Shown one piece after another: positions 1 to 64,000 of a stretch of 64,000 nucleotides of DNA; position 1 is the first letter of the stretch; every line of letters begins with the position of its first letter. The translations under genes and the position numbers were made by a program. Origin of the DNA: Sulfurovum sp. (GTDB taxonomy: Bacteria; Campylobacterota; Campylobacteria; Campylobacterales; Sulfurovaceae); NCBI GenBank assembly GCA_027068435.1, contig JAMOTA010000050.1:1-64000 (forward strand), in the 5' to 3' direction. The notes beneath the pieces are model-generated. The model was not told the DNA's origin. It saw only the letters and a program-made list of their open reading frames with translations, and ran no database searches.

Positions 1-1212
1 ATTTGGAAGTGATTGTCTCATATAGGACGCAGTTAGTCCATATTGGCTCCTATGGGCTTCATCTATAAGAACAAATATATTTTCTTTATCACTTAGGACT
101 TCAATCTCTTTTTTCTCTTCAGCTCTCTCTTGAAACTTTTGGATAGTAGAAGTGAGTGTTTTACCATAGCTATCTTTGAGTAGTGTCTTTAAGTGTGTGA
201 TAGAGTTTGCTTGATTTATATTTGAAAAACCAACACGATTAAAGGTGCTTCTAATTTGATTATCTAAATCTGTTCTATCTGTTAAAATCAAAATAGTAGG
301 ATTATCAAATCCACTTGTAGCAGCTCTTAACTTGGAAGCCAGATAAATCATAGTAATAGATTTACCACTTCCTTGTGTATGCCAAACTACACCACCACGG
401 TTTTCATTTTTAAGTCTATCAACTATTTTATTTACAGCACGAAGTTGTTGGTATCTTGGTAGTTTCTTGATGACTTTACCCTCAACAACTTCAAAAATCA
501 CAAAGTATTTTATGATGTCAAGAAATCTTCTCTTCTCAAATAGGTTATAGATTAAAATATCTTGTGGTGTTGGCTCATCTTCACACAACTCTATAAGCTC
601 CCCAGTCGCTTTTTCATTGTATTTTGAGTAGAACTTCATTGATGCTTCTATTGTTCCATATAAACCAGATATACGATTAATAGCACCTATGATTTGGTTA
701 TAGTGAAATAGTTTTGGCGAATTGGTTTGATAGTAGTCTAAATCTGGAATATCACTTATATCTATGGTTTGATTTTTGGCTTCTATAACAGCAAGTGGAA
801 GACCATTTACAAACACAACTAAATCAGGAATAGAGTTAGCCCTTTGACCTTTGAACTTCATCTGATTTACTACAAGAAACTCATTGTTTTCTATCGTTTC
901 ATAATCTATAAATCTTACAGCTTTTGGGTGTTCTTCTGGTGTAGGTTTGAGTGATAGAGCATCCGCCTTTGTTATTAGCTTATGGATTTCAGAGTTTATC
1001 TCCATAAGCGAGCTTCCACTTACTGCCAATATCTTTCTACTTACTTTTTGTATGTTGTTTTCACTTAGCCAAGGGTTGATTTTCTTTAATGAAGTTGTTA
1101 GTCTATCTTCAAGAACAACTTTATACATTTCGCCTTTGGCATCAAAGTAATCATATCCAAGCTTTTGAAATAGCTCTATTGCTGGTAGTTCTGATTGTAG
1201 GTATTCACTCAT
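1..1212 (-). CDS. hsdR: Type I restriction enzyme R subunit (HsdR), N-terminal part, cut by the window edge
   Basis: Reading the minus strand from an ATG at 1212 gives 404 open codons up to the edge, beginning MSEYLQSELP. The N-terminal nuclease core is visible: D130 in SIPDLVVF, then E144 and K146 in VIEAK, the PD-(D/E)xK pattern of HsdR. The helicase motor starts with Walker A HTQGSGKS (278-285) and motif II DEAH (384-387). Known role: the R subunit translocates DNA with ATP and cleaves when bound to HsdM/HsdS on unmethylated sites. It is the last gene of the minus-strand operon, 17 nt after the PIN-domain gene. The C-terminal half lies outside the window, so its integrity cannot be judged. 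Confidence 0.93.
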   Translation of the reverse strand, partial: MSEYLQSELPAIELFQKLGYDYFDAKGEMYKVVLEDRLTTSLKKINPWLSENNIQKVSRKILAVSGSSLMEINSEIHKLITKADALSLKPTPEEHPKAVRFIDYETIENNEFLVVNQMKFKGQRANSIPDLVVFVNGLPLAVIEAKNQTIDISDIPDLDYYQTNSPKLFHYNQIIGAINRISGLYGTIEASMKFYSKYNEKATGELIELCEDEPTPQDILIYNLFEKRRFLDIIKYFVIFEVVEGKVIKKLPRYQQLRAVNKIVDRLKNENRGGVVWHTQGSGKSITMIYLASKLRAATSGFDNPTILILTDRTDLDNQIRSTFNRVGFSNINQANSITHLKTLLKDSYGKTLTSTIQKFQERAEEKKEIEVLSDKENIFVLIDEAHRSQYGLTASYMRQSLPN

Positions 1213-1229
1213 AGTTTATTCATTTTAAT

Positions 1230-1766
1230 TTATAGATACCACTTAGTATTTATACCATCATAGTTATCAAAATCTTTATCATCAGATAATAATTTTAAGT
1301 TTTGATTTAATACAGTTCTTGATATAACTAAATCATTAAAGTCCAATTCATCAGATTTTTCAAACTCTGAGATAGTTTCAAATTTAGAAAAGTCATCATC
1401 TAATTGTTGTATCTTAAATACATTTAGCATCTTGTGTAATAATTTTAATAGTATATTTAATGTTTGTTTATATTCAGAACTTCCTCTATAATCATTCTTA
1501 TAATGTTTAGACTTATTATCATCTTGAAAATTTTTATCAAAATCAATTCTTAAACATCTATTCAAGAACTCTGATACGACAAGAGAATTAATATACATAT
1601 TATTTTGTTTTTCAACAAGCATTTCAAATATTTTAGAATAAGTATCTACTTGATATTCATTTGAAGATACAAAATCAGGAGAAAATAAAAAAATTAAAAT
1701 ATTTGTATCCAAAAATACATTATCATTCTTATTAATTTTATAGGCACTTGAAAAGTCTATACTCAT
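1230..1766 (-). CDS. PIN-domain protein (putative ribonuclease) embedded in the type I R-M operon
   Basis: This 178-residue protein has the acidic pattern of PIN nucleases: D20 in FLDTNIL, E66 in VVSEF, D142 and D145 in LDFNDLVIS, and D162/D163/D165 in LLSDDKDF. PIN domains are Mg2+-dependent RNases, often VapC-like toxins. Its ATG overlaps the stop of the upstream STAS-like gene by 4 nt, so translation is probably coupled, and no small DNA-binding antitoxin is present. The region is strikingly AT-rich. The fold is well supported by motifs. A toxin or defence-effector role is inferred from context, and the substrate is unknown. Confidence 0.75.
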   Translation of the reverse strand: MSIDFSSAYKINKNDNVFLDTNILIFLFSPDFVSSNEYQVDTYSKIFEMLVEKQNNMYINSLVVSEFLNRCLRIDFDKNFQDDNKSKHYKNDYRGSSEYKQTLNILLKLLHKMLNVFKIQQLDDDFSKFETISEFEKSDELDFNDLVISRTVLNQNLKLLSDDKDFDNYDGINTKWYL

Positions 1767-2110
1767 TTTAGTATATCCTTTTGTATTCTCTCGCTATTTT
1801 TTTCATCTGAGAAATGGCTTTTTGATGTTGGTATTACTTTTGTTAATAATAATTCTTTATCGTCAGAACTTAACCCACTAAAAGACACACCTTTATCTAA
1901 CATATCCCAATCTTTTTTATGGAAAATTTTATAAAGCTTTCCAACACCCTCATTTAAGAAATGAGATATTATCATATCAATACCTTCAAAAGAAACTTCT
2001 ACACTATTGCCATCTCTTATTTCTTTTACAATAACATTATTTAGCTTCTTGCCATCATCTGTTGAGATACCTATACTCTTTCCTATTACATCTAATACAC
2101 TAATCTTCAT
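1763..2110 (-). CDS. STAS-like (DUF4325-type) small protein
   Basis: The 115-residue product resembles STAS-like DUF4325 proteins: a short N-terminal segment, then a strand-helix pattern with VEVSFEGIDMIISHFLNEGV and GKLYKIF at about 35-65. This matches the 'conserved small residues then FLN..G.LY' pattern I associate with that family. The family often sits beside GHKL-type ATPases and is thought to act like anti-sigma-factor antagonists. Here it overlaps the ATPase gene upstream by 11 nt and the PIN gene downstream by 4 nt. The C-terminal 40 residues are charged and may be flexible. Its role as a phospho-switch partner is inference. Confidence 0.6.
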   Translation of the reverse strand: MKISVLDVIGKSIGISTDDGKKLNNVIVKEIRDGNSVEVSFEGIDMIISHFLNEGVGKLYKIFHKKDWDMLDKGVSFSGLSSDDKELLLTKVIPTSKSHFSDEKNSERIQKDILK

Positions 2111-3005
2111 TTTTTTCTCCTACTAAATAAAAATATTTATTTATATCTGTATCCAATCCTATACTGATAATCGTCCCATCAAAAGAACTACTTAATATAT
2201 TTCCACCTACTTCATTATTTCTTATAAAATAATATCCATCATTTGAAACTATATCTAAAACACCATTACTTTTAAGAATTAAATCTCTTAATAAACTTAA
2301 TCCTAATCCGCCCTCACCAGTAGTTGAATGTTTCTCTTCCATAGACCACTTTATTGCTTCAAGACCACTCTTATTTTCAAACTTTTTTGTTCCAAATATT
2401 TTATCTCCTAATGTTTTCTTTTTATTAAATTTATTTTTGAAATATTTATTTACATTATTTTTAATAGTTATACCACCATCAACAATAGTAAAATAAAACT
2501 TATCATTACTTGGATAAAATTGACCAGAACAAAATAAACCCAATTCGCTTTCACTATGTCTAAATACATTAGAAAATAATTCAAATATTTTCTGTATTAT
2601 TTTATTAGATAATTCAGGAGATAAGTTTTGGACTTTTCTTTCAAGTTGCTGCTTAAAATACATATAAAATTCAGCAAGTGCTTGGTCATAATTTTCAAGT
2701 GGTATATGAGTATATTTTACCATTGTATTATTATTGTCAATACCAATACTATCATCTGAAAATCTTGATAAAAATCCTATTCTTTTTATAGAATTTTTAA
2801 CTGTTGTTGCTAATGGTGGAATAATCTTAATCTCTTTACCATCTTTTTTTTGTAATTCAAGTGCTAAACCAAGTATTGACAAATAGTTATTTCTAATAAA
2901 TGAAGCATTAGAAAAATCTAAGCTAATTATGTCTTCATCACACTCCATAATATCTTGATAAAATTTTACAGCATCAGCTAATCTATCAATTTTTCTTATT
3001 TTCAT
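2100..3005 (-). CDS. GHKL (histidine-kinase-like) ATPase with N-terminal STAS-like domain
   Basis: The 301-residue protein has two parts. Residues about 20-80 read like a STAS domain (DIISLDFSNASFIRNNYLSI, then a helix and IKIIPP). Residues about 130-290 carry GHKL boxes: N-box E142, N146 and H150, the VDGG motif at 175-178, and the G-rich lid GEGGLGLSLL at 230-239. There is no dimerisation/phosphoacceptor domain, so it is closer to an anti-sigma/SpoIIAB-type kinase than to a sensor kinase. It starts 3 nt after the hsdS stop and overlaps the DUF4325 gene, which points to one operon. Such an ATPase could phosphorylate the STAS-like partner, but no target is shown. Confidence 0.72.
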   Translation of the reverse strand: MKIRKIDRLADAVKFYQDIMECDEDIISLDFSNASFIRNNYLSILGLALELQKKDGKEIKIIPPLATTVKNSIKRIGFLSRFSDDSIGIDNNNTMVKYTHIPLENYDQALAEFYMYFKQQLERKVQNLSPELSNKIIQKIFELFSNVFRHSESELGLFCSGQFYPSNDKFYFTIVDGGITIKNNVNKYFKNKFNKKKTLGDKIFGTKKFENKSGLEAIKWSMEEKHSTTGEGGLGLSLLRDLILKSNGVLDIVSNDGYYFIRNNEVGGNILSSSFDGTIISIGLDTDINKYFYLVGEKNED

Positions 3006-3008
3006 CTT

Positions 3009-4238
3009 CTAAACCCTAACCTCTCCACTCAAAAGCTTCTGTAATAAACCTTTTTTAAGTATTTCATAGTTCTCTTTTTTAGCACGAAGCACTTCTAACT
3101 TTTCATCAGCAGTTGATAATATTTCGGCTATTTGTTTTTGTTCTTCAAGTGGTGGAAGTGGAATTTTGATTTTTTTGAAAATATTAAAAGATATAGACTT
3201 TCTTCTTTCAACACTACCTAATCCTATATGTTCATAAATTTTTATCATTTTATGAGACTTTACTAATGAATAAAAATAACTTCTATCAACTCTTTTATAA
3301 TCAATTTCAAATACTGAATACATAGGACTTAAAACTGCTATATCAAATATATCAAGAAAACCTACTGAACCTTCATCTAAATGAATGGTGGCATAGGCAA
3401 ATTGATTTCGTTCAATAATTTTATATGTAGTAATATTATCACTAAATACTTTTTTATTAAAGTATTCTAATGAATTAACTATTCCATCATATTTTGTTAC
3501 AGATACAACATCAGTTATTACATTGTCTTTATTTTTTTTACTTATTGATTTTGAAAAACTTCCAAGCTCAACAACCTCCCAACTCTCAGGTATTTTCCCA
3601 AGCTCACTATCCTTAAACTCACTATGTCCTATACCCTCACTTAGTAGCTTTTGTAGTAGCCCTTTTTTAAGTGTTTCAGCTTTTTGAATTTGTGAAGCAA
3701 TAGCATCTATCTTTTCATCAGCAGCTGAGAGAATATCAGCTATTTTTTCTTGTTCTTTTAGTGGTGGGAGTGGGATTTTAATATTTGAAAAATCTGTTTT
3801 ATTTATCATCAATACAGCAGTCTGTCCAGCTAATCCAATTATTTTACTTGTATTGTTTTCAAACCAATAATATACATATTCTGATATATGATTATTTGAT
3901 GGTAAAATAGCATTTATTTGTTGATTACAAGAACCTTGTTTTTTTAATATAGCATTTTTACCTATACTCGCTATTGATGTAATTAAAACAGTGTCTTGTG
4001 GCAATTGTCGTGCTTTGGAATAACCTTGACTTGATAAACTTCTTGCTCCGATAAATATATTCTTTTTACTTCCTATATCCGTAGGTGTAATCCAAGGATA
4101 TTCAGCTCCATAATTATTTATATCCTTTGTTGGTGGTGTATTCCCAGTAGCAATTATTGAAAAATCTTTTATTTGTTTAACTTCCCAATCCTCAGGAATA
4201 ACCCCAATCTCAGTTTCTTTATAACCCTCTGCGACCAT
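3009..4238 (-). CDS. hsdS: Type I restriction-modification specificity subunit HsdS
   Basis: 409 residues with the two-half HsdS architecture. Each half opens with an IP(E)xWEV element (residues 14-20 and about 216-222), continues as a variable target-recognition domain (about 21-155 and 223-358) and ends in a conserved helix: residues 156-200 and 360-404, both PLPPL(K/E)EQ...LKKGLLQKLLS. HsdS recognises a bipartite DNA site and holds HsdM and HsdR together. The start lies 1 nt beyond the hsdM stop. The near-duplicate conserved blocks could support domain shuffling. The recognition sequence cannot be read from the protein alone. Confidence 0.95.
   Translation of the reverse strand: MVAEGYKETEIGVIPEDWEVKQIKDFSIIATGNTPPTKDINNYGAEYPWITPTDIGSKKNIFIGARSLSSQGYSKARQLPQDTVLITSIASIGKNAILKKQGSCNQQINAILPSNNHISEYVYYWFENNTSKIIGLAGQTAVLMINKTDFSNIKIPLPPLKEQEKIADILSAADEKIDAIASQIQKAETLKKGLLQKLLSEGIGHSEFKDSELGKIPESWEVVELGSFSKSISKKNKDNVITDVVSVTKYDGIVNSLEYFNKKVFSDNITTYKIIERNQFAYATIHLDEGSVGFLDIFDIAVLSPMYSVFEIDYKRVDRSYFYSLVKSHKMIKIYEHIGLGSVERRKSISFNIFKKIKIPLPPLEEQKQIAEILSTADEKLEVLRAKKENYEILKKGLLQKLLSGEVRV
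3027..3161 (-). repeat. hsdS: HsdS internal direct repeat, distal copy
   Basis: This 135-bp block encodes the C-terminal conserved helix (residues 360-404) and is an imperfect direct repeat of 3639-3773 about 610 bp away. Shared stretches include the DNA for LKKGLLQKLLS and for the PLPPL-EQ element. Such repeats flank HsdS recognition domains and are known substrates for recombination that swaps specificities. Confidence 0.7.
3639..3773 (-). repeat. hsdS: HsdS internal direct repeat, central copy
   Basis: This 135-bp block encodes the central conserved helix (residues 156-200) that separates the two target-recognition domains. It matches the distal copy at 3027-3161 with many synonymous and some amino-acid differences, so it looks like an old duplication kept by protein symmetry rather than a recent repeat. 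Confidence 0.7.
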
Positions 4239-4239
4239 C

Positions 4240-5787
4240 TTAAAAACCTAAACTTGTAAGATAATCATTTAGCTTTTTATCTATCTCTTGCTCTTTTGTT
4301 TCAAGCTCTTTTATCTCAACTCTGACAGCTTTTATATCTATGATAATTTCATCTTCACTTGTATCAATGTATCGTGAGATATTAAGGTTGTAGTCATTAT
4401 CAACTATCTCACTCATATCTACAACTCTCATAAACTTATCTATCGTTTCAAGCCCATCATACCCATCAACTATTTTTTTGATATTTTCTTGTGTCAGAGT
4501 GTTTTGGTTTTTACCGTCTTTATATTCACTTGAAGCATCTATAAATACTACTTTGTTTTTTAAATTATCTGCTTTGCTTTTATTGATTATGATTATACTT
4601 GCTGGTATGCCCGTGTTATAAAAGAGCTTCTCAGGAAGTCCAACTATCGCTTCTACTATGTCATCGTTTAACAAGCCTTGACGGATTTTCCCCTCAGTGC
4701 CACCACGAAATAATATTCCGTGAGGAAGAACAACACCCATACGACCATCATTTTTAAGAACACTTACCATATGCTGAACAAATGCTAAATCTCCATAACC
4801 CCTTGGTGGTATGCCATACTTAAATCTTCCATACTCATCTGAGACTACACTATTATATTTTGGTGCTATCTCTTTGCCATTTTCATCTGTTTTTATATCT
4901 ATCTCTGCTGGATGCCACCACTTTTTAAGTGAAAAAGGTGGATTTGCTATAACTCTATCGTAAGTCATAAGTTCGCCATTTTCTAAGTGTTTTGGAGAAG
5001 AAAGAGTATCGCCTTTTCGTATATCACTATCTTTGAAGTTATGAACAATCATATTGATTTTACATATAGCCCAAGTTCCAAGGTTTTTCTCTTGACCATA
5101 AAGTTTGGCATCTACATACTTACCAACAACTCCACCATTTGCTTTGATATGGTTAGCACTTTGAATGAGCATACCACCACTTCCACAAGTAGGGTCATAG
5201 ATACTATTTCCTGCTTCTGGTTTGATAAGATTGACCACAAGATTAACTACCTCTTTTGGAGTGTAAAACTCTCCACCTTTTTTTCCACCATCATCAGCAA
5301 ACTCACGGATTAGATACTCGTAAGCACTTCCAAGAATATCTGGATTGTCTAAGTGTTCATTAGCAAGAGAGAATTTATTGAAGTGTTGTAGAAGTCGTGC
5401 TAAAAGTTCATCAGGAAGTTTCTCAGTGTCTCCAAAATGAACAGCAGTCATAACACCTTCAAGTTGAGGATTGTTTTCTTCTATAAGAGAAAAAGCTTTA
5501 TCAAGAGCTTGACCAATGTTCTCAGTCTTTTTAGTTAGCTCAGACCAATAGGCATCAGTAGGAATAAAAAATTGGTGGTAGTCTTCATCAAGAAGTGCTT
5601 CTTCTAAACTTACACTATCTTCACTAACAGAGATATTTGCTTCTTCAACAAATTGGTCATTGGCTCTCTTTAAAAAGAGTAGTCCAAATATGTAGTTCTT
5701 AAAATCAGAACTATCAATATGCCCTCTCATCAAATCAGCACTATCCCATAGCCATCTCTCTAATGTTTCAAGTGTAAGTTTGTTCAT
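4240..5787 (-). CDS. hsdM: Type I restriction-modification methyltransferase subunit HsdM
   Basis: 515 residues, full length for HsdM. The N-terminal helical HsdM_N domain (about 5-150, with WLWDSADLMRG) is followed by an N6-adenine methyltransferase: SAM motif I DPTCGSGGM (198-206) and catalytic motif IV NPPF (282-285). A coiled C-terminal tail (about 470-515) probably packs against HsdS. It methylates adenine at the site chosen by HsdS and also forms part of the restriction complex. It is the first gene of the minus-strand operon, with a -10-like box close upstream and a tight junction to hsdS. Confidence 0.96.
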   Translation of the reverse strand: MNKLTLETLERWLWDSADLMRGHIDSSDFKNYIFGLLFLKRANDQFVEEANISVSEDSVSLEEALLDEDYHQFFIPTDAYWSELTKKTENIGQALDKAFSLIEENNPQLEGVMTAVHFGDTEKLPDELLARLLQHFNKFSLANEHLDNPDILGSAYEYLIREFADDGGKKGGEFYTPKEVVNLVVNLIKPEAGNSIYDPTCGSGGMLIQSANHIKANGGVVGKYVDAKLYGQEKNLGTWAICKINMIVHNFKDSDIRKGDTLSSPKHLENGELMTYDRVIANPPFSLKKWWHPAEIDIKTDENGKEIAPKYNSVVSDEYGRFKYGIPPRGYGDLAFVQHMVSVLKNDGRMGVVLPHGILFRGGTEGKIRQGLLNDDIVEAIVGLPEKLFYNTGIPASIIIINKSKADNLKNKVVFIDASSEYKDGKNQNTLTQENIKKIVDGYDGLETIDKFMRVVDMSEIVDNDYNLNISRYIDTSEDEIIIDIKAVRVEIKELETKEQEIDKKLNDYLTSLGF

Positions 5788-5805
5788 ATTAGTTCAGTCC
5801 TATAA

Positions 5806-5811
5806 ATTATA
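5806..5811 (-). promoter_or_regulatory. -10 box of the hsd operon
   Basis: On the minus strand a perfect TATAAT lies 19 nt before the hsdM ATG, leaving a leader of roughly a dozen bases with AGGAC as a weak ribosome-binding site. No convincing -35 is visible, which is normal for sigma70 promoters in Campylobacterota. No other promoter is evident before the downstream genes of the operon. Confidence 0.5.
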
Positions 5812-5974
5812 ATTTTTCTATTGTACAAGGTTTTAGTTTAGAAGATGCAATGCATAGTTAAAATACCATATTATTATCCACTTGCATCAATACTTTAGAT
5901 AAAAGCCATCTTTTAGTCCTTTTTAAATAAAATAATGAAATTAGTTCTATATTGATAGTTTATGAAAGAGTATT

Positions 5975-7336
5975 ATGATTAAAAAAAGTAAAAAAATTAT
6001 TGCCACGGGTTTGTTTTCTACCTTGACAGCTGCATACCTTCTTGGTTCTTTTGCTCAAGCACAAAGTCCAACTAAAGAGTCATCAGCAAAAGAAAAATTA
6101 GAAGCTTACATTAAGTTTACACAGATAATTAGCCTCATAGAAGAAGAGTATGTCGATGAGATAAATACCACTACACTCATAGACAAAGCACTTAAAGGAC
6201 TTATGTCCAACCTTGATTCTCACTCTAGTTTTATGGACACTAAAGCGTACAAAGCTTTAACCGTACAAACAAAAGGTGAGTTTGGTGGGTTGGGTATTTC
6301 TATTGGCATGAAAGATGGTGCATTAACTGTTATTGCTCCCATATCTGAAACCCCAGCATTTAAAGCTGGTGTAAAGTCTGGTGATATTATTTTAAAGATA
6401 GATAACCAATCCACTATTGGGATGAATATCGATGACTCAGTTAAACTTATGCGTGGTAAACCAAAAACAGATATTGTTTTAACTATTATTAGAAAAAAAG
6501 AGCCAAAACCTCTTAAGATAAAAATCACTAGAGATATTATTAAGATTCAATCTGTCTATGTTAAAACGATTAACGAGAAATTACTCTACATTCATGTAGC
6601 TTCATTTGACCAAAAAGTAGTAGAAGATGTAAAAAAAGCACTAAGTAGTCACGACAAAAAAGATGGGATTATTTTAGACTTAAGAAACAACCCTGGTGGA
6701 CTACTTGACCAAGCAGTGGGTCTTGTAGATCTGTTTGTTAAAGAGGGTGTTATTGTTAGTCAAAAAGGTAAATCAAAAACAGAGAACCTTAACTACGAAG
6801 CACACAAAGAAGGGAGTGACACCACTACTCCTATTGTTATTTTAGTCAACGGAGGTTCGGCAAGTGCTAGTGAAATTGTATCTGGTGCATTACAAGACTT
6901 TAACCGTTCTATTGTTATAGGTGAGAAGACCTTTGGTAAGGGTTCGGTACAGATAGTTATCCCTATTGCAACAAAAGAGGCACTTAAACTCACAGTTGCA
7001 AGATACTACTTACCAAGTGGACGTACCATTCAAGCCGTGGGTGTTACACCAGATATTATTATTCATTCAGGTGAGATAGCTAAAAAAGAGGACTCTTTAC
7101 TTTTAAAAGAGAAAGACCTCAAAAAACATCTTGAGAGTGAACTAGAAAAAATAGACATTAATGCAACTATCAAGAGCATAAGAGTAGATAACAACGACAC
7201 AAAGAGTAAGGAGAGTTCAGTAGAAGATTTAAACAAAACTATTATTACTGAAGAGCAGCTCTACAAGGATGCACAACTTAAAAGTGCCGTAAATATACTC
7301 AAAGTACTTATTATAACAAACAAAGGAAGAAAATGA
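5975..7336 (+). CDS. ctpA: Carboxyl-terminal processing protease (S41 family, CtpA/Prc-like)
   Basis: 453 residues. An N-terminal signal/anchor ([18 protein letters not shown]) leads to a periplasmic enzyme with a PDZ domain (about 95-165, [12 protein letters not shown]...KAGVKSGD) and the S41 catalytic core: the GSASASE motif at 294-300 supplies the nucleophilic serine and GEKTFGKGS the lysine. It trims or degrades periplasmic proteins from their C-termini. A charged, low-complexity tail (about 360-440) follows the protease domain. The gene is diverged from hsdM and its TGA overlaps the purC start (ATGA), so it heads a long plus-strand operon. Confidence 0.93.
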
Positions 7337-8052
7337 TGGCAGAGAAAAAGACATTAGTATATGAGGGTAAAGCAAAGAAAATTTGGTCAACAGATAATGA
7401 CGATCTTTATATCTCAGAATTTAAAGATGACTTAACCGCTTTTAACGGTGAGAAAAAATCAAGTGAAGAGGGAAAAGGTGCATTAAACAATAAAATTTCT
7501 ACTGAACTTTTTAAATACCTTAATGAAAAAGGTATCCCTACTCATTTTGTAGAGATGATGGACGATAACCACATGCTTCATAAAAAAGCAGAAGTTATTT
7601 ACATAGAAGTGATAGTAAGAAACATCGCTACAGGTTCTTTAAGTAGAAACCTTGGTATCAAAGATAAAACAGTTTTACCTTTTACTTTAGTAGAGTTTGA
7701 CTATAAAAACGATGAGTTAGGTGACCCTAAACTTAATGATCAACACTGTCTTATCTTAAACTTAGTAAAAGATACTTCAGAACTTGAATACATAAGATTT
7801 ATGGCACGTAGAATCAATACGATTTTAACAGACTTCTATGCAGAGCTTGACATTACAGTAGTTGACTTTAAATTAGAGTTTGGTAGAGATAGCAATGGAA
7901 ACATTATTCTTATTGATGAGTTAAGTCCAGATAACTTTAGACTTTGGGACTCAAAAACAAATGAGAAACTAGATAAAGACCGTTTTAGAGAAGGTTTAGG
8001 TGGGCTTACTGAAGCTTACAGAGTAGTACTAGACAGAATCATAAATAGATAA
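7333..8052 (+). CDS. purC: Phosphoribosylaminoimidazole-succinocarboxamide synthase
   Basis: 239 residues, standard length for the bacterial enzyme, which joins CAIR and aspartate using ATP in de novo purine synthesis. Recognisable features are the N-terminal YEGKAKKIW motif, the [12 protein letters not shown] strand and the C-terminal [14 protein letters not shown] signature. Two tandem ATG codons exist at 7333 and 7336. The first overlaps the ctpA stop, so translation is likely coupled. Two further purine genes follow. Confidence 0.96.
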
Positions 8053-8114
8053 GCACGTATTATCTTATCTAAAGTCGCTACAATGCGACACACATATTAA
8101 ATATAGGAGAAGAA

Positions 8115-8354
8115 ATGACAGCGACAATTAACGTATTTTTAAAAGAAGGTGTTTTAGACCCACAAGGTAAAGCGGCTCATCATGCACTTGACTCTTTAGG
8201 TTTTGATGGTGTAGATGATGTACGTATTGGTAAGCAAATCATTATTAAACTTAGCACTACTGATAAAGTAAAAGCTGAAGCTGAAGCAAAAGAGATGTGT
8301 GAAACACTTCTAGCTAATACTGTTATTGAAGATTACACTATAGAGATAAACTAA
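8115..8354 (+). CDS. purS: Phosphoribosylformylglycinamidine synthase subunit PurS
   Basis: A 79-residue protein typical of PurS, which bridges PurL and PurQ in the multi-subunit FGAM synthase. The sequence has the family's INVFLKEGVLDPQGKA start and the GFDGVDDVRIGK segment. A strong ribosome-binding site (AGGAGAAG) precedes the ATG, and the stop overlaps the purQ start by one base. A small hairpin with a GTCGC/GCGAC stem lies in the 62-nt gap after purC. Confidence 0.95.
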   Translation: MTATINVFLKEGVLDPQGKAAHHALDSLGFDGVDDVRIGKQIIIKLSTTDKVKAEAEAKEMCETLLANTVIEDYTIEIN

Positions 8355-9025
8355 TGAAAGTAGCTGTACTTAGATTTCCAGGAACAAACTGTGAATTTGA
8401 TACCCAATATGCTTTTGAAAAATTAGGACACACTACTGAACTTGTATGGCATGAAGAGAATACTTTACCAGAAAATATAGATTTGGTAGTAGTACCAGGT
8501 GGATTCTCTTATGGTGACTATTTACGTTCAGGTTCTATTGCTAGATTTTCTCCTGTGATGAAAGCTGTAATCTCTTTTGCAAATGATGGAGGTAAAGTAC
8601 TTGGTATCTGTAATGGTTTTCAAATCCTTACAGAAGCAGGTCTTCTTCCTGGGGCATTAAAACGTAACAATAACTTACATTTTATCTCTAAACATCAAAA
8701 TCTTTGTGTTATTAACAATGATAATGCATTTTTAAACAAATGTAACAAAGGTGAAGTATTAAACGTTCCTATTGCTCATGCAGATGGTAACTACTACATC
8801 GATGATGAAGGTTTTGCACTCTTAGAGAAAAATGAACAGATACTTCTTCGTTATTCGGACGAAAACGGAGAGCCTGTTGTTATCAATGGTTCGATTACTT
8901 CTATAGCAGGGGTATGTAATGAAGCTAAAAATGTATTTGGTCTTATGCCACACCCTGAACGTGCTTTAGAAGCTATATTGGGTTCAGAAGATGGTGTTCG
9001 TATGCTTAAAGGTTTTGAAGCATAA
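8354..9025 (+). CDS. purQ: Phosphoribosylformylglycinamidine synthase subunit PurQ (glutaminase)
   Basis: 223 residues, a class I glutamine amidotransferase that feeds ammonia to PurL. The opening AVLRFPGTNCEFD, the nucleophile-elbow motif LGICNGFQIL (catalytic Cys near residue 87) and the late LMPHPER (catalytic His) are all present. It overlaps purS by one base and the next gene by one base. purL is not in this window, so the complex is encoded at more than one locus. Confidence 0.96.
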   Translation: MKVAVLRFPGTNCEFDTQYAFEKLGHTTELVWHEENTLPENIDLVVVPGGFSYGDYLRSGSIARFSPVMKAVISFANDGGKVLGICNGFQILTEAGLLPGALKRNNNLHFISKHQNLCVINNDNAFLNKCNKGEVLNVPIAHADGNYYIDDEGFALLEKNEQILLRYSDENGEPVVINGSITSIAGVCNEAKNVFGLMPHPERALEAILGSEDGVRMLKGFEA

Positions 9026-10065
9026 TGTTACTTTTTCGCTCTGTTTTATTTTTATGGGTTATACTCTTTAGTTTTTCAACCTTACTCATAGCACAGAGTG
9101 AATACAAATATAGCTATGTACCCAAAAAAGTATATGAGAATCAACTTTTTCCTATTACTATAATAGAAATATCTTCAACAAAACAGTACCCATCTTTTAC
9201 TTTCGATACACAAAGTAGTGTTCAACCACTTTTTAAAAAACCTTTGGTTATCAATAATGGAAGTGACCGTTTTTACACGTTCTACTTTAAAGCATTAAAA
9301 AATGATATTAAGATTCCTAAACTTTTTATAAAGTCTAAAAATCTTGATATCACTTTTAGTCCACAGACTATCTCTTTGGTTTCACTCAAAAAGAGAAAAG
9401 ATTTTTGTGGAGTTCTTGCTGCTGATATGAAGATTAAAAGTTATCAAGTTTCAAATTATGATGAGAACCATCATCTAGTTACACTTTCCATAGAAGCATA
9501 TGAGGCCAATATTGAAGATATGAAACTTAAGCAGATTAAAGAGTCAGGCATAGAAGAACTAAAAAGAAAACATGCAAAAGTTAAAGTTGACTTCTATGTT
9601 GTTTTACCTATTAAGCAAGACAAATTAAAATTTAGCTACTTTAATACTATTAAAAAACAGTATGATTTTCTTGAAATTCCTGTAGAACTTGCAGATTCAA
9701 GTGTAGCAACACAGTCAGACCTTAATCCTAAAGAGGGGAATTTTGAAAAACTAAAGAAATTTACATTTATATTTCTCGTACTCTTTTTCTTTTTGATGTT
9801 TGCAACAAAAAGAGACTTCTTTTACTTGATTTTAGGTGTTGTAGCATTGATTACACTTTTAACTTTCTACATACCACACGAGAAGATATGTATAAAACAG
9901 GGTTCACCACTCTATATTTTACCTACAAATTCAAGTAGCATTAGTACTTATGTAGAAGATAAGTTTCAGACAATGCAACTAGGTCAACATGAACTGTTTT
10001 GGAAAGTTGAATACAAAAAAGGAATAATTGGATGGATAAAAAATGAAGATCTTTGCCACAATTAG
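9025..10065 (+). CDS. Membrane-anchored periplasmic protein with a C-terminal SH3-like domain, function unknown
   Basis: 346 residues, not recognised as a named family. A signal peptide (about 1-23, ending LIAQ) is followed by a beta-rich region of about 210 residues that reads like an Ig-like/BatD-type periplasmic fold. Two hydrophobic segments follow (about 247-263 and 265-283), then a small domain (about 285-346, KQGSPLYILP...WKVEYKKGIIGWIKNED) resembling a bacterial SH3 domain. The start overlaps the purQ stop and the end overlaps plsC by 23 nt, so it is translated from the same operon. An envelope role is likely but unproven. Confidence 0.6.
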   Translation: MLLFRSVLFLWVILFSFSTLLIAQSEYKYSYVPKKVYENQLFPITIIEISSTKQYPSFTFDTQSSVQPLFKKPLVINNGSDRFYTFYFKALKNDIKIPKLFIKSKNLDITFSPQTISLVSLKKRKDFCGVLAADMKIKSYQVSNYDENHHLVTLSIEAYEANIEDMKLKQIKESGIEELKRKHAKVKVDFYVVLPIKQDKLKFSYFNTIKKQYDFLEIPVELADSSVATQSDLNPKEGNFEKLKKFTFIFLVLFFFLMFATKRDFFYLILGVVALITLLTFYIPHEKICIKQGSPLYILPTNSSSISTYVEDKFQTMQLGQHELFWKVEYKKGIIGWIKNEDLCHN

Positions 10066-10753
10066 GTTTTACTGGGGAGCATTAGTTATTTCATTAAATA
10101 CAGCTATCCTTATGATACCTGCATTAATGATATTTGATAAACATAAAAGTACTATCGTGCATTATATTAACAAACTTACACTCTTTATGTTAGGGGGTAA
10201 AGTTGTTAAAGAGGGTGAGATGGACTTAAATGCCGACATGTATGTGATGAACCATCAAGGTATTATTGATATTGTTGCGATGGAAGCATTACAGAACAAT
10301 CATCTTCGATGGGTAGCCAAAAAAGAGTTATTTGATGCACCATGGTTTGGTAATCTTCTACGTCAAGGAGAGATGATTTCACTAGATAGAGGTAACAAAG
10401 CAGGACTTATTAAGCTTATTAAAGATGTTAAGCTATCTAAAGAAGAGTTACACAGAGGAGTTGCTATATTTCCAGAGGGAACACGTACAAAAGAGCAGTC
10501 TTTACTCTCTTTTAAACAAGGAACAAGAATTATAGCCAATAAATTAAAGTTAAAAATACAACCCATTGTTATCACAGGTAGTAAACATATACTAAATGAG
10601 CATGATAAAACAGGACATAGTGGTACAGTACATTATAAGTTTTTACCTACTATAGATGTAAAAAATGCAAAAGATACATGGTTTGAAGATTTACATACAC
10701 AAATGCAAGAGGTAATAGACAGTGAATACACTAAGTATAATCGCAGCCGCTAG
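10043..10753 (+). CDS. plsC: 1-acyl-sn-glycerol-3-phosphate acyltransferase
   Basis: 236 residues with the LPLAT motifs: the HX4D box NHQGIID (H71, D76), block II around SLDRGNK and block III FPEGTRTKEQ. An N-terminal hydrophobic segment (about 13-31) anchors it to the inner membrane. It adds the second acyl chain to make phosphatidic acid. It overlaps the upstream membrane-protein gene by 23 nt and crcB by 32 nt. Confidence 0.94.
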   Translation: MKIFATIRFYWGALVISLNTAILMIPALMIFDKHKSTIVHYINKLTLFMLGGKVVKEGEMDLNADMYVMNHQGIIDIVAMEALQNNHLRWVAKKELFDAPWFGNLLRQGEMISLDRGNKAGLIKLIKDVKLSKEELHRGVAIFPEGTRTKEQSLLSFKQGTRIIANKLKLKIQPIVITGSKHILNEHDKTGHSGTVHYKFLPTIDVKNAKDTWFEDLHTQMQEVIDSEYTKYNRSR

Positions 10754-11108
10754 TGGTGGTGCCATAGGGGCTACTTTACGGTTTATCATTAATCACCTAG
10801 TAAATAAGCATTTTATACATGCACTTCCCTTAGGTACACTCACCGTCAATCTGTTGGGTTCTTTACTTATAGGGATACTTTTTGCTTATTTTCATCTAAA
10901 TACTTCTCTCTCTCCTTATTTGAGAACATTTATGATAACAGGTATATTAGGAGCATTGACAACATACTCTACTTTTGCTATGGAGAGTTTCTTTTTACTA
11001 GAATCAGGTCAATATATACGCGCTTTTGCCAGTATGGGACTCAACCTTTTTGGTACCATCTTCATGGCAGGGTTAGGGTATCTTTTACTATTGCAAATTT
11101 CAAAATAA
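10722..11108 (+). CDS. crcB: Fluoride ion exporter CrcB/FluC
   Basis: 128 residues forming four hydrophobic segments, the size of a Fluc monomer that works as a dual-topology dimer. Hallmarks are GAIGATLRF near the N-terminus, the conserved asparagine in LTVNLLGSLLIG, and TGILGALTTYSTF around the central Na+ site. It exports toxic fluoride. The long overlap with plsC implies coupled translation. No fluoride riboswitch motif is visible, since the start lies inside the previous gene. Confidence 0.94.
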   Translation: MNTLSIIAAASGGAIGATLRFIINHLVNKHFIHALPLGTLTVNLLGSLLIGILFAYFHLNTSLSPYLRTFMITGILGALTTYSTFAMESFFLLESGQYIRAFASMGLNLFGTIFMAGLGYLLLLQISK

Positions 11109-11127
11109 CACCATCTAAGGAGATGAA

Positions 11128-11388
11128 ATGTCAACATTAAATACAGAGATAGAAAAACATATAAAAAAGCTTGTTCGTCCACTAAAAGAGTCTGAGGAAT
11201 TACTTAACGTACTTAAAGTAAAACTTACAAAAAAAGAGTTGAAACTACTTAAATCATGGGCTGAAGATGTACCATCAGGTGCTATTATTACTGCACTAAA
11301 CTTAGATAACGAGCGTTATACTGAACTTTCAGTTAAGCTTATTAAAAAGCTTAATCAAGAGAAGTTAAAACAAGCGATGTGTGAGTAG
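11128..11388 (+). CDS. Small conserved-looking protein, function unknown
   Basis: 86 residues, mostly helical and charged. A clear ribosome-binding site (AAGGAG) lies 6 nt before the ATG. The C-terminal half (about 46-80, DVPSGAIITALNLDNERYTE) reads like a helix-turn-helix or sigma-region-4 type fold, but I cannot assign a family. It closes the ctpA-crcB operon and is followed by a terminator-like hairpin. Confidence 0.6.
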   Translation: MSTLNTEIEKHIKKLVRPLKESEELLNVLKVKLTKKELKLLKSWAEDVPSGAIITALNLDNERYTELSVKLIKKLNQEKLKQAMCE

Positions 11389-11390
11389 AA

Positions 11391-11422
11391 GCATAAACGT
11401 CGTTGTTTACGCTTTTATTTTG
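11391..11422 (+). terminator. Rho-independent terminator after the ctpA-crcB operon
   Basis: The arms GCATAAAC and GTTTACGC (8 bp, one mismatch) enclose a 6-nt loop and are followed by a T-rich tail (TTTTATTTT). The hairpin overlaps the stop codon of the convergent ychJ gene, so the two transcripts converge tightly. Confidence 0.55.
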
Positions 11423-11868
11423 AGAAAGCAACAACGTTTATATTTTAAACCACTTTGACAGATACATTTTTCATTGCGTAAAAAATCAATTTTATCTTCA
11501 AGTATCTCACCATCTACATACTTCCACATATCATTAACTTTTACAAATACCGATTTTTCATGGTGAACATGCTGTTTACCCTCATAGATATAATAGGCTT
11601 TAAACTCTACTCTATCTTCTGAAGAGTTTACTATCTCTAAGTGTTGCCAAAAACTATTGTCTGCCCAATCTTGTATCATTTTAAGCTCTTCATCACTCCA
11701 TATATGGTCATGTGTAGTTGCTTGAAGATAATTTACATCACCTAAACAGTAGGCACTATAGCGTGACTTCATAAGTGTAAGTGCTGTTTGTGCCACCACT
11801 TCTACTTTTAAAATAGGTTCACAACATTGAGAAAAAAGCAGTCCACTTTTACAGTAACATGGACGCAT
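11407..11868 (-). CDS. ychJ: YchJ-family SEC-C motif protein (UPF0225)
   Basis: 153 residues with two cysteine clusters of SEC-C type: CYCKSGLLFSQCC at the N-terminus and CICQSGLKYKRCC at the C-terminus, each likely to bind zinc. Between them lies the NTF2-like core with SRYSAYCLGDVNYL. This double SEC-C layout is the YchJ pattern. No biochemical role is established for the family. The start overlaps the pyrF stop by 1 nt, so the two are probably co-transcribed. Confidence 0.88.
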   Translation of the reverse strand: MRPCYCKSGLLFSQCCEPILKVEVVAQTALTLMKSRYSAYCLGDVNYLQATTHDHIWSDEELKMIQDWADNSFWQHLEIVNSSEDRVEFKAYYIYEGKQHVHHEKSVFVKVNDMWKYVDGEILEDKIDFLRNEKCICQSGLKYKRCCFLKIKA

Positions 11869-12557
11869 TATGGGTACATCACTTTAAGTATCTGCTCTAC
11901 TTTAGCTTGTGGATTTTCGTCTTTATAGATAGGTCTTCCTATCACAGGGTAATCCACACCCTCTTTTTGAGCTAACTCTAAAGTAGCTACACGTTGTTGA
12001 TCTCCTGCATCTTCACCAAAAGGACGTATTCCAGGGCAGAGTGTTAAAAATGCTTCACTTGTAGCATTTTTAATAGCCCTACTCTCAAAAGTAGAACAGA
12101 CAACTCCATCTAAACCATTTTCATAAGATATTTTAGCAAACTGTTCAGCTTTTTCATCTATAGTTTTTTCATAAATAAGTTGAAAATTTGCTTCATTAAA
12201 AGAGGTTAAAGCAGTTACAGCCAACACCAAAGGACGTTTTTCATAGCTAGAGAGTCTATCCATAACTGTTTTCATAGCCACAGCTCCTGCTGAAGCATGT
12301 ATGTTAAACATATCTACCCCAAGTTTAGCAATCTCTTCTGCTGCATCTGCCATAGTGTTAGGAATATCATAAAGTTTTAAATCAAGAAATATCTTAAATT
12401 CTGGATTGATAGCTTTTAACGCTTCTATAAAAGGCTTTCCATCACGGATATAGGCACGAAACCCTACTTTCATCCAAATACTGTAGCCTTTAAGTGACTC
12501 TGCCAATGCTAAATTCTCTTTTGCTGATGATAAATCAAGTGCAACACATAATTCCAT
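11868..12557 (-). CDS. pyrF: Orotidine 5'-phosphate decarboxylase
   Basis: 229 residues, the group I bacterial length. The TIM-barrel signature is present: ALDLSS with the first Asp, and the catalytic D-K-D motif in FLDLKLYDIPNT. The phosphate-gripper end is GRPIYKDENP. It makes UMP in the last step of de novo pyrimidine synthesis. An AGGGG ribosome-binding site lies 7 nt before the ATG. It is divergent from the cyclophilin gene. Confidence 0.96.
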   Translation of the reverse strand: MELCVALDLSSAKENLALAESLKGYSIWMKVGFRAYIRDGKPFIEALKAINPEFKIFLDLKLYDIPNTMADAAEEIAKLGVDMFNIHASAGAVAMKTVMDRLSSYEKRPLVLAVTALTSFNEANFQLIYEKTIDEKAEQFAKISYENGLDGVVCSTFESRAIKNATSEAFLTLCPGIRPFGEDAGDQQRVATLELAQKEGVDYPVIGRPIYKDENPQAKVEQILKVMYP

Positions 12558-12581
12558 TATATACCCCTAAATAAATATTGG

Positions 12582-12587
12582 TATAAT
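12582..12587 (+). promoter_or_regulatory. Extended -10 promoter of the cyclophilin gene
   Basis: TATAAT preceded by TGG gives a TGnTATAAT extended -10. Start of transcription is expected near 12594, about 30 nt before the ATG. No -35 box is evident. Confidence 0.55.
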
Positions 12588-12623
12588 AATAACTAAATTT
12601 TAATATATAAGGACTAAACACAT

Positions 12624-13145
12624 ATGTTTGGAAAAGAATCAAAAAGATACGATATCGCTCAAGAGATTATGGATACATATAACTATGCTAAATTTAACAC
12701 GTCTAAAGGGACTATTTGGGTAAAACTTTACCCTCATGATGCACCCAATACTGTGGCAAACTTTGCACACCTTTCAGAAGAAGGTTTTTACAATAACCTT
12801 AAATTTCACAGAGTAATCCCAGGATTTATGGCTCAAGGTGGTTGTCCACACTCAGCTGACAACTCAGGTATGGCAGGAACAGGTGGACCTGATTGGCAAA
12901 TAGATTGTGAGACAGATACAAGTACTGAACCACACAGAAGAGGAACACTCTCTATGGCTCATGCTGGACCAAATACAGGTGGAAGCCAATTTTTCATCAC
13001 TTTTGTAGCAACACCTCACCTTGATGGTGTACATACAGTATTTGGTGCAATAGAAGAAGATGATACAGATAGCTTTATGGTTCTTGATAGCATTGAAGGT
13101 AATGATGATATTGAGTCTATTGAAGTTGTAGCTTCTAAAGCATAA
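12624..13145 (+). CDS. Peptidyl-prolyl cis-trans isomerase, cyclophilin type
   Basis: 173 residues. Cyclophilin motifs are intact: the catalytic Arg in FHRVIPGFMAQGGCP, the GTGG and HRRGTLSMAHAGPNTGGSQF segments and HLDGVHTVFG. There is no signal peptide, so it is a cytoplasmic PpiB-like enzyme that speeds proline isomerisation during folding. A ribosome-binding site (AAGGA) lies 10 nt upstream. The gene is monocistronic by spacing, with a hairpin after the stop. Confidence 0.93.
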   Translation: MFGKESKRYDIAQEIMDTYNYAKFNTSKGTIWVKLYPHDAPNTVANFAHLSEEGFYNNLKFHRVIPGFMAQGGCPHSADNSGMAGTGGPDWQIDCETDTSTEPHRRGTLSMAHAGPNTGGSQFFITFVATPHLDGVHTVFGAIEEDDTDSFMVLDSIEGNDDIESIEVVASKA

Positions 13146-13158
13146 TCTTTTTTACTAA

Positions 13159-13178
13159 GGTGCGTTTTCTGACGCACC
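13159..13178. other. Stem-loop between the cyclophilin gene and nadE
   Basis: A perfect 7-bp stem (GGTGCGT / ACGCACC) with a 6-nt loop, 13 nt after the cyclophilin stop. It lacks a following T-run on the plus strand, so it may be an inefficient terminator or an mRNA-end stabiliser. Confidence 0.5.
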
Positions 13179-13205
13179 AACAAATCTGATATTTAAAGGA
13201 TAACG

Positions 13206-15101
13206 ATGTTTGGATTTTATCGTGTAGCATCAGCTGTAAACAAAACTATTGTAGGAAACCCTTCTAAAAATGCCAAAGAAATTTTAACACTCATTAAAGA
13301 AGCCCATAATAAAGAGGTTAGTGTCGTTGTATTTCCAGAGCTTACGCTTACAGGATACACTGCTAGTGACCTTCTTCTTAACCAGACACTTATCGCTTCA
13401 CAAAATAGTGCATTAAATACTATATTAGAAAATATGAAAGAGATAAATAGCATCGTTATCCTCGGTATTGCACTAATTGATGCAGATAGACTCTATAACT
13501 GTGCTGTAGTCATTCAAAGTGGAGAGATACTTGCTCTTGTACCTAAAAGTTACCTACCAAATAAAAAAGAATTTTATGAGAAGCGTCAGTTTGTAAGTGG
13601 AAGAGATATTGTAAAAAGTACTACCGAACTTTTAGGTAAAGAGATACCTTTTGGAGTTGACCTCCTATTTACAGATAATAAAAATATGACTTTTGGTATA
13701 GAGATTTGTGAGGATTTATGGGCAGTAACCCCTCCAAGTAACCACATGGCAAGTAATGGTGCAAATCTTCTTTTTAATTTAAGTGCAAGTAATGAACTCA
13801 TAGGAAAAGCAGAGTATCGTGAAGAGTTAGTACGTACACAAAGCAGTCGCTGTATGGCAGCGTATGTTTACTCCTCTGCTGGTGTAGGAGAATCTACTAC
13901 AGACACCGTTTTTGGTGGTCATGCTATCATCTGCGAATATGGTTCTACTCTAGCTCAAAATAAACGGTTTAGCCTAGAGAATACTCTTATAACCGCTGAT
14001 GTAGATTTGGAACGCTTAAGCTGGCTACGTTTAAATGAATCTAGCTACTGTGATGGACGGCGAAAAAAGACACGTACCATTAAAGTAGAAAACTTACCAA
14101 CTATCTCTACATTACAACGAGATATCAATCCTATGCCTTTTGTCCCTTCACGTTATACACAGAAAAAACATCGCTGTGATGAGATAGTACAAATCCAAGC
14201 CCATGGACTGATTAAACGTATGAACCATGCTCACATTAAAAAAGCCGTTATTGGTATAAGTGGTGGACTTGACTCTACACTTGCCCTACTCTCTACACAT
14301 AGAGCTTTTGAGATTATGAATTGGGATAAGAGAAATATTATAGCCATAACAATGCCTGGCTTTGGAACAACAAACCGTACTAAATCTAATGCAGCAGAAC
14401 TGTGTAAAGCCTTAGATGTCACACTTAAGAGTATCGATATTACAGAACTCTCTCTTAAAGAGTTTGAAGCTATAGAACATGATAGGGAAGAACTTAGTGT
14501 TACGTATGAGAATGTTCAAGCAAGAGCTAGAACTTCCATATTAATGAATATAGCAAACAAAGAGGGTGGACTTGTCATAGGTACAGGGGATTTAAGCGAA
14601 ATAGCCCTTGGTTGGAGTACCTACAATGGTGACCATATGAGTATGTATGCAGTAAACTCTGGTATACCTAAAACGCTTATACAGTATGTTATAGAGTATT
14701 TTAAAGCAAACCGAGCCATAACACATATAATAGATGATATTTTAAATACACCTATAAGTCCTGAACTACTTCCACATGAAGATGGCACTATCGTTCAAGA
14801 GACTGAAAACATCATAGGACCTTATGCCTTACATGACTTCTTTCTCTACCACTTTATAAAGTACGGAGCAAGCCCAAGTAAAATACTCTTTCTTGCAACT
14901 ATAGCGTTTGATACTAAATACAATGAAGAGAGTATATCTAAGTGGTTAAAACTATTTTTAAGACGTTTTTTCACCCAACAATTTAAACGTTCTTGCATGC
15001 CTGATGGTCCAAAGGTAGGTACTATTTCTCTAAGTCCAAGAGCAGATTGGAAGATGGCAAGTGATGTTGATTTTGAGATTTGGTTAGATAGTATAGAGTA
15101 A
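13206..15101 (+). CDS. nadE: Glutamine-dependent NAD+ synthetase
   Basis: 631 residues with two fused domains. The N-terminal nitrilase-type glutaminase (about 1-290) shows E in VFPELTLTGY, K in VPKSYLPN and the nucleophile C168 in EICEDLW. The C-terminal synthetase (about 320-631) has the PP-loop SGGLDS at 352-357 and GTGDLSEIALGWSTYNGDH. It amidates deamido-NAD+ using glutamine-derived ammonia. It is the long, two-domain form rather than the short ammonia-dependent NadE. An AAAGGAT ribosome-binding site precedes it, and the lipoprotein gene follows after 10 nt. Confidence 0.96.
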   Translation: MFGFYRVASAVNKTIVGNPSKNAKEILTLIKEAHNKEVSVVVFPELTLTGYTASDLLLNQTLIASQNSALNTILENMKEINSIVILGIALIDADRLYNCAVVIQSGEILALVPKSYLPNKKEFYEKRQFVSGRDIVKSTTELLGKEIPFGVDLLFTDNKNMTFGIEICEDLWAVTPPSNHMASNGANLLFNLSASNELIGKAEYREELVRTQSSRCMAAYVYSSAGVGESTTDTVFGGHAIICEYGSTLAQNKRFSLENTLITADVDLERLSWLRLNESSYCDGRRKKTRTIKVENLPTISTLQRDINPMPFVPSRYTQKKHRCDEIVQIQAHGLIKRMNHAHIKKAVIGISGGLDSTLALLSTHRAFEIMNWDKRNIIAITMPGFGTTNRTKSNAAELCKALDVTLKSIDITELSLKEFEAIEHDREELSVTYENVQARARTSILMNIANKEGGLVIGTGDLSEIALGWSTYNGDHMSMYAVNSGIPKTLIQYVIEYFKANRAITHIIDDILNTPISPELLPHEDGTIVQETENIIGPYALHDFFLYHFIKYGASPSKILFLATIAFDTKYNEESISKWLKLFLRRFFTQQFKRSCMPDGPKVGTISLSPRADWKMASDVDFEIWLDSIE

Positions 15102-15111
15102 AAGAGAATTT

Positions 15112-15456
15112 ATGTCAGTTATAAAAAAATCATACATAGTACTTTTTTTATTCTATATACTCTTACTCACTTCATGTAACTCTTCTAAAAATAGTGTAAC
15201 ACCAAACCCTACAAAAAAACCCACAGAAAAACAGAGTGTTTTAAAACCAAACAGTTTTCAAACTACCCATAACTGTCGTATAAACGAATACAAAATTAAA
15301 CCCTATGTAGGTAACTCTTTTTTAGAAAACAGTGAAATAACTCATAATCTTAGTAATAAATTTATATTACAATGGATATATAACAATAATGTAAGTAGAT
15401 TTGAGGGGAAAGCACTAGGGATATATGGTATTTCAAAAGAGTTATTGGAGAACTAA
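15112..15456 (+). CDS. Small lipoprotein, function unknown
   Basis: 114 residues with a type II signal peptide: a positively charged start, a hydrophobic stretch (YIVLFLFYILL) and lipobox LLTSC with the acylated Cys near residue 22. The mature part is polar and has two further recognisable short blocks but no family I know. It follows nadE by 10 nt and may be co-transcribed with it. The stop is followed by a hairpin. Confidence 0.65.
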   Translation: MSVIKKSYIVLFLFYILLLTSCNSSKNSVTPNPTKKPTEKQSVLKPNSFQTTHNCRINEYKIKPYVGNSFLENSEITHNLSNKFILQWIYNNNVSRFEGKALGIYGISKELLEN

Positions 15457-15457
15457 A

Positions 15458-15479
15458 TATGGTGAGAAAACTCACCATA
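15458..15479. terminator. Bidirectional stem-loop between convergent genes
   Basis: A perfect 9-bp stem (TATGGTGAG / CTCACCATA) with an AAAA loop sits between the lipoprotein gene and the convergent small cysteine-rich gene. T-runs on either side are weak, so efficiency is uncertain, but the position suits a shared terminator. Confidence 0.5.
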
Positions 15480-15493
15480 CATAAGCGTATTTA

Positions 15494-15655
15494 CTATTTC
15501 TTAGGGATAAATTTTCCACAACCTTTTTCTGGTGTACCACCAAAACTTTTAACTTCTCTAGCTGTTCCATCTTCATAGATAACGGTTCTTTGACACTTTG
15601 GTGCATCTACACAACTCTCATTACTACATCCAATATCTTCTGCTACTGCTGCCAT
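15494..15655 (-). CDS. 53-residue four-cysteine protein, coupled to the Tat flavoprotein
   Basis: This short gene reads on the minus strand from ATG 15655 to TAG 15494: MAAVAEDIGCSNESCVDAPK, continuing with C21 and C46. The four cysteines (10, 15, 21, 46), a KSFGGTPEKGCGKF tail and no signal peptide suggest a small metal- or disulfide-binding protein. An AAAGGAAA ribosome-binding site lies 6-7 nt before the ATG and the gene begins 17 nt after the flavoprotein stop, so it is probably the second gene of that operon. I do not recognise a family. Confidence 0.7.
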   Translation of the reverse strand: MAAVAEDIGCSNESCVDAPKCQRTVIYEDGTAREVKSFGGTPEKGCGKFIPKK

Positions 15656-15672
15656 TTTATTTCCTTTAGTTA

Positions 15673-17157
15673 TTAATATTTAAATGGTGTTTCAACCATC
15701 GCCTGATACCAACCTATAAGCCCCATACCCTCGCGAATACTTAACTTAGTTTTATCTGATTTTGCCAATCCCTCTTTAGTAACTACAATAGTCTTAGATA
15801 TTTCAATCGCTTTAAGTGGAGCAGTTGATACCATAGAGAAACAGGTGATTCCTACTTTAGTAAAATCTATCTCATCTTTTCCATGTAAGATTCTCTTAGC
15901 AATACTCTCACCCGTTAACATACCAACAGTAGATGAAGCTTGTGCAGAGGGGTCAAATTTATGATAGCCAATAATATCACCTGCAACATATACCGTTGAA
16001 TCACTCACAGAGTAAATCTTATTGGGTGCACAGATAACACCACCCCAAGCATCTCTTTTTACATCAAAAAGTTCTGCTGTTTTATTACCTCTATGATAAG
16101 GAATAATATTTGCAATAGCATACTTTAAACTATCTTGTTTACCATCATCATCAAAACTATCTGCATAATGAAACTGTATCTCTTTTTTATCAAAATCTAC
16201 ATCTTCAATACTACACGTAGCAAAAAAATCTGTAACTTTAGAAAAATTGGCTTTTTTCTTAAAGTTCTCTAAGGTAAAACCAGCTTTTTTTATCCGATTT
16301 TCCATCTCTGTTGCACTCATACCATTAAAGACAATTGTATCTCTATGTTCTTTAATAAATATATCTATAAATACAGGACCTTTAGCTTTTGGACTAGATG
16401 CATTATCTAAGATATAAACTTTCCCAGGTAAATTGTATTTTTTGATATACTCAGAAACCATACAAGCTCTTTCATAAGAAGCAGGCTTACATCTTACTTT
16501 TCCACCTTTAGGGGGAACAATAACAAAATAACCCTCTCCACCCTCTTCTTTCCAAGCATGTAGTTGGTCTAGTAAAATATATTTTTCTTTTCCAGAGTCT
16601 GCAAACATAGCAGCAGGTGTCTCTTTTGTTGCTCTTCTTATTTTCTCACTAGACCATGTTGGAAAAAGTTTTTTATAGTTATAATCTATCCCTGGGGCAA
16701 CAACTACATAATCATATTCTATCGTTCCTAAAGTAGTAGTAATCATTTTTTTAGATACATCTGCATCTATCATTTCTGTGATAATAACATCTATATTATG
16801 ATTTTTCTCCGCTTTATTATAGGTATAGATAAAAGGTATTTTTTCATCTTCTACCTCTTTAATCTCACCAAAAAGTGTATTGGACATAGGGCAAGCAAAG
16901 TAGTGTGAATTTCTCTCTAAAATGATAACTTCTATCTCATTTTTAGGATCATTTGCCTTAATATTTTCAGCAACTGTTAATCCACCTATACCCCCACCCA
17001 CAACAACCACTCTTTTTTGTTTACTGTTTTTCTCTAATAATTTTGTTTTATGTAATGTGTGTAAACTACTATCATTGTTTGATGCATGAGTAACTAGAGT
17101 AGCTCCTGCTGTTAAAGTTAAGAATTTAAAAAAACTTCTTCTTGAAATATCTGACAT
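15673..17157 (-). CDS. Tat-exported FAD oxidoreductase of the flavocytochrome c sulfide dehydrogenase family
   Basis: 494 residues. A twin-arginine signal (SRRSFFKF, then a hydrophobic stretch) exports the folded flavoprotein. The FAD-binding VVVVGGGIGGL lies at 50-60. The family's active-site cysteine is C89 in YFACPMSN, and VRCKPASYERAC (C222, C231) matches the FccB 'RCPPGPYERA' region; C314 is another candidate. The end (VYVAGDIIGYHKFDPSAQ) is the second FAD motif. It resembles FccB, which oxidises sulfide or polysulfide in the periplasm. No cytochrome subunit is adjacent, so the electron acceptor is unknown. A TATAAT box lies upstream. Confidence 0.82.
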   Translation of the reverse strand: MSDISRRSFFKFLTLTAGATLVTHASNNDSSLHTLHKTKLLEKNSKQKRVVVVGGGIGGLTVAENIKANDPKNEIEVIILERNSHYFACPMSNTLFGEIKEVEDEKIPFIYTYNKAEKNHNIDVIITEMIDADVSKKMITTTLGTIEYDYVVVAPGIDYNYKKLFPTWSSEKIRRATKETPAAMFADSGKEKYILLDQLHAWKEEGGEGYFVIVPPKGGKVRCKPASYERACMVSEYIKKYNLPGKVYILDNASSPKAKGPVFIDIFIKEHRDTIVFNGMSATEMENRIKKAGFTLENFKKKANFSKVTDFFATCSIEDVDFDKKEIQFHYADSFDDDGKQDSLKYAIANIIPYHRGNKTAELFDVKRDAWGGVICAPNKIYSVSDSTVYVAGDIIGYHKFDPSAQASSTVGMLTGESIAKRILHGKDEIDFTKVGITCFSMVSTAPLKAIEISKTIVVTKEGLAKSDKTKLSIREGMGLIGWYQAMVETPFKY

Positions 17158-17217
17158 TCATTTCTCCATATTATAATAAGTATTATAAGTAAAAAGAATT
17201 AACTCTTTATTAATATA

Positions 17218-18552
17218 TTACTTTTTTCTTCTATTTCTTTTCTCTTTTTTATCAACCTTGGGTTTTGCTGCATCATACGCCTTAAATGCATCTCTTTTTG
17301 TTATTTTACGTTTTTTACTCTTGGGTACTAATACACTTTTTTTCTTTTTTTTACCAAAAGCACCATCTGTATTTTTATGTTCATTTTTATTTTTACGTGC
17401 ACCTTTTTGAATTACTATTACTTTAGGTGCATACCCTTCAAGTTTCTCTTGAGGTAAACTCTTTCCCATCAGACGTTCTACATCTTTTAAGGCAACCATC
17501 TCAGTAGGAGAGATAAGTGTGATAGCTAAACCTTTAGCCCCTGCTCTACCAGTACGACCTATTCGGTGTATATAATCACCCGTTACATGAGGAATATCAT
17601 AGTTGATAACTACAGCTAAAAGAGGAATATCAAGACCACGTGCAGCGATATCGGTAGCTACAAGTACACGTATTTTCTCCTCTTTAAAGCCCTCTAAAGC
17701 ACGGCTTCTCTCTCCTGAACTTTTACCTCCATGAATCACTGAAGTATTTAGTCCAGAGAGATTTAGCTCTTTAGCTACTTCATCTGCAACCTCTTTTTTA
17801 CGTACAAATACCAATACCCTCTTATAGTTACGAGAACCTATAAGATAAGAGAGTAACTCTAATTTTTTCTCTTTCTCTACAGGATATACAATTTGCTCTA
17901 CAGAGTGAGCTGAAGTACCCATGCTATCTACTTCTATAAGTCTTGGTTTTTCTAAGATACGTTCAGCTAAACGTTTAACGCTTCCTGTAAGTGTTGCAGA
18001 GATTAATATATTTTGTCTTCGTTCAGGTAGATGCTCTAAGATTTTACCAACTTCATGTACAAAACCCATATCTAAAATAGTATCGGCTTCATCTAATACC
18101 AAATAATCTACACTATCAAGATTTAGATTTTTCTGTCCAATATGTTCTAAAAGTCGTCCACTTGTTGCTATAATAATATCTACACCTTTTCTTAGTTTAT
18201 TGGCTTGAGAAGTAAGATTTGCTCCCCCAAAGAGGACTATACTTTTAAGTGGTAAGTACTTTCCATAAGCTTCGATACTTGCATGTACTTGCTTTGCTAA
18301 CTCTCGTGTAGGAACGATAATAACTGCTTTAGGATAGTGTTTGCCTTCTACAAAGTTCTTACTTAACTCTTGTAAAATAGGTAAAGAAAATCCTGCTGTT
18401 TTTCCTGTTCCTGTTTGAGCCCCTGCCATAATATCACGACGTGTAAACATCACAGGTATGAGTGCTTTTTGTATGGGGGTTGCAGACTCATAGCCCTTCT
18501 CTTTAAGTGCTTTTAAAATATTATCAGATAATCCTAAAGTTGCTAATGACAT
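17218..18552 (-). CDS. DEAD-box RNA helicase (RhlE-like)
   Basis: 444 residues with the whole set of DEAD-box motifs: Q motif with TPIQKALIP, Walker A AGAQTGTGKT, PTRELA, DEAD in VLDEADTI, SAT in LISATLTG, and HRIGRTGRAG. The C-terminal tail (about 370-444) is very lysine- and arginine-rich, like the basic RNA-binding tails of RhlE proteins. It unwinds RNA in ribosome assembly or decay. Its start overlaps the stop of the CNNM-type gene by one base, so the two are translationally linked. Confidence 0.93.
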   Translation of the reverse strand: MSLATLGLSDNILKALKEKGYESATPIQKALIPVMFTRRDIMAGAQTGTGKTAGFSLPILQELSKNFVEGKHYPKAVIIVPTRELAKQVHASIEAYGKYLPLKSIVLFGGANLTSQANKLRKGVDIIIATSGRLLEHIGQKNLNLDSVDYLVLDEADTILDMGFVHEVGKILEHLPERRQNILISATLTGSVKRLAERILEKPRLIEVDSMGTSAHSVEQIVYPVEKEKKLELLSYLIGSRNYKRVLVFVRKKEVADEVAKELNLSGLNTSVIHGGKSSGERSRALEGFKEEKIRVLVATDIAARGLDIPLLAVVINYDIPHVTGDYIHRIGRTGRAGAKGLAITLISPTEMVALKDVERLMGKSLPQEKLEGYAPKVIVIQKGARKNKNEHKNTDGAFGKKKKKSVLVPKSKKRKITKRDAFKAYDAAKPKVDKKEKRNRRKK

Positions 18553-19613
18553 TATAGTCCTTGTATTGATGTATTGGATACATTATCTAATCTACGTTTC
18601 ATACGCATTTTATGTTTTGCTACTTCTCTCATGTCTGCATCACTATCACTCTCATCTACAATCTCTACACCTAAGATAGTCTCTACACAATCTTCAAGGG
18701 TTACAATTCCCTCTGTTTGGTCATAGCCATCAAGTACTAAAAACATATGCTCTTTTTTCTTAATAAAAAGATCAAGTGCCTTAGATACAGGTAAGTTTTC
18801 AGAAAGTGTAAAAATATCTTTTTGGATACTATTTAAAGTCACACTATCATCTGTTAATGCTTGTTTGAAAATTTTCTTTGTCATAACGATGCCTGTCGTA
18901 ACTTCAATACTCCCATCATAAACAGGTACTCTTGAAAACTTAAATATAGCAGGTTCATTCTCTACTATATCTTTAATAGTACGTTCCCCCTCTAAACCAA
19001 AAACTACCGTTCTTGGTGTAAGAATTTCTTTAATTCTTATTTTATCTAGTAACAAAATATTTTCTATTACATCTGACTCTTTTTCTCCAAGCAATCCTTC
19101 ATCTTCACTTAAAAGTGTACTCTCAATAAGCTCTTCTTTTGTCAAATTGATACTATCATCACCTTTACTAATACGGTTAGTAACAAAAAGCGTCATAAGA
19201 ATAATAGGATACGTTAACCAGATAAAAAAGCGAATAATATATGCTGCTGTAGGGGCTAAAGATTTCCAGTAAACAGCACCTATTGTTTTAGGGATTATTT
19301 CTGAAAAAAACAAGATAGCAAACGTTAAAATAATAGAGACATAAAAGACTGCACCTGTACCATAAAGGCTCTCAGCTTGTGCTCCAACAACTGCTGCACC
19401 TAAGGTATTAGCAATTGTATTAAGTATTAAAATAGAAGCTAAAGATTTATTAATTTCCATTTTATGAGATTTTAAAATTTTACCTATATTAGGTCTATCT
19501 TTTTCAAGAACTGATATGTATGCCATGCTTACAGAGAGTAAAACTGACTCTAAAATAGAGCAGACAAACGATATAGCAACTGCTCCGAAAAAATATAAAA
19601 GTAACAAGTCCAT
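18552..19613 (-). CDS. CNNM/CorC-type membrane protein with CBS domains
   Basis: 353 residues. The N-terminal DUF21 (CNNM) transmembrane domain of about four hydrophobic segments (1-150, including EIIPKTIGAVYWKS) is followed by paired CBS domains (about 195-325, ILTPRTVVFGLEG and VLDGYDQTEGIVTLEDCVE). The short polar tail lacks a full CorC_HlyC domain. Such proteins move or sense Mg2+ (or Co2+). The neighbour upstream is mgtE, another Mg2+ transporter, suggesting a magnesium-handling pair. Confidence 0.87.
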   Translation of the reverse strand: MDLLLLYFFGAVAISFVCSILESVLLSVSMAYISVLEKDRPNIGKILKSHKMEINKSLASILILNTIANTLGAAVVGAQAESLYGTGAVFYVSIILTFAILFFSEIIPKTIGAVYWKSLAPTAAYIIRFFIWLTYPIILMTLFVTNRISKGDDSINLTKEELIESTLLSEDEGLLGEKESDVIENILLLDKIRIKEILTPRTVVFGLEGERTIKDIVENEPAIFKFSRVPVYDGSIEVTTGIVMTKKIFKQALTDDSVTLNSIQKDIFTLSENLPVSKALDLFIKKKEHMFLVLDGYDQTEGIVTLEDCVETILGVEIVDESDSDADMREVAKHKMRMKRRLDNVSNTSIQGL

Positions 19614-19646
19614 ATGACTAAATAATCCTTTGTGAACCTAACAGTT

Positions 19647-20975
19647 CTATAATAAAATAATGGTCGCTAGACCTAAAAAGCTAAAAAAGCCTACAATATC
19701 TGTCACGGTTGTTAATATCACGGTACTTCCTATGGCAGGGTCAACTTCCATTTTCTTCAGTAATAGAGGTACCATCGAACCAAAAAATCCTGCACTCAAA
19801 AGATTAATAATCATAGAAAGCCCAATCACAATACCAAGCATACCTTTATCAAACCATAATGAAGCAATTGTACCCATGATTATAGCAAAAATAAAACCAT
19901 TTACAAGTGAAAGAATCACCTCTTTTTTAATAGTTCTATATGCATCATGTTTTGCAATATCACCAAGTGCTAATTGACGAACGACAACAGTTAAACTTTG
20001 CGTACCAGCATTACCACCCATAGAGGCAACAATAGGCATTAAAATAGCTAAAGCAACAATACTCTGTAGCGTCTCTTCAAAAAAACCTATAACAATAGAA
20101 GCCATAATAGCCGTAAATAAGTTAACACCTAACCAAACCGCACGCGTTTTTCCTGCTTTAAAGATACTCTCATCTTCTTCAGCATCATCATTAACCCCTG
20201 CAAGATTATACATTTGATCTGTTGCATGTTCGTTAATAATATCATAAATATCATCAGAAGTAATACGACCAAGAAGTATCCCTCTATCATCAACAATAGG
20301 CATAGAGCTTAAATCATATTCTTGAAATTTTTGTACAATATCATGAATATCATCATGATTTTTACCCACAATAGGCTTATACTTTTCAGGATTCTCTTCT
20401 ATATTTTCTTGTAAGGTTTTTTCAAAATCAAAAACCAAAAGATTATCTAATCCTATGCCATAGCGAAGTATACTATTTTCTTCTGTTACAAAAAGATAAT
20501 AGACATTTTCTAACTCGTCTTGTTTTCTAAGTTTTGCAAACCCTTTTATGACATCATTGACCGTATGACGCAAATTGGCAGTATATACTTCTGTTTGCAT
20601 ATAAGAACCAGCTTCATCTTCATCATATTGCTTAAGATGTAAAATATCTGCTTGATCATCTTTATGAAGTTGTTCAAAAACTTCTTTTGCAATAGTATGA
20701 TCTACCTCTTCAAGCTCTTGAATAAAATCTGTCTGATCATCTGACTCAAGTTCTGCAACAGATTTAGCTAACTCTTGAGAAGTAAATGATTCAATAATAT
20801 CTTCAAAATATCTATCTGGAAGCTCTAGTGCAACATCTGCTATAAACTCTTTAGGTATTGACTGAACAGCTTCATTAAAACTTTTTTCATTGAGATCTTT
20901 TAGAAGATTGGCTATTTCAGAGGGGTGTAGTTCATCATTTTTATGAGCATTTAAATATTGTGTGAGTTTATCCAT
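19647..20975 (-). CDS. mgtE: Magnesium transporter MgtE
   Basis: 442 residues from the start I chose. The domain order is the MgtE N-terminal helical superhelix (about 1-120), a CBS pair (about 125-245, with MPIVDDRGILLGRITSDDI) and five membrane segments (about 275-442), with the pore-lining GGNAGTQSLTVVVRQ. The CBS domains act as a Mg2+ sensor gating the pore. An upstream ATG at 21008 would add 11 residues, but an AAGGGA ribosome-binding site sits 6 nt before the ATG at 20975 (MDKLTQYL), which I prefer. Confidence 0.93.
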   Translation of the reverse strand: MDKLTQYLNAHKNDELHPSEIANLLKDLNEKSFNEAVQSIPKEFIADVALELPDRYFEDIIESFTSQELAKSVAELESDDQTDFIQELEEVDHTIAKEVFEQLHKDDQADILHLKQYDEDEAGSYMQTEVYTANLRHTVNDVIKGFAKLRKQDELENVYYLFVTEENSILRYGIGLDNLLVFDFEKTLQENIEENPEKYKPIVGKNHDDIHDIVQKFQEYDLSSMPIVDDRGILLGRITSDDIYDIINEHATDQMYNLAGVNDDAEEDESIFKAGKTRAVWLGVNLFTAIMASIVIGFFEETLQSIVALAILMPIVASMGGNAGTQSLTVVVRQLALGDIAKHDAYRTIKKEVILSLVNGFIFAIIMGTIASLWFDKGMLGIVIGLSMIINLLSAGFFGSMVPLLLKKMEVDPAIGSTVILTTVTDIVGFFSFLGLATIILL

Positions 20976-20991
20976 AATGAATCCCTTGCAT

Positions 20992-21010
20992 AAATGGGAA
21001 AATCCCATTT
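20992..21010. other. 8-bp palindrome in the mgtE leader
   Basis: AAATGGGA and TCCCATTT flank a 3-nt centre just before the mgtE start, between mgtE and the DUF2892 gene. It could be a weak terminator or a leader hairpin. No U-run follows on the minus strand. Confidence 0.35.
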
Positions 21011-21034
21011 AGCTTTTTTACTATTTTGTATTTT

Positions 21035-21223
21035 CTAGTTTTGTGGTAAATCACACTTTTTTGTAATCAAACAAAGTGGACAGAAATTTGCGATACCCGC
21101 GATAAGAGGAATAACACCTAAGTAGAACCATGTGTTTCCAGAGAATACACCATATCCAATCAGTGCTGAACCAAGTATAATTCTAAAAGTACGACAAAAT
21201 TTTCTAATTTTATTTACATCCAT
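21035..21223 (-). CDS. DUF2892 small membrane protein
   Basis: 62 residues. Two hydrophobic segments (IILGSALIGYGVF and YLGVIPLIAGI) end in NFCPLC, the typical DUF2892 (YgaP C-terminal-like) pattern with a cysteine pair after the second helix. These inner-membrane domains are often linked to rhodanese-type sulfur proteins, but here it stands alone. It lies between pckA and mgtE on the same strand, with its own ribosome-binding site (AAAGGAT). Confidence 0.83.
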   Translation of the reverse strand: MDVNKIRKFCRTFRIILGSALIGYGVFSGNTWFYLGVIPLIAGIANFCPLCLITKKCDLPQN

Positions 21224-21289
21224 AGTAAATCCTTTAATATTTTATTTATGTAACTATACTATAGATTTCTTAGAGTTAATTGAGAGAAA

Positions 21290-21315
21290 ATGACTCCTAT
21301 TAAATAAGGAGTCAT
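21290..21315 (-). terminator. Rho-independent terminator of pckA
   Basis: On the minus strand a 9-bp stem (ATGACTCCT / AGGAGTCAT) with an 8-nt loop is followed by TTTCTCTC, 14 nt after the pckA stop. It separates pckA from the DUF2892 gene. Confidence 0.65.
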
Positions 21316-21328
21316 AATTTGATATAAA

Positions 21329-22918
21329 TTACAGTTGTGGACCTGCTGAGGCAAAGTCAAATTCACCACCATTATCATCATAACGATGGAAGTTTTCAAT
21401 AAACATTGCAGCAAGTTTATCACGTTGTGCATCAAAAACTTCCTTATCAGACCAAGCATTACGAGGATTAAGTAGATTTGGATCTATATCTCCTAATGTT
21501 TTTGGTACATTAAGACGAAAAGTCATAGTTGTACTAAATTCACTATCATTAATACTTCCATCAAGAATAGCATTTATACATGCACGTGTATCTTTAATAC
21601 TCATACGTTTACCTACACCATAAGCTCCACCAGTCCAACCTGTGTTAACCAAATAAACATTAACATCATGTTCATCAATCTTTTCACCAAGTAATTTTGC
21701 GTATTCTGTTGGGTGTAGAGGTAAAAATGCTTCACCAAAACATGCAGAGAATGTAGCTACAGGTTCAGTAATTCCTCTCTCTGTACCTGCTACTTTTGCA
21801 GTATATCCAGAGAGAAAATAATACATCGCTTGATCTTTACTTAATTTAGATACAGGAGGTAAAACACCAAATGCATCTGCTGTAAGGAAAATAATATTAT
21901 TAGGATGACCTGCTTGAAGATTTTCTTTATGATTTTTAATATGCTCTATAGGGTAAGATACTCTTGTATTCTCTGTTTTAGAACCATCTGTATAATCTAC
22001 TAATCCATTTTCATCAGCAACAACATTTTCTAAAAGTGCATCTTTTACAATAGCGGCAAAAATTTCAGGTTCAGATTTAGTATCAAGGTTGATTACTTTT
22101 GCATAACATCCACCCTCAAAGTTAAAGACACCTTCATCATCCCAACCATGCTCATCATCACCTATCAATGCTCTTTTAGGATCTGTAGAGAGTGTTGTTT
22201 TACCTGTACCAGATAGTCCGAAGAAAAGACATACGTCATTATCTTTACCAACATTTGCAGAACAGTGCATAGATAATTTACCTTCAAGTGGTAACCAGTA
22301 GTTCATCATAGAGAAGATACCTTTTTTCATCTCACCACCATACCATGTACCACCAATAATAGAAATATTTTCTTCTACATTAAACACAACATATACATCT
22401 GAGTGCATCTTATGTTCTTCATATTTTTCATTGACAGTTTTACATGCATTATAGACAGTAAAATCTGGTTCAAATGTCTCCAACTCTTCTTCTGTTGGAC
22501 GGATAAACATATTTTTTACAAAGTGTGCTTGCCATGCAACTTCAGAGATAAATCTTACTGAACGTTTACTTGCTGCACTAGCACCTGCAAAAACATCAGT
22601 AACATAAATATTTTTACCTGAAAGTTGTGTTAAAGTAATATCTAAAAGTTCTTCATAAATCTCTTTTTCTATTTTAGCATTTACATCACCCCAAGCGATA
22701 TGCTTATTTGAAGGTGCTTGATTTACAAAGTATTTATCTTTAGGACTACGCCCTGTAAAGATCCCTGTGTCACACATTGCCGTACCTGATGTAGAAATCT
22801 TACATTCACCACTTTTTATTTCGTGTATTTGTAGTTCATCATAACTTAAATTGTAATAGATATCTTTAATATCTCTTAATCCTAATTTATCAAGTCCGTT
22901 AGGCTTTTTGCTACTCAT
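21329..22918 (-). CDS. pckA: Phosphoenolpyruvate carboxykinase (ATP)
   Basis: 529 residues, standard for the ATP-dependent enzyme. The kinase P-loop [12 protein letters not shown], the metal-binding [18 protein letters not shown] and TGRSPKDKY near the N-terminus identify it. It interconverts oxaloacetate + ATP and PEP + CO2 + ADP. With the oadGAB genes directly upstream, it links oxaloacetate, pyruvate and PEP, probably for gluconeogenesis during autotrophic growth. The 100-bp gap after oadB holds large hairpins. Confidence 0.96.
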
Positions 22919-22960
22919 TGTGTCCTCTTTATATTACTTTTAATTTATTCATGCTAAAGC

Positions 22961-22993
22961 ATAAATTAGAAAATAGACTATTTTCTAATTTAT
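22961..22993. other. 33-bp perfect palindrome between oadB and pckA
   Basis: ATAAATTAGAAAATAG and its exact reverse complement flank a single central base (16-bp arms). It lies 43 nt upstream of pckA and downstream of oadB, close to a second hairpin (CTCCCTT/AAGGGAG at 22995-23011). It may be an operator or an mRNA structure limiting transcription between the two units. Confidence 0.6.
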
Positions 22994-22994
22994 A

Positions 22995-23011
22995 CTCCCT
23001 TAAAAAGGGAG
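22995..23011 (-). terminator. Stem-loop after oadB
   Basis: A perfect 7-bp stem (CTCCCTT / AAGGGAG) with a 3-nt loop begins 10 nt beyond the oadB stop on the minus strand. The downstream sequence is AT-rich without a clean U-run, so it is a possible weak terminator that lets some transcription reach pckA. Confidence 0.45.
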
Positions 23012-23020
23012 CATAATCTC

Positions 23021-24349
23021 TTATTTGAAAATTGACAATAAAACACCAGCTGCAACAGCAGAACCGATAACTCCTGCAACATTTGGACCCATTGCATGCA
23101 TAAGTAGTACATTACCTGGTTTCTCTTCAGAACCAACCTTTGAAACTACTCTTGCAGACATTGGTACTGCTGAAACTCCAGCTGCACCAATAAGTGGATT
23201 AATAGGATCATCAGAATACTTATTCATAAGTTTTGCCATTAAAACACCCATAGCTGTACCTGCTGAGAATGCAAGTAAACCAATAATCATAATACCTATT
23301 GTCTCAACAACTAAAAACTTATCTGCAGCAAGTTTAGAACCAACTCCTAAACCTAAGAAAATAGTGATAACATTGATTAGTGAATTTTGCATAGTATCAC
23401 TTAATCTGTTTACCACACCTGACTCTTTTGCAAAATTACCAAATGTAAATGCACCAATAAGTGGTGCTGATTCTGGTAATATTAACAGGGTAAGCATTAA
23501 AACAACTATTGGGAAAATAAGTTTTTCTAGTCTATGTACTTTTCTACTTACTTTCATTACAATTTGACGTTCTTCTTTTGTTGTTAATGCTCTCATTATT
23601 GGAGGCTGAATAACAGGAACCAATGCCATATATGAATAAGCAGCAACAGCTATCACTCCTAGCATATCTGGTGCTAGCCTATTTGCAATAAATATAGATG
23701 TTGGACCATCTGCACCACCAATAATACTAATTGCTGATGCATCTTGAAGACTAAATCCGATAGCTACAGCACCAATAAGTGATCCAAAAATACCAAATTG
23801 AGCTGCTCCACCAAGGATAGCTGTTTTTGGATTTGCAAGAAGTGGACCAAAATCAGTCATCGCCCCTACACCCATAAAGATAAGTAGAGGAAAGAATTCA
23901 TTGGCTATACCCATATTATAGATAATCCCAAGCATACCATGCTCACCACCCATATTGGCTAAAGGGATATTGGCCAGTAAACCTCCAAAAGCGATAGGAA
24001 TTAAGAGCAGAGGCTCAAAATCTTTTGCTATAGCTAAATAGAAAAGAATAAATACAATGATAATCATAATAATACGACCCAATGAAGACTCAAACCAAGT
24101 CATAGGTCTTTGATACGCCTCACCCTTAGGCTCAGCAGTCATTTCACCATCATTAACATCAACAATAGCTTTTAATCCTGTTGTTTCCCAAAAACTACCC
24201 ATCAACTCACCGATACTTTTTGACACATATGCTTTTTCGTCTGTACTCTCTTGAGTTACTACTTCTGCATCATGAGAAGAAGCTCCTGCTATTGATGTAA
24301 GTGCAACCATCGCAAACAGTAAAGAGAGAAAAATCTGTTTGATATTCAT
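23021..24349 (-). CDS. oadB: Sodium-pumping oxaloacetate decarboxylase, beta subunit
   Basis: 442 residues. After a signal-like N-terminus and a short loop, about nine to ten membrane segments carry the beta-subunit hallmarks [18 protein letters not shown] and [11 protein letters not shown], and the late [18 protein letters not shown]-type signatures ([15 protein letters not shown]). The subunit decarboxylates carboxybiotin and uses the energy to export Na+. It ends the oadG-oadA-oadB order on the minus strand and starts 2 nt after oadA. Confidence 0.93.
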
Positions 24350-24351
24350 TT

Positions 24352-26133
24352 CTACTCCATTGTGGCAAGAAGTTGTGCATCTGCAACTGTATCATTTACA
24401 TTCACATTTACAGATGAGATAACACCATCTTTAGGTGCGATAATATCAATTTCCATTTTCATAGCTTCAAGAATCATAATCTTATCACCCTCTTTAATAG
24501 AATCACCTGGGTTTACTAAGATTTTCCATACACTACCTGGTGTTTGAGAATGTATTTCTACACTCCCTACTCCACCTGCTGGTACAGCAGCTGCTGTTAC
24601 TGGTACTACTGAAGCTGGTGCAATTTGTATATCTCCATCACCCTCTGCTACTTGTACGCTATATTGTTTACCATCTACTACAACTGTATAATTTCCTGCC
24701 ATTTCTGCTTCTCCACTATTATTATTTTTACCTTTTCTTACCATAAGAGGGCCTTCACCCTTCAAGAACGCTATACCTTTTTGATCACATGCACCTGCAA
24801 TGAAAATATTTTCATCTGTTGTTTCAAGACCTTCATCTTCAAGTACTTTTGTCCAGTGAGCAATAGATTTATTTCCATCTCTATCTGCTATATCTAAAGG
24901 ATTTTCTGTTGTTGGTTCTAAATTAAGTTTCTCTGATGCAAATTTAATAATCTCATCATCAGCCTTAACTGGTGTTTTACCAAAGTAACCAAGAACCATA
25001 CGTCCATAACCTGGAGCAATCTGCTTCCATGGACCAAACATTACATTTGCATAAGCTTGTTGCCAGTAAAATTGGCTTACTGGTGTTACAGAAGTACCAT
25101 AACCACCACGTTCAACTACCTCTTTCATCGATGCAATCACTTCATCAAACTTATCAAGATCACCTGAATCTCTCATCATTTGAGTATTAGCAGTCAAAGC
25201 TCCACCAGGCATTGGTGAGAATGGTATAAGAGGAGAGACTTGTGTCGCTTCAGATGGAACCATATATTCAGAAAGGCACTCTTTAAGTCTCTCTTCATAT
25301 TTAAGTATTTTATCTAGTTTTAAATCACCTAGATTATAGTTTGTTCCCTTAGTTGCATGTAACATAGTAAGAATATCTGGTTGAGATGTTCCACCACTTA
25401 CAGGAGATGCTGCCATATCTATTCCATTTGCACCTGCTTCTAATGCTGCAAGATAAGAGGCTACTGAGACACCTGCTGTCTCATGTGTATGAAGTCTTAA
25501 GTGAACACTTTCACCTAAAAGTTTTCTAGCCATTGCTATTGTTTCATACACTTTATGAGGATTTGCTGTACCTGATGCATCTTTGAAACACACAGAATCA
25601 AAGTCAATACCACTATCTAAAATATTTCTAAGTGTTTTTTCATAGAAAGCTACATCATGAGCTCCCTTACATCCTGGTGGTAAATCCATCATAGTTACAA
25701 CAACTTCATGGCTAAGACCATGTTTTTTAATCATTTCAGCAGAAAATGCAAGGTTATTTACATCATTCAGTGCATCGAAGTTACGTACAGTTGTCGTACC
25801 ATGCTTTTTAAACATTTTTGCAAATAAATCTATCATTTCACGAGAAGCAGTATCTAGCATCACTGTATTAATACCACGTGATAAAACTTGTAAGTTTGCA
25901 TCTGGACCTACAATTTCTCTAAATCCATCCATCATTTTAAATGCATCTTCTTGAAGATAGAAGTAGAGTGATTGGAATCTTGCTCCACCTCCAAATTCAA
26001 AGTGAGTAATTCCCGCTTGTTTTGCTGCTTCTACTGCAGGGAAAAAGTCATCCATAAGTACACGACCACCAAAAACGGATTGAAATCCATCTCTAAAAGT
26101 TGTGTCCATTACATCAATATATTTTTTAGCCAT
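24352..26133 (-). CDS. oadA: Oxaloacetate decarboxylase alpha / pyruvate carboxylase subunit B
   Basis: 593 residues. The carboxyltransferase TIM barrel opens with [10 protein letters not shown] (1-20 region), continues with the family's metal- and Lys-binding segments and ends in a biotinyl domain whose target lysine sits in EAMKMEID near residue 560. An Ala/Val/Pro linker joins the two. The enzyme moves the carboxyl of oxaloacetate to biotin, or runs in reverse as PycB. The unusual first codons are fixed by the ATG after a ribosome-binding site. oadG lies just upstream. Confidence 0.95.
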
Positions 26134-26153
26134 TTACTATGCCCTCTTTATAA

Positions 26154-26387
26154 TTATTTTTTACGAAATTCTGTTACTGCGGCAATAATAGCTGCAATAC
26201 GCTGTGATTCATCAGACTGACTCGAAGTAGTGGGTGTTGCTACAGGAGTTTCATCAGGAAAGTATTTTGCAATAATCTTTGCCTGTAATTTAACGATTTG
26301 TACAAGAATGAGAAGAAATGCAAAAACAACTGTCATTCCCAAAATCATAAACTTTACGCTTTCACCTATTAAGTTAACTTCTTCCAT
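26154..26387 (-). CDS. oadG: Oxaloacetate decarboxylase, gamma subunit
   Basis: 77 residues, the size of OadG. A single membrane helix (FMILGMTVVFAFLLILVQIV) follows a short periplasmic N-terminus, then a polar, TPT/SQ-rich cytoplasmic tail. OadG holds the alpha and beta subunits together and binds zinc in some species. It is the first gene of the three-subunit operon and sits 20 nt before oadA. Confidence 0.87.
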   Translation of the reverse strand: MEEVNLIGESVKFMILGMTVVFAFLLILVQIVKLQAKIIAKYFPDETPVATPTTSSQSDESQRIAAIIAAVTEFRKK

Positions 26388-26471
26388 ATGCTCTCTTTGT
26401 ATTGAAATTGAAATAGTTCTGTATGCAAATACTAAAATAGTTTTGCTTGTTCTTTGTTAAAAAAGATGAAT

Positions 26472-27854
26472 TTAACGTCTCTTTTTTCTTCGATTGTTAT
26501 TTCGTGTAGCTTTTTGCTCACTTACATAACCTTCCATCATGCTATCTACTGTATTTTGGTCAAAACCTATTTGTGTTCCTAAATTCTGTTGTTCTTCTTG
26601 CATAAGATGTGAAACAAGCTTCTCTAAAAGTACATCTTTATCCATATCAGCCATATGTTCTAGCATTTGTGAGGCATTATTATGTATATGTATATCTCTA
26701 ATCTGTTCAGCTAAATATTCAAGTCCTGCACTATCTATACCATTATCACCTTTTATAGTTGCAAGACGCATCTCTGCACCTACTTCTTTTTGAATACGCT
26801 GCAACTCTCTAAACTCTTCAGTTGTTACAAGTGTAATTGCTTGACCACTTTTACCTGCACGTCCCGTACGACCAATACGATGTACATAACTTTGAGAATC
26901 AAAAGGGATATGATAATTAAATACATGTGTAACATTTTTAACATCAAGTCCACGAGCAGCAACATCTGTTGCTACTAAAACTTTTATTTCACCACGTCTA
27001 TAACCTTTAATAACCGTCTCTCTATCTCTTTGCTCTAAATCACCATGTAAGCCACTAGAATTAAAACCTAAAGCTTGTAAATGCTCTGCTAATCTATCTA
27101 CCTCTCTTTTCATACGACAAAAGATAAGACATTTATTGGTATCTTCTGTCTCCAATAATTTTACAATAGCTTCATCTCTTTGACTCTCATTAATTACATA
27201 ATAACGCTGGTCTATCACATTATTAGTAACTTCATCCTCTCCAACTACTGAAACAAACTCTGGCTTATAAAGAATAGAATTAGCTAACTCTTTGATAGGT
27301 TCAGGCATTGTTGCTGAAAAAAGTAGGGTCTGTCTATTTTGAGGAATGTATTCAAAAATTTCTTTAATCTCTTCTAAGAAACCCATATCGAGCATTTCGT
27401 CTGCTTCGTCAAGGACAACTATCTCTGGATTAAAAACATCTATCTTCCCTTTTTTGTAAAGATCTTTAAGACGTCCTGGAGTAGCTACTACTATCTGCAC
27501 ACCCTTATGAATAAGTGCAATTTGACGACCATACCCTACTCCACCATAGACAGTTAATGTTCTAATACCAGCAAAACGCCCAAGATGATAGAGCTCGTCA
27601 GCTACTTGTGTTGCTAACTCCCTTGTAGGGGTAATTACCAATGCTCTCTCTATCTCGCCTTTAGCTAGTTTGTCCATCATCGGTAAACCAAAAGCTGCTG
27701 TTTTCCCTGTACCTGTATGGGCTTGTCCAACCATATCACTACCATTTTCCACGATAGGTATTGCCATTTCTTGAATAGGACTTGGTTCTTTAAACCCTGC
27801 AATTTTCAAGCCCTTAAATATATCAGGATGAAAATTAAATTCACTAAATTTCAT
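26472..27854 (-). CDS. deaD: DEAD-box RNA helicase (DeaD/CshA-like)
   Basis: 460 residues from ATG 27854. Motifs: TPIQEMAIP-like Q motif (SPIQEMAIP), GQAHTGTGKT, PTRELATQ, LDEADEM, LFSATMPEP and HRIGRTGRAGKSGQA. The C-terminal region (about 360-460) is acidic and helical with a basic end (NNRRKKRR). It is shorter than E. coli DeaD and lacks its RNA-binding domain. I moved the start 27 nt downstream of the first ATG because an AAAGG ribosome-binding site fits MKFSEFNF. Confidence 0.9.
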   Translation of the reverse strand: MKFSEFNFHPDIFKGLKIAGFKEPSPIQEMAIPIVENGSDMVGQAHTGTGKTAAFGLPMMDKLAKGEIERALVITPTRELATQVADELYHLGRFAGIRTLTVYGGVGYGRQIALIHKGVQIVVATPGRLKDLYKKGKIDVFNPEIVVLDEADEMLDMGFLEEIKEIFEYIPQNRQTLLFSATMPEPIKELANSILYKPEFVSVVGEDEVTNNVIDQRYYVINESQRDEAIVKLLETEDTNKCLIFCRMKREVDRLAEHLQALGFNSSGLHGDLEQRDRETVIKGYRRGEIKVLVATDVAARGLDVKNVTHVFNYHIPFDSQSYVHRIGRTGRAGKSGQAITLVTTEEFRELQRIQKEVGAEMRLATIKGDNGIDSAGLEYLAEQIRDIHIHNNASQMLEHMADMDKDVLLEKLVSHLMQEEQQNLGTQIGFDQNTVDSMMEGYVSEQKATRNNNRRKKRR

Positions 27855-27889
27855 TTTAGTACCTTTATAATAAATGTCCAAAAGTTTTT

Positions 27890-27935
27890 TTGAACTTAGT
27901 AAAACTTCTCTAAAGAGGTTTTACTAAATTCAAAT
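27890..27935. other. Long imperfect stem-loop between uppP and deaD
   Basis: TTTGAA..TAGTAAAAC..CTCT pairs with AGAG..GTTTTACTA..TTCAAA around a 2-nt loop (about 19 pairs with small mismatches). It may end uppP transcription or structure the deaD leader. It lacks a clear U-run on either strand. Confidence 0.5.
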
Positions 27936-27963
27936 GTAGAGTCAAGTTTATTAAGCCTACAGA

Positions 27964-28728
27964 TTAAAGTATGATTAACAGCAATATACCAAAAACTATC
28001 CTATAGATACCAAATGGTACAAAGCTAAAACGTTGTATGAAGACTAAAAAGAGTTTAACAGTAATATATGCAACTACAAAAGAGACTACAAAGCCAACTG
28101 CAAAAGCTGTTAAATCTGCATGAACTAAGTCTTTATAATGTTTTAACAAAGAGTACCCACCTACTGCACCCATAACAGGAATAGCCAATAAAAATGAAAA
28201 GTCAGAAGATACTTTTCTGTCAAGTCCAGTTAAAAGTCCACCAATAATAGTTGCACCTGAACGACTTGTACCTGGGATAATAGCAAATATTTGTGAGATA
28301 CCTATCCATAATGCTTGTTTATAACTTACACTCTCTACGTCTTTAGCATAGTTCTTTTTCTCTTTGTAAAAGTACTCTACTACTAAAAAAATCACGCCAC
28401 CTATTATAAACATATATGCAACTGTCTTTACATTAAACAGTACATCAATATAATCTTTTATAAGGAAACCTGCAATTGCAAATGGTATAAAAGCTAACAT
28501 AATTTTTAACCATAAATCAACTTTTTTTAATGATAACTTTTCACGATAAATAAGCATGACTGCTAATATAGTAGAAAATTGAATAATAATTTCATAAGCA
28601 TTTACCACACTATTTTCAGGAATACCTAAAAACTTTCCTGCAACTATCATGTGTCCTGTTGAGGAGATGGGGAGAAATTCAGTAAAACCTTCAATAATAC
28701 CTATGATGATTGCTTGAAAAATATCCAT
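27964..28728 (-). CDS. uppP: Undecaprenyl-diphosphatase
   Basis: 254 residues, an eight-helix membrane protein. Active-site motifs are EGFTEFLPISSTGHMIVAG-like (EGFTEFLPISSTGHM near residue 14) and PGTSRSGATI. It recycles the C55 lipid carrier of peptidoglycan and O-antigen synthesis, and confers bacitracin tolerance (BacA). The gene is alone on the minus strand between deaD and the degraded ABC remnant. Confidence 0.95.
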   Translation of the reverse strand: MDIFQAIIIGIIEGFTEFLPISSTGHMIVAGKFLGIPENSVVNAYEIIIQFSTILAVMLIYREKLSLKKVDLWLKIMLAFIPFAIAGFLIKDYIDVLFNVKTVAYMFIIGGVIFLVVEYFYKEKKNYAKDVESVSYKQALWIGISQIFAIIPGTSRSGATIIGGLLTGLDRKVSSDFSFLLAIPVMGAVGGYSLLKHYKDLVHADLTAFAVGFVVSFVVAYITVKLFLVFIQRFSFVPFGIYRIVFGILLLIIL

Positions 28729-28759
28729 TTATTTCCTTAATTCACGTAGTTTACAGCAT

Positions 28760-29263
28760 TTAAGAGAAATAGATCTCATCTTTTGCTAACAGTGCGTGAG
28801 GTGTACCACTGTCAATAACTTTGCCATCTTCTAACACATAAATAAACTCTGCACTTTTTATGGTGCTAAGTCTATGTGCAATACTTAGTGCCTCTTGTAC
28901 CTTTTCATTACTATACGCTTCAGCAAGTGTTAGATTAAATAACATTGTATCATTAAAGAGTTTAGGATGTTGTAAGATAAGATGAATATTTTTTCTAATA
29001 GTCGAAAGTTTTAAAGCGTTATTGGAAGTTTTTGCATAGATACTGTTTATACGCCCACATGCTACTTTAGCTGTTGCCAATACATACTGAAAGTTAATAA
29101 TATCTTGAATGAGTGAGACCATAACCCAAAGATAAGAGAAGATAGCCAACATTAGACCTACATGCATCATCTCATACTCTTTCAAGGAGACTCTTTTAAG
29201 ATGATTTAGCATAGATTGCCTATTCCTTTTTCTTACCCTTAGCTTCAGGTTCAATAAATTCAC
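28760..29263 (-). pseudogene. Remnant of an ABC exporter (internally deleted)
   Basis: The 167-codon frame is a collage of an MsbA/lipid-exporter-type ABC transporter. A membrane segment (about 32-60) is followed by a Q-loop region (ILQHPKLFNDTMLFNLTLA) and then directly by the H-loop (AHRLSTIKSA) and C-terminal part (YVLEDGKVIDSGTPHALL). Walker A, the LSGGQ signature and Walker B are all missing, so ATP hydrolysis is impossible. The gene overlaps the UvrD-like coding end by 44 nt. The likely true start is ATG 29212. It reads as a decayed gene, not a functional protein. Confidence 0.72.
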
Positions 29264-31274
29264 CTTTTATGAGTCCTGCTTCATGCAAAAACTGTGAAGG
29301 TTTATACTCTATTTTCTTGACCTTGTCATAGTTGGCTAGAGAGAGGTAGAGTCTATCTTTGGCTCTTGTTACTGCTACATAAAAGAGACGACGCTCTTCA
29401 TCTATGCTACTCATCATTCTTCTGTTAGGAAATCTTCCATCTACTAAGTCAACCACATAAACTTCTGCAAACTCTAACCCTTTACTTGCATGTACAGTAA
29501 GTAGATTAACTCCTTCCCCTTCACTTAACTCACCACCACCTAATATCATAGCATTTACAAAACGTCTTAACTCTCTGTATTGACGTGAGAGCTGAAGTAG
29601 AAGTCCTGCTTTACGTTCTATTCTCTCTTTAGCCTGTCTCTTTTTCTCTTCATCTAACTCACCAGACTTTAATCTTCCTCTTTGCGTAGAGAGTATATCT
29701 ATAATGTTTTTATAAAGTTTAGAGACAATAGCCGTTTGAAGTATCTTAGCAGGATTCTCCATACCTCTTAGTTCATTCATGAGTGAGTAAAAATCATTAA
29801 AAAACTTTACCCCATCTTGTATAATTTTAGGATGTTTAAGTAGAGGATGTCCATAAACCTTAGCATCTAACTCTAAATGTCTAAATCTTGAAGCAGAACC
29901 TATCTCATCGTCATCATCAAAAAGCCCTAATTGCACATTTTTATTTGGATTTAGTTTAGGTAAATCATTCTGTGTAGGGTAAAGTACACCCTGCATGAAA
30001 TTTCCTTTACCAAAGTATAAAAAACATTGGAAAAACTCTTTAGCGAGTGCAGAACCCACACCTGAAGCGTATTCAAAGATATGAATAAATGCCATCATAT
30101 CTTTAGGATTTACCATTAAAGAGAGTAAATCTAACAAAAATTTTATCTCTTTAGCATCAAAAAAACTTGTTCCACCCTTACGTTTACAAGCAACCCCTAA
30201 CTCTCTAAGAGAAGCTTCTATTCCATCTGCTGATGAGTTATTTCTAAAGATAATAGCAATATCATCATTTGGAGTATATGTATGTTTTATAGCCTGAGCA
30301 ATAGCTTGATACTGTTCAAAAAGATCTTTATACATAAGAAGCTTAGGTGGATGTGTTTTTCCTATACGCCCCACCACAAGTTTTTTAGGGTAAATCCTCT
30401 CATTTCTCTCTATTACACGATTGGCTAAAGAGAGTATAGGTGCAGTTGAGCGGTAGTTAATTGAGAGGGTAAAGACTTTAGCATCATGATAACGTGTAGA
30501 GTATGTAGCTATATTTTCAATATTTGCACCATTGAATGCGTAAATACTTTGGTCATAATCACCCACACAAAAAAGAGCTGTAGGTTTAAGTGCATCTATT
30601 AAAGCACCTTGTAGAGTGTTTGTATCTTGATATTCATCTACAAGTACTTCATCAAAATGGATTATATGATCTTCTAAATGAGATTTAATACGTAGCAGAA
30701 GGTCATTAAAAGAGGCAAAACCATAGTCAACTTTTTCTCTCTCAAACTCCTCTGCAATATCCATATATACATCCATGATAACCTCATGCTCTGGATACTT
30801 TTCTAAAAACCATACATCAAATACTTCTAACGAAGCATTTTGATAAAGACTATACATCTCATAGAGAAACGTAGCAGAAAAAGGGGCTAAAGGGAGATTC
30901 ATTCTTTCAAAATTACGTTTTTCGTAAATACTACGAAAAAGTGTTTTTAACTCTGAGGGTTGTTTCAGTGCAAGATTTGGATGAAGTACTTTAAGCCATC
31001 TATAACTTACTGCATGAAAAGTGCCAGACTCTATTTGAGAAACTACTTTTTTAGGAAAATAGCGTTCAAGACGTGCTATCATCTCTCCTGCTGCTTTGTT
31101 AGTAAAGGTAAGAAGTAGTATTTTAGAAGGTTCTACACCTTTATGAAGTAAATGTGCAATACGCCCTACGATAGTAGAGGTCTTCCCCGTACCAGCAGAG
31201 GCAATAATAAGATTATGTCCTAAAGGTGCAGTAGCAGCTTTACGCTGGTCATCATTGAGAGAGCTAAGGGGCAA
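29220..31274 (-). CDS. UvrD/PcrA-like ATP-dependent DNA helicase
   Basis: 684 residues, SF1A helicase. Motifs: Q motif LNDDQRKAAT, Walker A ASAGTGKTST, Ia LLLTFTNKAAGEM, II LVDEYQDTN, III VGDYDQSIYAFNGA, IV SINYRST and VI VAVTRAKDRLYL. It unwinds DNA in repair or replication restart. It directly follows a small unknown gene with no gap. A possible Rep-type role cannot be separated from UvrD by eye. The C-terminal tail is short. Confidence 0.93.
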   Translation of the reverse strand: MPLSSLNDDQRKAATAPLGHNLIIASAGTGKTSTIVGRIAHLLHKGVEPSKILLLTFTNKAAGEMIARLERYFPKKVVSQIESGTFHAVSYRWLKVLHPNLALKQPSELKTLFRSIYEKRNFERMNLPLAPFSATFLYEMYSLYQNASLEVFDVWFLEKYPEHEVIMDVYMDIAEEFEREKVDYGFASFNDLLLRIKSHLEDHIIHFDEVLVDEYQDTNTLQGALIDALKPTALFCVGDYDQSIYAFNGANIENIATYSTRYHDAKVFTLSINYRSTAPILSLANRVIERNERIYPKKLVVGRIGKTHPPKLLMYKDLFEQYQAIAQAIKHTYTPNDDIAIIFRNNSSADGIEASLRELGVACKRKGGTSFFDAKEIKFLLDLLSLMVNPKDMMAFIHIFEYASGVGSALAKEFFQCFLYFGKGNFMQGVLYPTQNDLPKLNPNKNVQLGLFDDDDEIGSASRFRHLELDAKVYGHPLLKHPKIIQDGVKFFNDFYSLMNELRGMENPAKILQTAIVSKLYKNIIDILSTQRGRLKSGELDEEKKRQAKERIERKAGLLLQLSRQYRELRRFVNAMILGGGELSEGEGVNLLTVHASKGLEFAEVYVVDLVDGRFPNRRMMSSIDEERRLFYVAVTRAKDRLYLSLANYDKVKKIEYKPSQFLHEAGLIKGEFIEPEAKGKKKE

Positions 31275-31613
31275 CTATTTTTGACCAATAATATAATAAG
31301 TATTTTTATTCTCTACTTTTTGAAGTTCAACTTTGTATTTATCTGCCCAGTGTTCAACAACTTCATTAAATGCAGAGAGATTATCTGCCGAAGGGTCTTC
31401 ATGACATTTTATTTTTAAATGATCTGTAGAGTTTGACATAGCGATAAAAGCTTTTTCTACCGCTAAAGCATCATGCAAAGAGAGTATATGTTGAGAGAAG
31501 TGTTCAAAACCTTTAGTGTTTTCAATAATTCTATTCATCTGTGTAAATTCAGATTCATTTTTTGGGTAGCCAAGTTGTACTAAAAGTACTTCTGATGTTA
31601 ATTTTATATGCAT
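31275..31613 (-). CDS. Conserved-looking protein of unknown function
   Basis: 112 residues, cytosolic, with no signal or membrane segment. It is rich in His (HFSQHILSLHDA) and has a helix-strand end (KVELQKVENKNTYYIIGQK). I do not recognise a family. It abuts the UvrD-like start (no gap) and sits 15 nt after the upstream unknown gene, so the three share a transcript. Nucleic-acid metabolism is a guess from context only. Confidence 0.55.
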   Translation of the reverse strand: MHIKLTSEVLLVQLGYPKNESEFTQMNRIIENTKGFEHFSQHILSLHDALAVEKAFIAMSNSTDHLKIKCHEDPSADNLSAFNEVVEHWADKYKVELQKVENKNTYYIIGQK

Positions 31614-31628
31614 AAGTATCTCCTAAAT

Positions 31629-32162
31629 TTAAGTAGATGGTACATTTACTTTTTCTATAAGCTCTTTGTAGTGTTCAAGATTTTGAAACGCTTTCTCATA
31701 ACGCCAACGTAAAACAAACTCTATAATCTCATTTTTCAATGTTTCATCTAAAGTTTCAGCTTTTCCAAAATACCCCAATGAGATATTTTTGGCACGTTTT
31801 TTACCATTCTTATCTGGCTCATAGGTAATAGCAATAACTTGTATATATTTGCCTTCACGAACTTGACCAAAATCTTCTTCTTTTAAACCAATACCTGAAA
31901 GGTTCATTGCTTTATAGATAAATATTTGACTAAAGTCAGGCGATTTTTCAAAAATACCAAGTTTTTTATAGAGTATCTTTACTCTCACAATATTGTTCTT
32001 TCGTATCTCATCTGAACTTAGAGTAGCGTTCTCTGCTCTAAGTTCAGATGTTGCATTAGTATTTACCGTTTTCAATTTAAACAGAGAATTCACTTCTCTT
32101 ATTTCCAATTTTTCTTCTAAACGATTATTAAGTGCTTTAAGTTTTTCTAAACTACGCGACAT
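31629..32162 (-). CDS. Protein of unknown function with a large internal inverted repeat
   Basis: 177 residues, lysine-rich and mostly soluble. The N-terminal third is a likely coiled coil (LEKLKALNNRLEEKLEIRE). The middle (about 95-140) reads like strands around GIGLKEEDFGQVREGKYIQV. No family recognised. Its coding DNA contains a perfect 15-bp inverted repeat at 32009-32050, within codons about 38-51, which is unusual for a gene body. It leads a minus-strand run into the UvrD-like gene. Confidence 0.55.
   Translation of the reverse strand: MSRSLEKLKALNNRLEEKLEIREVNSLFKLKTVNTNATSELRAENATLSSDEIRKNNIVRVKILYKKLGIFEKSPDFSQIFIYKAMNLSGIGLKEEDFGQVREGKYIQVIAITYEPDKNGKKRAKNISLGYFGKAETLDETLKNEIIEFVLRWRYEKAFQNLEHYKELIEKVNVPST
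32009..32050. repeat. Perfect 15-bp inverted repeat inside a coding sequence
   Basis: CATCTGAACTTAGAG at 32009-32023 is the exact reverse complement of 32036-32050, with a 12-nt loop. It falls in the unknown 177-residue gene, encoding about residues 38-51 (SELRAENATLSSDE). Confidence 0.85.
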
Positions 32163-32402
32163 GAATTCCCTTTCTATGGGTTATTATAAACACATAAAAA
32201 TCATATTATTGAAATTATTTTACATGATATTTATTAATAGACAGTTTAAATTATAGTGAATAATATCAGGTTTTCTATTTTTTAATGTAAATATCATTAA
32301 ATAGCAGTTTATATTATCTAGTATTCTCCTACTGTACGCTTATTCTTAATACTTTTTTAGATAAAATTATTATAAATATAATTATGAATAGATAGGTTTA
32401 AA

Positions 32403-33665
32403 ATGGATTATTTACAGATAAACGGCGGTAAAGAATTAAGCGGTGAGGTAACAATTAGTGGAGCTAAAAATGCAGCACTTCCTATTATTGCTGCGACAAT
32501 ACTTAGTGACAATGAGGTAATATTAACTAACCTTCCTAATGTTGTAGATATTCGCACACTACTTAATCTGCTTACAATGTTAGGTGGAAGTGTAGAGCAT
32601 AATGCTACAGTTGCAAAAGTTAACAATGGTAGTATTACTTCTACGAAAGCTGTTTATGAAATCGTCTCTCAGATGCGTGCTTCTATTTTAGTTTTAGGAC
32701 CACTACTTGCTAGATTTGGTGAGTGTGAAGTGAGTCTTCCTGGTGGTTGTGCTATAGGACAACGTCCTATTGATCTACACTTAAAAGCATTAGAGTCTAT
32801 GGGGGCAACTATAGAGATAAAAAGTGGTTATGTTCATGCTATGGCACCCAATGGTCTTAAGGGTGCAAGAATAATTTTCGATAAAATTACTGTAGGTGGT
32901 ACAGAAAATATTGTTATGGCAGCAGCACTTGCAGAGGGAACAACCACTATTATCAATGCAGCCAAAGAGCCTGAAGTTGTACAGCTTTGTGAAATGATTG
33001 CAGAAGCAGGAGTAAAAATAACAGGGATAGGGAGCAATGAACTTACCATAGAAGGTACTAATAAAAAACCTCTTCAATTTAAACCTCTTGAGATTATTCC
33101 TGATCGTATAGAGGCGGGAACATACCTATGTGCAGGAGCGATTACTCACTCTACTATTACACTCAATAAAGTAAATCCTCAACACATTAGAGCTTCAACA
33201 GAAAAACTAGAATCTATGGGTTGTACCTTTGATATTGACAAAGATAGTATGACTATATATCCACCTAAAGAGCTTAAACCTGTTAACCTTATTACTATAG
33301 AGTACCCTGGTTTTCCTACAGATATGCAAGCCCAGTTTATGGCAGTTGCGGTGATGTCAAAAGGTGAAAGCCTCATAGAAGAGCGTCTTTTTGAGAACCG
33401 TTTTATGCATGTGAGTGAACTTAACCGTCTTGGAGCAGATATTTGGCTTAAAAGTAATACCGCAGCAGTAAAAGGGGTAGAGAAACTTTATGGAGCAGAT
33501 ATTATGGCTACAGATTTGAGAGCATCATCTGCACTGGTGTTAGCAGCACTAGTGGCAGAAGGAACAACCAATGTACACCGTATTTACCATTTAGACCGTG
33601 GTTATGATGATTTAGAAGGTAAACTTTCTGCACTTGGTGCTGATATTGTAAGAAAAAAAGTATAA
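32403..33665 (+). CDS. murA: UDP-N-acetylglucosamine 1-carboxyvinyltransferase
   Basis: 420 residues, standard MurA. The catalytic loop is [12 protein letters not shown] with C116, the fosfomycin target cysteine. The N-terminal [11 protein letters not shown] and the late [14 protein letters not shown] support the two-domain inside-out barrel. It starts peptidoglycan synthesis from UDP-GlcNAc and PEP. The leader has an AGGTTT-type ribosome-binding site, and about 240 bp of AT-rich spacer upstream is shared with the divergent unknown gene. Confidence 0.96.
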
Positions 33666-33709
33666 TGATTTTCATAAATTTTAATTTATAAAAGCTCATT
33701 ATAATATAA

Positions 33710-33746
33710 AAATTGGTATTATCATTTTAGGTTATAATACCAATTT
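33710..33746. promoter_or_regulatory. 13-bp inverted repeat overlapping a -10 box before the CZB gene
   Basis: AAATTGGTATTAT and ATAATACCAATTT form perfect 13-bp arms around an 11-nt loop. The right arm begins inside a TATAAT box (33733-33738) and ends 8 nt before the ATG. It could be an operator covering the promoter, or a transcript hairpin that ends murA. Confidence 0.55.
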
Positions 33747-33754
33747 AAAGGCTA

Positions 33755-34219
33755 TTGATGAAAAAAAATGAAATTTTAACACAACTACGTACAGCAAAAG
33801 CTGCCCATATTAATTGGGTACAACGTGCAAAACTTTTAATTTCTGGTTTTGAAATAGATAAAGAGTCTATCCCTGTAAACTCAACACAGTGTCGTTTCGG
33901 AAAATGGTTTTATGCTGATGCACAGAGACTAAATGGTTTACGTAACAACCCTTTAGAGTGTATGGCAGATATAGAGCAACTCCATTTTCAACTTCATGAC
34001 ATCTATATGGATATTTACAAAATATTTTATGATACCCAGACTCAAGGATTTTTCAGTAAATTATTTGGGAAGAAAAAATCTATTTCTACTAATAATAAAG
34101 AGTTAGCAAAAGATTATTATAACTCTATGGAAGAGGTATCTAAACATCTAATAGAACATATAAACCGTATGGAAAGACGTATTGTTGCAGTACCTGAAAG
34201 TGAATTATTAGATATATAA
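33755..34219 (+). CDS. CZB-domain (chemoreceptor zinc-binding) protein
   Basis: 154 residues. CZB zinc ligands are complete: H18 in AHINW, C46 in CRFGKW, then H77 and H81 in LHFQLH. CZB domains bind Zn2+ through three His and one Cys and tune chemoreceptors or diguanylate cyclases, e.g. to hypochlorous acid or zinc. Here it is a stand-alone domain with a helical tail, no membrane anchor. It may dock onto a receptor encoded elsewhere. A palindrome overlaps its promoter. Confidence 0.85.
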   Translation: MMKKNEILTQLRTAKAAHINWVQRAKLLISGFEIDKESIPVNSTQCRFGKWFYADAQRLNGLRNNPLECMADIEQLHFQLHDIYMDIYKIFYDTQTQGFFSKLFGKKKSISTNNKELAKDYYNSMEEVSKHLIEHINRMERRIVAVPESELLDI

Positions 34220-34234
34220 TTCAGAAGATTCAGA

Positions 34235-34262
34235 TACAGTAGAAAGTGACTTCTCTACTGTA
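34235..34262 (+). terminator. Terminator after the CZB gene
   Basis: TACAGTAG pairs with CTACTGTA (8 bp) plus AAG/CTT with a small bulge, followed by AATTTTTATTTA, 15 nt beyond the stop. It separates the CZB gene from the convergent lysine-rich gene. Confidence 0.6.
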
Positions 34263-34267
34263 AATTT

Positions 34268-34483
34268 TTATTTAGACTTTTTTTTACTTTTTTTAGAGTT
34301 CTTTTTATCAGTTTTTTTACTTTTCTCTAATTTTTTTGTTTTTTGTTTTTTTTCTACTCTCTTTTTTTCACTCTTTTTCTCTGCTTTTTTTACTTTTTTC
34401 TTCTCACTCTTTTTTTTCTCAATTTTTAGTAACGCTTTTTTAGCTTTTTTCTTTTCATCTTTCTTTTTTATATCTTTAGCCAT
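34268..34483 (-). CDS. Lysine-rich low-complexity mini-protein
   Basis: 71 residues of which 38 are lysine by my count, with KKK, EKK and SEKK runs and no hydrophobic core. It has a proper ribosome-binding site (AAAGGAGTCATT before the ATG), a good sign that it is translated. The composition recalls histone-H1-like or ribosome-associated basic proteins of bacteria, but low-complexity homology is unreliable. It may bind nucleic acid or act as a spermidine-like counter-ion. Function unknown. Confidence 0.6.
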   Translation of the reverse strand: MAKDIKKKDEKKKAKKALLKIEKKKSEKKKVKKAEKKSEKKRVEKKQKTKKLEKSKKTDKKNSKKSKKKSK

Positions 34484-34551
34484 AATGACTCCTTTATTTG
34501 ATGTTATTTATTATATGACTTTCATAAATGAATGTCAAGATAAGAAAAAGA

Positions 34552-34573
34552 AAAGTATAACAATTTGACATAC
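34552..34573 (+). promoter_or_regulatory. 22-bp operator-like element before mltG, shared with dinB
   Basis: The sequence here is 20 of 22 identical to 53031-53052 before dinB. It contains AATTTGACATAC and lies exactly as far from the mltG -10 box as its twin does from dinB's. The full palindrome is present only at dinB. A common DNA-binding regulator is inferred. Confidence 0.5.
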
Positions 34574-34599
34574 AATTAAAAATTGTAACGCTACTATGC

Positions 34600-34605
34600 T
34601 ATAAT
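34600..34605 (+). promoter_or_regulatory. Extended -10 box of mltG
   Basis: TATAAT with an upstream TGC (TGnTATAAT). Transcription should begin about 34612, only 2-3 nt before the ATG at 34614, so the mRNA would be essentially leaderless. No ribosome-binding site is seen. Confidence 0.55.
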
Positions 34606-34613
34606 ACTATCTA

Positions 34614-35732
34614 ATGAAAAAGATACTATTAATCCCAACCTTAGCACTTATATATATAATTGAAGCTACTCTAGTACTCTCTATTGTCTTACTCTATTAT
34701 TATTTGTTACCTATAAGCTCGGAAACAAAGGTATTCTATGTTCCAGATACATCAACAAAAAGCACTATTAAAACCTTAAAAAAGAACGATTACAAACTCT
34801 CATGGATAGATGAACTCCTTATAAAAGAGATACCCCCTTTAGAAAAAGGGTGGTATAGTGTAGAAAACAGTACCCATAGAGTAGATTTTTTCAACTCCTT
34901 AGATAGTAAAAAAACAAAAACTATGGAGATAGTAGTCTTTGCGGGGGAGACTAAACAAGAGCTTATCAAGCGTTTAGCCAATGATTTAAAGTTAGATAAA
35001 GAGAAACTTTTAAAAAGATACAATGTTCTTTCACGCTACAAAGAGGGAGAGATTATTGCACAACGTTATACTGTTGCACGTAACGCTAAAGAGAAGAGTA
35101 TTATTACGTATCTTTTTAACATCTCACATGGAATAATGAGAAACTTTAAAACTAATTCTCACACACAACAAGATATTTTAACTATCGCTTCTATTATCCA
35201 AAAAGAGAGTAACTCCATAGACGAGATGGCTATTATCTCTTCGGTGATACATAACCGTTTAGATAAAAATATGAAACTACAAATGGATAGTACACTAAAT
35301 CATGGAGAGTTCTCACATAAAGTTGTTACACCAGAGCGTATTAAAAACGATAACAGCAAATACAATACCTATAAATACAGAGGCTTACCTCCTACACCAC
35401 TTAGTAGTGTTACGCGTGACGCACTAGTCGCTGCTGTACATCCTATAGAGAGTGATTATATATTTTTTATGCTCAAACCTAATGGTGATCATACCTTTGC
35501 AGTTACATATGATGAGCATTTAAAAAATATTCGTTCTTTTAGAAGATATCAAAAACTAAAAAAAGCACCTGTTGTACGTACAGTTAAAAATGTCAAATTA
35601 GAAAATAAACCTTTAGTTTTAAACAGTAAGATAGAAGAACTTAAGCCTTTAAATACTTTTATGGGAGCGTATGAGTATAGTGACCTTTTTAAAAAAGTAG
35701 ATTTAACAATGGAACCTAAATATCACTTTTAG
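34614..35732 (+). CDS. mltG: Endolytic murein transglycosylase MltG (YceG-like)
   Basis: 372 residues. One N-terminal membrane helix (LIPTLALIYIIEATLVLSIVLLYY region) anchors a periplasmic YceG domain. The family's catalytic segment is visible as ASIIQKESNS with the glutamate (about residue 200), QMDSTLNHG and TPLSSVTRDALVAAVHP. It cuts nascent glycan strands to terminate their growth. A tail of about 60 residues follows the domain. No ribosome-binding site precedes the ATG, because the -10 box sits right before it. Confidence 0.92.
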   Translation: MKKILLIPTLALIYIIEATLVLSIVLLYYYLLPISSETKVFYVPDTSTKSTIKTLKKNDYKLSWIDELLIKEIPPLEKGWYSVENSTHRVDFFNSLDSKKTKTMEIVVFAGETKQELIKRLANDLKLDKEKLLKRYNVLSRYKEGEIIAQRYTVARNAKEKSIITYLFNISHGIMRNFKTNSHTQQDILTIASIIQKESNSIDEMAIISSVIHNRLDKNMKLQMDSTLNHGEFSHKVVTPERIKNDNSKYNTYKYRGLPPTPLSSVTRDALVAAVHPIESDYIFFMLKPNGDHTFAVTYDEHLKNIRSFRRYQKLKKAPVVRTVKNVKLENKPLVLNSKIEELKPLNTFMGAYEYSDLFKKVDLTMEPKYHF

Positions 35733-35800
35733 CTTATCCATGTATAATCTCATTTCATACTATAGATAGTGAGTCTATAAAATTATACTAAGGTTTTCTT

Positions 35801-36487
35801 TTGAAATTTATTCATAAAAAAGTCATTATTTTTGACTTAGATGGTACACTTATCAACAGTGTACCAGATTTGGCATTGGCACTGAACCATATGTTAAAAA
35901 CACTAAATCGTGCAGAGTTTTCTGAGGACATTATAGATGGTTGGGTAGGAAATGGTGCATCTACTTTAGTCAAACGTGCATTATCAGGGCAAACTCAAAT
36001 AGATAATAATCTTGATACTCAACTATGTGAAGATGCCCTTAAAATATTTTTAGCCTTTTATGCCAAAAATCTATGTGTAGCTACACATGCTTACCCAGAT
36101 GTACTAAACACTCTACAGACACTAAAAAAAGAGGGTTACGTTTTAGCACTTGTAACCAACAAACCTTTTGCTTTTGTAGAACCTATTTTAAAAGGATTAG
36201 GATTAACAGATTTGTTTGAGGTTATCTTAGGTGGAGATAGTTTAAAAGAGAAAAAACCTAGTCCTATGCCTTTAGAGTATGTCTGTAATGAACTTAAAGT
36301 AACGAACAAAGAGTGTGTCATGGTAGGTGACTCTAAAAATGACATTTTAGCAGCAACAGCAGCTCATATGCAGAGTCTTGGTGTAAGTTACGGATACAAC
36401 TATGGTGAAAGTATAGATACCTATAAACCCGATGTTATTATAGATAATTTCAAAGATATTCTCAAATATTTTGATGGTCTAAAATGA
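35801..36487 (+). CDS. gph: Phosphoglycolate phosphatase-like HAD hydrolase (TTG start)
   Basis: 228 residues. HAD motifs: I FDLDGTLINS (9-18 region), II LVTNKPF with a threonine, III KPSPMP and IV MVGDSKNDILAA. The helical cap is of the Gph type. It removes phosphate from 2-phosphoglycolate, formed by DNA repair or by Rubisco oxygenation. The first codon is TTG, supported by an AAGG ribosome-binding site about 9 nt upstream; the next Met lies inside the domain. It overlaps the FAD oxidoreductase gene by 4 nt. Confidence 0.86.
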   Translation: MKFIHKKVIIFDLDGTLINSVPDLALALNHMLKTLNRAEFSEDIIDGWVGNGASTLVKRALSGQTQIDNNLDTQLCEDALKIFLAFYAKNLCVATHAYPDVLNTLQTLKKEGYVLALVTNKPFAFVEPILKGLGLTDLFEVILGGDSLKEKKPSPMPLEYVCNELKVTNKECVMVGDSKNDILAATAAHMQSLGVSYGYNYGESIDTYKPDVIIDNFKDILKYFDGLK

Positions 36488-37923
36488 GTCGTAAAAAAGC
36501 AAAAATAGCCATTGTCGGTGCAGGTGTAGCAGGTTCTAGTTTAGCACTCTATTTAGGTCAACTAGGTTTAGAAGTAACGCTCTTTGAGAAGTCGCCTAGT
36601 ATTGTAAATGGTCCACCTTTTTGTCATCTTCATGCAGGAGGAAACCTCTACAGAGAGATTTCAGATACCCAATGCATCAAACTACTAAAACAATCTATTG
36701 ATTTTTTACGTTACTACCCTTTTTCTGTAGATTATCGTCCCACGGCGATAGTCCTACCCACTACTGACACTGGTACACCTAAACAGCTCCTCCCCCGTCT
36801 AGCACTACTTAAGAGTGAATATGAAATACTTATTGGTAATGATGAAAAAAACAAAGTACTAGGTGAGAGTGAAAACTACTATAAACTTTATAGTCGCGAA
36901 AGCATAGAAGAGTTAAAAAAACGTGCTATTGTGAGGAGACCTAAAAATGATGATGAGTGGATGATACCCGTTGCCCATACCATAGACTTAGAAAAGGTAC
37001 AGTTTCCACTTATTATGGTTCAAGAGTATGGACTCAACCTTTTTCGCCTCGCTTCAGGTGCATCTTTAGCACTTAAAACATTTAAAAATGTAGATATACG
37101 TACAGAAACAAAAGTTATTCATATAGAAAAGCAAAAAGCAACAAAACAGTGGCATATTACCTATAGTCATGATAACCAAACCCAAAAAGAGCATTTTGAT
37201 TATCTTGTTAATGCTGCAGGGTTTAGAACAGGAAAAATAGATGACTTTTTAGAAGTACCTTGTAAACGTATGGTAGAGTTTAAAGCTGCGTACATTAGCC
37301 AATGGGCGTCACATAAGAGTACCCTATTCCCTGAAATCATTTTTCATGGTGAACGTGGTACACCTCGTGGTATGGGGCAGTTTACACCCTACCCAAATGG
37401 CTATTTTCAGTTACATGGTATGACTAAAGATATTACACTTTATGCCGATGGTTTAGTCAAAAGCGATGCAGTAAGTTGCCAACCTAAACTAGATAAAAAC
37501 TTTATGAAGAAGATTGAACAATCATGGAGCAAAAAGGAGATAAATAGTCGTACAGACGCGGCTATTAGACATCTGTCTCAGTTTATACCTACATTTTCTC
37601 AAGCAACAGTAGGTTCAAAACCTCTTTTTGGGGCACAACAAATTCCTGGAGATGACCCTACCCTTCGTGTTGCAGAAGTCTCGTTTCCTACTTTAGGCTA
37701 TGCACGATGTGAAATCGTCAAAGTTTCATCTGTTATGGATATGATAGACACTATCGTAAAACAGTTTATAGAACTAGGCTATCTTGACGCTTCTATTCAA
37801 GGTAAAAGAGCATTAACACATCTTGAAAATTTAAGTGAAATAGAGCTGGTAAAGTATGCCAAAGTACTTTGTAAAAGTAGAGAGTATCCTGAAGACTTAG
37901 CCAACAGAAATGTCTCTTCTTAA
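36484..37923 (+). CDS. FAD-dependent oxidoreductase, substrate unknown
   Basis: 479 residues. The Rossmann motif IAIVGAGVAGSSLALYLG binds FAD near the N-terminus, followed by ADP-ribose-end FEKSP. A strand pattern with NAAGFRTGKID (about 245) supports a DAO or malate:quinone-oxidoreductase-like fold. The middle of the protein is unusual (HLHAGGNLYREISDTQ) and I cannot name the substrate. It overlaps gph by 4 nt, so it is translated with it. No membrane helix is evident. Confidence 0.72.
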   Translation: MSRKKAKIAIVGAGVAGSSLALYLGQLGLEVTLFEKSPSIVNGPPFCHLHAGGNLYREISDTQCIKLLKQSIDFLRYYPFSVDYRPTAIVLPTTDTGTPKQLLPRLALLKSEYEILIGNDEKNKVLGESENYYKLYSRESIEELKKRAIVRRPKNDDEWMIPVAHTIDLEKVQFPLIMVQEYGLNLFRLASGASLALKTFKNVDIRTETKVIHIEKQKATKQWHITYSHDNQTQKEHFDYLVNAAGFRTGKIDDFLEVPCKRMVEFKAAYISQWASHKSTLFPEIIFHGERGTPRGMGQFTPYPNGYFQLHGMTKDITLYADGLVKSDAVSCQPKLDKNFMKKIEQSWSKKEINSRTDAAIRHLSQFIPTFSQATVGSKPLFGAQQIPGDDPTLRVAEVSFPTLGYARCEIVKVSSVMDMIDTIVKQFIELGYLDASIQGKRALTHLENLSEIELVKYAKVLCKSREYPEDLANRNVSS

Positions 37924-37929
37924 AATGAC

Positions 37930-39504
37930 TTATACAGACTTCATAAAGCCCATATCTCGTCCATATCTAGTGGTGTCAAAATTAGCTAGATTTGGGAAAA
38001 TAGTATCTAAGGTAGTATTATCTACCCCATACCATTTTAAAACTGTAGAGTATTGTTGATCTACTGCAACAGTAGGTATTATACGCCCCCTTGTACTAAA
38101 ATCTTGAGCTCCGCCAAGTGTAAAATCTGGTATATCTCCATAAAATCCACTTTTTACTGCTCCACCCATTATAAGGTTATGTCCTGCCCATGCATGGTCA
38201 GTTCCATCTCCATTACTCCCAGAAGATCTTCCAAAATCTGAAACAGTCATTGTTGTTACTTGGTTTGATAAGCCTAATTCCTCCATGGCAAGTTGAAACT
38301 TACCTAATGCTATACTTAAACCACGTAATAAGTAAGGATGGTCATTTACTTGTGACCCATGGGTATCAAAGCCACCCATATCAATATAAAAAATTTGTCT
38401 TTTAACTTCAGTATTGTTATTGGTATTATAATCAATAACTTTTGCTACAGCTTCAAACTTACCTATAAGAGATTCAGAATAATCAAAGCCTACATCTCCA
38501 CTACCTCCTGTTGGAACAGAAAAAAGAGAACCTCCATAAGAATCAGAAGTGTTATAACTTCGTGAATTACTAAATACATCTCCTAATGTTGCAGAGAGAC
38601 CATATGCACGCTGAATAAATGTACCATATAATCTTTCAAATGGATTAGAACTAGAAGTATCTGCAAGATCTGAATGTAAATCTATTACCCTATCTCTTGT
38701 ATTATATCCTCTAGGATGAAGAGAGAGACTTAATGCTGAAGTACTGTTTCCTGTTAATACATGTGCATACCCAGAAAAAGAAGTATTATTTCCTATTGGA
38801 TTTAATCCATTAATAGGACCAAACTCTTTAAAAAGTCTACCTGCCCAACCACTGGTTTTGTTATTGTCTGCTATACCAGTTGCATGAACACGTTGCTGAT
38901 GGTTATGTGCAAATAGATGGACAGGTAGGCGTACTGAACTCTCTTCTATCTGCTGTTTTGTTGTTGGTTCTACTAATGCACTTACATTACCAATAACTGC
39001 GAGTTTATTGGTATTCATGAGGTGTGCTATTTCTGGCATTACTGCATTGATACCTATCCCCATTGGTTCATTTGTAGGAACTCCATCTTCATCAAGTTTA
39101 TTTATATGATATGAACCTGATAAATATTTTTCATCAATAGTTGCACCGCTATAAGGATTAGTTGTCGTGGTATCTAAATTTCCTTCTGTATCTGTTATAA
39201 GTTCTGAAGACAAATCTACATTTTTTATGGCTAAAGTTCTTCTAACTTTTTCATAATTATAATATCCATTACCATCAGATATGGCTTCAGCTGCAACAGC
39301 CTCAGCATCATTTGGATCAGCAGTGAAAGCTGTTGGTATTACCATATTAAAAGCATCATTACCACCTTGTAATAATACATATACAATCGCTTTATAGTCT
39401 GTAAATTCTGCACTATGTAATTCTTCAGCCATCACTAGTGGACTAAGTGCAGCAACAGCTGTAGTTTTACCCATAAATTTTAAAAAATCTCTTCTTTCAT
39501 TCAT
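37930..39504 (-). CDS. DUF1501 family exported protein
   Basis: 524 residues with a Tat-type signal (NERRDFLKFMGKTTAVAALS). The family features VYVLLQGGNDAFN, the HNHQQR motif, FYIDMGGFDTHG and SDFGRSSGSNGDG with the late HAWAGHN match DUF1501 (sulfatase-like fold). Such proteins pair with DUF1800 proteins and are thought to be exported, but no reaction is known. It follows the DUF1800 lipoprotein gene by 12 nt and has an AAGGAG ribosome-binding site. Confidence 0.9.
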   Translation of the reverse strand: MNERRDFLKFMGKTTAVAALSPLVMAEELHSAEFTDYKAIVYVLLQGGNDAFNMVIPTAFTADPNDAEAVAAEAISDGNGYYNYEKVRRTLAIKNVDLSSELITDTEGNLDTTTTNPYSGATIDEKYLSGSYHINKLDEDGVPTNEPMGIGINAVMPEIAHLMNTNKLAVIGNVSALVEPTTKQQIEESSVRLPVHLFAHNHQQRVHATGIADNNKTSGWAGRLFKEFGPINGLNPIGNNTSFSGYAHVLTGNSTSALSLSLHPRGYNTRDRVIDLHSDLADTSSSNPFERLYGTFIQRAYGLSATLGDVFSNSRSYNTSDSYGGSLFSVPTGGSGDVGFDYSESLIGKFEAVAKVIDYNTNNNTEVKRQIFYIDMGGFDTHGSQVNDHPYLLRGLSIALGKFQLAMEELGLSNQVTTMTVSDFGRSSGSNGDGTDHAWAGHNLIMGGAVKSGFYGDIPDFTLGGAQDFSTRGRIIPTVAVDQQYSTVLKWYGVDNTTLDTIFPNLANFDTTRYGRDMGFMKSV

Positions 39505-39516
39505 AATATTATCTCC

Positions 39517-41613
39517 TTATCTTTGAATCATATATGATTTAGATGTTGCTACAGCATTTACTGCAATACGTATTATTTTTAACATTGAACTATAATTTCT
39601 TCCATAATCTGCGTTAAAAAGATACTCTTTCAAATATCTAACCTCTTCTTCATTCATATTACCAAATACTAATTTATTATTTAGACTATCAACTAAAGCA
39701 TTAATCGCTTCTTTACCTTCATCTTCACTCAAGCTATCCCAATCAATATCTCCATTTGAATCATGAGCAAGAAGCGATTGAACAAGAGCAACTTCTTCTT
39801 CAAAATCAATAATATATCTATCTTGATAGTGTATTGGTCTAGTATTAATTTCAAGTTTAAGTTTTTCATGTATATATGTTGCTGTTCTTATTTTATTACT
39901 ATAATTAATCATTATCTGTGCAGTTTGAATCTGTAACTCTGGAGTTACAATGCCATTATTAAAAAATTCATCATCATTAGCTATAAAATCAGATTGATAA
40001 AAGTTAAACACACTAGGAGCCATCAGTGGTCCTTGTCCAAATGTTTTACTTACATTTTCAAATGGAAATACATATAAACCATCTAGATTTACCCCTTGAG
40101 TAATGTAACTTTCTTTCCACGGTGGTGAATTTTCGACATTAAAAGCTCTCAACATTTGAATATATGCCATCATAGGTTCTTTAGCTTTTCCAAAATATTC
40201 ACTATCTGCATGCTCTCTAAAAACTTCTTCATCAAGTAAAATAGCTTTTAAGACTGCTTTCATATCACCAGATACACCTGAACCATTGTCTCTAAAGACA
40301 CTAGCAACACGCTCTACATATGCAGGAGTTGGATTTGAAGTTACAAGTCTTTGAATAAGCTGTTTAGAGATAAACGGTGCTGTACTTGGATAATCTACTA
40401 AAACGTCAATAATAGAACGAAGTTCTGCATCTCCTCCTACTCCTTCAATACTATAACCTAAAACAGTTTTACTTCCAAAATCATGGTATTCTGCTGTAAA
40501 TTTCATTGGTACAGTGAATGAAGCAGTCCATGTATCTGATTTACCAAATGTATATCGTTGATTAGGACGAGTTCCCCATGTAATTTGTGACGCAGTTGCA
40601 TCCCAACCTGTAAAAATACGAGCCATCTCTTCAATATCTGTTATATTATAGGTAGGAATTGGATTTCCATCACTATTAAGGATAGGTGTTCCATCAAGGT
40701 TGAGTTGTTCTAAACCTATAGAAAAAAGTTGCATAACTTCACGTGCATAGTTTTCATCTGGGTGTCTCCCTGTCTCAGGGTTCGCTTTTTGATTTCCTCT
40801 TGATGTTAAGTAGAGACCCATTGCAGGAGACTTAGTCACATTAAAAAGTAAATCTCTATAGTTTCCTAACGCATCTTTAGCTAAGATATCATAAAAAGCC
40901 GAATAAGCTTCTCCACGGCGTTTAAATGTATCTACTGAACTAGAAATAATCAATATCTGACTTAAAGCATATGCCATTCGTTGTCGTAATTGATCTTCTG
41001 CATCTAAAGCATTTTCAAACCAAGTAGAGGAAAATGCATGTCTAAGCTTCCAATCACCACTAGCTATATTTACACTATTATTATCATCTATATGTGCAGC
41101 AACATAGGCATCTCTTGATGTAGCATTCTGATCATCTTTAAGATATCTATAAATATAAATAGCTCTCTCAAGATATGTTTTATGTGCATCAGTATTGCTA
41201 TCATAAGCAGAAGGAGCGTTAAGTTGTTCATTAACCCAAGCTTCTATACCTATATCTTGAATATGACTTACAGATTGAGCATCTGGGCCAAAAGTACTTT
41301 TTTCTAAAAAACTTCGTGCTATATTATCTGATACATCTGTAGGGATATAACTAGTGTTGTTTTGATCAGTTTCTTCATCTGTTGTGTTTTGATCTTCAAC
41401 TTCATCTGTTGTATTTTGATCCTCAACCTCTTCCGTGGTGTTTTGATCATCAACTTCATATGTAGTGTTTTGGTCATCAACCTCTTCCGTGGTATTTTGA
41501 TCATCTACTATTTCTACAGGAGGAGTACTAGAAGAACTACCTCCTCCTCCACAAGCCGTCAATAATAAACCTGTAGTTAGGGATATTACACTCATACGTA
41601 TGACTTTTTTCAT
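39517..41613 (-). CDS. DUF1800 lipoprotein with a tandem sequon stalk
   Basis: 698 residues. A type II signal peptide ends in lipobox LLTAC (C21), then glycine/serine, then six 9-residue repeats (36-89) of the form V-D/E-D-Q-N-T-T-x-E. The rest is the DUF1800 domain (about 100-690) with ARSFLEKSTFGP near its start, an ETGRHPDENYAREVMQLFSIG motif and MARIFTGWDA. These families appear in pairs with DUF1501 and are probably surface exposed. Each repeat contains D-Q-N-(T/N)-T, the bacterial N-glycosylation pattern. An AAAAGGAG ribosome-binding site and a riboswitch-like leader precede it. Confidence 0.88.
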   Translation of the reverse strand: MKKVIRMSVISLTTGLLLTACGGGGSSSSTPPVEIVDDQNTTEEVDDQNTTYEVDDQNTTEEVEDQNTTDEVEDQNTTDEETDQNNTSYIPTDVSDNIARSFLEKSTFGPDAQSVSHIQDIGIEAWVNEQLNAPSAYDSNTDAHKTYLERAIYIYRYLKDDQNATSRDAYVAAHIDDNNSVNIASGDWKLRHAFSSTWFENALDAEDQLRQRMAYALSQILIISSSVDTFKRRGEAYSAFYDILAKDALGNYRDLLFNVTKSPAMGLYLTSRGNQKANPETGRHPDENYAREVMQLFSIGLEQLNLDGTPILNSDGNPIPTYNITDIEEMARIFTGWDATASQITWGTRPNQRYTFGKSDTWTASFTVPMKFTAEYHDFGSKTVLGYSIEGVGGDAELRSIIDVLVDYPSTAPFISKQLIQRLVTSNPTPAYVERVASVFRDNGSGVSGDMKAVLKAILLDEEVFREHADSEYFGKAKEPMMAYIQMLRAFNVENSPPWKESYITQGVNLDGLYVFPFENVSKTFGQGPLMAPSVFNFYQSDFIANDDEFFNNGIVTPELQIQTAQIMINYSNKIRTATYIHEKLKLEINTRPIHYQDRYIIDFEEEVALVQSLLAHDSNGDIDWDSLSEDEGKEAINALVDSLNNKLVFGNMNEEEVRYLKEYLFNADYGRNYSSMLKIIRIAVNAVATSKSYMIQR
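41347..41508 (-). repeat. Six 27-bp tandem repeats encoding N-glycosylation sequons
   Basis: Codons 36-89 of the DUF1800 lipoprotein form a 9-residue (27-bp) tandem repeat, e.g. VDDQNTTEE. Five copies read DQNTT and the last, more diverged copy reads DQNNT. Repeat number could vary by slippage. Confidence 0.85.
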
Positions 41614-41729
41614 AAAGTCTCCTTTTATTTTGGTAATGTAAAGGATGTTGTAGTGAAGAGAAATAACTCCAAATACAAATACTTACATTTTTAATCTTTG
41701 ATTTAAAAAAAGAAAAGTATTGGTATCAG

Positions 41730-41800
41730 AGTCTGTAGCTAGGCTGTCTAAAAGTTAGACCCTTGGCTTTCTGTCCTTACCTCACGATAAGTTTAGCTTT
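41730..41800 (-). ncRNA. Candidate c-di-GMP (GEMM-I-like) riboswitch aptamer
   Basis: Read on the minus strand, the 5' leader of the DUF1800 gene matches the GEMM-I layout: AAA, then a 6-bp stem CTTATC/GGTAAG closed by a GNRA tetraloop (GTGA), then GACAGAAAGCC (consensus GACGCAAAGCC) at the same spacing, GGGTCTAA, a 6-bp hairpin GTCTAA/TTAGAC, then CAGCC and a TAGCTACAGA end (consensus like GGGTTACCGA). Known GEMM-I RNAs bind c-di-GMP or cGAMP. The base aligned with the ligand-contacting G20 and the P1 pairing differ from consensus, so a variant or decayed aptamer is possible. A U-rich tract (CTTTTCTTTTTTTT) follows. Confidence 0.6.
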
Positions 41801-41878
41801 TAATTTTGATAAATAAAATAGATTACCCTACAATGATAAATCAATGTAAATTAAAGTTAACTTAAAATTAATATTTAT

Positions 41879-42718
41879 TTAAGCAAAGTGGTGACTTTTA
41901 CAAGAAAAACGCTTCTTATTTTTTGCCACTTTTGCAAAGATAGTCAACGGCATATTTAGGGTTTTAGCCACAGATTCTATCTGCTTTAGATGCGTTTTAT
42001 CAAACCCTATCAACATCTCGTACTCCTCCCCACTAAGCCCCACTGCATCGTCAATATCTGATAAAGAATCAAATCCATATTTATTAATATCTAATAGCTT
42101 GTTAGTATCACAATAGAGTCCATCGGAGATGTCCATACCTACACGTAAATATGCTCTTGATTTGGAGATAAACTCTGCTCTTAAAGTAGGTTCAAAAAAA
42201 CGTGAGCCTTTTGAGATTTTTTCTCCTCTAAAAAGAGCATCTAAGTCTCTTTTACTCTCACCTAACACTCCTGTATATGCTAGTAAATCACCCTCTTTTA
42301 ACCCTCTTCTTAACAGAGGAGTTTCACTCTTAGAGACTATCGTAATAGACAGATGAAGTTTATCTCCTCCTACGGTGTCACCACCTATGATCTCACATCC
42401 GTATGCTTTAGCTGTTTGCTCCAAACTTTGGGTAAGTTCATCTATCTCTAAAAGTGTTATCTCTTTAGGTAGAGAGACGGTGACTAATGCGAACTTTGGT
42501 TCTGCATTCATGGCTATGGCATCTGAGATATTGACAAGCATAGCCTTTTTTCCTATTTGTGCCATACTCATCCAAGAACGCTTAAAATGTACATCTTCAA
42601 AAAAAGCATCCATACTGTAAAGTGTATTCCCATCTACTGCTGCATCATCACCGATATATGGTGAACTTAGCGTATCGATAAGATAATCTTCTTTATCTAA
42701 TGTTATAGGGGTTTGCAT
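41879..42718 (-). CDS. thiL: Thiamine-monophosphate kinase
   Basis: 279 residues, a bit short for ThiL (usually about 310-330). Signature segments: YIGDDAAVDG with the Mg2+-binding DD, SMDAFFEDVHFKR, MLVNISDAIAMNAEP and GGDTVGGDKLHLSITIV, plus the late RVGMDISDGLYCD. It phosphorylates thiamine phosphate to the active diphosphate. An AAGGA ribosome-binding site supports the start, and its stop lies just upstream of the DUF1800 leader. No TPP riboswitch is seen here. Confidence 0.92.
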   Translation of the reverse strand: MQTPITLDKEDYLIDTLSSPYIGDDAAVDGNTLYSMDAFFEDVHFKRSWMSMAQIGKKAMLVNISDAIAMNAEPKFALVTVSLPKEITLLEIDELTQSLEQTAKAYGCEIIGGDTVGGDKLHLSITIVSKSETPLLRRGLKEGDLLAYTGVLGESKRDLDALFRGEKISKGSRFFEPTLRAEFISKSRAYLRVGMDISDGLYCDTNKLLDINKYGFDSLSDIDDAVGLSGEEYEMLIGFDKTHLKQIESVAKTLNMPLTIFAKVAKNKKRFSCKSHHFA

Positions 42719-42826
42719 GAGAGGTGTCCTTAGTACTAAAGTATAATAAAAATTATACCAAAGAAATTCAAATCTAATAAGAATTCAGTTAAAATCATCT
42801 TCTAAAGTAACATAAGGAAATAACTG

Positions 42827-43036
42827 ATGAAAGTATGGCTATATAAAGAGGAAAAAGAGAAACATCTCTTAGTAAAATTTTATAAAGAGAACCACGGTGA
42901 AGGTGAATTTATCGGTGACTTAGATGAGGCAAGTATTAAAGCGTTAATAGTAAAATATAAGCCCAATGCCAACGTAGAACAAGCGTATGGTACATTAGAC
43001 TATTTTGGAATGTTACCCCTTTTAGTTATCAAATAA
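42827..43036 (+). CDS. Small protein of unknown function
   Basis: 69 residues, mixed charge, no signal or membrane segment; the end has the Gly/Tyr-rich VEQAYGTLDYFGMLPLLV. A clear AAGGAAA ribosome-binding site stands before the ATG. It lies 12 nt upstream of the SUV3-like helicase gene and is probably co-transcribed with it. No family recognised. Confidence 0.55.
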   Translation: MKVWLYKEEKEKHLLVKFYKENHGEGEFIGDLDEASIKALIVKYKPNANVEQAYGTLDYFGMLPLLVIK

Positions 43037-43048
43037 AAAGTAGTAAAA

Positions 43049-45871
43049 ATGGCAAAGAAAAAGAAAAAATACCTTATTAAGATGAACAATAAAATACGCA
43101 ACTACTTCAATGGACTCCCCTTTGATGAAGGCGTAGCTACACTCGATGAGGAAAAGCTTGTTGAACTTATCATGCTTCTTGAAGTCTCTCTTCCCTCACA
43201 TTCACGTGAAGAGATGATACGAGCCATCAGACGGATATGGAGTGAAGAGGGTTCAAGAGTAAGAGAGCTAATAGTCTCTTACCTTACACAGAGCTATAAA
43301 GCAGTACATACCACGACTACCAACCTAAAAAGTTCTGACAAAGTAGGCAAGATTCTTAGTATCCTCTCAAATGAAGAGCATACACAAGAGGAGGAGAATC
43401 ATATTTTAGATGCTTTCATAGATGCTAAACACTCTAAGATTACTCCTGATAAGATTTTTAATAAACTTTACTACTTACGTATGAAAAACAGACTTAACGC
43501 TCTTGAAGCAGCACTAGATATTCACTTTAATGCAAGTAGTGAGATAGAGTTCTACCACAGCTTTACTTTTTCTCTTCCTAGTCAAGACTTTAACAAGCTA
43601 CTGTTGTGTACCACTCACGCACTAGATATGGACGAACTTTGGAAACTTGACGAACAAGAGATTATCATTAAACTTCAAGCCATTAAAGAGGAGTGTATCG
43701 CCGTTAAGCTCACAGAGTTAGAAACGTTCTTAACACACTTTAACACCTCTACACACCCCTACCTCACCGAAGAAGAAGCCAACAAAGCACTAAGAAATAT
43801 GGCACCTGAGACACTACTCTCTCATACCCCTATTAAGTTAGATATTATTGAAAAGATATTAAATAATATTAGTGATAAATATACCCTTTTTGAGAGTACT
43901 GATCATATTATTGTAGAAAAAGAGAAGCATCATAATCTTTTTGGTACAACCCTACTTTACAACACCTCTGTCTCTTATGAAAAGCCTCTGTTTTATAGTC
44001 TAATATGGAGAAGAGAAGAGCCACCTGTTAAAGAAGACCTTAACCGTGTCAATGATGCCCTCTTAGCACACTTTAATGTAGCAGTAGAAGATGTCTTAGA
44101 AGATATGAAAGAGGAGTGTAGCAAAATAGAGATAGAAGAGTCAAAACTCCATGAGTTTATCGTACGTTTTGTTGAACCTCAAATACGCTCAGCCAATACC
44201 CTAAAGTTTAAAGACAAGAGCAAAAGACGCATACTCTTTCACTTTAGTGAGTATATTAAACCCCTACTAGCCAAACAAAAACGCGAAGAGCTACTGGCTA
44301 AAACCATTCGTGACTTTAAAAACCTCTTCCCTCTTGCACGTGAACTCAAACGTAAAATCATCTTTCATGTAGGACCAACAAACTCTGGTAAAACCTATGA
44401 AGCACTAAAAGCACTAAAGAGTGCAACTACTGGGTACTACCTTGCACCTCTACGTCTCTTGGCACTTGAAGGGTATGAGAACCTTAAAAAAGAGGGTGTA
44501 CACGCTTCGCTTATCACAGGGGAAGAGGAGATTATCGACGAGGAGTCTACACATATAAGCTCCACCATAGAGATGATGAACGGTGCAGTTGATGTTGATG
44601 TATGTGTCATAGATGAGATACAGATGATAGCAGACAGAGACAGAGGTTGGGCTTGGGCAAATGCACTTATTGGGGTACCTGCTAAAACGGTGATACTTAC
44701 AGGTTCTAGTAACGCACTAAAAGCCGTTGAAGAGATATGTGAGTATTTAGATGAACCCTTAGAAGTGATACACTTTGAACGTAAAAATGAGTTAGTTATG
44801 ATGAGCAGACCGACATCTATGAAAAACATAGAACCACAAACAGCGGTAGTTGCCTTTTCAAGACGTGACGTACTCTCACTCAAACAGCAACTCTCAGAGC
44901 GTTACTCAGTCTCTGTTGTGTATGGTAACCTCTCTCCTGAGGTCAGACGTGAAGAGGCGAGACGTTTTAGAGAGGGAGAGAGCCAGATACTCGTCTCAAC
45001 CGATGCCATAGCCATGGGACTAAACCTCCCCATCAAGACGCTACTCTTTTCTAAAGACAACAAATTTGATGGCTTACGCAGACGTGAGCTACTACCTACA
45101 GAAGTATCACAAATCTCTGGACGTGCTGGACGTTACGGACTTGAAGAGAAAGGATACGTCGGTGCATTAGACGACAATGCACTAGCTACCATAAACGCTG
45201 CCTTTCACACCCCTCTTCCAGACTTAAGACTTCCAGTTTCTGTTATGGCAAGTTTAGAACATGTCATGCTTATAGGAGAGATACTCGAAACCGATAACAT
45301 ACTAGAAATCTTAGCATTCTTTGCAGACAACATGGAGTTTGAAGGACCATTTTCAGCAGCAAACATAGACTCCATGCTTGAGATAGCAACCATAGTAAGC
45401 CAATACACCTTAGACTTAAAAACAAGGTTCTACCTCTCCTGTGCACCTGCTAGTATCTCTTCACCTTACATCGAGTCGGTGTTTCATCGTTACATCAAAC
45501 AGATAGAAGCAGGAGGAACAGTACTCTACATCCCTCCTCGTGATCTTCCAGCTTTTGCACAAACAAACGACATGCTACTAAACGCAGAAGACAGAGTAAG
45601 AGAAATCTCCCTTTATCTGTGGCTTTCATTTAAGTTCCCAGAGCTTTTTCAAGACACAAAAAAAGCCATAGAAACCAGAGTAAGACTCAACAGCTTCATA
45701 GAAAACTCACTAAGACAAGGACACTTCACAAAAAAATGTAGAAGATGTGGAAAAGTACTCGACTTCTCATACAAGTTCTCCATCTGCGACAAATGCCACG
45801 GACAAAACAAAAGAGGAACAGGAAGAACCTCCCCCGCACCTAGAGATGGGTATAGGAGGAGGAGAAGGTAA
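43049..45871 (+). CDS. SUV3-family ATP-dependent RNA helicase with C-terminal zinc ribbon
   Basis: 940 residues. A helical N-terminal region of about 430 residues precedes an SF2 helicase closest by motif to SUV3: Walker A VGPTNSGKT, APLRLLALE, motif II DEIQMIADRDRGWAW, SRRDVLSL and the late ISGRAGRYG. SUV3 proteins are mitochondrial degradosome RNA helicases with bacterial relatives. A zinc-ribbon-like tail CRRCGKVLDFSYKFS(I)CDKCHG (about 900-920) and a basic end (RRRR) suggest RNA binding. It is likely to act in RNA decay or ribosome work. A small unknown gene precedes it. Confidence 0.85.
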   Translation: MAKKKKKYLIKMNNKIRNYFNGLPFDEGVATLDEEKLVELIMLLEVSLPSHSREEMIRAIRRIWSEEGSRVRELIVSYLTQSYKAVHTTTTNLKSSDKVGKILSILSNEEHTQEEENHILDAFIDAKHSKITPDKIFNKLYYLRMKNRLNALEAALDIHFNASSEIEFYHSFTFSLPSQDFNKLLLCTTHALDMDELWKLDEQEIIIKLQAIKEECIAVKLTELETFLTHFNTSTHPYLTEEEANKALRNMAPETLLSHTPIKLDIIEKILNNISDKYTLFESTDHIIVEKEKHHNLFGTTLLYNTSVSYEKPLFYSLIWRREEPPVKEDLNRVNDALLAHFNVAVEDVLEDMKEECSKIEIEESKLHEFIVRFVEPQIRSANTLKFKDKSKRRILFHFSEYIKPLLAKQKREELLAKTIRDFKNLFPLARELKRKIIFHVGPTNSGKTYEALKALKSATTGYYLAPLRLLALEGYENLKKEGVHASLITGEEEIIDEESTHISSTIEMMNGAVDVDVCVIDEIQMIADRDRGWAWANALIGVPAKTVILTGSSNALKAVEEICEYLDEPLEVIHFERKNELVMMSRPTSMKNIEPQTAVVAFSRRDVLSLKQQLSERYSVSVVYGNLSPEVRREEARRFREGESQILVSTDAIAMGLNLPIKTLLFSKDNKFDGLRRRELLPTEVSQISGRAGRYGLEEKGYVGALDDNALATINAAFHTPLPDLRLPVSVMASLEHVMLIGEILETDNILEILAFFADNMEFEGPFSAANIDSMLEIATIVSQYTLDLKTRFYLSCAPASISSPYIESVFHRYIKQIEAGGTVLYIPPRDLPAFAQTNDMLLNAEDRVREISLYLWLSFKFPELFQDTKKAIETRVRLNSFIENSLRQGHFTKKCRRCGKVLDFSYKFSICDKCHGQNKRGTGRTSPAPRDGYRRRRR

Positions 45872-45990
45872 TAAGTTTGTTACCTTTTTATAGTTTAAGG
45901 TTATTTAGTGTTCTTTATAATAAACTGGATAAAGGTACTTACGATAGAATTGGGTTGAATAAATAATTAAATTTTAATAAGGAAAAATAA

Positions 45991-46188
45991 ATGGAACAAA
46001 AAGCATTTAAAATAAACTTTGAAGATAAAGAGTGAACAGAAAATGAAGAAGTTATAATGGCAACTTCAAGAGAACATGCAGAAACAATACTATCATCAGA
46101 TTATAATATGATAAAAATTATAAAATTCATTGATTTACCAACTAAGTCAGAGATGCTTCATGCAATAGATAATCCAATAAAAGTATAG
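45991..46188 (+). pseudogene. Small ORF interrupted by an in-frame TGA
   Basis: From ATG 45991 the frame reads MEQKAFKINFEDKE, meets TGA at 46033-46035, then continues without other stops (TENEEVIMATSREHAETIL...) to TAG at 46186-46188. An AAGGA ribosome-binding site stands 8 nt before the ATG. The simplest reading is a nonsense mutation, perhaps from a Trp TGG codon. Translation might also restart at the internal ATG at 46057. Family unknown. Confidence 0.5.
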
Positions 46189-46458
46189 TTTATATATTGT
46201 AAAGATATTTTAACTCAAATACAAGCAAGTTTCTCATTCCAAGTTCTACTTAGGAATGCCTATATCAAAACTTCATAATTGATACAACAAAACAATCGTG
46301 TAGGTTCGATTTTATCGAATGTGTTATTAGAATCTATTTGCTTTTGACGTTCGATGAAATCGAACCTACTTGGCTATCTTCAAGCATTATTCAAACGCTA
46401 TCACATTCAAAAAATTATTTATGATATAATATATTAATATGCAAAAAAAGGAGTTTCA
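46189..46458. other. Non-coding stretch with the MITE-like inverted repeat
   Basis: This spacer between the interrupted ORF and the antitoxin gene contains the inverted repeat at 46300-46369. No ORF of note is seen. The antitoxin promoter should lie in the AT-rich part near 46420-46450, where TATAAT-like sequence (ATGATATAATAT) occurs. Confidence 0.4.
46300..46369. repeat. 20-bp inverted repeat, MITE/REP-like
   Basis: GTAGGTTCGATTTTATCGAA (46300-46319) pairs with 46350-46369 with a single mismatch (G-U in RNA) and a 30-nt centre. The G/C-containing arms stand out in AT-rich spacer, and each arm contains a nested TTCGAT..ATCGAA palindrome. It may be a dispersed repeat. Copy number elsewhere cannot be seen from this window. 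Confidence 0.65.
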
Positions 46459-46677
46459 ATGCAAACAGTTACTTTAAAAATTGAAGATAGTGTTAGTGAT
46501 AAATTTTTATGGCTACTTAACCATTTTAATCAAAAAGAAATTGAAATTTTAGAGAAAACAACATATCTAAGTGACGATGAATACATTAAAAGTATTCAAG
46601 GTATGGAACAAAGTATCATACAAGCTTCAGATGAACCAGTAAAAAATTATGTATCAAGAGATGAACTTGATTGGTAA
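46459..46677 (+). CDS. Antitoxin of a YoeB-type toxin-antitoxin pair
   Basis: 72 residues. The N-terminal strand VTLKIEDSVSDKFLWLLNHF looks like the DNA-binding part of a small antitoxin, and the acidic C-terminus (SDEPVKNYVSRDELDW) is typical of a toxin-binding tail. A strong AAGGAG ribosome-binding site lies upstream. It precedes the toxin gene by 5 nt, antitoxin first, the standard order. The exact antitoxin family (Phd/YefM or other) is uncertain. Confidence 0.7.
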   Translation: MQTVTLKIEDSVSDKFLWLLNHFNQKEIEILEKTTYLSDDEYIKSIQGMEQSIIQASDEPVKNYVSRDELDW

Positions 46678-46682
46678 TATAA

Positions 46683-46943
46683 ATGTATAAATTAATATTT
46701 TCTCCACAAGCAAAAAAAGATGCTAAAAATATATCTTCAAGTGGATTAAAAAATAAGGTTAATGAGCTTTTAGATTTAATTGAAAAAGAACCTTTACTAT
46801 ATCCACCAAAATTTGAATATTTATCAGGAGTTCTCAAAGGTAAAATTTCAAGAAGAATAAATAAACAACATAAATTAATTTACGAAATATTTGAAGAAGA
46901 AAAACTAATTAAAATTTATAGAATGTGGACACACTATCAATAG
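46683..46943 (+). CDS. Txe/YoeB-family mRNA-cleaving toxin
   Basis: 86 residues. Matches the YoeB/Txe pattern: YKLIFSPQAKKDAKNI, YPPKFEYLSGVLKGKISRRI with the catalytic-type Arg-Arg, then NKQHKLIYEI and the C-terminal RMWTHYQ with the His-Tyr pair. YoeB toxins cleave mRNA in the ribosome A site. Its partner is the gene just upstream. The pair sits in an accessory-looking strip next to an inverted repeat and an interrupted ORF. Confidence 0.88.
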   Translation: MYKLIFSPQAKKDAKNISSSGLKNKVNELLDLIEKEPLLYPPKFEYLSGVLKGKISRRINKQHKLIYEIFEEEKLIKIYRMWTHYQ

Positions 46944-46993
46944 TATAAAATCTACATTACTAAAATAATAAATGTTAAAAAGACAAACCTTAC

Positions 46994-47578
46994 CTACCTA
47001 CTCACCCATACAACTAACGCTTTGTTAAGTCTTGCTAATGCTTTTGTGGAGGCTTCTACGTAGCCTTTGGCATCGGTTGTTGTAGTTAGCTCTTTGTAGC
47101 TAAATCTTTTGCTCTTTATGAGTCTTCCTGTATCTGTGTTAATGAGTGAGAACTGAATGGAGACTATGGCATAGGAGTCTGTTCCTCTAACATGGTGAGA
47201 GAAGTCAAATATAGTACTCTCTAACCTGTAGTCTTCTGTTGCTGTTGATGCGTAAGGTAAAACTGTACGAAACACTTTACTTTGCGTTAAGGTACTTATA
47301 AACGTACCTTGAAGAAGTTTGGCTAAGTTATTTGACCACTGTGAGTTTAAGTAAACACCTTGTTCATTAAGGCTGTAGGAGTAGTACATTTTTGTACTTA
47401 TTTTCTCTTTTAGTGTTTGAGGAAATGAGACTTTTATTGTTTTCGCTCCATATCTAGTAGCGGTAACTTTAGAGACGGGAGGTACATTTAACATATATGT
47501 TTTAAGTGCCACCTCTTTACTACTACACCCTAAGATAAATACTGCTATAGCGACTGCCATGACTACTGTTTTTTTCAT
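46994..47578 (-). CDS. ABC-type transport auxiliary lipoprotein (PqiC/YmbA-like)
   Basis: 194 residues with a lipoprotein signal (VVMAVAIAVFILGCSS, acylated Cys near 18). The PqiC-like core has a YMLNVPPV start and TLKEKISTKMYYSY. Such outer-membrane lipoproteins accompany Mla/Pqi-type lipid transporters and accept lipids from the MCE protein. It ends the mlaE-mlaF-mlaD operon, overlapping the MCE gene by 4 nt. Confidence 0.82.
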   Translation of the reverse strand: MKKTVVMAVAIAVFILGCSSKEVALKTYMLNVPPVSKVTATRYGAKTIKVSFPQTLKEKISTKMYYSYSLNEQGVYLNSQWSNNLAKLLQGTFISTLTQSKVFRTVLPYASTATEDYRLESTIFDFSHHVRGTDSYAIVSIQFSLINTDTGRLIKSKRFSYKELTTTTDAKGYVEASTKALARLNKALVVWVSR

Positions 47579-48507
47579 TCTCCTGGTCCTCTTCTGTGTT
47601 TTCTTGATTTAAATAATATATCACTAGGACTCTGCTCTAGTTCTCTACTTAAATCATTTATCTGTTGGGTTAAAATACCTATATCTACAATAGAAGGTTC
47701 AAAAATCTTTTTGAAATTGTAATCCCCTCTTTTTAAAGTTTTTTCAAATGTAAGTGTCATACGATTGATACTTTTACTAGTTTGCATCATTTTCTCTATA
47801 GTAGGAACTGTTACCTCTTTGATTTGAGCAAAATCTTTTTGCATCTGTCTAAAGTCTGTTGTTGCCTCTTTAAATTTACTCTTTATCTCTTTTGTGGAGC
47901 TTCTAAACTCTTTCATAGAGAGTAACAGTGCATCTTCTAACGCTTCGCCTTTAGCTGTTACTTTCTCTACATTAGTTAAAATTTTGCTAAAGGTTTCTAT
48001 ATTTTTATCTGAAAGTAAACTTTGTCCTTGTTCTAAAAGTTTATCTACTTTTTTACTTACTGTTTCAAACGAGTTACTTAATGTAGTTAAAAGAGAGGGC
48101 TTTGTTTGAATAACAGGCATAAAATTCTCTGTTGCCAATAAACTTTTAGCACTATTACTTCCCCCTGTTATTTCTATAGAGAGTAAACCTGTAACACCCA
48201 TCATCTGTGTGGTTGCATACATATCTTCTTTTATGGGGATAGAGGCTTTTATCTCTACAGTTATCTCAACTTGTTCAATATTTTTAGGGTCTATTTTTAT
48301 CATGACTACTCTACCTACATCGACACCATGAAGTTTTACATTTGAGTCTTTAACTAAACCAGAGACAGACTCTTTCATGTAGAGTCTGTATGTATGGTAG
48401 TCCTCTTTTAAAGAGTATTTAGCAAGCCAAAAACTAAACGAAACCATACCTATACCAAATAGCAATACAAATAATCCTACAATAGTGTAATTTACTTTAC
48501 TATACAT
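47575..48507 (-). CDS. mlaD: MCE/MlaD-family lipid-binding protein
   Basis: 310 residues. One N-terminal membrane helix (YTIVGLFVLLFGIGMVSFSFW) anchors an MCE domain (about 37-115, VSGLVKDSNVKLHGVDVGRV and ATTQMMGVTGLLSIEITG). A long helical, coiled-coil-prone tail (about 140-300) follows. The MCE hexamer forms a tunnel for phospholipids. It overlaps the ATPase gene by 8 nt and the lipoprotein gene by 4 nt, a tight operon. Confidence 0.9.
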   Translation of the reverse strand: MYSKVNYTIVGLFVLLFGIGMVSFSFWLAKYSLKEDYHTYRLYMKESVSGLVKDSNVKLHGVDVGRVVMIKIDPKNIEQVEITVEIKASIPIKEDMYATTQMMGVTGLLSIEITGGSNSAKSLLATENFMPVIQTKPSLLTTLSNSFETVSKKVDKLLEQGQSLLSDKNIETFSKILTNVEKVTAKGEALEDALLLSMKEFRSSTKEIKSKFKEATTDFRQMQKDFAQIKEVTVPTIEKMMQTSKSINRMTLTFEKTLKRGDYNFKKIFEPSIVDIGILTQQINDLSRELEQSPSDILFKSRKHRRGPGE

Positions 48508-49273
48508 TTTCTACCTTATCTTTATAACGCTCTTTTGTGTAGTCATTTTTAAAAAACTCTTCTACAAAAGGGTGTTGTGATTGTAGCACATTTTCTAATG
48601 TACCTTCAGCAACCACCTTCTTATCTGCCAAAACTGCCATTCTATCTACGATACTAAAAATACTATCTAAGTCATGAGTTATCATCACAACTGTAATACC
48701 TAGTAAATCACGTAACTCTACAATAAGCTTATCAAAATTTCTTGCACCTATAGGGTCTAACCCTGATGTAGGTTCATCTAAAAAAAGTAACTTAGGCTCC
48801 AGAGACAATGCCCTTGCAAGTGCGGCTCTCTTAACCATACCACCACTTAGTTCAGAAGGGTACAACGCTCCTACATGTGGATCAAGTCCTACAAGGTGTA
48901 TCTTAGACTCTACAAGCTTTTTTCTCATACTTTTAGAGACGTTTGTGTACTCTTTAAGCTGGACTTCTATATTTTCAGCAATAGTCAAAGAAGAGTACAG
49001 CGCTCCAAACTGAAAAAGTATACCCCAATCTCTACGTAACGCTTGTGCATCTTTAAAGCTTATGCCATTAAGCTTATAGTTTAAAATATCTATCTCTCCT
49101 GCATAAGGCTCGATAAGCATTATCATCTCTTTCATAAGAACTGATTTACCCGAACCACTCTCCCCTAATATAGCAAAAATTTCATTTTTATTAATATGTA
49201 AATTTACTCCATCATGAATGGTTCTTGTACCAAACTTTGTCACAATATCTTTTACGTTAATTAGTCTATTCAT
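48500..49273 (-). CDS. mlaF: ABC transporter ATPase, MlaF-like
   Basis: 257 residues. Walker A GESGSGKS, signature LSGGM in the SELSGGMVKRAALARAL block (M for Q is usual in this family) and Walker B LLFLDEPTSGLDP. It powers lipid transport with MlaE. The C-terminal acidic extension resembles MlaF regulatory tails. The start overlaps the mlaE stop by 4 nt. Confidence 0.92.
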   Translation of the reverse strand: MNRLINVKDIVTKFGTRTIHDGVNLHINKNEIFAILGESGSGKSVLMKEMIMLIEPYAGEIDILNYKLNGISFKDAQALRRDWGILFQFGALYSSLTIAENIEVQLKEYTNVSKSMRKKLVESKIHLVGLDPHVGALYPSELSGGMVKRAALARALSLEPKLLFLDEPTSGLDPIGARNFDKLIVELRDLLGITVVMITHDLDSIFSIVDRMAVLADKKVVAEGTLENVLQSQHPFVEEFFKNDYTKERYKDKVENV

Positions 49274-50373
49274 AGCCCAAGCTTTGTATAAATCACTGAA
49301 AAAAGTGCATCAAAAGCGATAACCATAAAAATAGAATTTACTACACTTTTAGTTGTGTTTTTTCCTATGCTTTCTGTGTTGTGAGAAACTTGAAGACCAT
49401 GGTAACAACCTACCGATGCAATAATAAAAGCAAAAACAGGTCCTTTTATCATACCAAGAATATAGTGTTTTACCTCTAATACTTCATAAAGGCGGTCTAT
49501 AAACTGTGCCATTGAAATACCAAGTTGCATACTTGAAGCAACCATCCCACCTAAAATACCCATAATATCTGAAAAGAAAATAAGTAAAGGGAGAGAAATC
49601 ATTAATGCAATAACACGAGGAAGTACAAGAAAACTAAAAGGATCAAAGCCCATGGTACGCATGGCTGCTATCTCTTCAGTGATTTTCATAGCACCTATCT
49701 CTGCAGTGTAAGCAGAGCCACTTCGTCCTGCTATAACAATAGCTGTAATCATAGGTCCTAACTCTCTAGTTATAGAGATAGCAACCGTATCTACTATAAA
49801 AATATCTGCACCAAACTTTGCTAATTGAACAGACCCTTGATAGGCGATAACCATACCTACAAGAAAAGAGGTTAAGCCTATAATAATTAGTGCATTAAAG
49901 CCTGATTGATGAATATGATATACCATCTCTTTGATTCTAATATTTTTAGTTTTGATAAGGGTAATAAAAAAGACATAAAATAGTTGCCCTAAAAAAGATA
50001 TGTACTCTTGCATCTGCATGAAGGTATCTACAACATCTTTACCAAGCTTCTCTAAAAAACGCTTTTTAGGTACTTCATAGGTATAACTATCCTCTTTTGT
50101 AAGTAGTTTAAACATCTCTAGTTGGTTATGTGAGTAACCGATAACTTTTACCTCTGTCTTTTCACGAAATATCTCTAGGTACTCTATAAAAAGTAGTACT
50201 CCTGAACTATCAAATTCACTAATATCTGATACATCCCAAAGTATATCTTGCTCATAAATGATTTGAGACAACTCTTCTCTAATATCATGTATAGTCTGAA
50301 GTGTCCACTCACCTTGAGAACAAAGAGTAATATTATGCTGATTTTTTTTATAAACTATAAACGATTTATTCAT
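49270..50373 (-). CDS. mlaE: ABC permease MlaE with N-terminal STAS domain
   Basis: 367 residues. The first 110 are a STAS domain (WDVSDISEFDSSGVLLFIEYLEIF-type, broken here to show the DSSG element), the rest an MlaE permease of about five membrane segments with GMVIAYQGSVQLAKFGAD and ELGPMITAIVIAGRSGSAYTAE. In E. coli the STAS partner MlaB is a separate gene, so this is a fused form. Works with MlaF and MlaD to move phospholipid between envelope membranes. Confidence 0.9.
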   Translation of the reverse strand: MNKSFIVYKKNQHNITLCSQGEWTLQTIHDIREELSQIIYEQDILWDVSDISEFDSSGVLLFIEYLEIFREKTEVKVIGYSHNQLEMFKLLTKEDSYTYEVPKKRFLEKLGKDVVDTFMQMQEYISFLGQLFYVFFITLIKTKNIRIKEMVYHIHQSGFNALIIIGLTSFLVGMVIAYQGSVQLAKFGADIFIVDTVAISITRELGPMITAIVIAGRSGSAYTAEIGAMKITEEIAAMRTMGFDPFSFLVLPRVIALMISLPLLIFFSDIMGILGGMVASSMQLGISMAQFIDRLYEVLEVKHYILGMIKGPVFAFIIASVGCYHGLQVSHNTESIGKNTTKSVVNSIFMVIAFDALFSVIYTKLGL

Positions 50374-50408
50374 AGATAGATTATAGGTAAAATTAGATTA
50401 ACTTTTGA

Positions 50409-50414
50409 TATAAT
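50409..50414 (+). promoter_or_regulatory. Extended -10 promoter of speA
   Basis: TATAAT preceded by TGA (TGnTATAAT) with an expected start about 50421 and an AAAGG ribosome-binding site before the speA ATG. No -35 box is visible. Confidence 0.55.
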
Positions 50415-50444
50415 CCACATAATTTCTCTAAAGGTGTAAAACGT

Positions 50445-52310
50445 ATGAAAAATTTTGGGTTAAATATCTGGGGTGATGAAAATTTCATTATAAAAAATGA
50501 TACGATTAATATCAATTATGCAACGCAACCTTCATTGCTTCAAATCACACAAGATATACGAGAAAAAGGGTACAAAGGTCCTCTTTTACTTCGTTTCCCT
50601 CATCTCATAAGAAAACAAATCTCTACACTCTTCAATACCTTTGATGAAGCTAAAAAAGAGTTTAACTATCAAGGTAACTTTCAAGCTGTCTTTCCACTTA
50701 AAGTCAACCAGTTTCCAAACTTTGTTCATGCACTGATAGATGTCTCTAAAAACTATAATTATGGCTTAGAAGCAGGAAGTAAAGCAGAACTTATTATTGC
50801 TATGAGCAAAACCCCTTTAGGTGCACCTATTACCGTCAACGGATTTAAAGATAAAGAGATGATTGCTCTATGTTTTATCGCTACGAAAATGGGACATAAC
50901 ATCACTGTTACCATCGAAGGTCTTGGAGAGCTTGAGACTATCATACAAGTCTATGCAGAGTTTAATAAACACTCACAAAAGGCTATCAGTCCTAAAATAG
51001 GTGTACGTATTCGTCTGCACAGTTCAGGCATAGGCATCTGGGCAAAAAGTGGTGGGTACAGCTCTAAGTTTGGTCTCTCTTCTACAGAGTTACTTGAAGC
51101 TTATGAGCTTTTAAAGAAACACAAACTTTTAGACTACTTTTGGATGATTCATTTTCATATTGGCTCACAGATGGGAAACATTGCTCCACTTAAAAAAGCT
51201 CTTAGAGAAGCGGGTAATATTTATGCAGAACTTAAAAAACGTGGTGCAGATACCTTAGGGGCTATCAATATAGGTGGAGGCTTAGCAGTAGAGTACAGCC
51301 AACACAGCCACAAGCAAGACCGTAATTACTCACTTAAAGAGTTTGCCAATGATGTTATCTATCTTATGCAAGATATTGCAAAACGAAAAGGTGTAGAAGA
51401 ACCAGATATTTTTACCGAATCAGGACGATATATCGCAGCATCACACTCTGTACTTGTTGCCCCTGTTCTTGAACTTTTTTCTCAAGAGTACCATGAAAAG
51501 GGGTTAAGACTTAAAGAGGTAAACCCTCCTTTAGTACAAGAGCTTTATGACCTTTTTAACTCCCTTACACGAGAACACGCTAGAGAGTACCTACATGATG
51601 CCCTTGACCACATGGAGAGTCTCCTTACACTATTTGATTTAGGATACATAGACCTTGAAGACCGTTCTAATACAGAGATATTGGTAAATCTTATTATTAA
51701 AAAATCCATTATTTTACTTAAAGATGAAGATGCAAATGAACTCAAAACACTTCAAGACCGTATTCAAGAGAAGTATTTAGTAAATTTTTCAGCTTTTCAG
51801 TCACTGCCTGACTTTTGGGGGTTAGCACAAAGCTTTCCTATCGTACCACTTGACCACCTTGACCTTAAACCTACTAATCCTGCAAGTATTTGGGATATTA
51901 CCTGTGACAGCGATGGAGAGATAGGCTTTAACCGTGAGTTTCCCCTCTACCTACATGACATAGACGTAAGTAAGGAAGAGTACTTCTTAGGCTTCTTTCT
52001 TACAGGTGCATACCAAGAAGTATTAGGGATGAAACATAATCTCTTTACACACCCTACAGAGTGTCTTGTAGAGTTTAATAAAGATGGCTCTTACTCCATA
52101 GAAAAACTCATTGAAGCACAAAGTCTCATGGATATTTTAGATGACTTAGACTATGATACAAATCTCATAGATAAAGCAATGAAAAAGCAAATAGAAGAGT
52201 CAAAGCAGATAAATATAGAAGAAAAAAGAGAACTTTTAGGAAAACTTTATCTATATTTAAGTGAAAATAGCTATCTTAAGACTATTCAAGCCCAAAATGA
52301 AAACCCATAA
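50445..52310 (+). CDS. speA: Biosynthetic arginine decarboxylase
   Basis: 621 residues, the SpeA size. The PLP lysine lies in VFPLKVNQF near residue 85, and the PLP-binding glycine-rich [13 protein letters not shown] and the catalytic-type [16 protein letters not shown] are in place, with a C-terminal decarboxylase domain ending in the conserved GAYQEVLG. It makes agmatine from arginine, the first step to putrescine. cysE follows, whose likely ribosome-binding site overlaps the speA stop codon. Confidence 0.95.
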
Positions 52311-52323
52311 GGAAAAGACCATC

Positions 52324-53025
52324 GTGAACCCGTTTAGACTCATTAAAGAAGACTTTTATAATGTTAAAAAAAATGACCCTGCCCTACACTCTACTTTTGA
52401 ACTATTTTTTAACTACCCAGGGTTATGGGCACTCTTTTTTCATCGTATTGCTCATTGGTTCTATAATAAAGGCTTACGCTTTTTACCTCGTTTCATCTCT
52501 GCTATAGGATTATTTTTAACAACGATAGACATACACCCCGCTGCCACATTTGGACGTAGAGTATTTATTGACCATGGTGTAGGTGTAGTCATAGGTGAGA
52601 CTGCTATTATAGGTAACGATGTTATTATCTATCAGCAAGTTACATTAGGTGGAGTAAGTACAGACAAAGGAAAACGTCACCCTACACTTGAAGACAATGT
52701 AGTCATAGGAGCAGGGGCTAAAGTTTTAGGCAATATCATAATAGGTAAAAACTCAAAAGTAGGTGCAAACTCTGTTGTTGTTAAAGATGTTCCATCAGAC
52801 TCAACTGCCATAGGCATACCTGCTCGTGTACTCAAACGTGGATATGATAAAACTCCTCTAAGCCACAATAAAATTCCAGATGTCAATAAAGAGATTTTTG
52901 AGTACCTTCTTAAACGTATTGAAGTACTTGAAAATGCTCTTCCTGAGTCAAAACAAGAGTGCGTTAAAGAGAAAGACGATAAACTCGAATCACTTTATGA
53001 TAACTTTATCCATAGTATGGATTAG
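52324..53025 (+). CDS. cysE: Serine O-acetyltransferase (GTG start)
   Basis: 233 residues from the GTG at 52324. The N-terminal helical region ([15 protein letters not shown]) leads to a left-handed beta helix with the hexapeptide repeats [29 protein letters not shown]. It makes O-acetylserine for cysteine synthesis, with the C-terminal tail binding cysteine synthase. An in-frame ATG at 52297 or GTG at 52261 would extend it, but the AAGGA site overlapping the speA stop fits 52324 best. The family ends PAR here. Confidence 0.87.
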
Positions 53026-53030
53026 GTGTT

Positions 53031-53055
53031 AAAGTATGTCAATTTGACATACTTT
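53031..53055 (+). promoter_or_regulatory. 25-bp palindromic operator before dinB
   Basis: AAAGTATGTCAA and TTGACATACTTT (12-bp perfect arms, one central base) lie 5 nt after the cysE stop. A near-identical copy stands before mltG at the same distance from the -10 box. The left arm extends to GTGTT with a small bulge. It looks like a dimeric-regulator site. Confidence 0.65.
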
Positions 53056-53078
53056 TAAACACTATTGCACTACTTAGC

Positions 53079-53084
53079 TATACT
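53079..53084 (+). promoter_or_regulatory. -10 box of dinB
   Basis: TATACT ends 5 nt before the ATG at 53090, with AGC in front like mltG's TGC. Transcription would begin on or next to the start codon, giving a leaderless mRNA. No Shine-Dalgarno sequence is seen. Confidence 0.5.
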
Positions 53085-53089
53085 TCCTT

Positions 53090-54355
53090 ATGATTTTACA
53101 CTTAGACTTAGACTGCTTTTTTGCAGCAGCACATAGAATAGACCATCCTCATTTAAATAATATTCCCATAGCAGTAGGGGGAAGAAGTAACCTAAGTATT
53201 TTTGATAGAAAAAAAGAGACACGGCATCTTAGTACTATAGAGGGAGCTTTTACTAGCTCCATACTTAGTAGTAATGGTAACAAAACTTTCAAGGAGTACT
53301 TTGTTGACCCAGATGGTAAGATACGAGGTATCATCACTACGTCCTCTTATGAAGCACGAGCTTTTGGTGTAAAAACTGCCATGCCTGTTGCAGAAGCCTT
53401 ACGCTACTGTCCTCAGCTTACAGTACTTCCTCCAAACTACCCACTCTACCATGAACTTTCACATAAACTCAAAATACTCCTTGAAAAAGCAACACCCTCT
53501 ATTGAGCAGTTTAGTATAGATGAATTCTTTGCTGATGTCACAGGTTGGGTAAAAGATGAAGATATCGTAAATTTTGCTACACAACTTAAAGAGCAGATAC
53601 TTCAGGAGCTTGGTTTACCCATCTCTATAGGTATTGCTAAAACTAAATGGATAGCAAAACTATGTACCAATGCCGCCAAACCAAATGGTGTAAAATGCAT
53701 ACACCCACATGAAATTAAGCACTTTATAAAGACGATACCCATCGCAGATTTTCCAGGTATTGGTAAGGGGTATCAGGAGAGATTGACAAAAAGAGGTATA
53801 ACTACACTAGGTGATATACAAAAACAGAAAGCACTCTTTTATACATGGGGTAAATTTGGGATACAACTCTACCAGCGTATTTGTGGTACAGACAATGAAC
53901 AGATATCACTAAGAGCATCGAAGAAGTCTATGGGTTTAGGAAGAACATTTGACCCAGAGTATAGTAGAGATGAAATAAAACGAAGGCTTATTATACTCTG
54001 TAGGCATCTCTCTTTTTTAGCATATAAAGGACAACATAACCCTTTAACATATGCCTTAAAAATCAAATATCAGTATGGTTCTACAGAAAAAATGTATATC
54101 AATACCAACAGACTTTTTAGTGAACAGCAGTTTAAAGAGGAGGTGGTAAAAATGTTTTACAACATCGATAGCCACCCCTCTCATGCACTTGTTCAAGTCA
54201 ATATCACTCTTTCTAACTTTGAAGAGAGCAAAACCATTACTATGGATTTGTTACACTACGAGGAGGACAAAAAAAGATCAAAACTCACAGCTTCTATGCA
54301 GAAGCTAAGAGATAAATTTGGTATAGACATCATAAAAAGTGCTAGTGAGCTTTAA
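53090..54355 (+). CDS. dinB: Y-family DNA polymerase IV (DinB)
   Basis: 421 residues. Catalytic Asp in HLDLDCFFA and the Asp-Glu pair in SIDEFFADV. The IAVGGRS[21 protein letters not shown] segment has about 45 extra residues, a loop seen in Campylobacterota DinB. The little-finger domain is present and the end lacks a canonical beta-clamp-binding QxxLF I can point to. It copies damaged DNA, with low fidelity. The stop overlaps the clpB stop (4 nt). A palindrome and a near-zero leader precede it. Confidence 0.9.
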
Positions 54356-56928
54356 TTTTTAATATTTACTACTATCTCACCATCTACTACATCAAACATC
54401 ACATTAGAACCCTCTATCACTTTATCTTCCAATATAAGTTCTGCAAGTCTATCTTCTACTACTTCATACAAGGCTCTTTTAAGTGGTCTTGCACCATAAA
54501 CAGGGTCAAACCCAGCTTCTGCTATGTAGGCTTTTGCACTAGGTGTTAACCCTATAGTAATATCACGTTCTGCTAGTTTTGCTTGAATACCTTTAAACAA
54601 TATATCTACAATACTTGTAATAGCTTCCAAATCTAAAGGGTTAAAGATAACTTGATCATCAAGTCTGTTTAGAAACTCTGGTTTAAAGTTTCGTTTCAAC
54701 TCTTCATTCACCGCCTCTCTTCGCTTCTCTTTATCTGTAATAGTCATAATCTTATCTGAAGCGATATTCGAAGTCATGATTATAATAGTATTTTTAAAAT
54801 CTACTGTTACACCTTTATTATCTGTCAATCGTCCATCATCTAAGACTTGTAAAAGTGTATTAAATACATCAGGGTGTGCTTTTTCTATCTCATCAAAAAG
54901 TACTACTGAGTAGGGATTTCTTCTTACTGCTTCAGTAAGTTGTCCACCCTCTTCATACCCAACATACCCTGGAGGAGCTCCCACAAGACGTGACGCTGCA
55001 TGTTTCTCCATGTATTCACTCATATCTATACGAATCAACGCTTTTTCAGAATCAAACAAGAACTTAGCAAGTGTTTTTGCTACTTGTGTTTTACCGACTC
55101 CTGTAGGACCTAAGAACATAAATGAACCAATAGGCCTGTTTAAGTCACTAAGTCCCGCCTTATTACGCTTAATAGCACGAGCTACTGCTTTAAGTGCTTC
55201 TGCTTGACCAACTACCTCTTCTTTTAAAATACTCTCAATAGCAAGAATTTTCTCTTTTTCACCCTGCATCATTTTGCTAACACTTATACCAGTCCAACGG
55301 CTAACGATACCAGCTATCATCTCTTCATCTACAGAGTTTTTAAGTAACGTACCCTCTGACATCATGGTACTCCAGTTCTTCTCTAAGCTGAGTAGTTTAC
55401 TCTCTTCTTCAGGAATTTTACCATACTCTATCTCAGCGGCTTTGTTGAAGTCACCCTCACGTTTAACATGCTCAGCTTGAGTTTTAAGTGAATCTATAGC
55501 TGTCTTTACCTCTGCAATTTGGTTAAAGACCTCTTTTTCACTATCAAACTGTCCTTGGAGTGACATACGTCTCTCCTCTAAATCAGCTATCTCTTTGCCT
55601 ATCTCCACAAGACGAGTACTATTTTTCTCACTCTCCTCCATTTTAAGAGCCTCTTTTTCTACTTGAAGTGTACTTATTTCACGTTTTGCTTTAGACAAAT
55701 CTGTAGGCTCTGACTCTATTTGCATCTTAAGCTCTGCTGCTGCTTCATCGATAAGATCTATGGCTTTGTCTGGTAAGAATCTATCTGAAATATATCTATC
55801 TGATAGCTTAGCTGCTGCTACTAAAGCACTATCTGTGATAATCACATTATGGTGTGTTTCTAGTTTATTTTTAATACCTCTAAGTATTTGTAACGCTTCA
55901 TTGATACTTGGTTCATCTACTTTTACAGGCTGAAAACGACGCTGTAATGCTGTATCCTTTTCAAAATACTTTCTATACTCTTTAAGTGTAGTAGCCCCTA
56001 TTGTATGAAGCTCCCCACGTGCAAGTGCAGGTTTCAAGATATTGGCAGCATCCATACCACCCTCTCCAGCTCCTGCACCTACAATAGTATGAATCTCATC
56101 TATAAAAAGTATGATATTGGCAGACTCTTTGACTTCATCTATAACAGCTTTAAGTCTATCTTCAAACTCACCTCTATATTTTGCTCCTGCAATAAGTCTA
56201 CTCATATCTAAAGAGATTACTCTCATCTTTTGAAGACTTAAAGGTACTTCTTTGTTTACAATACGTTGTGCTAACCCCTCTACAATAGCTGTTTTACCAG
56301 TTCCAGGTTCACCTATAAGTATAGGGTTATTTTTTGTTTTACGAATAAGTATCTGCATCATTCTCTGTACTTCTTCATCTCTACCAATAACAGGATCAAG
56401 TTCACCATCTAAAGCTTTTTGATTTAAATCTACTCCATAGTTCTCTAATGCTTCAAGTGTTTCATCACCACTTTGTGACTCTATCTGTTTCCCTGCTCTT
56501 ATACTCTCTAAAGTTTTTTTATACTCATTTATATCTACATATTTACCAAGGGTATCAACAATAAAACTCTGAGTTATATTAGCGATAAGCCATGCATCAA
56601 CTGCTAAGTATTGGTCGCCATTAGCTGTCATAACACCTTCAGCATTTTCTAAAGAGCGTACTAGGTTTTGTGAGAGTTTGATATTCTCTTTAGTTACAGA
56701 AGAGACAGCAGGTAGTTTGTTTGCTAAACTCTTTGCTTCTAATTCTATGGCAGCTTTATCAGCATTCATTTTATTTAGTGCTTGATGTAATATAGAACCA
56801 CTATTAGTCAGCAATGCCCAAATAAGATGTATAGGATCAACTTCTTGATTTTTATTATGCAACGCTAAAGAGACACCTGATTCGATAGTACCTTGCATTT
56901 GGTTGGTTAATTTTTCTAATATATTCAT
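54352..56928 (-). CDS. clpB: ATP-dependent disaggregase ClpB
   Basis: 858 residues. Clp N-domain (about 1-150), first AAA+ module with Walker A GEPGTGKT and [11 protein letters not shown], a coiled-coil middle domain (about 400-520, rich in EKE/KAEIE) and the second AAA+ module with GPTGVGKT and [15 protein letters not shown]. Together with DnaK it pulls proteins from aggregates. The upstream region holds a perfect sigma70 promoter and a HAIR-like operator. The gene is convergent with dinB, the stops overlapping by 4 nt. Confidence 0.96.
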
Positions 56929-56959
56929 AAATAACTCCTAAATAATTTAATTATGGATT

Positions 56960-56988
56960 ATTATACAACTTTAGTCACTTTGTGTCAA
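56960..56988 (-). promoter_or_regulatory. Perfect consensus sigma70 promoter of clpB
   Basis: On the minus strand TTGACA (56983-56988) is separated by 17 bp from TATAAT (56960-56965), which is full consensus. Transcription starts about 25 nt before the clpB ATG, which follows an AGGAG ribosome-binding site. Promoters with such perfect boxes are rare in this genome style and imply strong, repressor-dependent expression. Confidence 0.8.
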
Positions 56989-56989
56989 G
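56969..56989 (-). promoter_or_regulatory. HAIR-like (HspR) operator at the clpB promoter
   Basis: CTTGACA-N7-ACTAAAG overlaps the -35 box and spacer. It matches the HspR operator consensus CTTGAGT-N7-ACTCAAG at 5/7 and 6/7 positions with the exact 7-base spacing. HspR controls clpB, cbpA and dnaK genes in Campylobacter and Helicobacter. Confidence 0.55.
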
Positions 56990-57132
56990 TTTCTTTAATA
57001 ATATAGATTAAATATAGAATTTTATTAGCACAAATGTAGAGTTATATTTTAGAGATTAAGAATAGTTTAAAAGGAAATTAAAGAATAGAGTGTTAAGAGA
57101 GATTAGTATAGAGAATAAATTAAAACTTTAAG

Positions 57133-57160
57133 TTAAACAAGACTAAAAAGTCTTGTTTAA
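57133..57160 (-). terminator. Terminator downstream of acnB
   Basis: A 12-bp perfect stem (TTAAACAAGACT / AGTCTTGTTTAA) around an AAAA/TTTT centre begins 19 nt past the acnB stop on the minus strand. A short AGTCC/GGACT hairpin precedes it. There is no long U-run after the stem (it reads CTTAAAG), so the efficiency is uncertain. Confidence 0.5.
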
Positions 57161-57178
57161 AAGAACAGTCCGAGAGGA

Positions 57179-59743
57179 CTATCCTACCATTGCTTCAAGT
57201 TCATCTTTAGAGACTTTGTTGAAGTTTAAATATTTATAAATTTCATCTGTCATTTCAGGTTTGATTTTATCTGCAACTATCTCTGCATACTCAGCAGCAG
57301 TTGGTAACTTACCTTTAAGTGCAACTACAGCAGCAAGCTCAGCAGAACCAAGGTAAACTTGAGAACCTTTACCTAGTCTGTTATCGAAGTTTCTAGTACT
57401 TGTTGAGAATACCCATGCATTCTGTGCAACAGAAGCTTGGTTACCCATACATAAAGAACAACCAGGAATCTCTGTTCTTGCTCCAGCCATACCAAATACA
57501 GAGTAGTACCCCTCTTCTTGAAGAGTTTTCTCATCCATTTTAGTTGGAGGACAAATCCATAGTTTGTTAGCAACTGCACCTTCACCTCTAAGAATCTCAG
57601 CGTGAGCTCTGAAAAGACCAATGTTTGTCATACAAGAACCAACGAATACTTCATCAATATCTACTCTCATACCAGCCGCATGGATTTCAGTTAATGTTTT
57701 AACATCATCTGGATCATTAGGACAAGCAAGAATTGGCTCTGTAATTTTGTTCATATCAATCTCAATTACTGCAGCATACTCAGCATCTTTATCTGCTTCA
57801 AGTAATTCTGGGTTTGCAATCCATGCTTTCATTTTGTCAGCACGTCTTTGAAGTGTAGCTGCATCTTGGTAACCTTGAGCAATAAGCTCTTCGATAAGAA
57901 CAATATTTGATTCTAAGTACTCAATGATAGGCTCTTTATCAAGCTTCACCGTACAAGCAGCAGCTGAACGCTCAGCAGATGCATCAGAAAGTTCAAACGC
58001 TTGCTCACACTTAAGTTGCTCAAGACCTTCGATTTCTAGTACACGTCCAGAGAAGATATTTTTCTTACCAGCTTTAGCCACAGTTAAAAGACCATCTTTA
58101 ATCGCTTGATGAGGAATGGCATTTACCATATCTCTAAGAGTGATTCCTGGTTGCATCTCACCTGAAAATCTTACAAGAACAGACTCTGGCATAGTAAGAG
58201 GCATCATACCTGTTACACCTGCAAACGCAACAAGACCAGAACCAGCTGGGAACGAGATACCAATTGGGAAACGTGTATGTGAATCTCCTCCTGTACCAAC
58301 AGTATCAGGAAGACACATTCTATTTAACCATGAGTGAATTACACCATCACCTGGTCTTAAAATGAAACCTTTTCGTTCCGTCCAAAATTTTGGAAGTGTG
58401 TGCTGTAGGTTAATATCCGCTGGTTTTGGGTAAGCAGCTGTGTGACAGAACGACTGAAGAACAAAGTCTGCACCAAAGCTTAACGCAGCTAGTTCTTTAA
58501 TTTCATCTCTTGTCATTGGTCCAGTTGTGTCTTGAGAACCAACAGTCATTGCAACTGGCTCACAGTAAACGTTTGGTTTAACACCATCAATACCACATGC
58601 TTTACCTACCATTTTTTGAGCAAGTGTAAATCCTTTACCGTTATCTGCTGGCATAGTTGGAACCATGAAAATATCTCCAGCATCCATACCAAGAGCTTCT
58701 CTAGCTTTAGCAGTAAGACCTTTACCAATAATAAGTGGAATACGACCACCAGCTCTCATTTCGTCAGGAAGTGTGTTTGGAGAGATTTCAAATTTAGAAA
58801 CCACTGAACCGTTTTTCTCAATTACACCATCAAAAGGTTTAACAGTAATAACATCACCTGTCTCTAGCTCACCAACTGGTGCTTCAATAGGGATACATCC
58901 TGAATCTTCTGCTGTGTTAAAGAAAATTGGAGCAATAATATCACCAATAACAATACCACCTGTTCTTTTTCCTGGGATTCCTGGAATATCTTGACCCATG
59001 TGCCACTGAACTGAGTTAATTCCCGATTTTCTTGATGAACCTGTACCTACAACATCACCAACATATGCTAAAGGGTGTCCTTTTGCTTTAAGTTCTTTCA
59101 TTGTATCAAGAGGATTGTCCATTCTGTTAACAAGGAAAGAGTTTGCATGAAGAGGAATATCTGCTCTTGTAAACGCTTCTGACGCTGGAGATAAATCATC
59201 TGTATTAGTCTCACCTGGGATTTTATAAACAGTTACGGTAATCTCTTTAGCCATCTCTGGTTTATTGTAGAACCACTCAGCATTTGCCCAAGACTCTACG
59301 ACCTCTTTTGCTGTTGCATTACCTGCATCCATCATTGCTTTTACATCATTAAACGCATCATACATTAGGATTGTATTTTTAAGTTGTGCAGCAGCTACTG
59401 CTGCTACATCTGAATCATTCAATGCATTGACAAGTGGTTGAACATTAAACCCACCAAGCATTGAACCTAATATTTCACATGCTTTTGTTTTATCAATCGT
59501 TGTACATGTTGCTTTACCTTCTAAAATATCATTTAAAAATGCTGCTTTTACATAGGCTGCATCATCTACACCTGCGGGTACTTTTTCTGTAAAAAGTTCC
59601 ATTGCATACTCTGCATCTACTACTGGAGATGCTTTCAATAATTCTACTAAATCAGCTACCTGATCAGCTGTTAGTGCTAAAGGTGTAACACCAAGTGTTG
59701 CACGCTCTTCTGTGTGTTTTTTATAATCTGCTAGTAATGACAT
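57179..59743 (-). CDS. acnB: Aconitate hydratase B
   Basis: 854 residues, the AcnB domain order: HEAT-like N-terminus (about 1-160), then the swivel-like domain 4 (about 165-390) and catalytic domains 1-3. Iron-sulfur ligands are plausible in the [10 protein letters not shown] segment (about 710) and in GCSLCMGNQ, and the [16 protein letters not shown] segment carries a substrate-binding arginine. The [4Fe-4S] enzyme converts citrate to isocitrate in the TCA cycle; in this lineage it probably runs in the reductive cycle. Promoter and spacer lie upstream toward truD. Confidence 0.96.
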
Positions 59744-60121
59744 TAATGTCTCCTATGAAGTGTAATATTTTGTAACTAAATATTATCAAAATTGTTGTTT
59801 ATTATTGTTTCCATAAGATATAGCTCTTTAAGAGATAAATTTTTTGTGTCGGATGGTTACATGATAAGTAAAAAAAGAGAGAAAGTGTATCTTTTAGTCA
59901 AATTTTTTTAGCTAATTCCAATTAAGACTAATTTTATCTTATTTAGATATAATTCACTTAATCTTAGGTGTTAAGTAATAACTTTTTATTCTTCCTCCTT
60001 TTATAAAAAGCAATTTTGTATTATTTGACTACCCTCAAAAAAATTTTGTAAGCCCTAGCATCTAAGATTAATTTTCATTATAAAATCTCATAAAATATAT
60101 GTAGTTACATTATAATTTTGC
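59744..60121. other. Intergenic spacer between acnB and truD
   Basis: About 380 bp of very AT-rich DNA between divergent genes. It contains no convincing ORF or structured RNA that I can see, only small hairpins such as AGCTCTT/AAGAGAT near 59825. The acnB leader (AGGAGACA ribosome-binding site) and the truD -10 box occupy the two ends. Confidence 0.6.
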
Positions 60122-60127
60122 TATAAT
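60122..60127 (+). promoter_or_regulatory. Extended -10 box of truD
   Basis: TGC-TATAAT lies 6 nt before the truD ATG (60134). Transcription would start at or next to the ATG and there is no ribosome-binding site (TTCTTTT instead), so the mRNA is a leaderless candidate. Confidence 0.5.
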
Positions 60128-60133
60128 TCTTTT

Positions 60134-61228
60134 ATGAATCATATTAAAATTTACGCTTATAACCATACACCACTATCATTTGACTTTAAACAGACTATTG
60201 AACGTTTTTTCGTTGAAGAAGTACCTCTTTATGCACCTACAAAAACAGGTAACTACCTTATACTTAAAATTAAAAAAACTGACATGAGTACATGGAAGCT
60301 TATCACTGTACTCGCTAAAGCTACAGGACTTCAAGAACGAGACATAGGTTACGCAGGACTTAAAGATAAAAATGCAACTACTATACAATATATATCTCTA
60401 CCTAAAAGGTATGAAAAAGAACTCAATAAGAACTTAACTACTGAGAAGATAGAGATACTTGAACATAGTTATAATAAAGCCCCTATAAAAATAGGTCATC
60501 TTAAAGGTAACCGTTTTTCTATTGTTTTACATCATATCAATAATAAGGATGCAAAATTTTTTAATACTACAGCTAAGAAGATGCAAGTTGCTGGTATTCC
60601 TAACTATTATGGGTATCAACGTTTTGGTGAAGATAGCCGTTCATTCCTTCAAGGTAAAGAGATAGCCCACTCAGGTAAAAGACTTAAAGGTAGCAAAGAA
60701 AAGTTACTTGTTTCTGCCTACCAAAGCTACCTTTATAACAAATGGTTAGGTTCACGTATTAAACTCTCAGCTATTATCTCCAAATACAAAGCAGATGAGG
60801 CATCAACTAAACTACAATACCCTCTTGAACTTGTAAAGGTTCTAGCAAAACAACCACAGTTTTTTAAGCTCTTTCTTGGTGATGTAGTCATGCCTTACCC
60901 TTTTGGTAAAATAGATTATGTTAAAGATATGATGCAGAGTGCTAAAGCATTTGAACAGAAGAAAATAGCTCCTACAGGATTACTTTGTGGCTCAACAGCA
61001 CCACGTGCTAAAAGTGATGCTTCTTATCTTGAAGAGGAGTATGATGATACAGAGCTCAATGCACTAAAGGGTGACAGACGTTTTGCATGGATATGGCCAA
61101 AAGAGGTAGAGACTTATTATGATTTTAATACAAAAAAGCTTACGGTTGAGTTTTATTTACCTAAGGGTTCTTATGCCACTACTTTTTTAGAAGAGATCGG
61201 CAAGTTTTCACTTAAAGCCAAATCTTAA
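60134..61228 (+). CDS. truD: tRNA pseudouridine(13) synthase
   Basis: 364 residues. TruD signature: FFVEEVPLYAPTKTG near the N-terminus and the catalytic Asp in GYAGLKDKNA (about residue 80), with YYGYQRFGEDSRS and the inserted TRUD domain in the middle (about 150-310, shorter and more basic than in E. coli). It isomerises U13 in tRNA-Glu. A promoter sits on the start codon; the DUF502 gene follows after 25 nt. Confidence 0.93.
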   Translation: MNHIKIYAYNHTPLSFDFKQTIERFFVEEVPLYAPTKTGNYLILKIKKTDMSTWKLITVLAKATGLQERDIGYAGLKDKNATTIQYISLPKRYEKELNKNLTTEKIEILEHSYNKAPIKIGHLKGNRFSIVLHHINNKDAKFFNTTAKKMQVAGIPNYYGYQRFGEDSRSFLQGKEIAHSGKRLKGSKEKLLVSAYQSYLYNKWLGSRIKLSAIISKYKADEASTKLQYPLELVKVLAKQPQFFKLFLGDVVMPYPFGKIDYVKDMMQSAKAFEQKKIAPTGLLCGSTAPRAKSDASYLEEEYDDTELNALKGDRRFAWIWPKEVETYYDFNTKKLTVEFYLPKGSYATTFLEEIGKFSLKAKS

Positions 61229-61253
61229 GATTAATATTAAAAGGAAGCAGTTA

Positions 61254-61925
61254 ATGCCATCTCAAAAATCACCATTCAAACACTTTAGCAAAACCATATT
61301 TCAAGGTCTCTTTTGGCTTTTACCTATTGTAGGTATTATGATAATTGTTTCATGGATTTATGGAAAGTTAGCAAAAATTGTAGGTTTGGTTTTTAGAATT
61401 ATAGGGTTTGCACCTGAGAATTATGCTTTTTTATGGGGAATTCTTGTTGTTTTTATCTTTTTAGTTATACTTTATATACTAGGATGGTTTGTAAAAACAA
61501 GACTTGCAGATATGTTTGAGTACATTTTTTGTAAAATTCCTGGTTATACTACAATTAAAGGGCTTGTAGGAATTTTCAACTCTTCTAAAAAAGGAAATAA
61601 TCAAGTCCTAGTAGTTGCTATTAAAGGATTTGCTACAGAGGGTTATAACATTGGATTAATGTATGCTCAAAAAGAGAGTATTATTAAAAACCACTACACA
61701 GTTACACTCTCTATGTCACCTATACCAAATGGTGGATTTATGTTTGAAGTACACAAAGAGAATATTTTCATTATAGAGGATGCAACCTTCGATGATAACT
61801 TACAGTACCTACTCTCTATGGGTATCAAAAGTTTTGCTGATGTCATACATACTGAACCTAAATCATTAGATGATTTATTACCATTAGATATTTGGTTGAA
61901 AAATCAGAAAAACAATATGCTATAA
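61254..61925 (+). CDS. DUF502 family membrane protein
   Basis: 223 residues. Two membrane helices (FQGLFWLLPIVGIMIIVSWI and WGILVVFIFLVILYILGWFV) then a soluble part with the DUF502 signature segment (KIPGYTTIKGLVGIFN) and VLVVAIKGFATEGYNIGL. DUF502 proteins are inner-membrane proteins of unknown function. A GGAAG ribosome-binding site lies before the ATG, and the gene is followed by the coiled-coil gene. Confidence 0.85.
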   Translation: MPSQKSPFKHFSKTIFQGLFWLLPIVGIMIIVSWIYGKLAKIVGLVFRIIGFAPENYAFLWGILVVFIFLVILYILGWFVKTRLADMFEYIFCKIPGYTTIKGLVGIFNSSKKGNNQVLVVAIKGFATEGYNIGLMYAQKESIIKNHYTVTLSMSPIPNGGFMFEVHKENIFIIEDATFDDNLQYLLSMGIKSFADVIHTEPKSLDDLLPLDIWLKNQKNNML

Positions 61926-61953
61926 TAATTAAAATTTAAAAAGGACATATAAA

Positions 61954-62433
61954 ATGGAAAAAGTATTTAAAGAGATTATAGAAGAATCAAAAAAATCATT
62001 AGAGGATACAGAGAAGAAAATAGAAGCACTAAGTGCAGAGTTTACTGAAGAGAGTGCAGAAATTTGGGTTGATTTAAAAAAACATTTTTCAAATATAAAT
62101 GATAAACTAAAAGTTGCTTATAATGCTTTTGAAAACAGTGCAGAACTCCAAGGGCATTTAGGCATGATGGAAGCACGTGACAGAGTTGAACGCATAAAAG
62201 GGAGTGCAGAAAATTTTGTGCTTAAAGTATCTAAAAAAACAAAAGAGATAGACCTAGATACTATTGCACTAAAAGCCCATCTTGCAAAGATGGATAGTAA
62301 AGACCTTTGGGATGAGAAAGAAAAAGAGTTTTCTACACTTTATAGTAATTCTAAAGTAGAAGCAGAGAAGCTTACACAAAGAGCAGGAAAAGAGATGAAT
62401 AATATTTTTCTGAAATTAACAGAAATGCTCTAA
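61954..62433 (+). CDS. Helical coiled-coil protein of unknown function
   Basis: 159 residues, almost wholly helical and charged (KEIIEESKKSLEDTEKKIEAL) with heptad-like spacing over most of its length. No signal or membrane segment. An AAGGAC ribosome-binding site precedes it. It could be a structural or stress protein. No family recognised. The stop overlaps a tiny ORF that runs into the next gene. Confidence 0.65.
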   Translation: MEKVFKEIIEESKKSLEDTEKKIEALSAEFTEESAEIWVDLKKHFSNINDKLKVAYNAFENSAELQGHLGMMEARDRVERIKGSAENFVLKVSKKTKEIDLDTIALKAHLAKMDSKDLWDEKEKEFSTLYSNSKVEAEKLTQRAGKEMNNIFLKLTEML

Positions 62434-62486
62434 TGAAAGAAAATTTAGTCACTACTATAACAACACCTACAGATAGTTATGTATAA
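62433..62486 (+). CDS. 17-codon mini-ORF bridging to the propeller gene
   Basis: An ATG overlapping the upstream TAA (TAATG) opens MKENLVTTITTPTDSYV and stops at 62484-62486, 8 nt inside the next gene. The downstream ATG (62479) has no Shine-Dalgarno, so this frame might carry ribosomes to it by termination-reinitiation. The peptide itself is probably not functional. Confidence 0.35.
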   Translation: MKENLVTTITTPTDSYV

Positions 62487-63429
62487 GATACTTTTTTTAG
62501 TATTAATAGGATTTGGGAATATCTATGCAAAAGATATTTATCCAGTTGCAACAGTAGAAGCTTCAGGCATAGTAAGTGACTTTATAGAAGAGAATGGCTT
62601 ACTTTATGTAGCTACAGATGCTGGGTGCATAGATATTATCGATTTAACTACACAAAAGGTTGTTCGTAAGATAACTATAGCCCCTCTAAAAACAGCTATG
62701 GGAGAGTTTGTTCCTGCTCGTATCCATAGTATAGATAGATTTGAGGGAAAGACACTTTTTACAAGCTCAGGAGAGAGTGCATACCGTAATGTATGGATAG
62801 ATGATGGAGTAAACTTAAAAAAGATTGTTGATGAGAAAGAACATATCATGCCCAAATATGCCTATTTTACCTCCGATGGCAAAATACTTTTTGGTACATT
62901 TGGTTCAAATATCATACTTTATGACGATACAGAGCAATACGCTCTTTATAAACATCATATTTCACAAAGTACCATAGGTGGTATGACACTTAGTAGTGAC
63001 AGAAAAAAAATGCTTATAGCAGACGAAAGTGGAACTGCAAGACTCATAGACATTAAAACAGCTCAAGTTGAACATATATTAAATTCTGAACATGTAGATA
63101 ACATTTATAAAGTAGCCTATAGCCATAACATTGTTTTAACTGCTGGTCAAGACAGACGCATAGGAGTTTATACACTTAATGGAAGTTCTTATCATCTTAA
63201 TAGTGATTTTTTAGTTTATTGTGTTGGACTGAGTCCAAGCTCTGATATAGGTATTTACTCTAGTGGGCTTAACCATGATTTACAACTCTTCGATACAAAA
63301 ACGGGTAAAAAGAGAGATAAACTTGTGGGACACTATGCTACACCTAACAAAATATACTTTCTAAATGAGTCTTCACTCGTCAGTTCAGGGGATGAAAATA
63401 GAATATTCTTCTGGATATTAAACAAATAA
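62479..63429 (+). CDS. Periplasmic WD40-like beta-propeller protein (NapL-like)
   Basis: 316 residues. A signal peptide (ILFLVLIGFGNIYA) precedes repeats ending in GKILFGTFGSNIILYDD, SGTARLIDIKT and GQDRRIGVYTL, a WD40-type blade pattern (about five to seven blades). Campylobacterota carry NapL, a periplasmic propeller linked to nitrate reductase, and length and export fit it, but no nap gene is adjacent, so I do not name it. Translation may depend on the preceding mini-ORF. Confidence 0.6.
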   Translation: MYKILFLVLIGFGNIYAKDIYPVATVEASGIVSDFIEENGLLYVATDAGCIDIIDLTTQKVVRKITIAPLKTAMGEFVPARIHSIDRFEGKTLFTSSGESAYRNVWIDDGVNLKKIVDEKEHIMPKYAYFTSDGKILFGTFGSNIILYDDTEQYALYKHHISQSTIGGMTLSSDRKKMLIADESGTARLIDIKTAQVEHILNSEHVDNIYKVAYSHNIVLTAGQDRRIGVYTLNGSSYHLNSDFLVYCVGLSPSSDIGIYSSGLNHDLQLFDTKTGKKRDKLVGHYATPNKIYFLNESSLVSSGDENRIFFWILNK

Positions 63430-63472
63430 CTCATTTTGTAAGATAAATAAGCTTAACTCTAAGAAAAAAAGA

Positions 63473-63478
63473 TATAAT
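63473..63478 (+). promoter_or_regulatory. -10 box of the cold-shock gene
   Basis: A perfect TATAAT places the transcription start near 63485, giving a leader of about 150 nt before the cold-shock ATG. No -35 box is seen. Confidence 0.55.
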
Positions 63479-63484
63479 TTATGC

Positions 63485-63632
63485 GATGAAAGATGAGGTA
63501 CGAGTTCATCTTTCGTGTGTTAACAGTGTCTTTACAAACTCTGCTAGAACCCGAAAGACTCTCACCTATTTGGATTCCGCTTATATTTAGGGATACCCCA
63601 TAAGTGAATATTATTACCCAAAGGTACAAACA
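63485..63632 (+). promoter_or_regulatory. Long structured 5' leader of the cold-shock gene
   Basis: The transcript would begin with a 9-bp hairpin (GAAAGATGA / TCATCTTTC, 63488-63514) and carry a second hairpin with CTTAT/ATAAG and GGG/CCC pairs (63580-63604). Long leaders with folded ends are typical of csp genes, where they control stability and cold-induced translation. An AAAGG site follows at about 63620. Confidence 0.5.
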
Positions 63633-63851
63633 ATGGCAGCATTAGTAAACGGAACAGTTAAATGGTTCAACGACGAAAAAGGTTACGGTTTTATTCAACA
63701 AAATGATGGTGGAGCAGATGTATTCGTACATTTCCGTCAAGTAAACAACGACAATGGTGGGCGTGTAACGCTTACAGAAGGTCAAGCAGTAACATTTGAA
63801 GTTGGTGAAGGTCAAAAAGGTCCACAAGCTGAAAACGTAACTCCACTCTAG
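63633..63851 (+). CDS. Cold-shock protein (CspA family)
   Basis: 72 residues, a single cold-shock OB-fold domain. RNP1-like motif KGYGFIQ (about 17-23) and RNP2-like DVFVHF (about 30-35) are intact, with the usual [11 protein letters not shown] opening. It binds RNA and melts structures after cold shock or during growth. Its long folded leader suggests post-transcriptional control, and a terminator follows. Confidence 0.95.
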
Positions 63852-63857
63852 TAGTGA

Positions 63858-63880
63858 TTTGCAGGCCTTAAGCCTGCAAA
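63858..63880 (+). terminator. Terminator of the cold-shock gene
   Basis: TTTGCAGGC and GCCTGCAAA form a 9-bp perfect stem with loop CTTAA, 6 nt past the stop, then CTATCTCTTTT. It is G/C-rich for this genome. Confidence 0.75.
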
Positions 63881-63933
63881 CTATCTCTTTTCCCTCTCAT
63901 ATTTAATTTCAAAATACAATTTTTATTTATAAC

Positions 63934-64000
63934 TTATTTATATCTATTTTTCTGTAGATAATCATAAATAGCTTTTACCTCTTTTTTTGTCAAATAATAA
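63934..64000 (-). CDS. C-terminal end of a protein cut by the window edge
   Basis: Read on the minus strand from the edge, one frame gives YYLTKKEVKAIYDYLQKNRY followed by K and a TAA at 63934-63936. The sequence reads like the tail of a real protein (helical, charged), but it is only 21 residues long, so the call is tentative. Confidence 0.4.
   Translation of the reverse strand, partial: YYLTKKEVKAIYDYLQKNRYK

What the first reader, a model, noticed from the sequence alone, without database searches (positions are those of the whole stretch)
1230..3005. Three-gene ATPase / STAS-like / PIN cassette inside a type I R-M operon
Between hsdS and hsdR lie a GHKL ATPase with a STAS-like N-terminus, a DUF4325-type STAS-like protein and a PIN nuclease. 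Overlaps of 11 and 4 nt point to coupled translation, and the cassette is visibly AT-richer than hsdM. GHKL ATPase plus STAS partners resemble partner-switching modules (SpoIIAB/SpoIIAA). Here the output could be a PIN RNase instead of a sigma factor, held off until restriction fails or a phage modifies DNA. I know of no described system with this exact arrangement, but I could not search for one.
Basis: partly seen in the sequence, partly recalled or inferred. Interest (0 to 1): 0.78.

Follow-up and report, generated by a model that had tools for sequence, protein, structure and literature searches.

The report
VapKSC toxin system inside restriction operon
Three genes lodged inside a bacterial DNA-restriction operon form a recently described phage-defence module (VapKSC), a kinase that frees an RNA-cutting toxin when DNA is damaged, and comparison with relatives shows that this module has repeatedly settled between the 'mark' and 'cut' genes of restriction systems.

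Summary
Between hsdS and hsdR lie a STAS-GHKL kinase (301 aa), a DUF4325 STAS-like protein (115 aa) and a PIN protein (178 aa), with 11- and 4-nt overlaps and clearly AT-richer DNA. Profiles of the STAS-like and PIN proteins find the crystal structure of Escherichia VapS and VapC (9Z7O) as their only strong PDB hits (1e-20, 2e-9). The phospho-acceptor Ser/Thr, PIN acidic residues and GHKL motifs are conserved across 74-81 relatives. The order kinase-STAS-PIN holds in nearly all loci of many bacterial phyla, archaea and IMG/VR contigs. The proposed mechanism (partner switching with a PIN RNase as output) matches the published one in outline. The proposed trigger (failed restriction) is untested; the published trigger is ssDNA from DNA damage. 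Not found in that paper's text: VapKSC repeatedly sits inside R-M operons, between mod and res (Type III) or hsdS and hsdR (Type I; four separate lineages lie beside Type I genes). In two relatives with the same hsd lineage that slot is empty or holds a BrnT toxin-antitoxin pair: VapKSC is cargo.

The parts
2100..3005 (-). vapK: 301-aa kinase, N-terminal STAS domain (about 1-85) plus GHKL/anti-sigma-type ATPase domain (about 92-288); N-box E142/N146, H150, G1 D176/G178, G2 G232-G235; aromatic F36 in the STAS domain at the column that is W in most relatives
   Evidence: Pfam HATPase_c; fold pLDDT 92, pTM 0.90; SpoIIAB Z 10.8, STAS Z 9.1; conservation
1763..2110 (-). vapS: 115-aa STAS-like (DUF4325) antitoxin with C-terminal helix (82-114); S49 aligns with phospho-acceptor Ser48 of Escherichia VapS
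   Evidence: Pfam DUF4325; PDB 9z7o_A VapS E=1.1e-20 by profile, 0.0044 alone; S/T in 79 of 81 rows, both exceptions from PIN-less sister pairs; fold
1230..1766 (-). vapC: 178-aa PIN-domain RNase toxin; catalytic acidic residues D20, E66, D142/D145, D163
   Evidence: Pfam PIN; PDB 9z7o_C VapC E=2.4e-9 by profile, 6e-5 alone; D20, E66, D145, D163 in 74/74
3009..4238 (-). hsdS, upstream host gene of the slot
   Evidence: Pfam Methylase_S, PADLOC Specificity_I
4240..5787 (-). hsdM
   Evidence: Pfam N6_Mtase, PADLOC MTase_I
1..1212 (-). hsdR, first 404 aa only: the contig of the assembly begins here
   Evidence: PADLOC REase_I; contig edge; no matching remainder in the assembly

Best explanation
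The trio is a VapKSC toxin-antitoxin defence module carried as cargo in the hsdS-hsdR slot of a type I R-M operon. VapS (STAS-like) binds the PIN RNase VapC and keeps it inactive, its C-terminal helix reaching the active site. VapK (STAS + GHKL kinase of the SpoIIAB type) is switched on by a DNA-damage signal, probably ssDNA made when phage DNA is cut or replicates; it phosphorylates VapS on S49, VapS lets go, and VapC cleaves RNA and stops growth. Being packed into the R-M operon and probably co-transcribed with it, it would act as a second line: ends made by restriction, or damage from a phage that escapes restriction, supply the trigger. Shown by others for the Escherichia homologue: VapC toxicity, antitoxin action of VapS and of its C-terminus, loss of binding in a phospho-mimic, about 2 logs of phage protection needing VapC D28, VapS S48 and VapK F54. 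Shown here: homology, conserved key residues, operon anatomy, recurrence. Inferred: that this copy works the same way, that ssDNA is the trigger, and any functional coupling to the R-M enzyme.
For: Only strong PDB hits are Escherichia VapS/VapC 9Z7O. Key residues conserved: VapS S49 position S/T 79/81, VapC D20 74/74, VapK E142/N146 76/76. Kinase fold closest to SpoIIAB/RsbW, N-terminal domain STAS; VapS fold STAS. Gene order K-S-C conserved in 65 non-duplicate genome loci and most IMG/VR loci. Published mechanism. Slot: same hsd lineage empty in L124 (HsdM 80%, HsdR 75% identical) and holding BrnT plus a CopG-type antitoxin in L125.
Against: No experiment on this copy. The window proteins are distant from the Escherichia ones (single-sequence E-values only 0.0044 and 6e-5). 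hsdR is cut by the contig end, so an intact R-M enzyme is not shown.
Confidence: 0.9

Rival explanations
1. R-M guard in the manner of PrrC: VapKSC is physically or functionally tied to the R-M enzyme and is released when the enzyme is inhibited or alleviated.
For: Same position as prrC/rlo genes (papers); repeated embedding between modification and restriction genes of type I and type III systems; tight packing and short overlaps.
Against: Many VapKSC loci have no R-M gene beside them (41 of 65 have none on the same strand within 1.5 kb); the Escherichia copy protected when expressed as a vapKSC operon; VapK already carries a sensor domain.
Confidence: 0.15
2. Selfish addiction cargo: a toxin-antitoxin module that merely stabilises the R-M operon it sits in, with no role in sensing phage.
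For: The slot holds other TA-type modules in relatives (BrnT/CopG, a VapC-like PIN, HipA-like); sporadic distribution in Campylobacterota (10 of 298 genomes with any match).
Against: A dedicated, strictly conserved kinase is not needed for simple addiction; published phage protection needs VapK, VapS Ser48 and VapC catalysis.
Confidence: 0.12
3. A sigma-factor or transcriptional partner-switching module (SpoIIAB/SpoIIAA, CapK/CapS) with an unrelated PIN gene beside it.
For: Kinase fold nearest to SpoIIAB/RsbW.
Against: The PIN gene is present in the same place in nearly all relatives; VapS lacks the wHTH of CapS (115 aa; fold shows STAS plus one C-terminal helix); direct homology to the crystallised VapS-VapC complex.
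Confidence: 0.03

Closest known systems
VapKSC (Chambers et al., EMBO J 2026, PMC13373217; PDB 9Z7O)
   Same: Three genes in the same order, same domains (STAS-GHKL kinase, STAS + C-terminal helix, PIN), conserved Ser/Thr and PIN residues, direct sequence homology.
   Different: Window proteins are distant and form a Campylobacterota clade; the kinase has an insert of about 20 aa between the G1 and G2 boxes; embedded between hsdS and hsdR, an arrangement I did not find described in the paper's main text.
CapK/CapS (same paper)
   Same: GHKL kinase with STAS domain and STAS substrate.
   Different: CapK has an N-terminal HTH and CapS a wHTH; output is transcription of the next operon, not a PIN toxin.
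PrrC in EcoprrI and rlo genes of Campylobacter jejuni hsd loci (PMC2610378, PMC12707154, PMC5183652)
   Same: RNase or other cargo gene inside a type I operon; rlo genes lie between hsdS and hsdR.
   Different: PrrC/RloC are ABC-ATPase anticodon nucleases; no STAS partner and no kinase.
SpoIIAB/SpoIIAA, RsbW/RsbV
   Same: Kinase fold (Z about 10-11) and STAS substrate fold.
   Different: Output is a sigma factor; no nuclease.

Membership tests
VapKSC | Three-gene operon, kinase - STAS protein - PIN protein | tested here: met
   Window coordinates and overlaps; same order in 65 genome loci
VapKSC | VapC homologous to Escherichia VapC with PIN catalytic residues (Asp28) | tested here: met
   9z7o_C E=6e-5 alone, 2.4e-9 by profile; D20 aligned with the DTN motif Asp; D20/E66/D145/D163 invariant
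VapKSC | VapS homologous to Escherichia VapS with conserved Ser/Thr (Ser48) | tested here: met
   9z7o_A E=1.1e-20 by profile, 0.0044 alone; S49 in register, S/T in 79/81
VapKSC | VapS C-terminal helix that inhibits VapC | tested here: met
   Helix 82-114 in the predicted fold, the last 15 residues at lower confidence; presence only, inhibition not testable
VapKSC | VapK = STAS + GHKL kinase without N-terminal HTH | tested here: met
   Fold and matches; protein starts directly with the STAS domain
VapKSC | Aromatic ssDNA-binding residue of VapK (F54; W68 in CapK) | tested here: inconclusive
   F36 lies in a column that is W 63, F 9, Y 1, but the Escherichia VapK sequence could not be fetched to fix the register
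VapKSC | Phage protection, VapC toxicity, VapK-dependent phosphorylation | not testable with these tools
   Needs bench work
CapK/CapS | HTH on the kinase and wHTH on the STAS protein | tested here: not met
   Protein lengths and folds show neither
PrrC/RloC | ABC-ATPase plus anticodon nuclease triad | tested here: not met
   Pfam finds HATPase_c, DUF4325 and PIN instead
Anti-sigma partner switch (SpoIIAB/RsbW) | Sigma factor as output partner | tested here: not met
   Third gene of the operon is a PIN nuclease in the window and relatives

The most novel reading that the evidence does not exclude
VapKSC is a general guard or back-up module of restriction-modification systems: it has been captured many times independently between the modification and restriction genes (mod-K-S-C-res in type III, hsdS-K-S-C-hsdR in type I), so that DNA ends and ssDNA made by the host R-M enzyme, or its inhibition by phage, are the natural trigger of VapK, a PrrC-like logic built from partner-switching parts.
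Probability: 0.35. Interest if true: 0.65.

Novelty: new member of a known kind. Interest (0 to 1): 0.42.

Why it matters
It places a just-described defence module in Campylobacterota and many other phyla and archaea, and shows a recurrent architecture, M-VapKSC-R, that makes a testable prediction: that restriction itself produces the signal that arms the RNase. It also adds one more instance of the hsdS-hsdR junction as an exchangeable cargo slot for toxin-type genes.

Tried and rejected
PADLOC and NCBIfam give no name for the trio, so library silence alone would have suggested novelty. Word searches for DUF4325 in papers gave nothing useful; the paper was found by searching STAS + GHKL + PIN + anti-phage. 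DefensePredictor's PIN systems DS-3 and DS-5 are different by description. I suspected an AAA ATPase as a recurrent fourth gene from one natural fusion (L031); clustering showed that the recurrent upstream gene is a type III Mod instead. Foldseek gave no E below 0.001 for either model; the VIA second look was clearer; 9Z7O was not in those listings. I looked for the rest of hsdR: the only other hit in the assembly (C7) is a different HsdR, so integrity stays open. Attempts to fetch the Escherichia VapK sequence failed.

Full report
What is there. On the minus strand the window holds hsdM, hsdS, a 301-aa ATPase, a 115-aa DUF4325 protein, a 178-aa PIN protein and the first 404 aa of hsdR, which is cut by the contig end. 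GC falls from 34.9% in hsdM to 22-28% in the three genes.

Is it a module? A search of 298 Campylobacterota genomes with the ATPase gave ten genomes with a hit, the window's own among them; five others carry the trio in the same order (the PIN gene broken in one and the kinase by a stop in another), in unrelated places such as next to a metal-efflux locus or between his and flagellar genes. One scan of the GTDB genome collection with the ATPase alignment gave 70 loci; own profiles for the three families found the order ATPase-STAS-PIN in almost all of them, in Bacteroidota, Planctomycetota, Poribacteria, Chloroflexota, Nitrospirota, Proteobacteria, Cloacimonadota and two archaea, and in most of 12 IMG/VR loci. 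After removal of duplicates 65 genome loci hold all three genes. So the trio is a real, widely and patchily spread unit and does not depend on a type I operon. The search was seeded with kinases from trio loci, which favours such loci, but nothing in it forced the STAS and PIN genes to follow.

What it is. The trio is VapKSC. Chambers et al. (EMBO J, June 2026, PMC13373217) describe a three-gene operon with a CapK-like STAS-GHKL kinase (VapK), a STAS antitoxin (VapS) and a VapC-like PIN toxin, 289 cases, 36% of them within 10 kb of another immune gene; VapC is toxic, VapS neutralises it through its C-terminus, the S48E phospho-mimic releases VapC, and the Escherichia operon gives about 2 logs of protection against one phage, lost on mutation of VapC D28, VapS S48 or VapK F54. 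Membership was tested by sequence: the profile of the STAS-like proteins hits Escherichia VapS (9z7o_A) at 1.1e-20 and that of the PIN proteins hits VapC (9z7o_C) at 2.4e-9, with no other strong hit among all PDB sequences; the window's proteins alone give 0.0044 and 6e-5.

Key residues. In the alignments S49 of the window VapS lies on the published Ser48; 79 of 81 rows have Ser or Thr there, and the two exceptions come from PIN-less sister pairs. VapC D20, E66, D145 and D163 are invariant in 74 rows; VapK E142, N146, H150, G178, G233 and G235 are invariant in 76. F36 of VapK sits in a column that is W in 63 rows and F in 9, the likely equivalent of CapK W68/VapK F54, but the register could not be fixed, and the neighbouring column is also mostly aromatic.

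Folds. AlphaFold2 models of the window VapK (pLDDT 92, pTM 0.90) and VapS (pLDDT 90, pTM 0.80) used alignments of 31 and 37 sequences. The kinase domain matches SpoIIAB and RsbW best (Z 10.8, 130 residues, 2.7 A) and residues 1-85 match STAS domains (Z 9.1). VapS residues 1-97 match STAS domains, among them RsbV and SpoIIAA, with modest Z (6.4, 5.8), in a list that also holds unrelated folds at similar Z. Residues 82-114 form one long C-terminal helix, the last part at lower confidence.

Mechanism. By homology: VapS holds VapC; VapK senses DNA damage, probably ssDNA; VapK phosphorylates S49; VapC is freed and cuts RNA. Its trigger, failing restriction or phage DNA modification, is not tested by anything here.

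The R-M setting. In a set of relatives the gene directly upstream of vapK is a type III mod (66-76% identical to one another's reference copy; usually a 4-nt ATGA overlap with vapK) and the gene directly downstream of vapC is a type III res (Pfam ResIII, PADLOC REase_III). Of 65 loci, 24 have an R-M gene or a fragment of one on the same strand within 1.5 kb, and 12 have them on both sides within 2.5 kb. The labels at L017, L039 and L044 rest on short fragments of 61-103 aa, so about 21 rest on longer genes; on the other hand many contigs are short and only a few R-M profiles were used, so cases may have been missed. L020 has a far more distant mod/res pair around the trio. Type I neighbours occur in the window, L041 (hsdM-hsdS-x-KSC-hsdR, its hsdR only a 126-aa N-terminal piece), L057 (hsdM-hsdS-KSC) and L050 (hsdS-hsdR-x-KS, contig ends). 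On a VapK tree these four need four separate changes, forced by starred branches; type III needs at least four. The labels are clustered on the tree, so part of the type III group is shared descent. I did not find this intercalated arrangement in the parts of Chambers et al. that I read; they note R-M genes next to capKS (88 of 443) and suggest that restriction products could activate CapK; their supplementary lists could not be read here.

The slot. In a genome of the same genus (L124) HsdM is 80% and the matching part of HsdR 75% identical to the window's, and hsdS runs straight into hsdR (ATGA overlap): an empty site. In another genome of the family (L125; HsdM 88% and HsdR 78% over the parts compared) the same junction holds a BrnT toxin with a CopG-type antitoxin. 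Other hsd loci in the family hold a VapC-like PIN, a HipA-like kinase, KilA-N, DUF3800 or a DEAD helicase there. This is the rlo slot known from Campylobacter jejuni, and prrC is likewise embedded in the EcoprrI type I locus. VapKSC is cargo in a known exchangeable slot; its low GC fits acquisition from elsewhere.

Verdict. Real, well conserved, and already described as a system since June 2026. New here: this Campylobacterota member, its place in the hsd slot with empty and differently filled sites in close relatives, and the recurrent M-VapKSC-R architecture, whose functional meaning is open.

Noticed in passing
L008-L011 (Campylobacterota): A sister pair: GHKL ATPase of about 277-293 aa next to a 98-102 aa DUF4325 protein on the opposite strand (L009-L011; no DUF4325 ORF was found in L008), without a PIN gene; in L011 it sits beside the same metal-efflux genes that flank VapKSC in L012, suggesting a shared insertion spot.
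   Followed up: partly
L031:3-2885 (Desulfobacterales): VapK fused behind an N-terminal region of about 670 aa with a P-loop (weak AAA_22/AAA_16 match): a possible alternative sensor for the kinase.
   Followed up: partly
L039:5762-5962 and 7763-7993; L017, L044: Short remnants of type III mod and res directly flanking the trio, as if the R-M genes decayed or were lost while VapKSC stayed.
   Followed up: no
L030, L033, L037, L059 downstream of vapC: A 460-470 aa AAA ATPase (PADLOC PDC-M47A / PD-T4-4_A match in L030) plus an ORF of about 190 aa follows VapKSC in several Poribacteria and one Caldilineaceae: stacked defence genes.
   Followed up: partly
L004:1486-2370 and 2497-2826: A vapK with an in-frame TAG, so probably a pseudogene, and a second DUF4325-like gene upstream.
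   Followed up: no
G000:C7 end (L123:2385-4391): A second, different type I HsdR, cut by the contig end, in the same genome as the window.
   Followed up: partly
L082-L090, L093 (IMG/VR contigs): VapKSC is also carried on predicted viral or proviral contigs.
   Followed up: no
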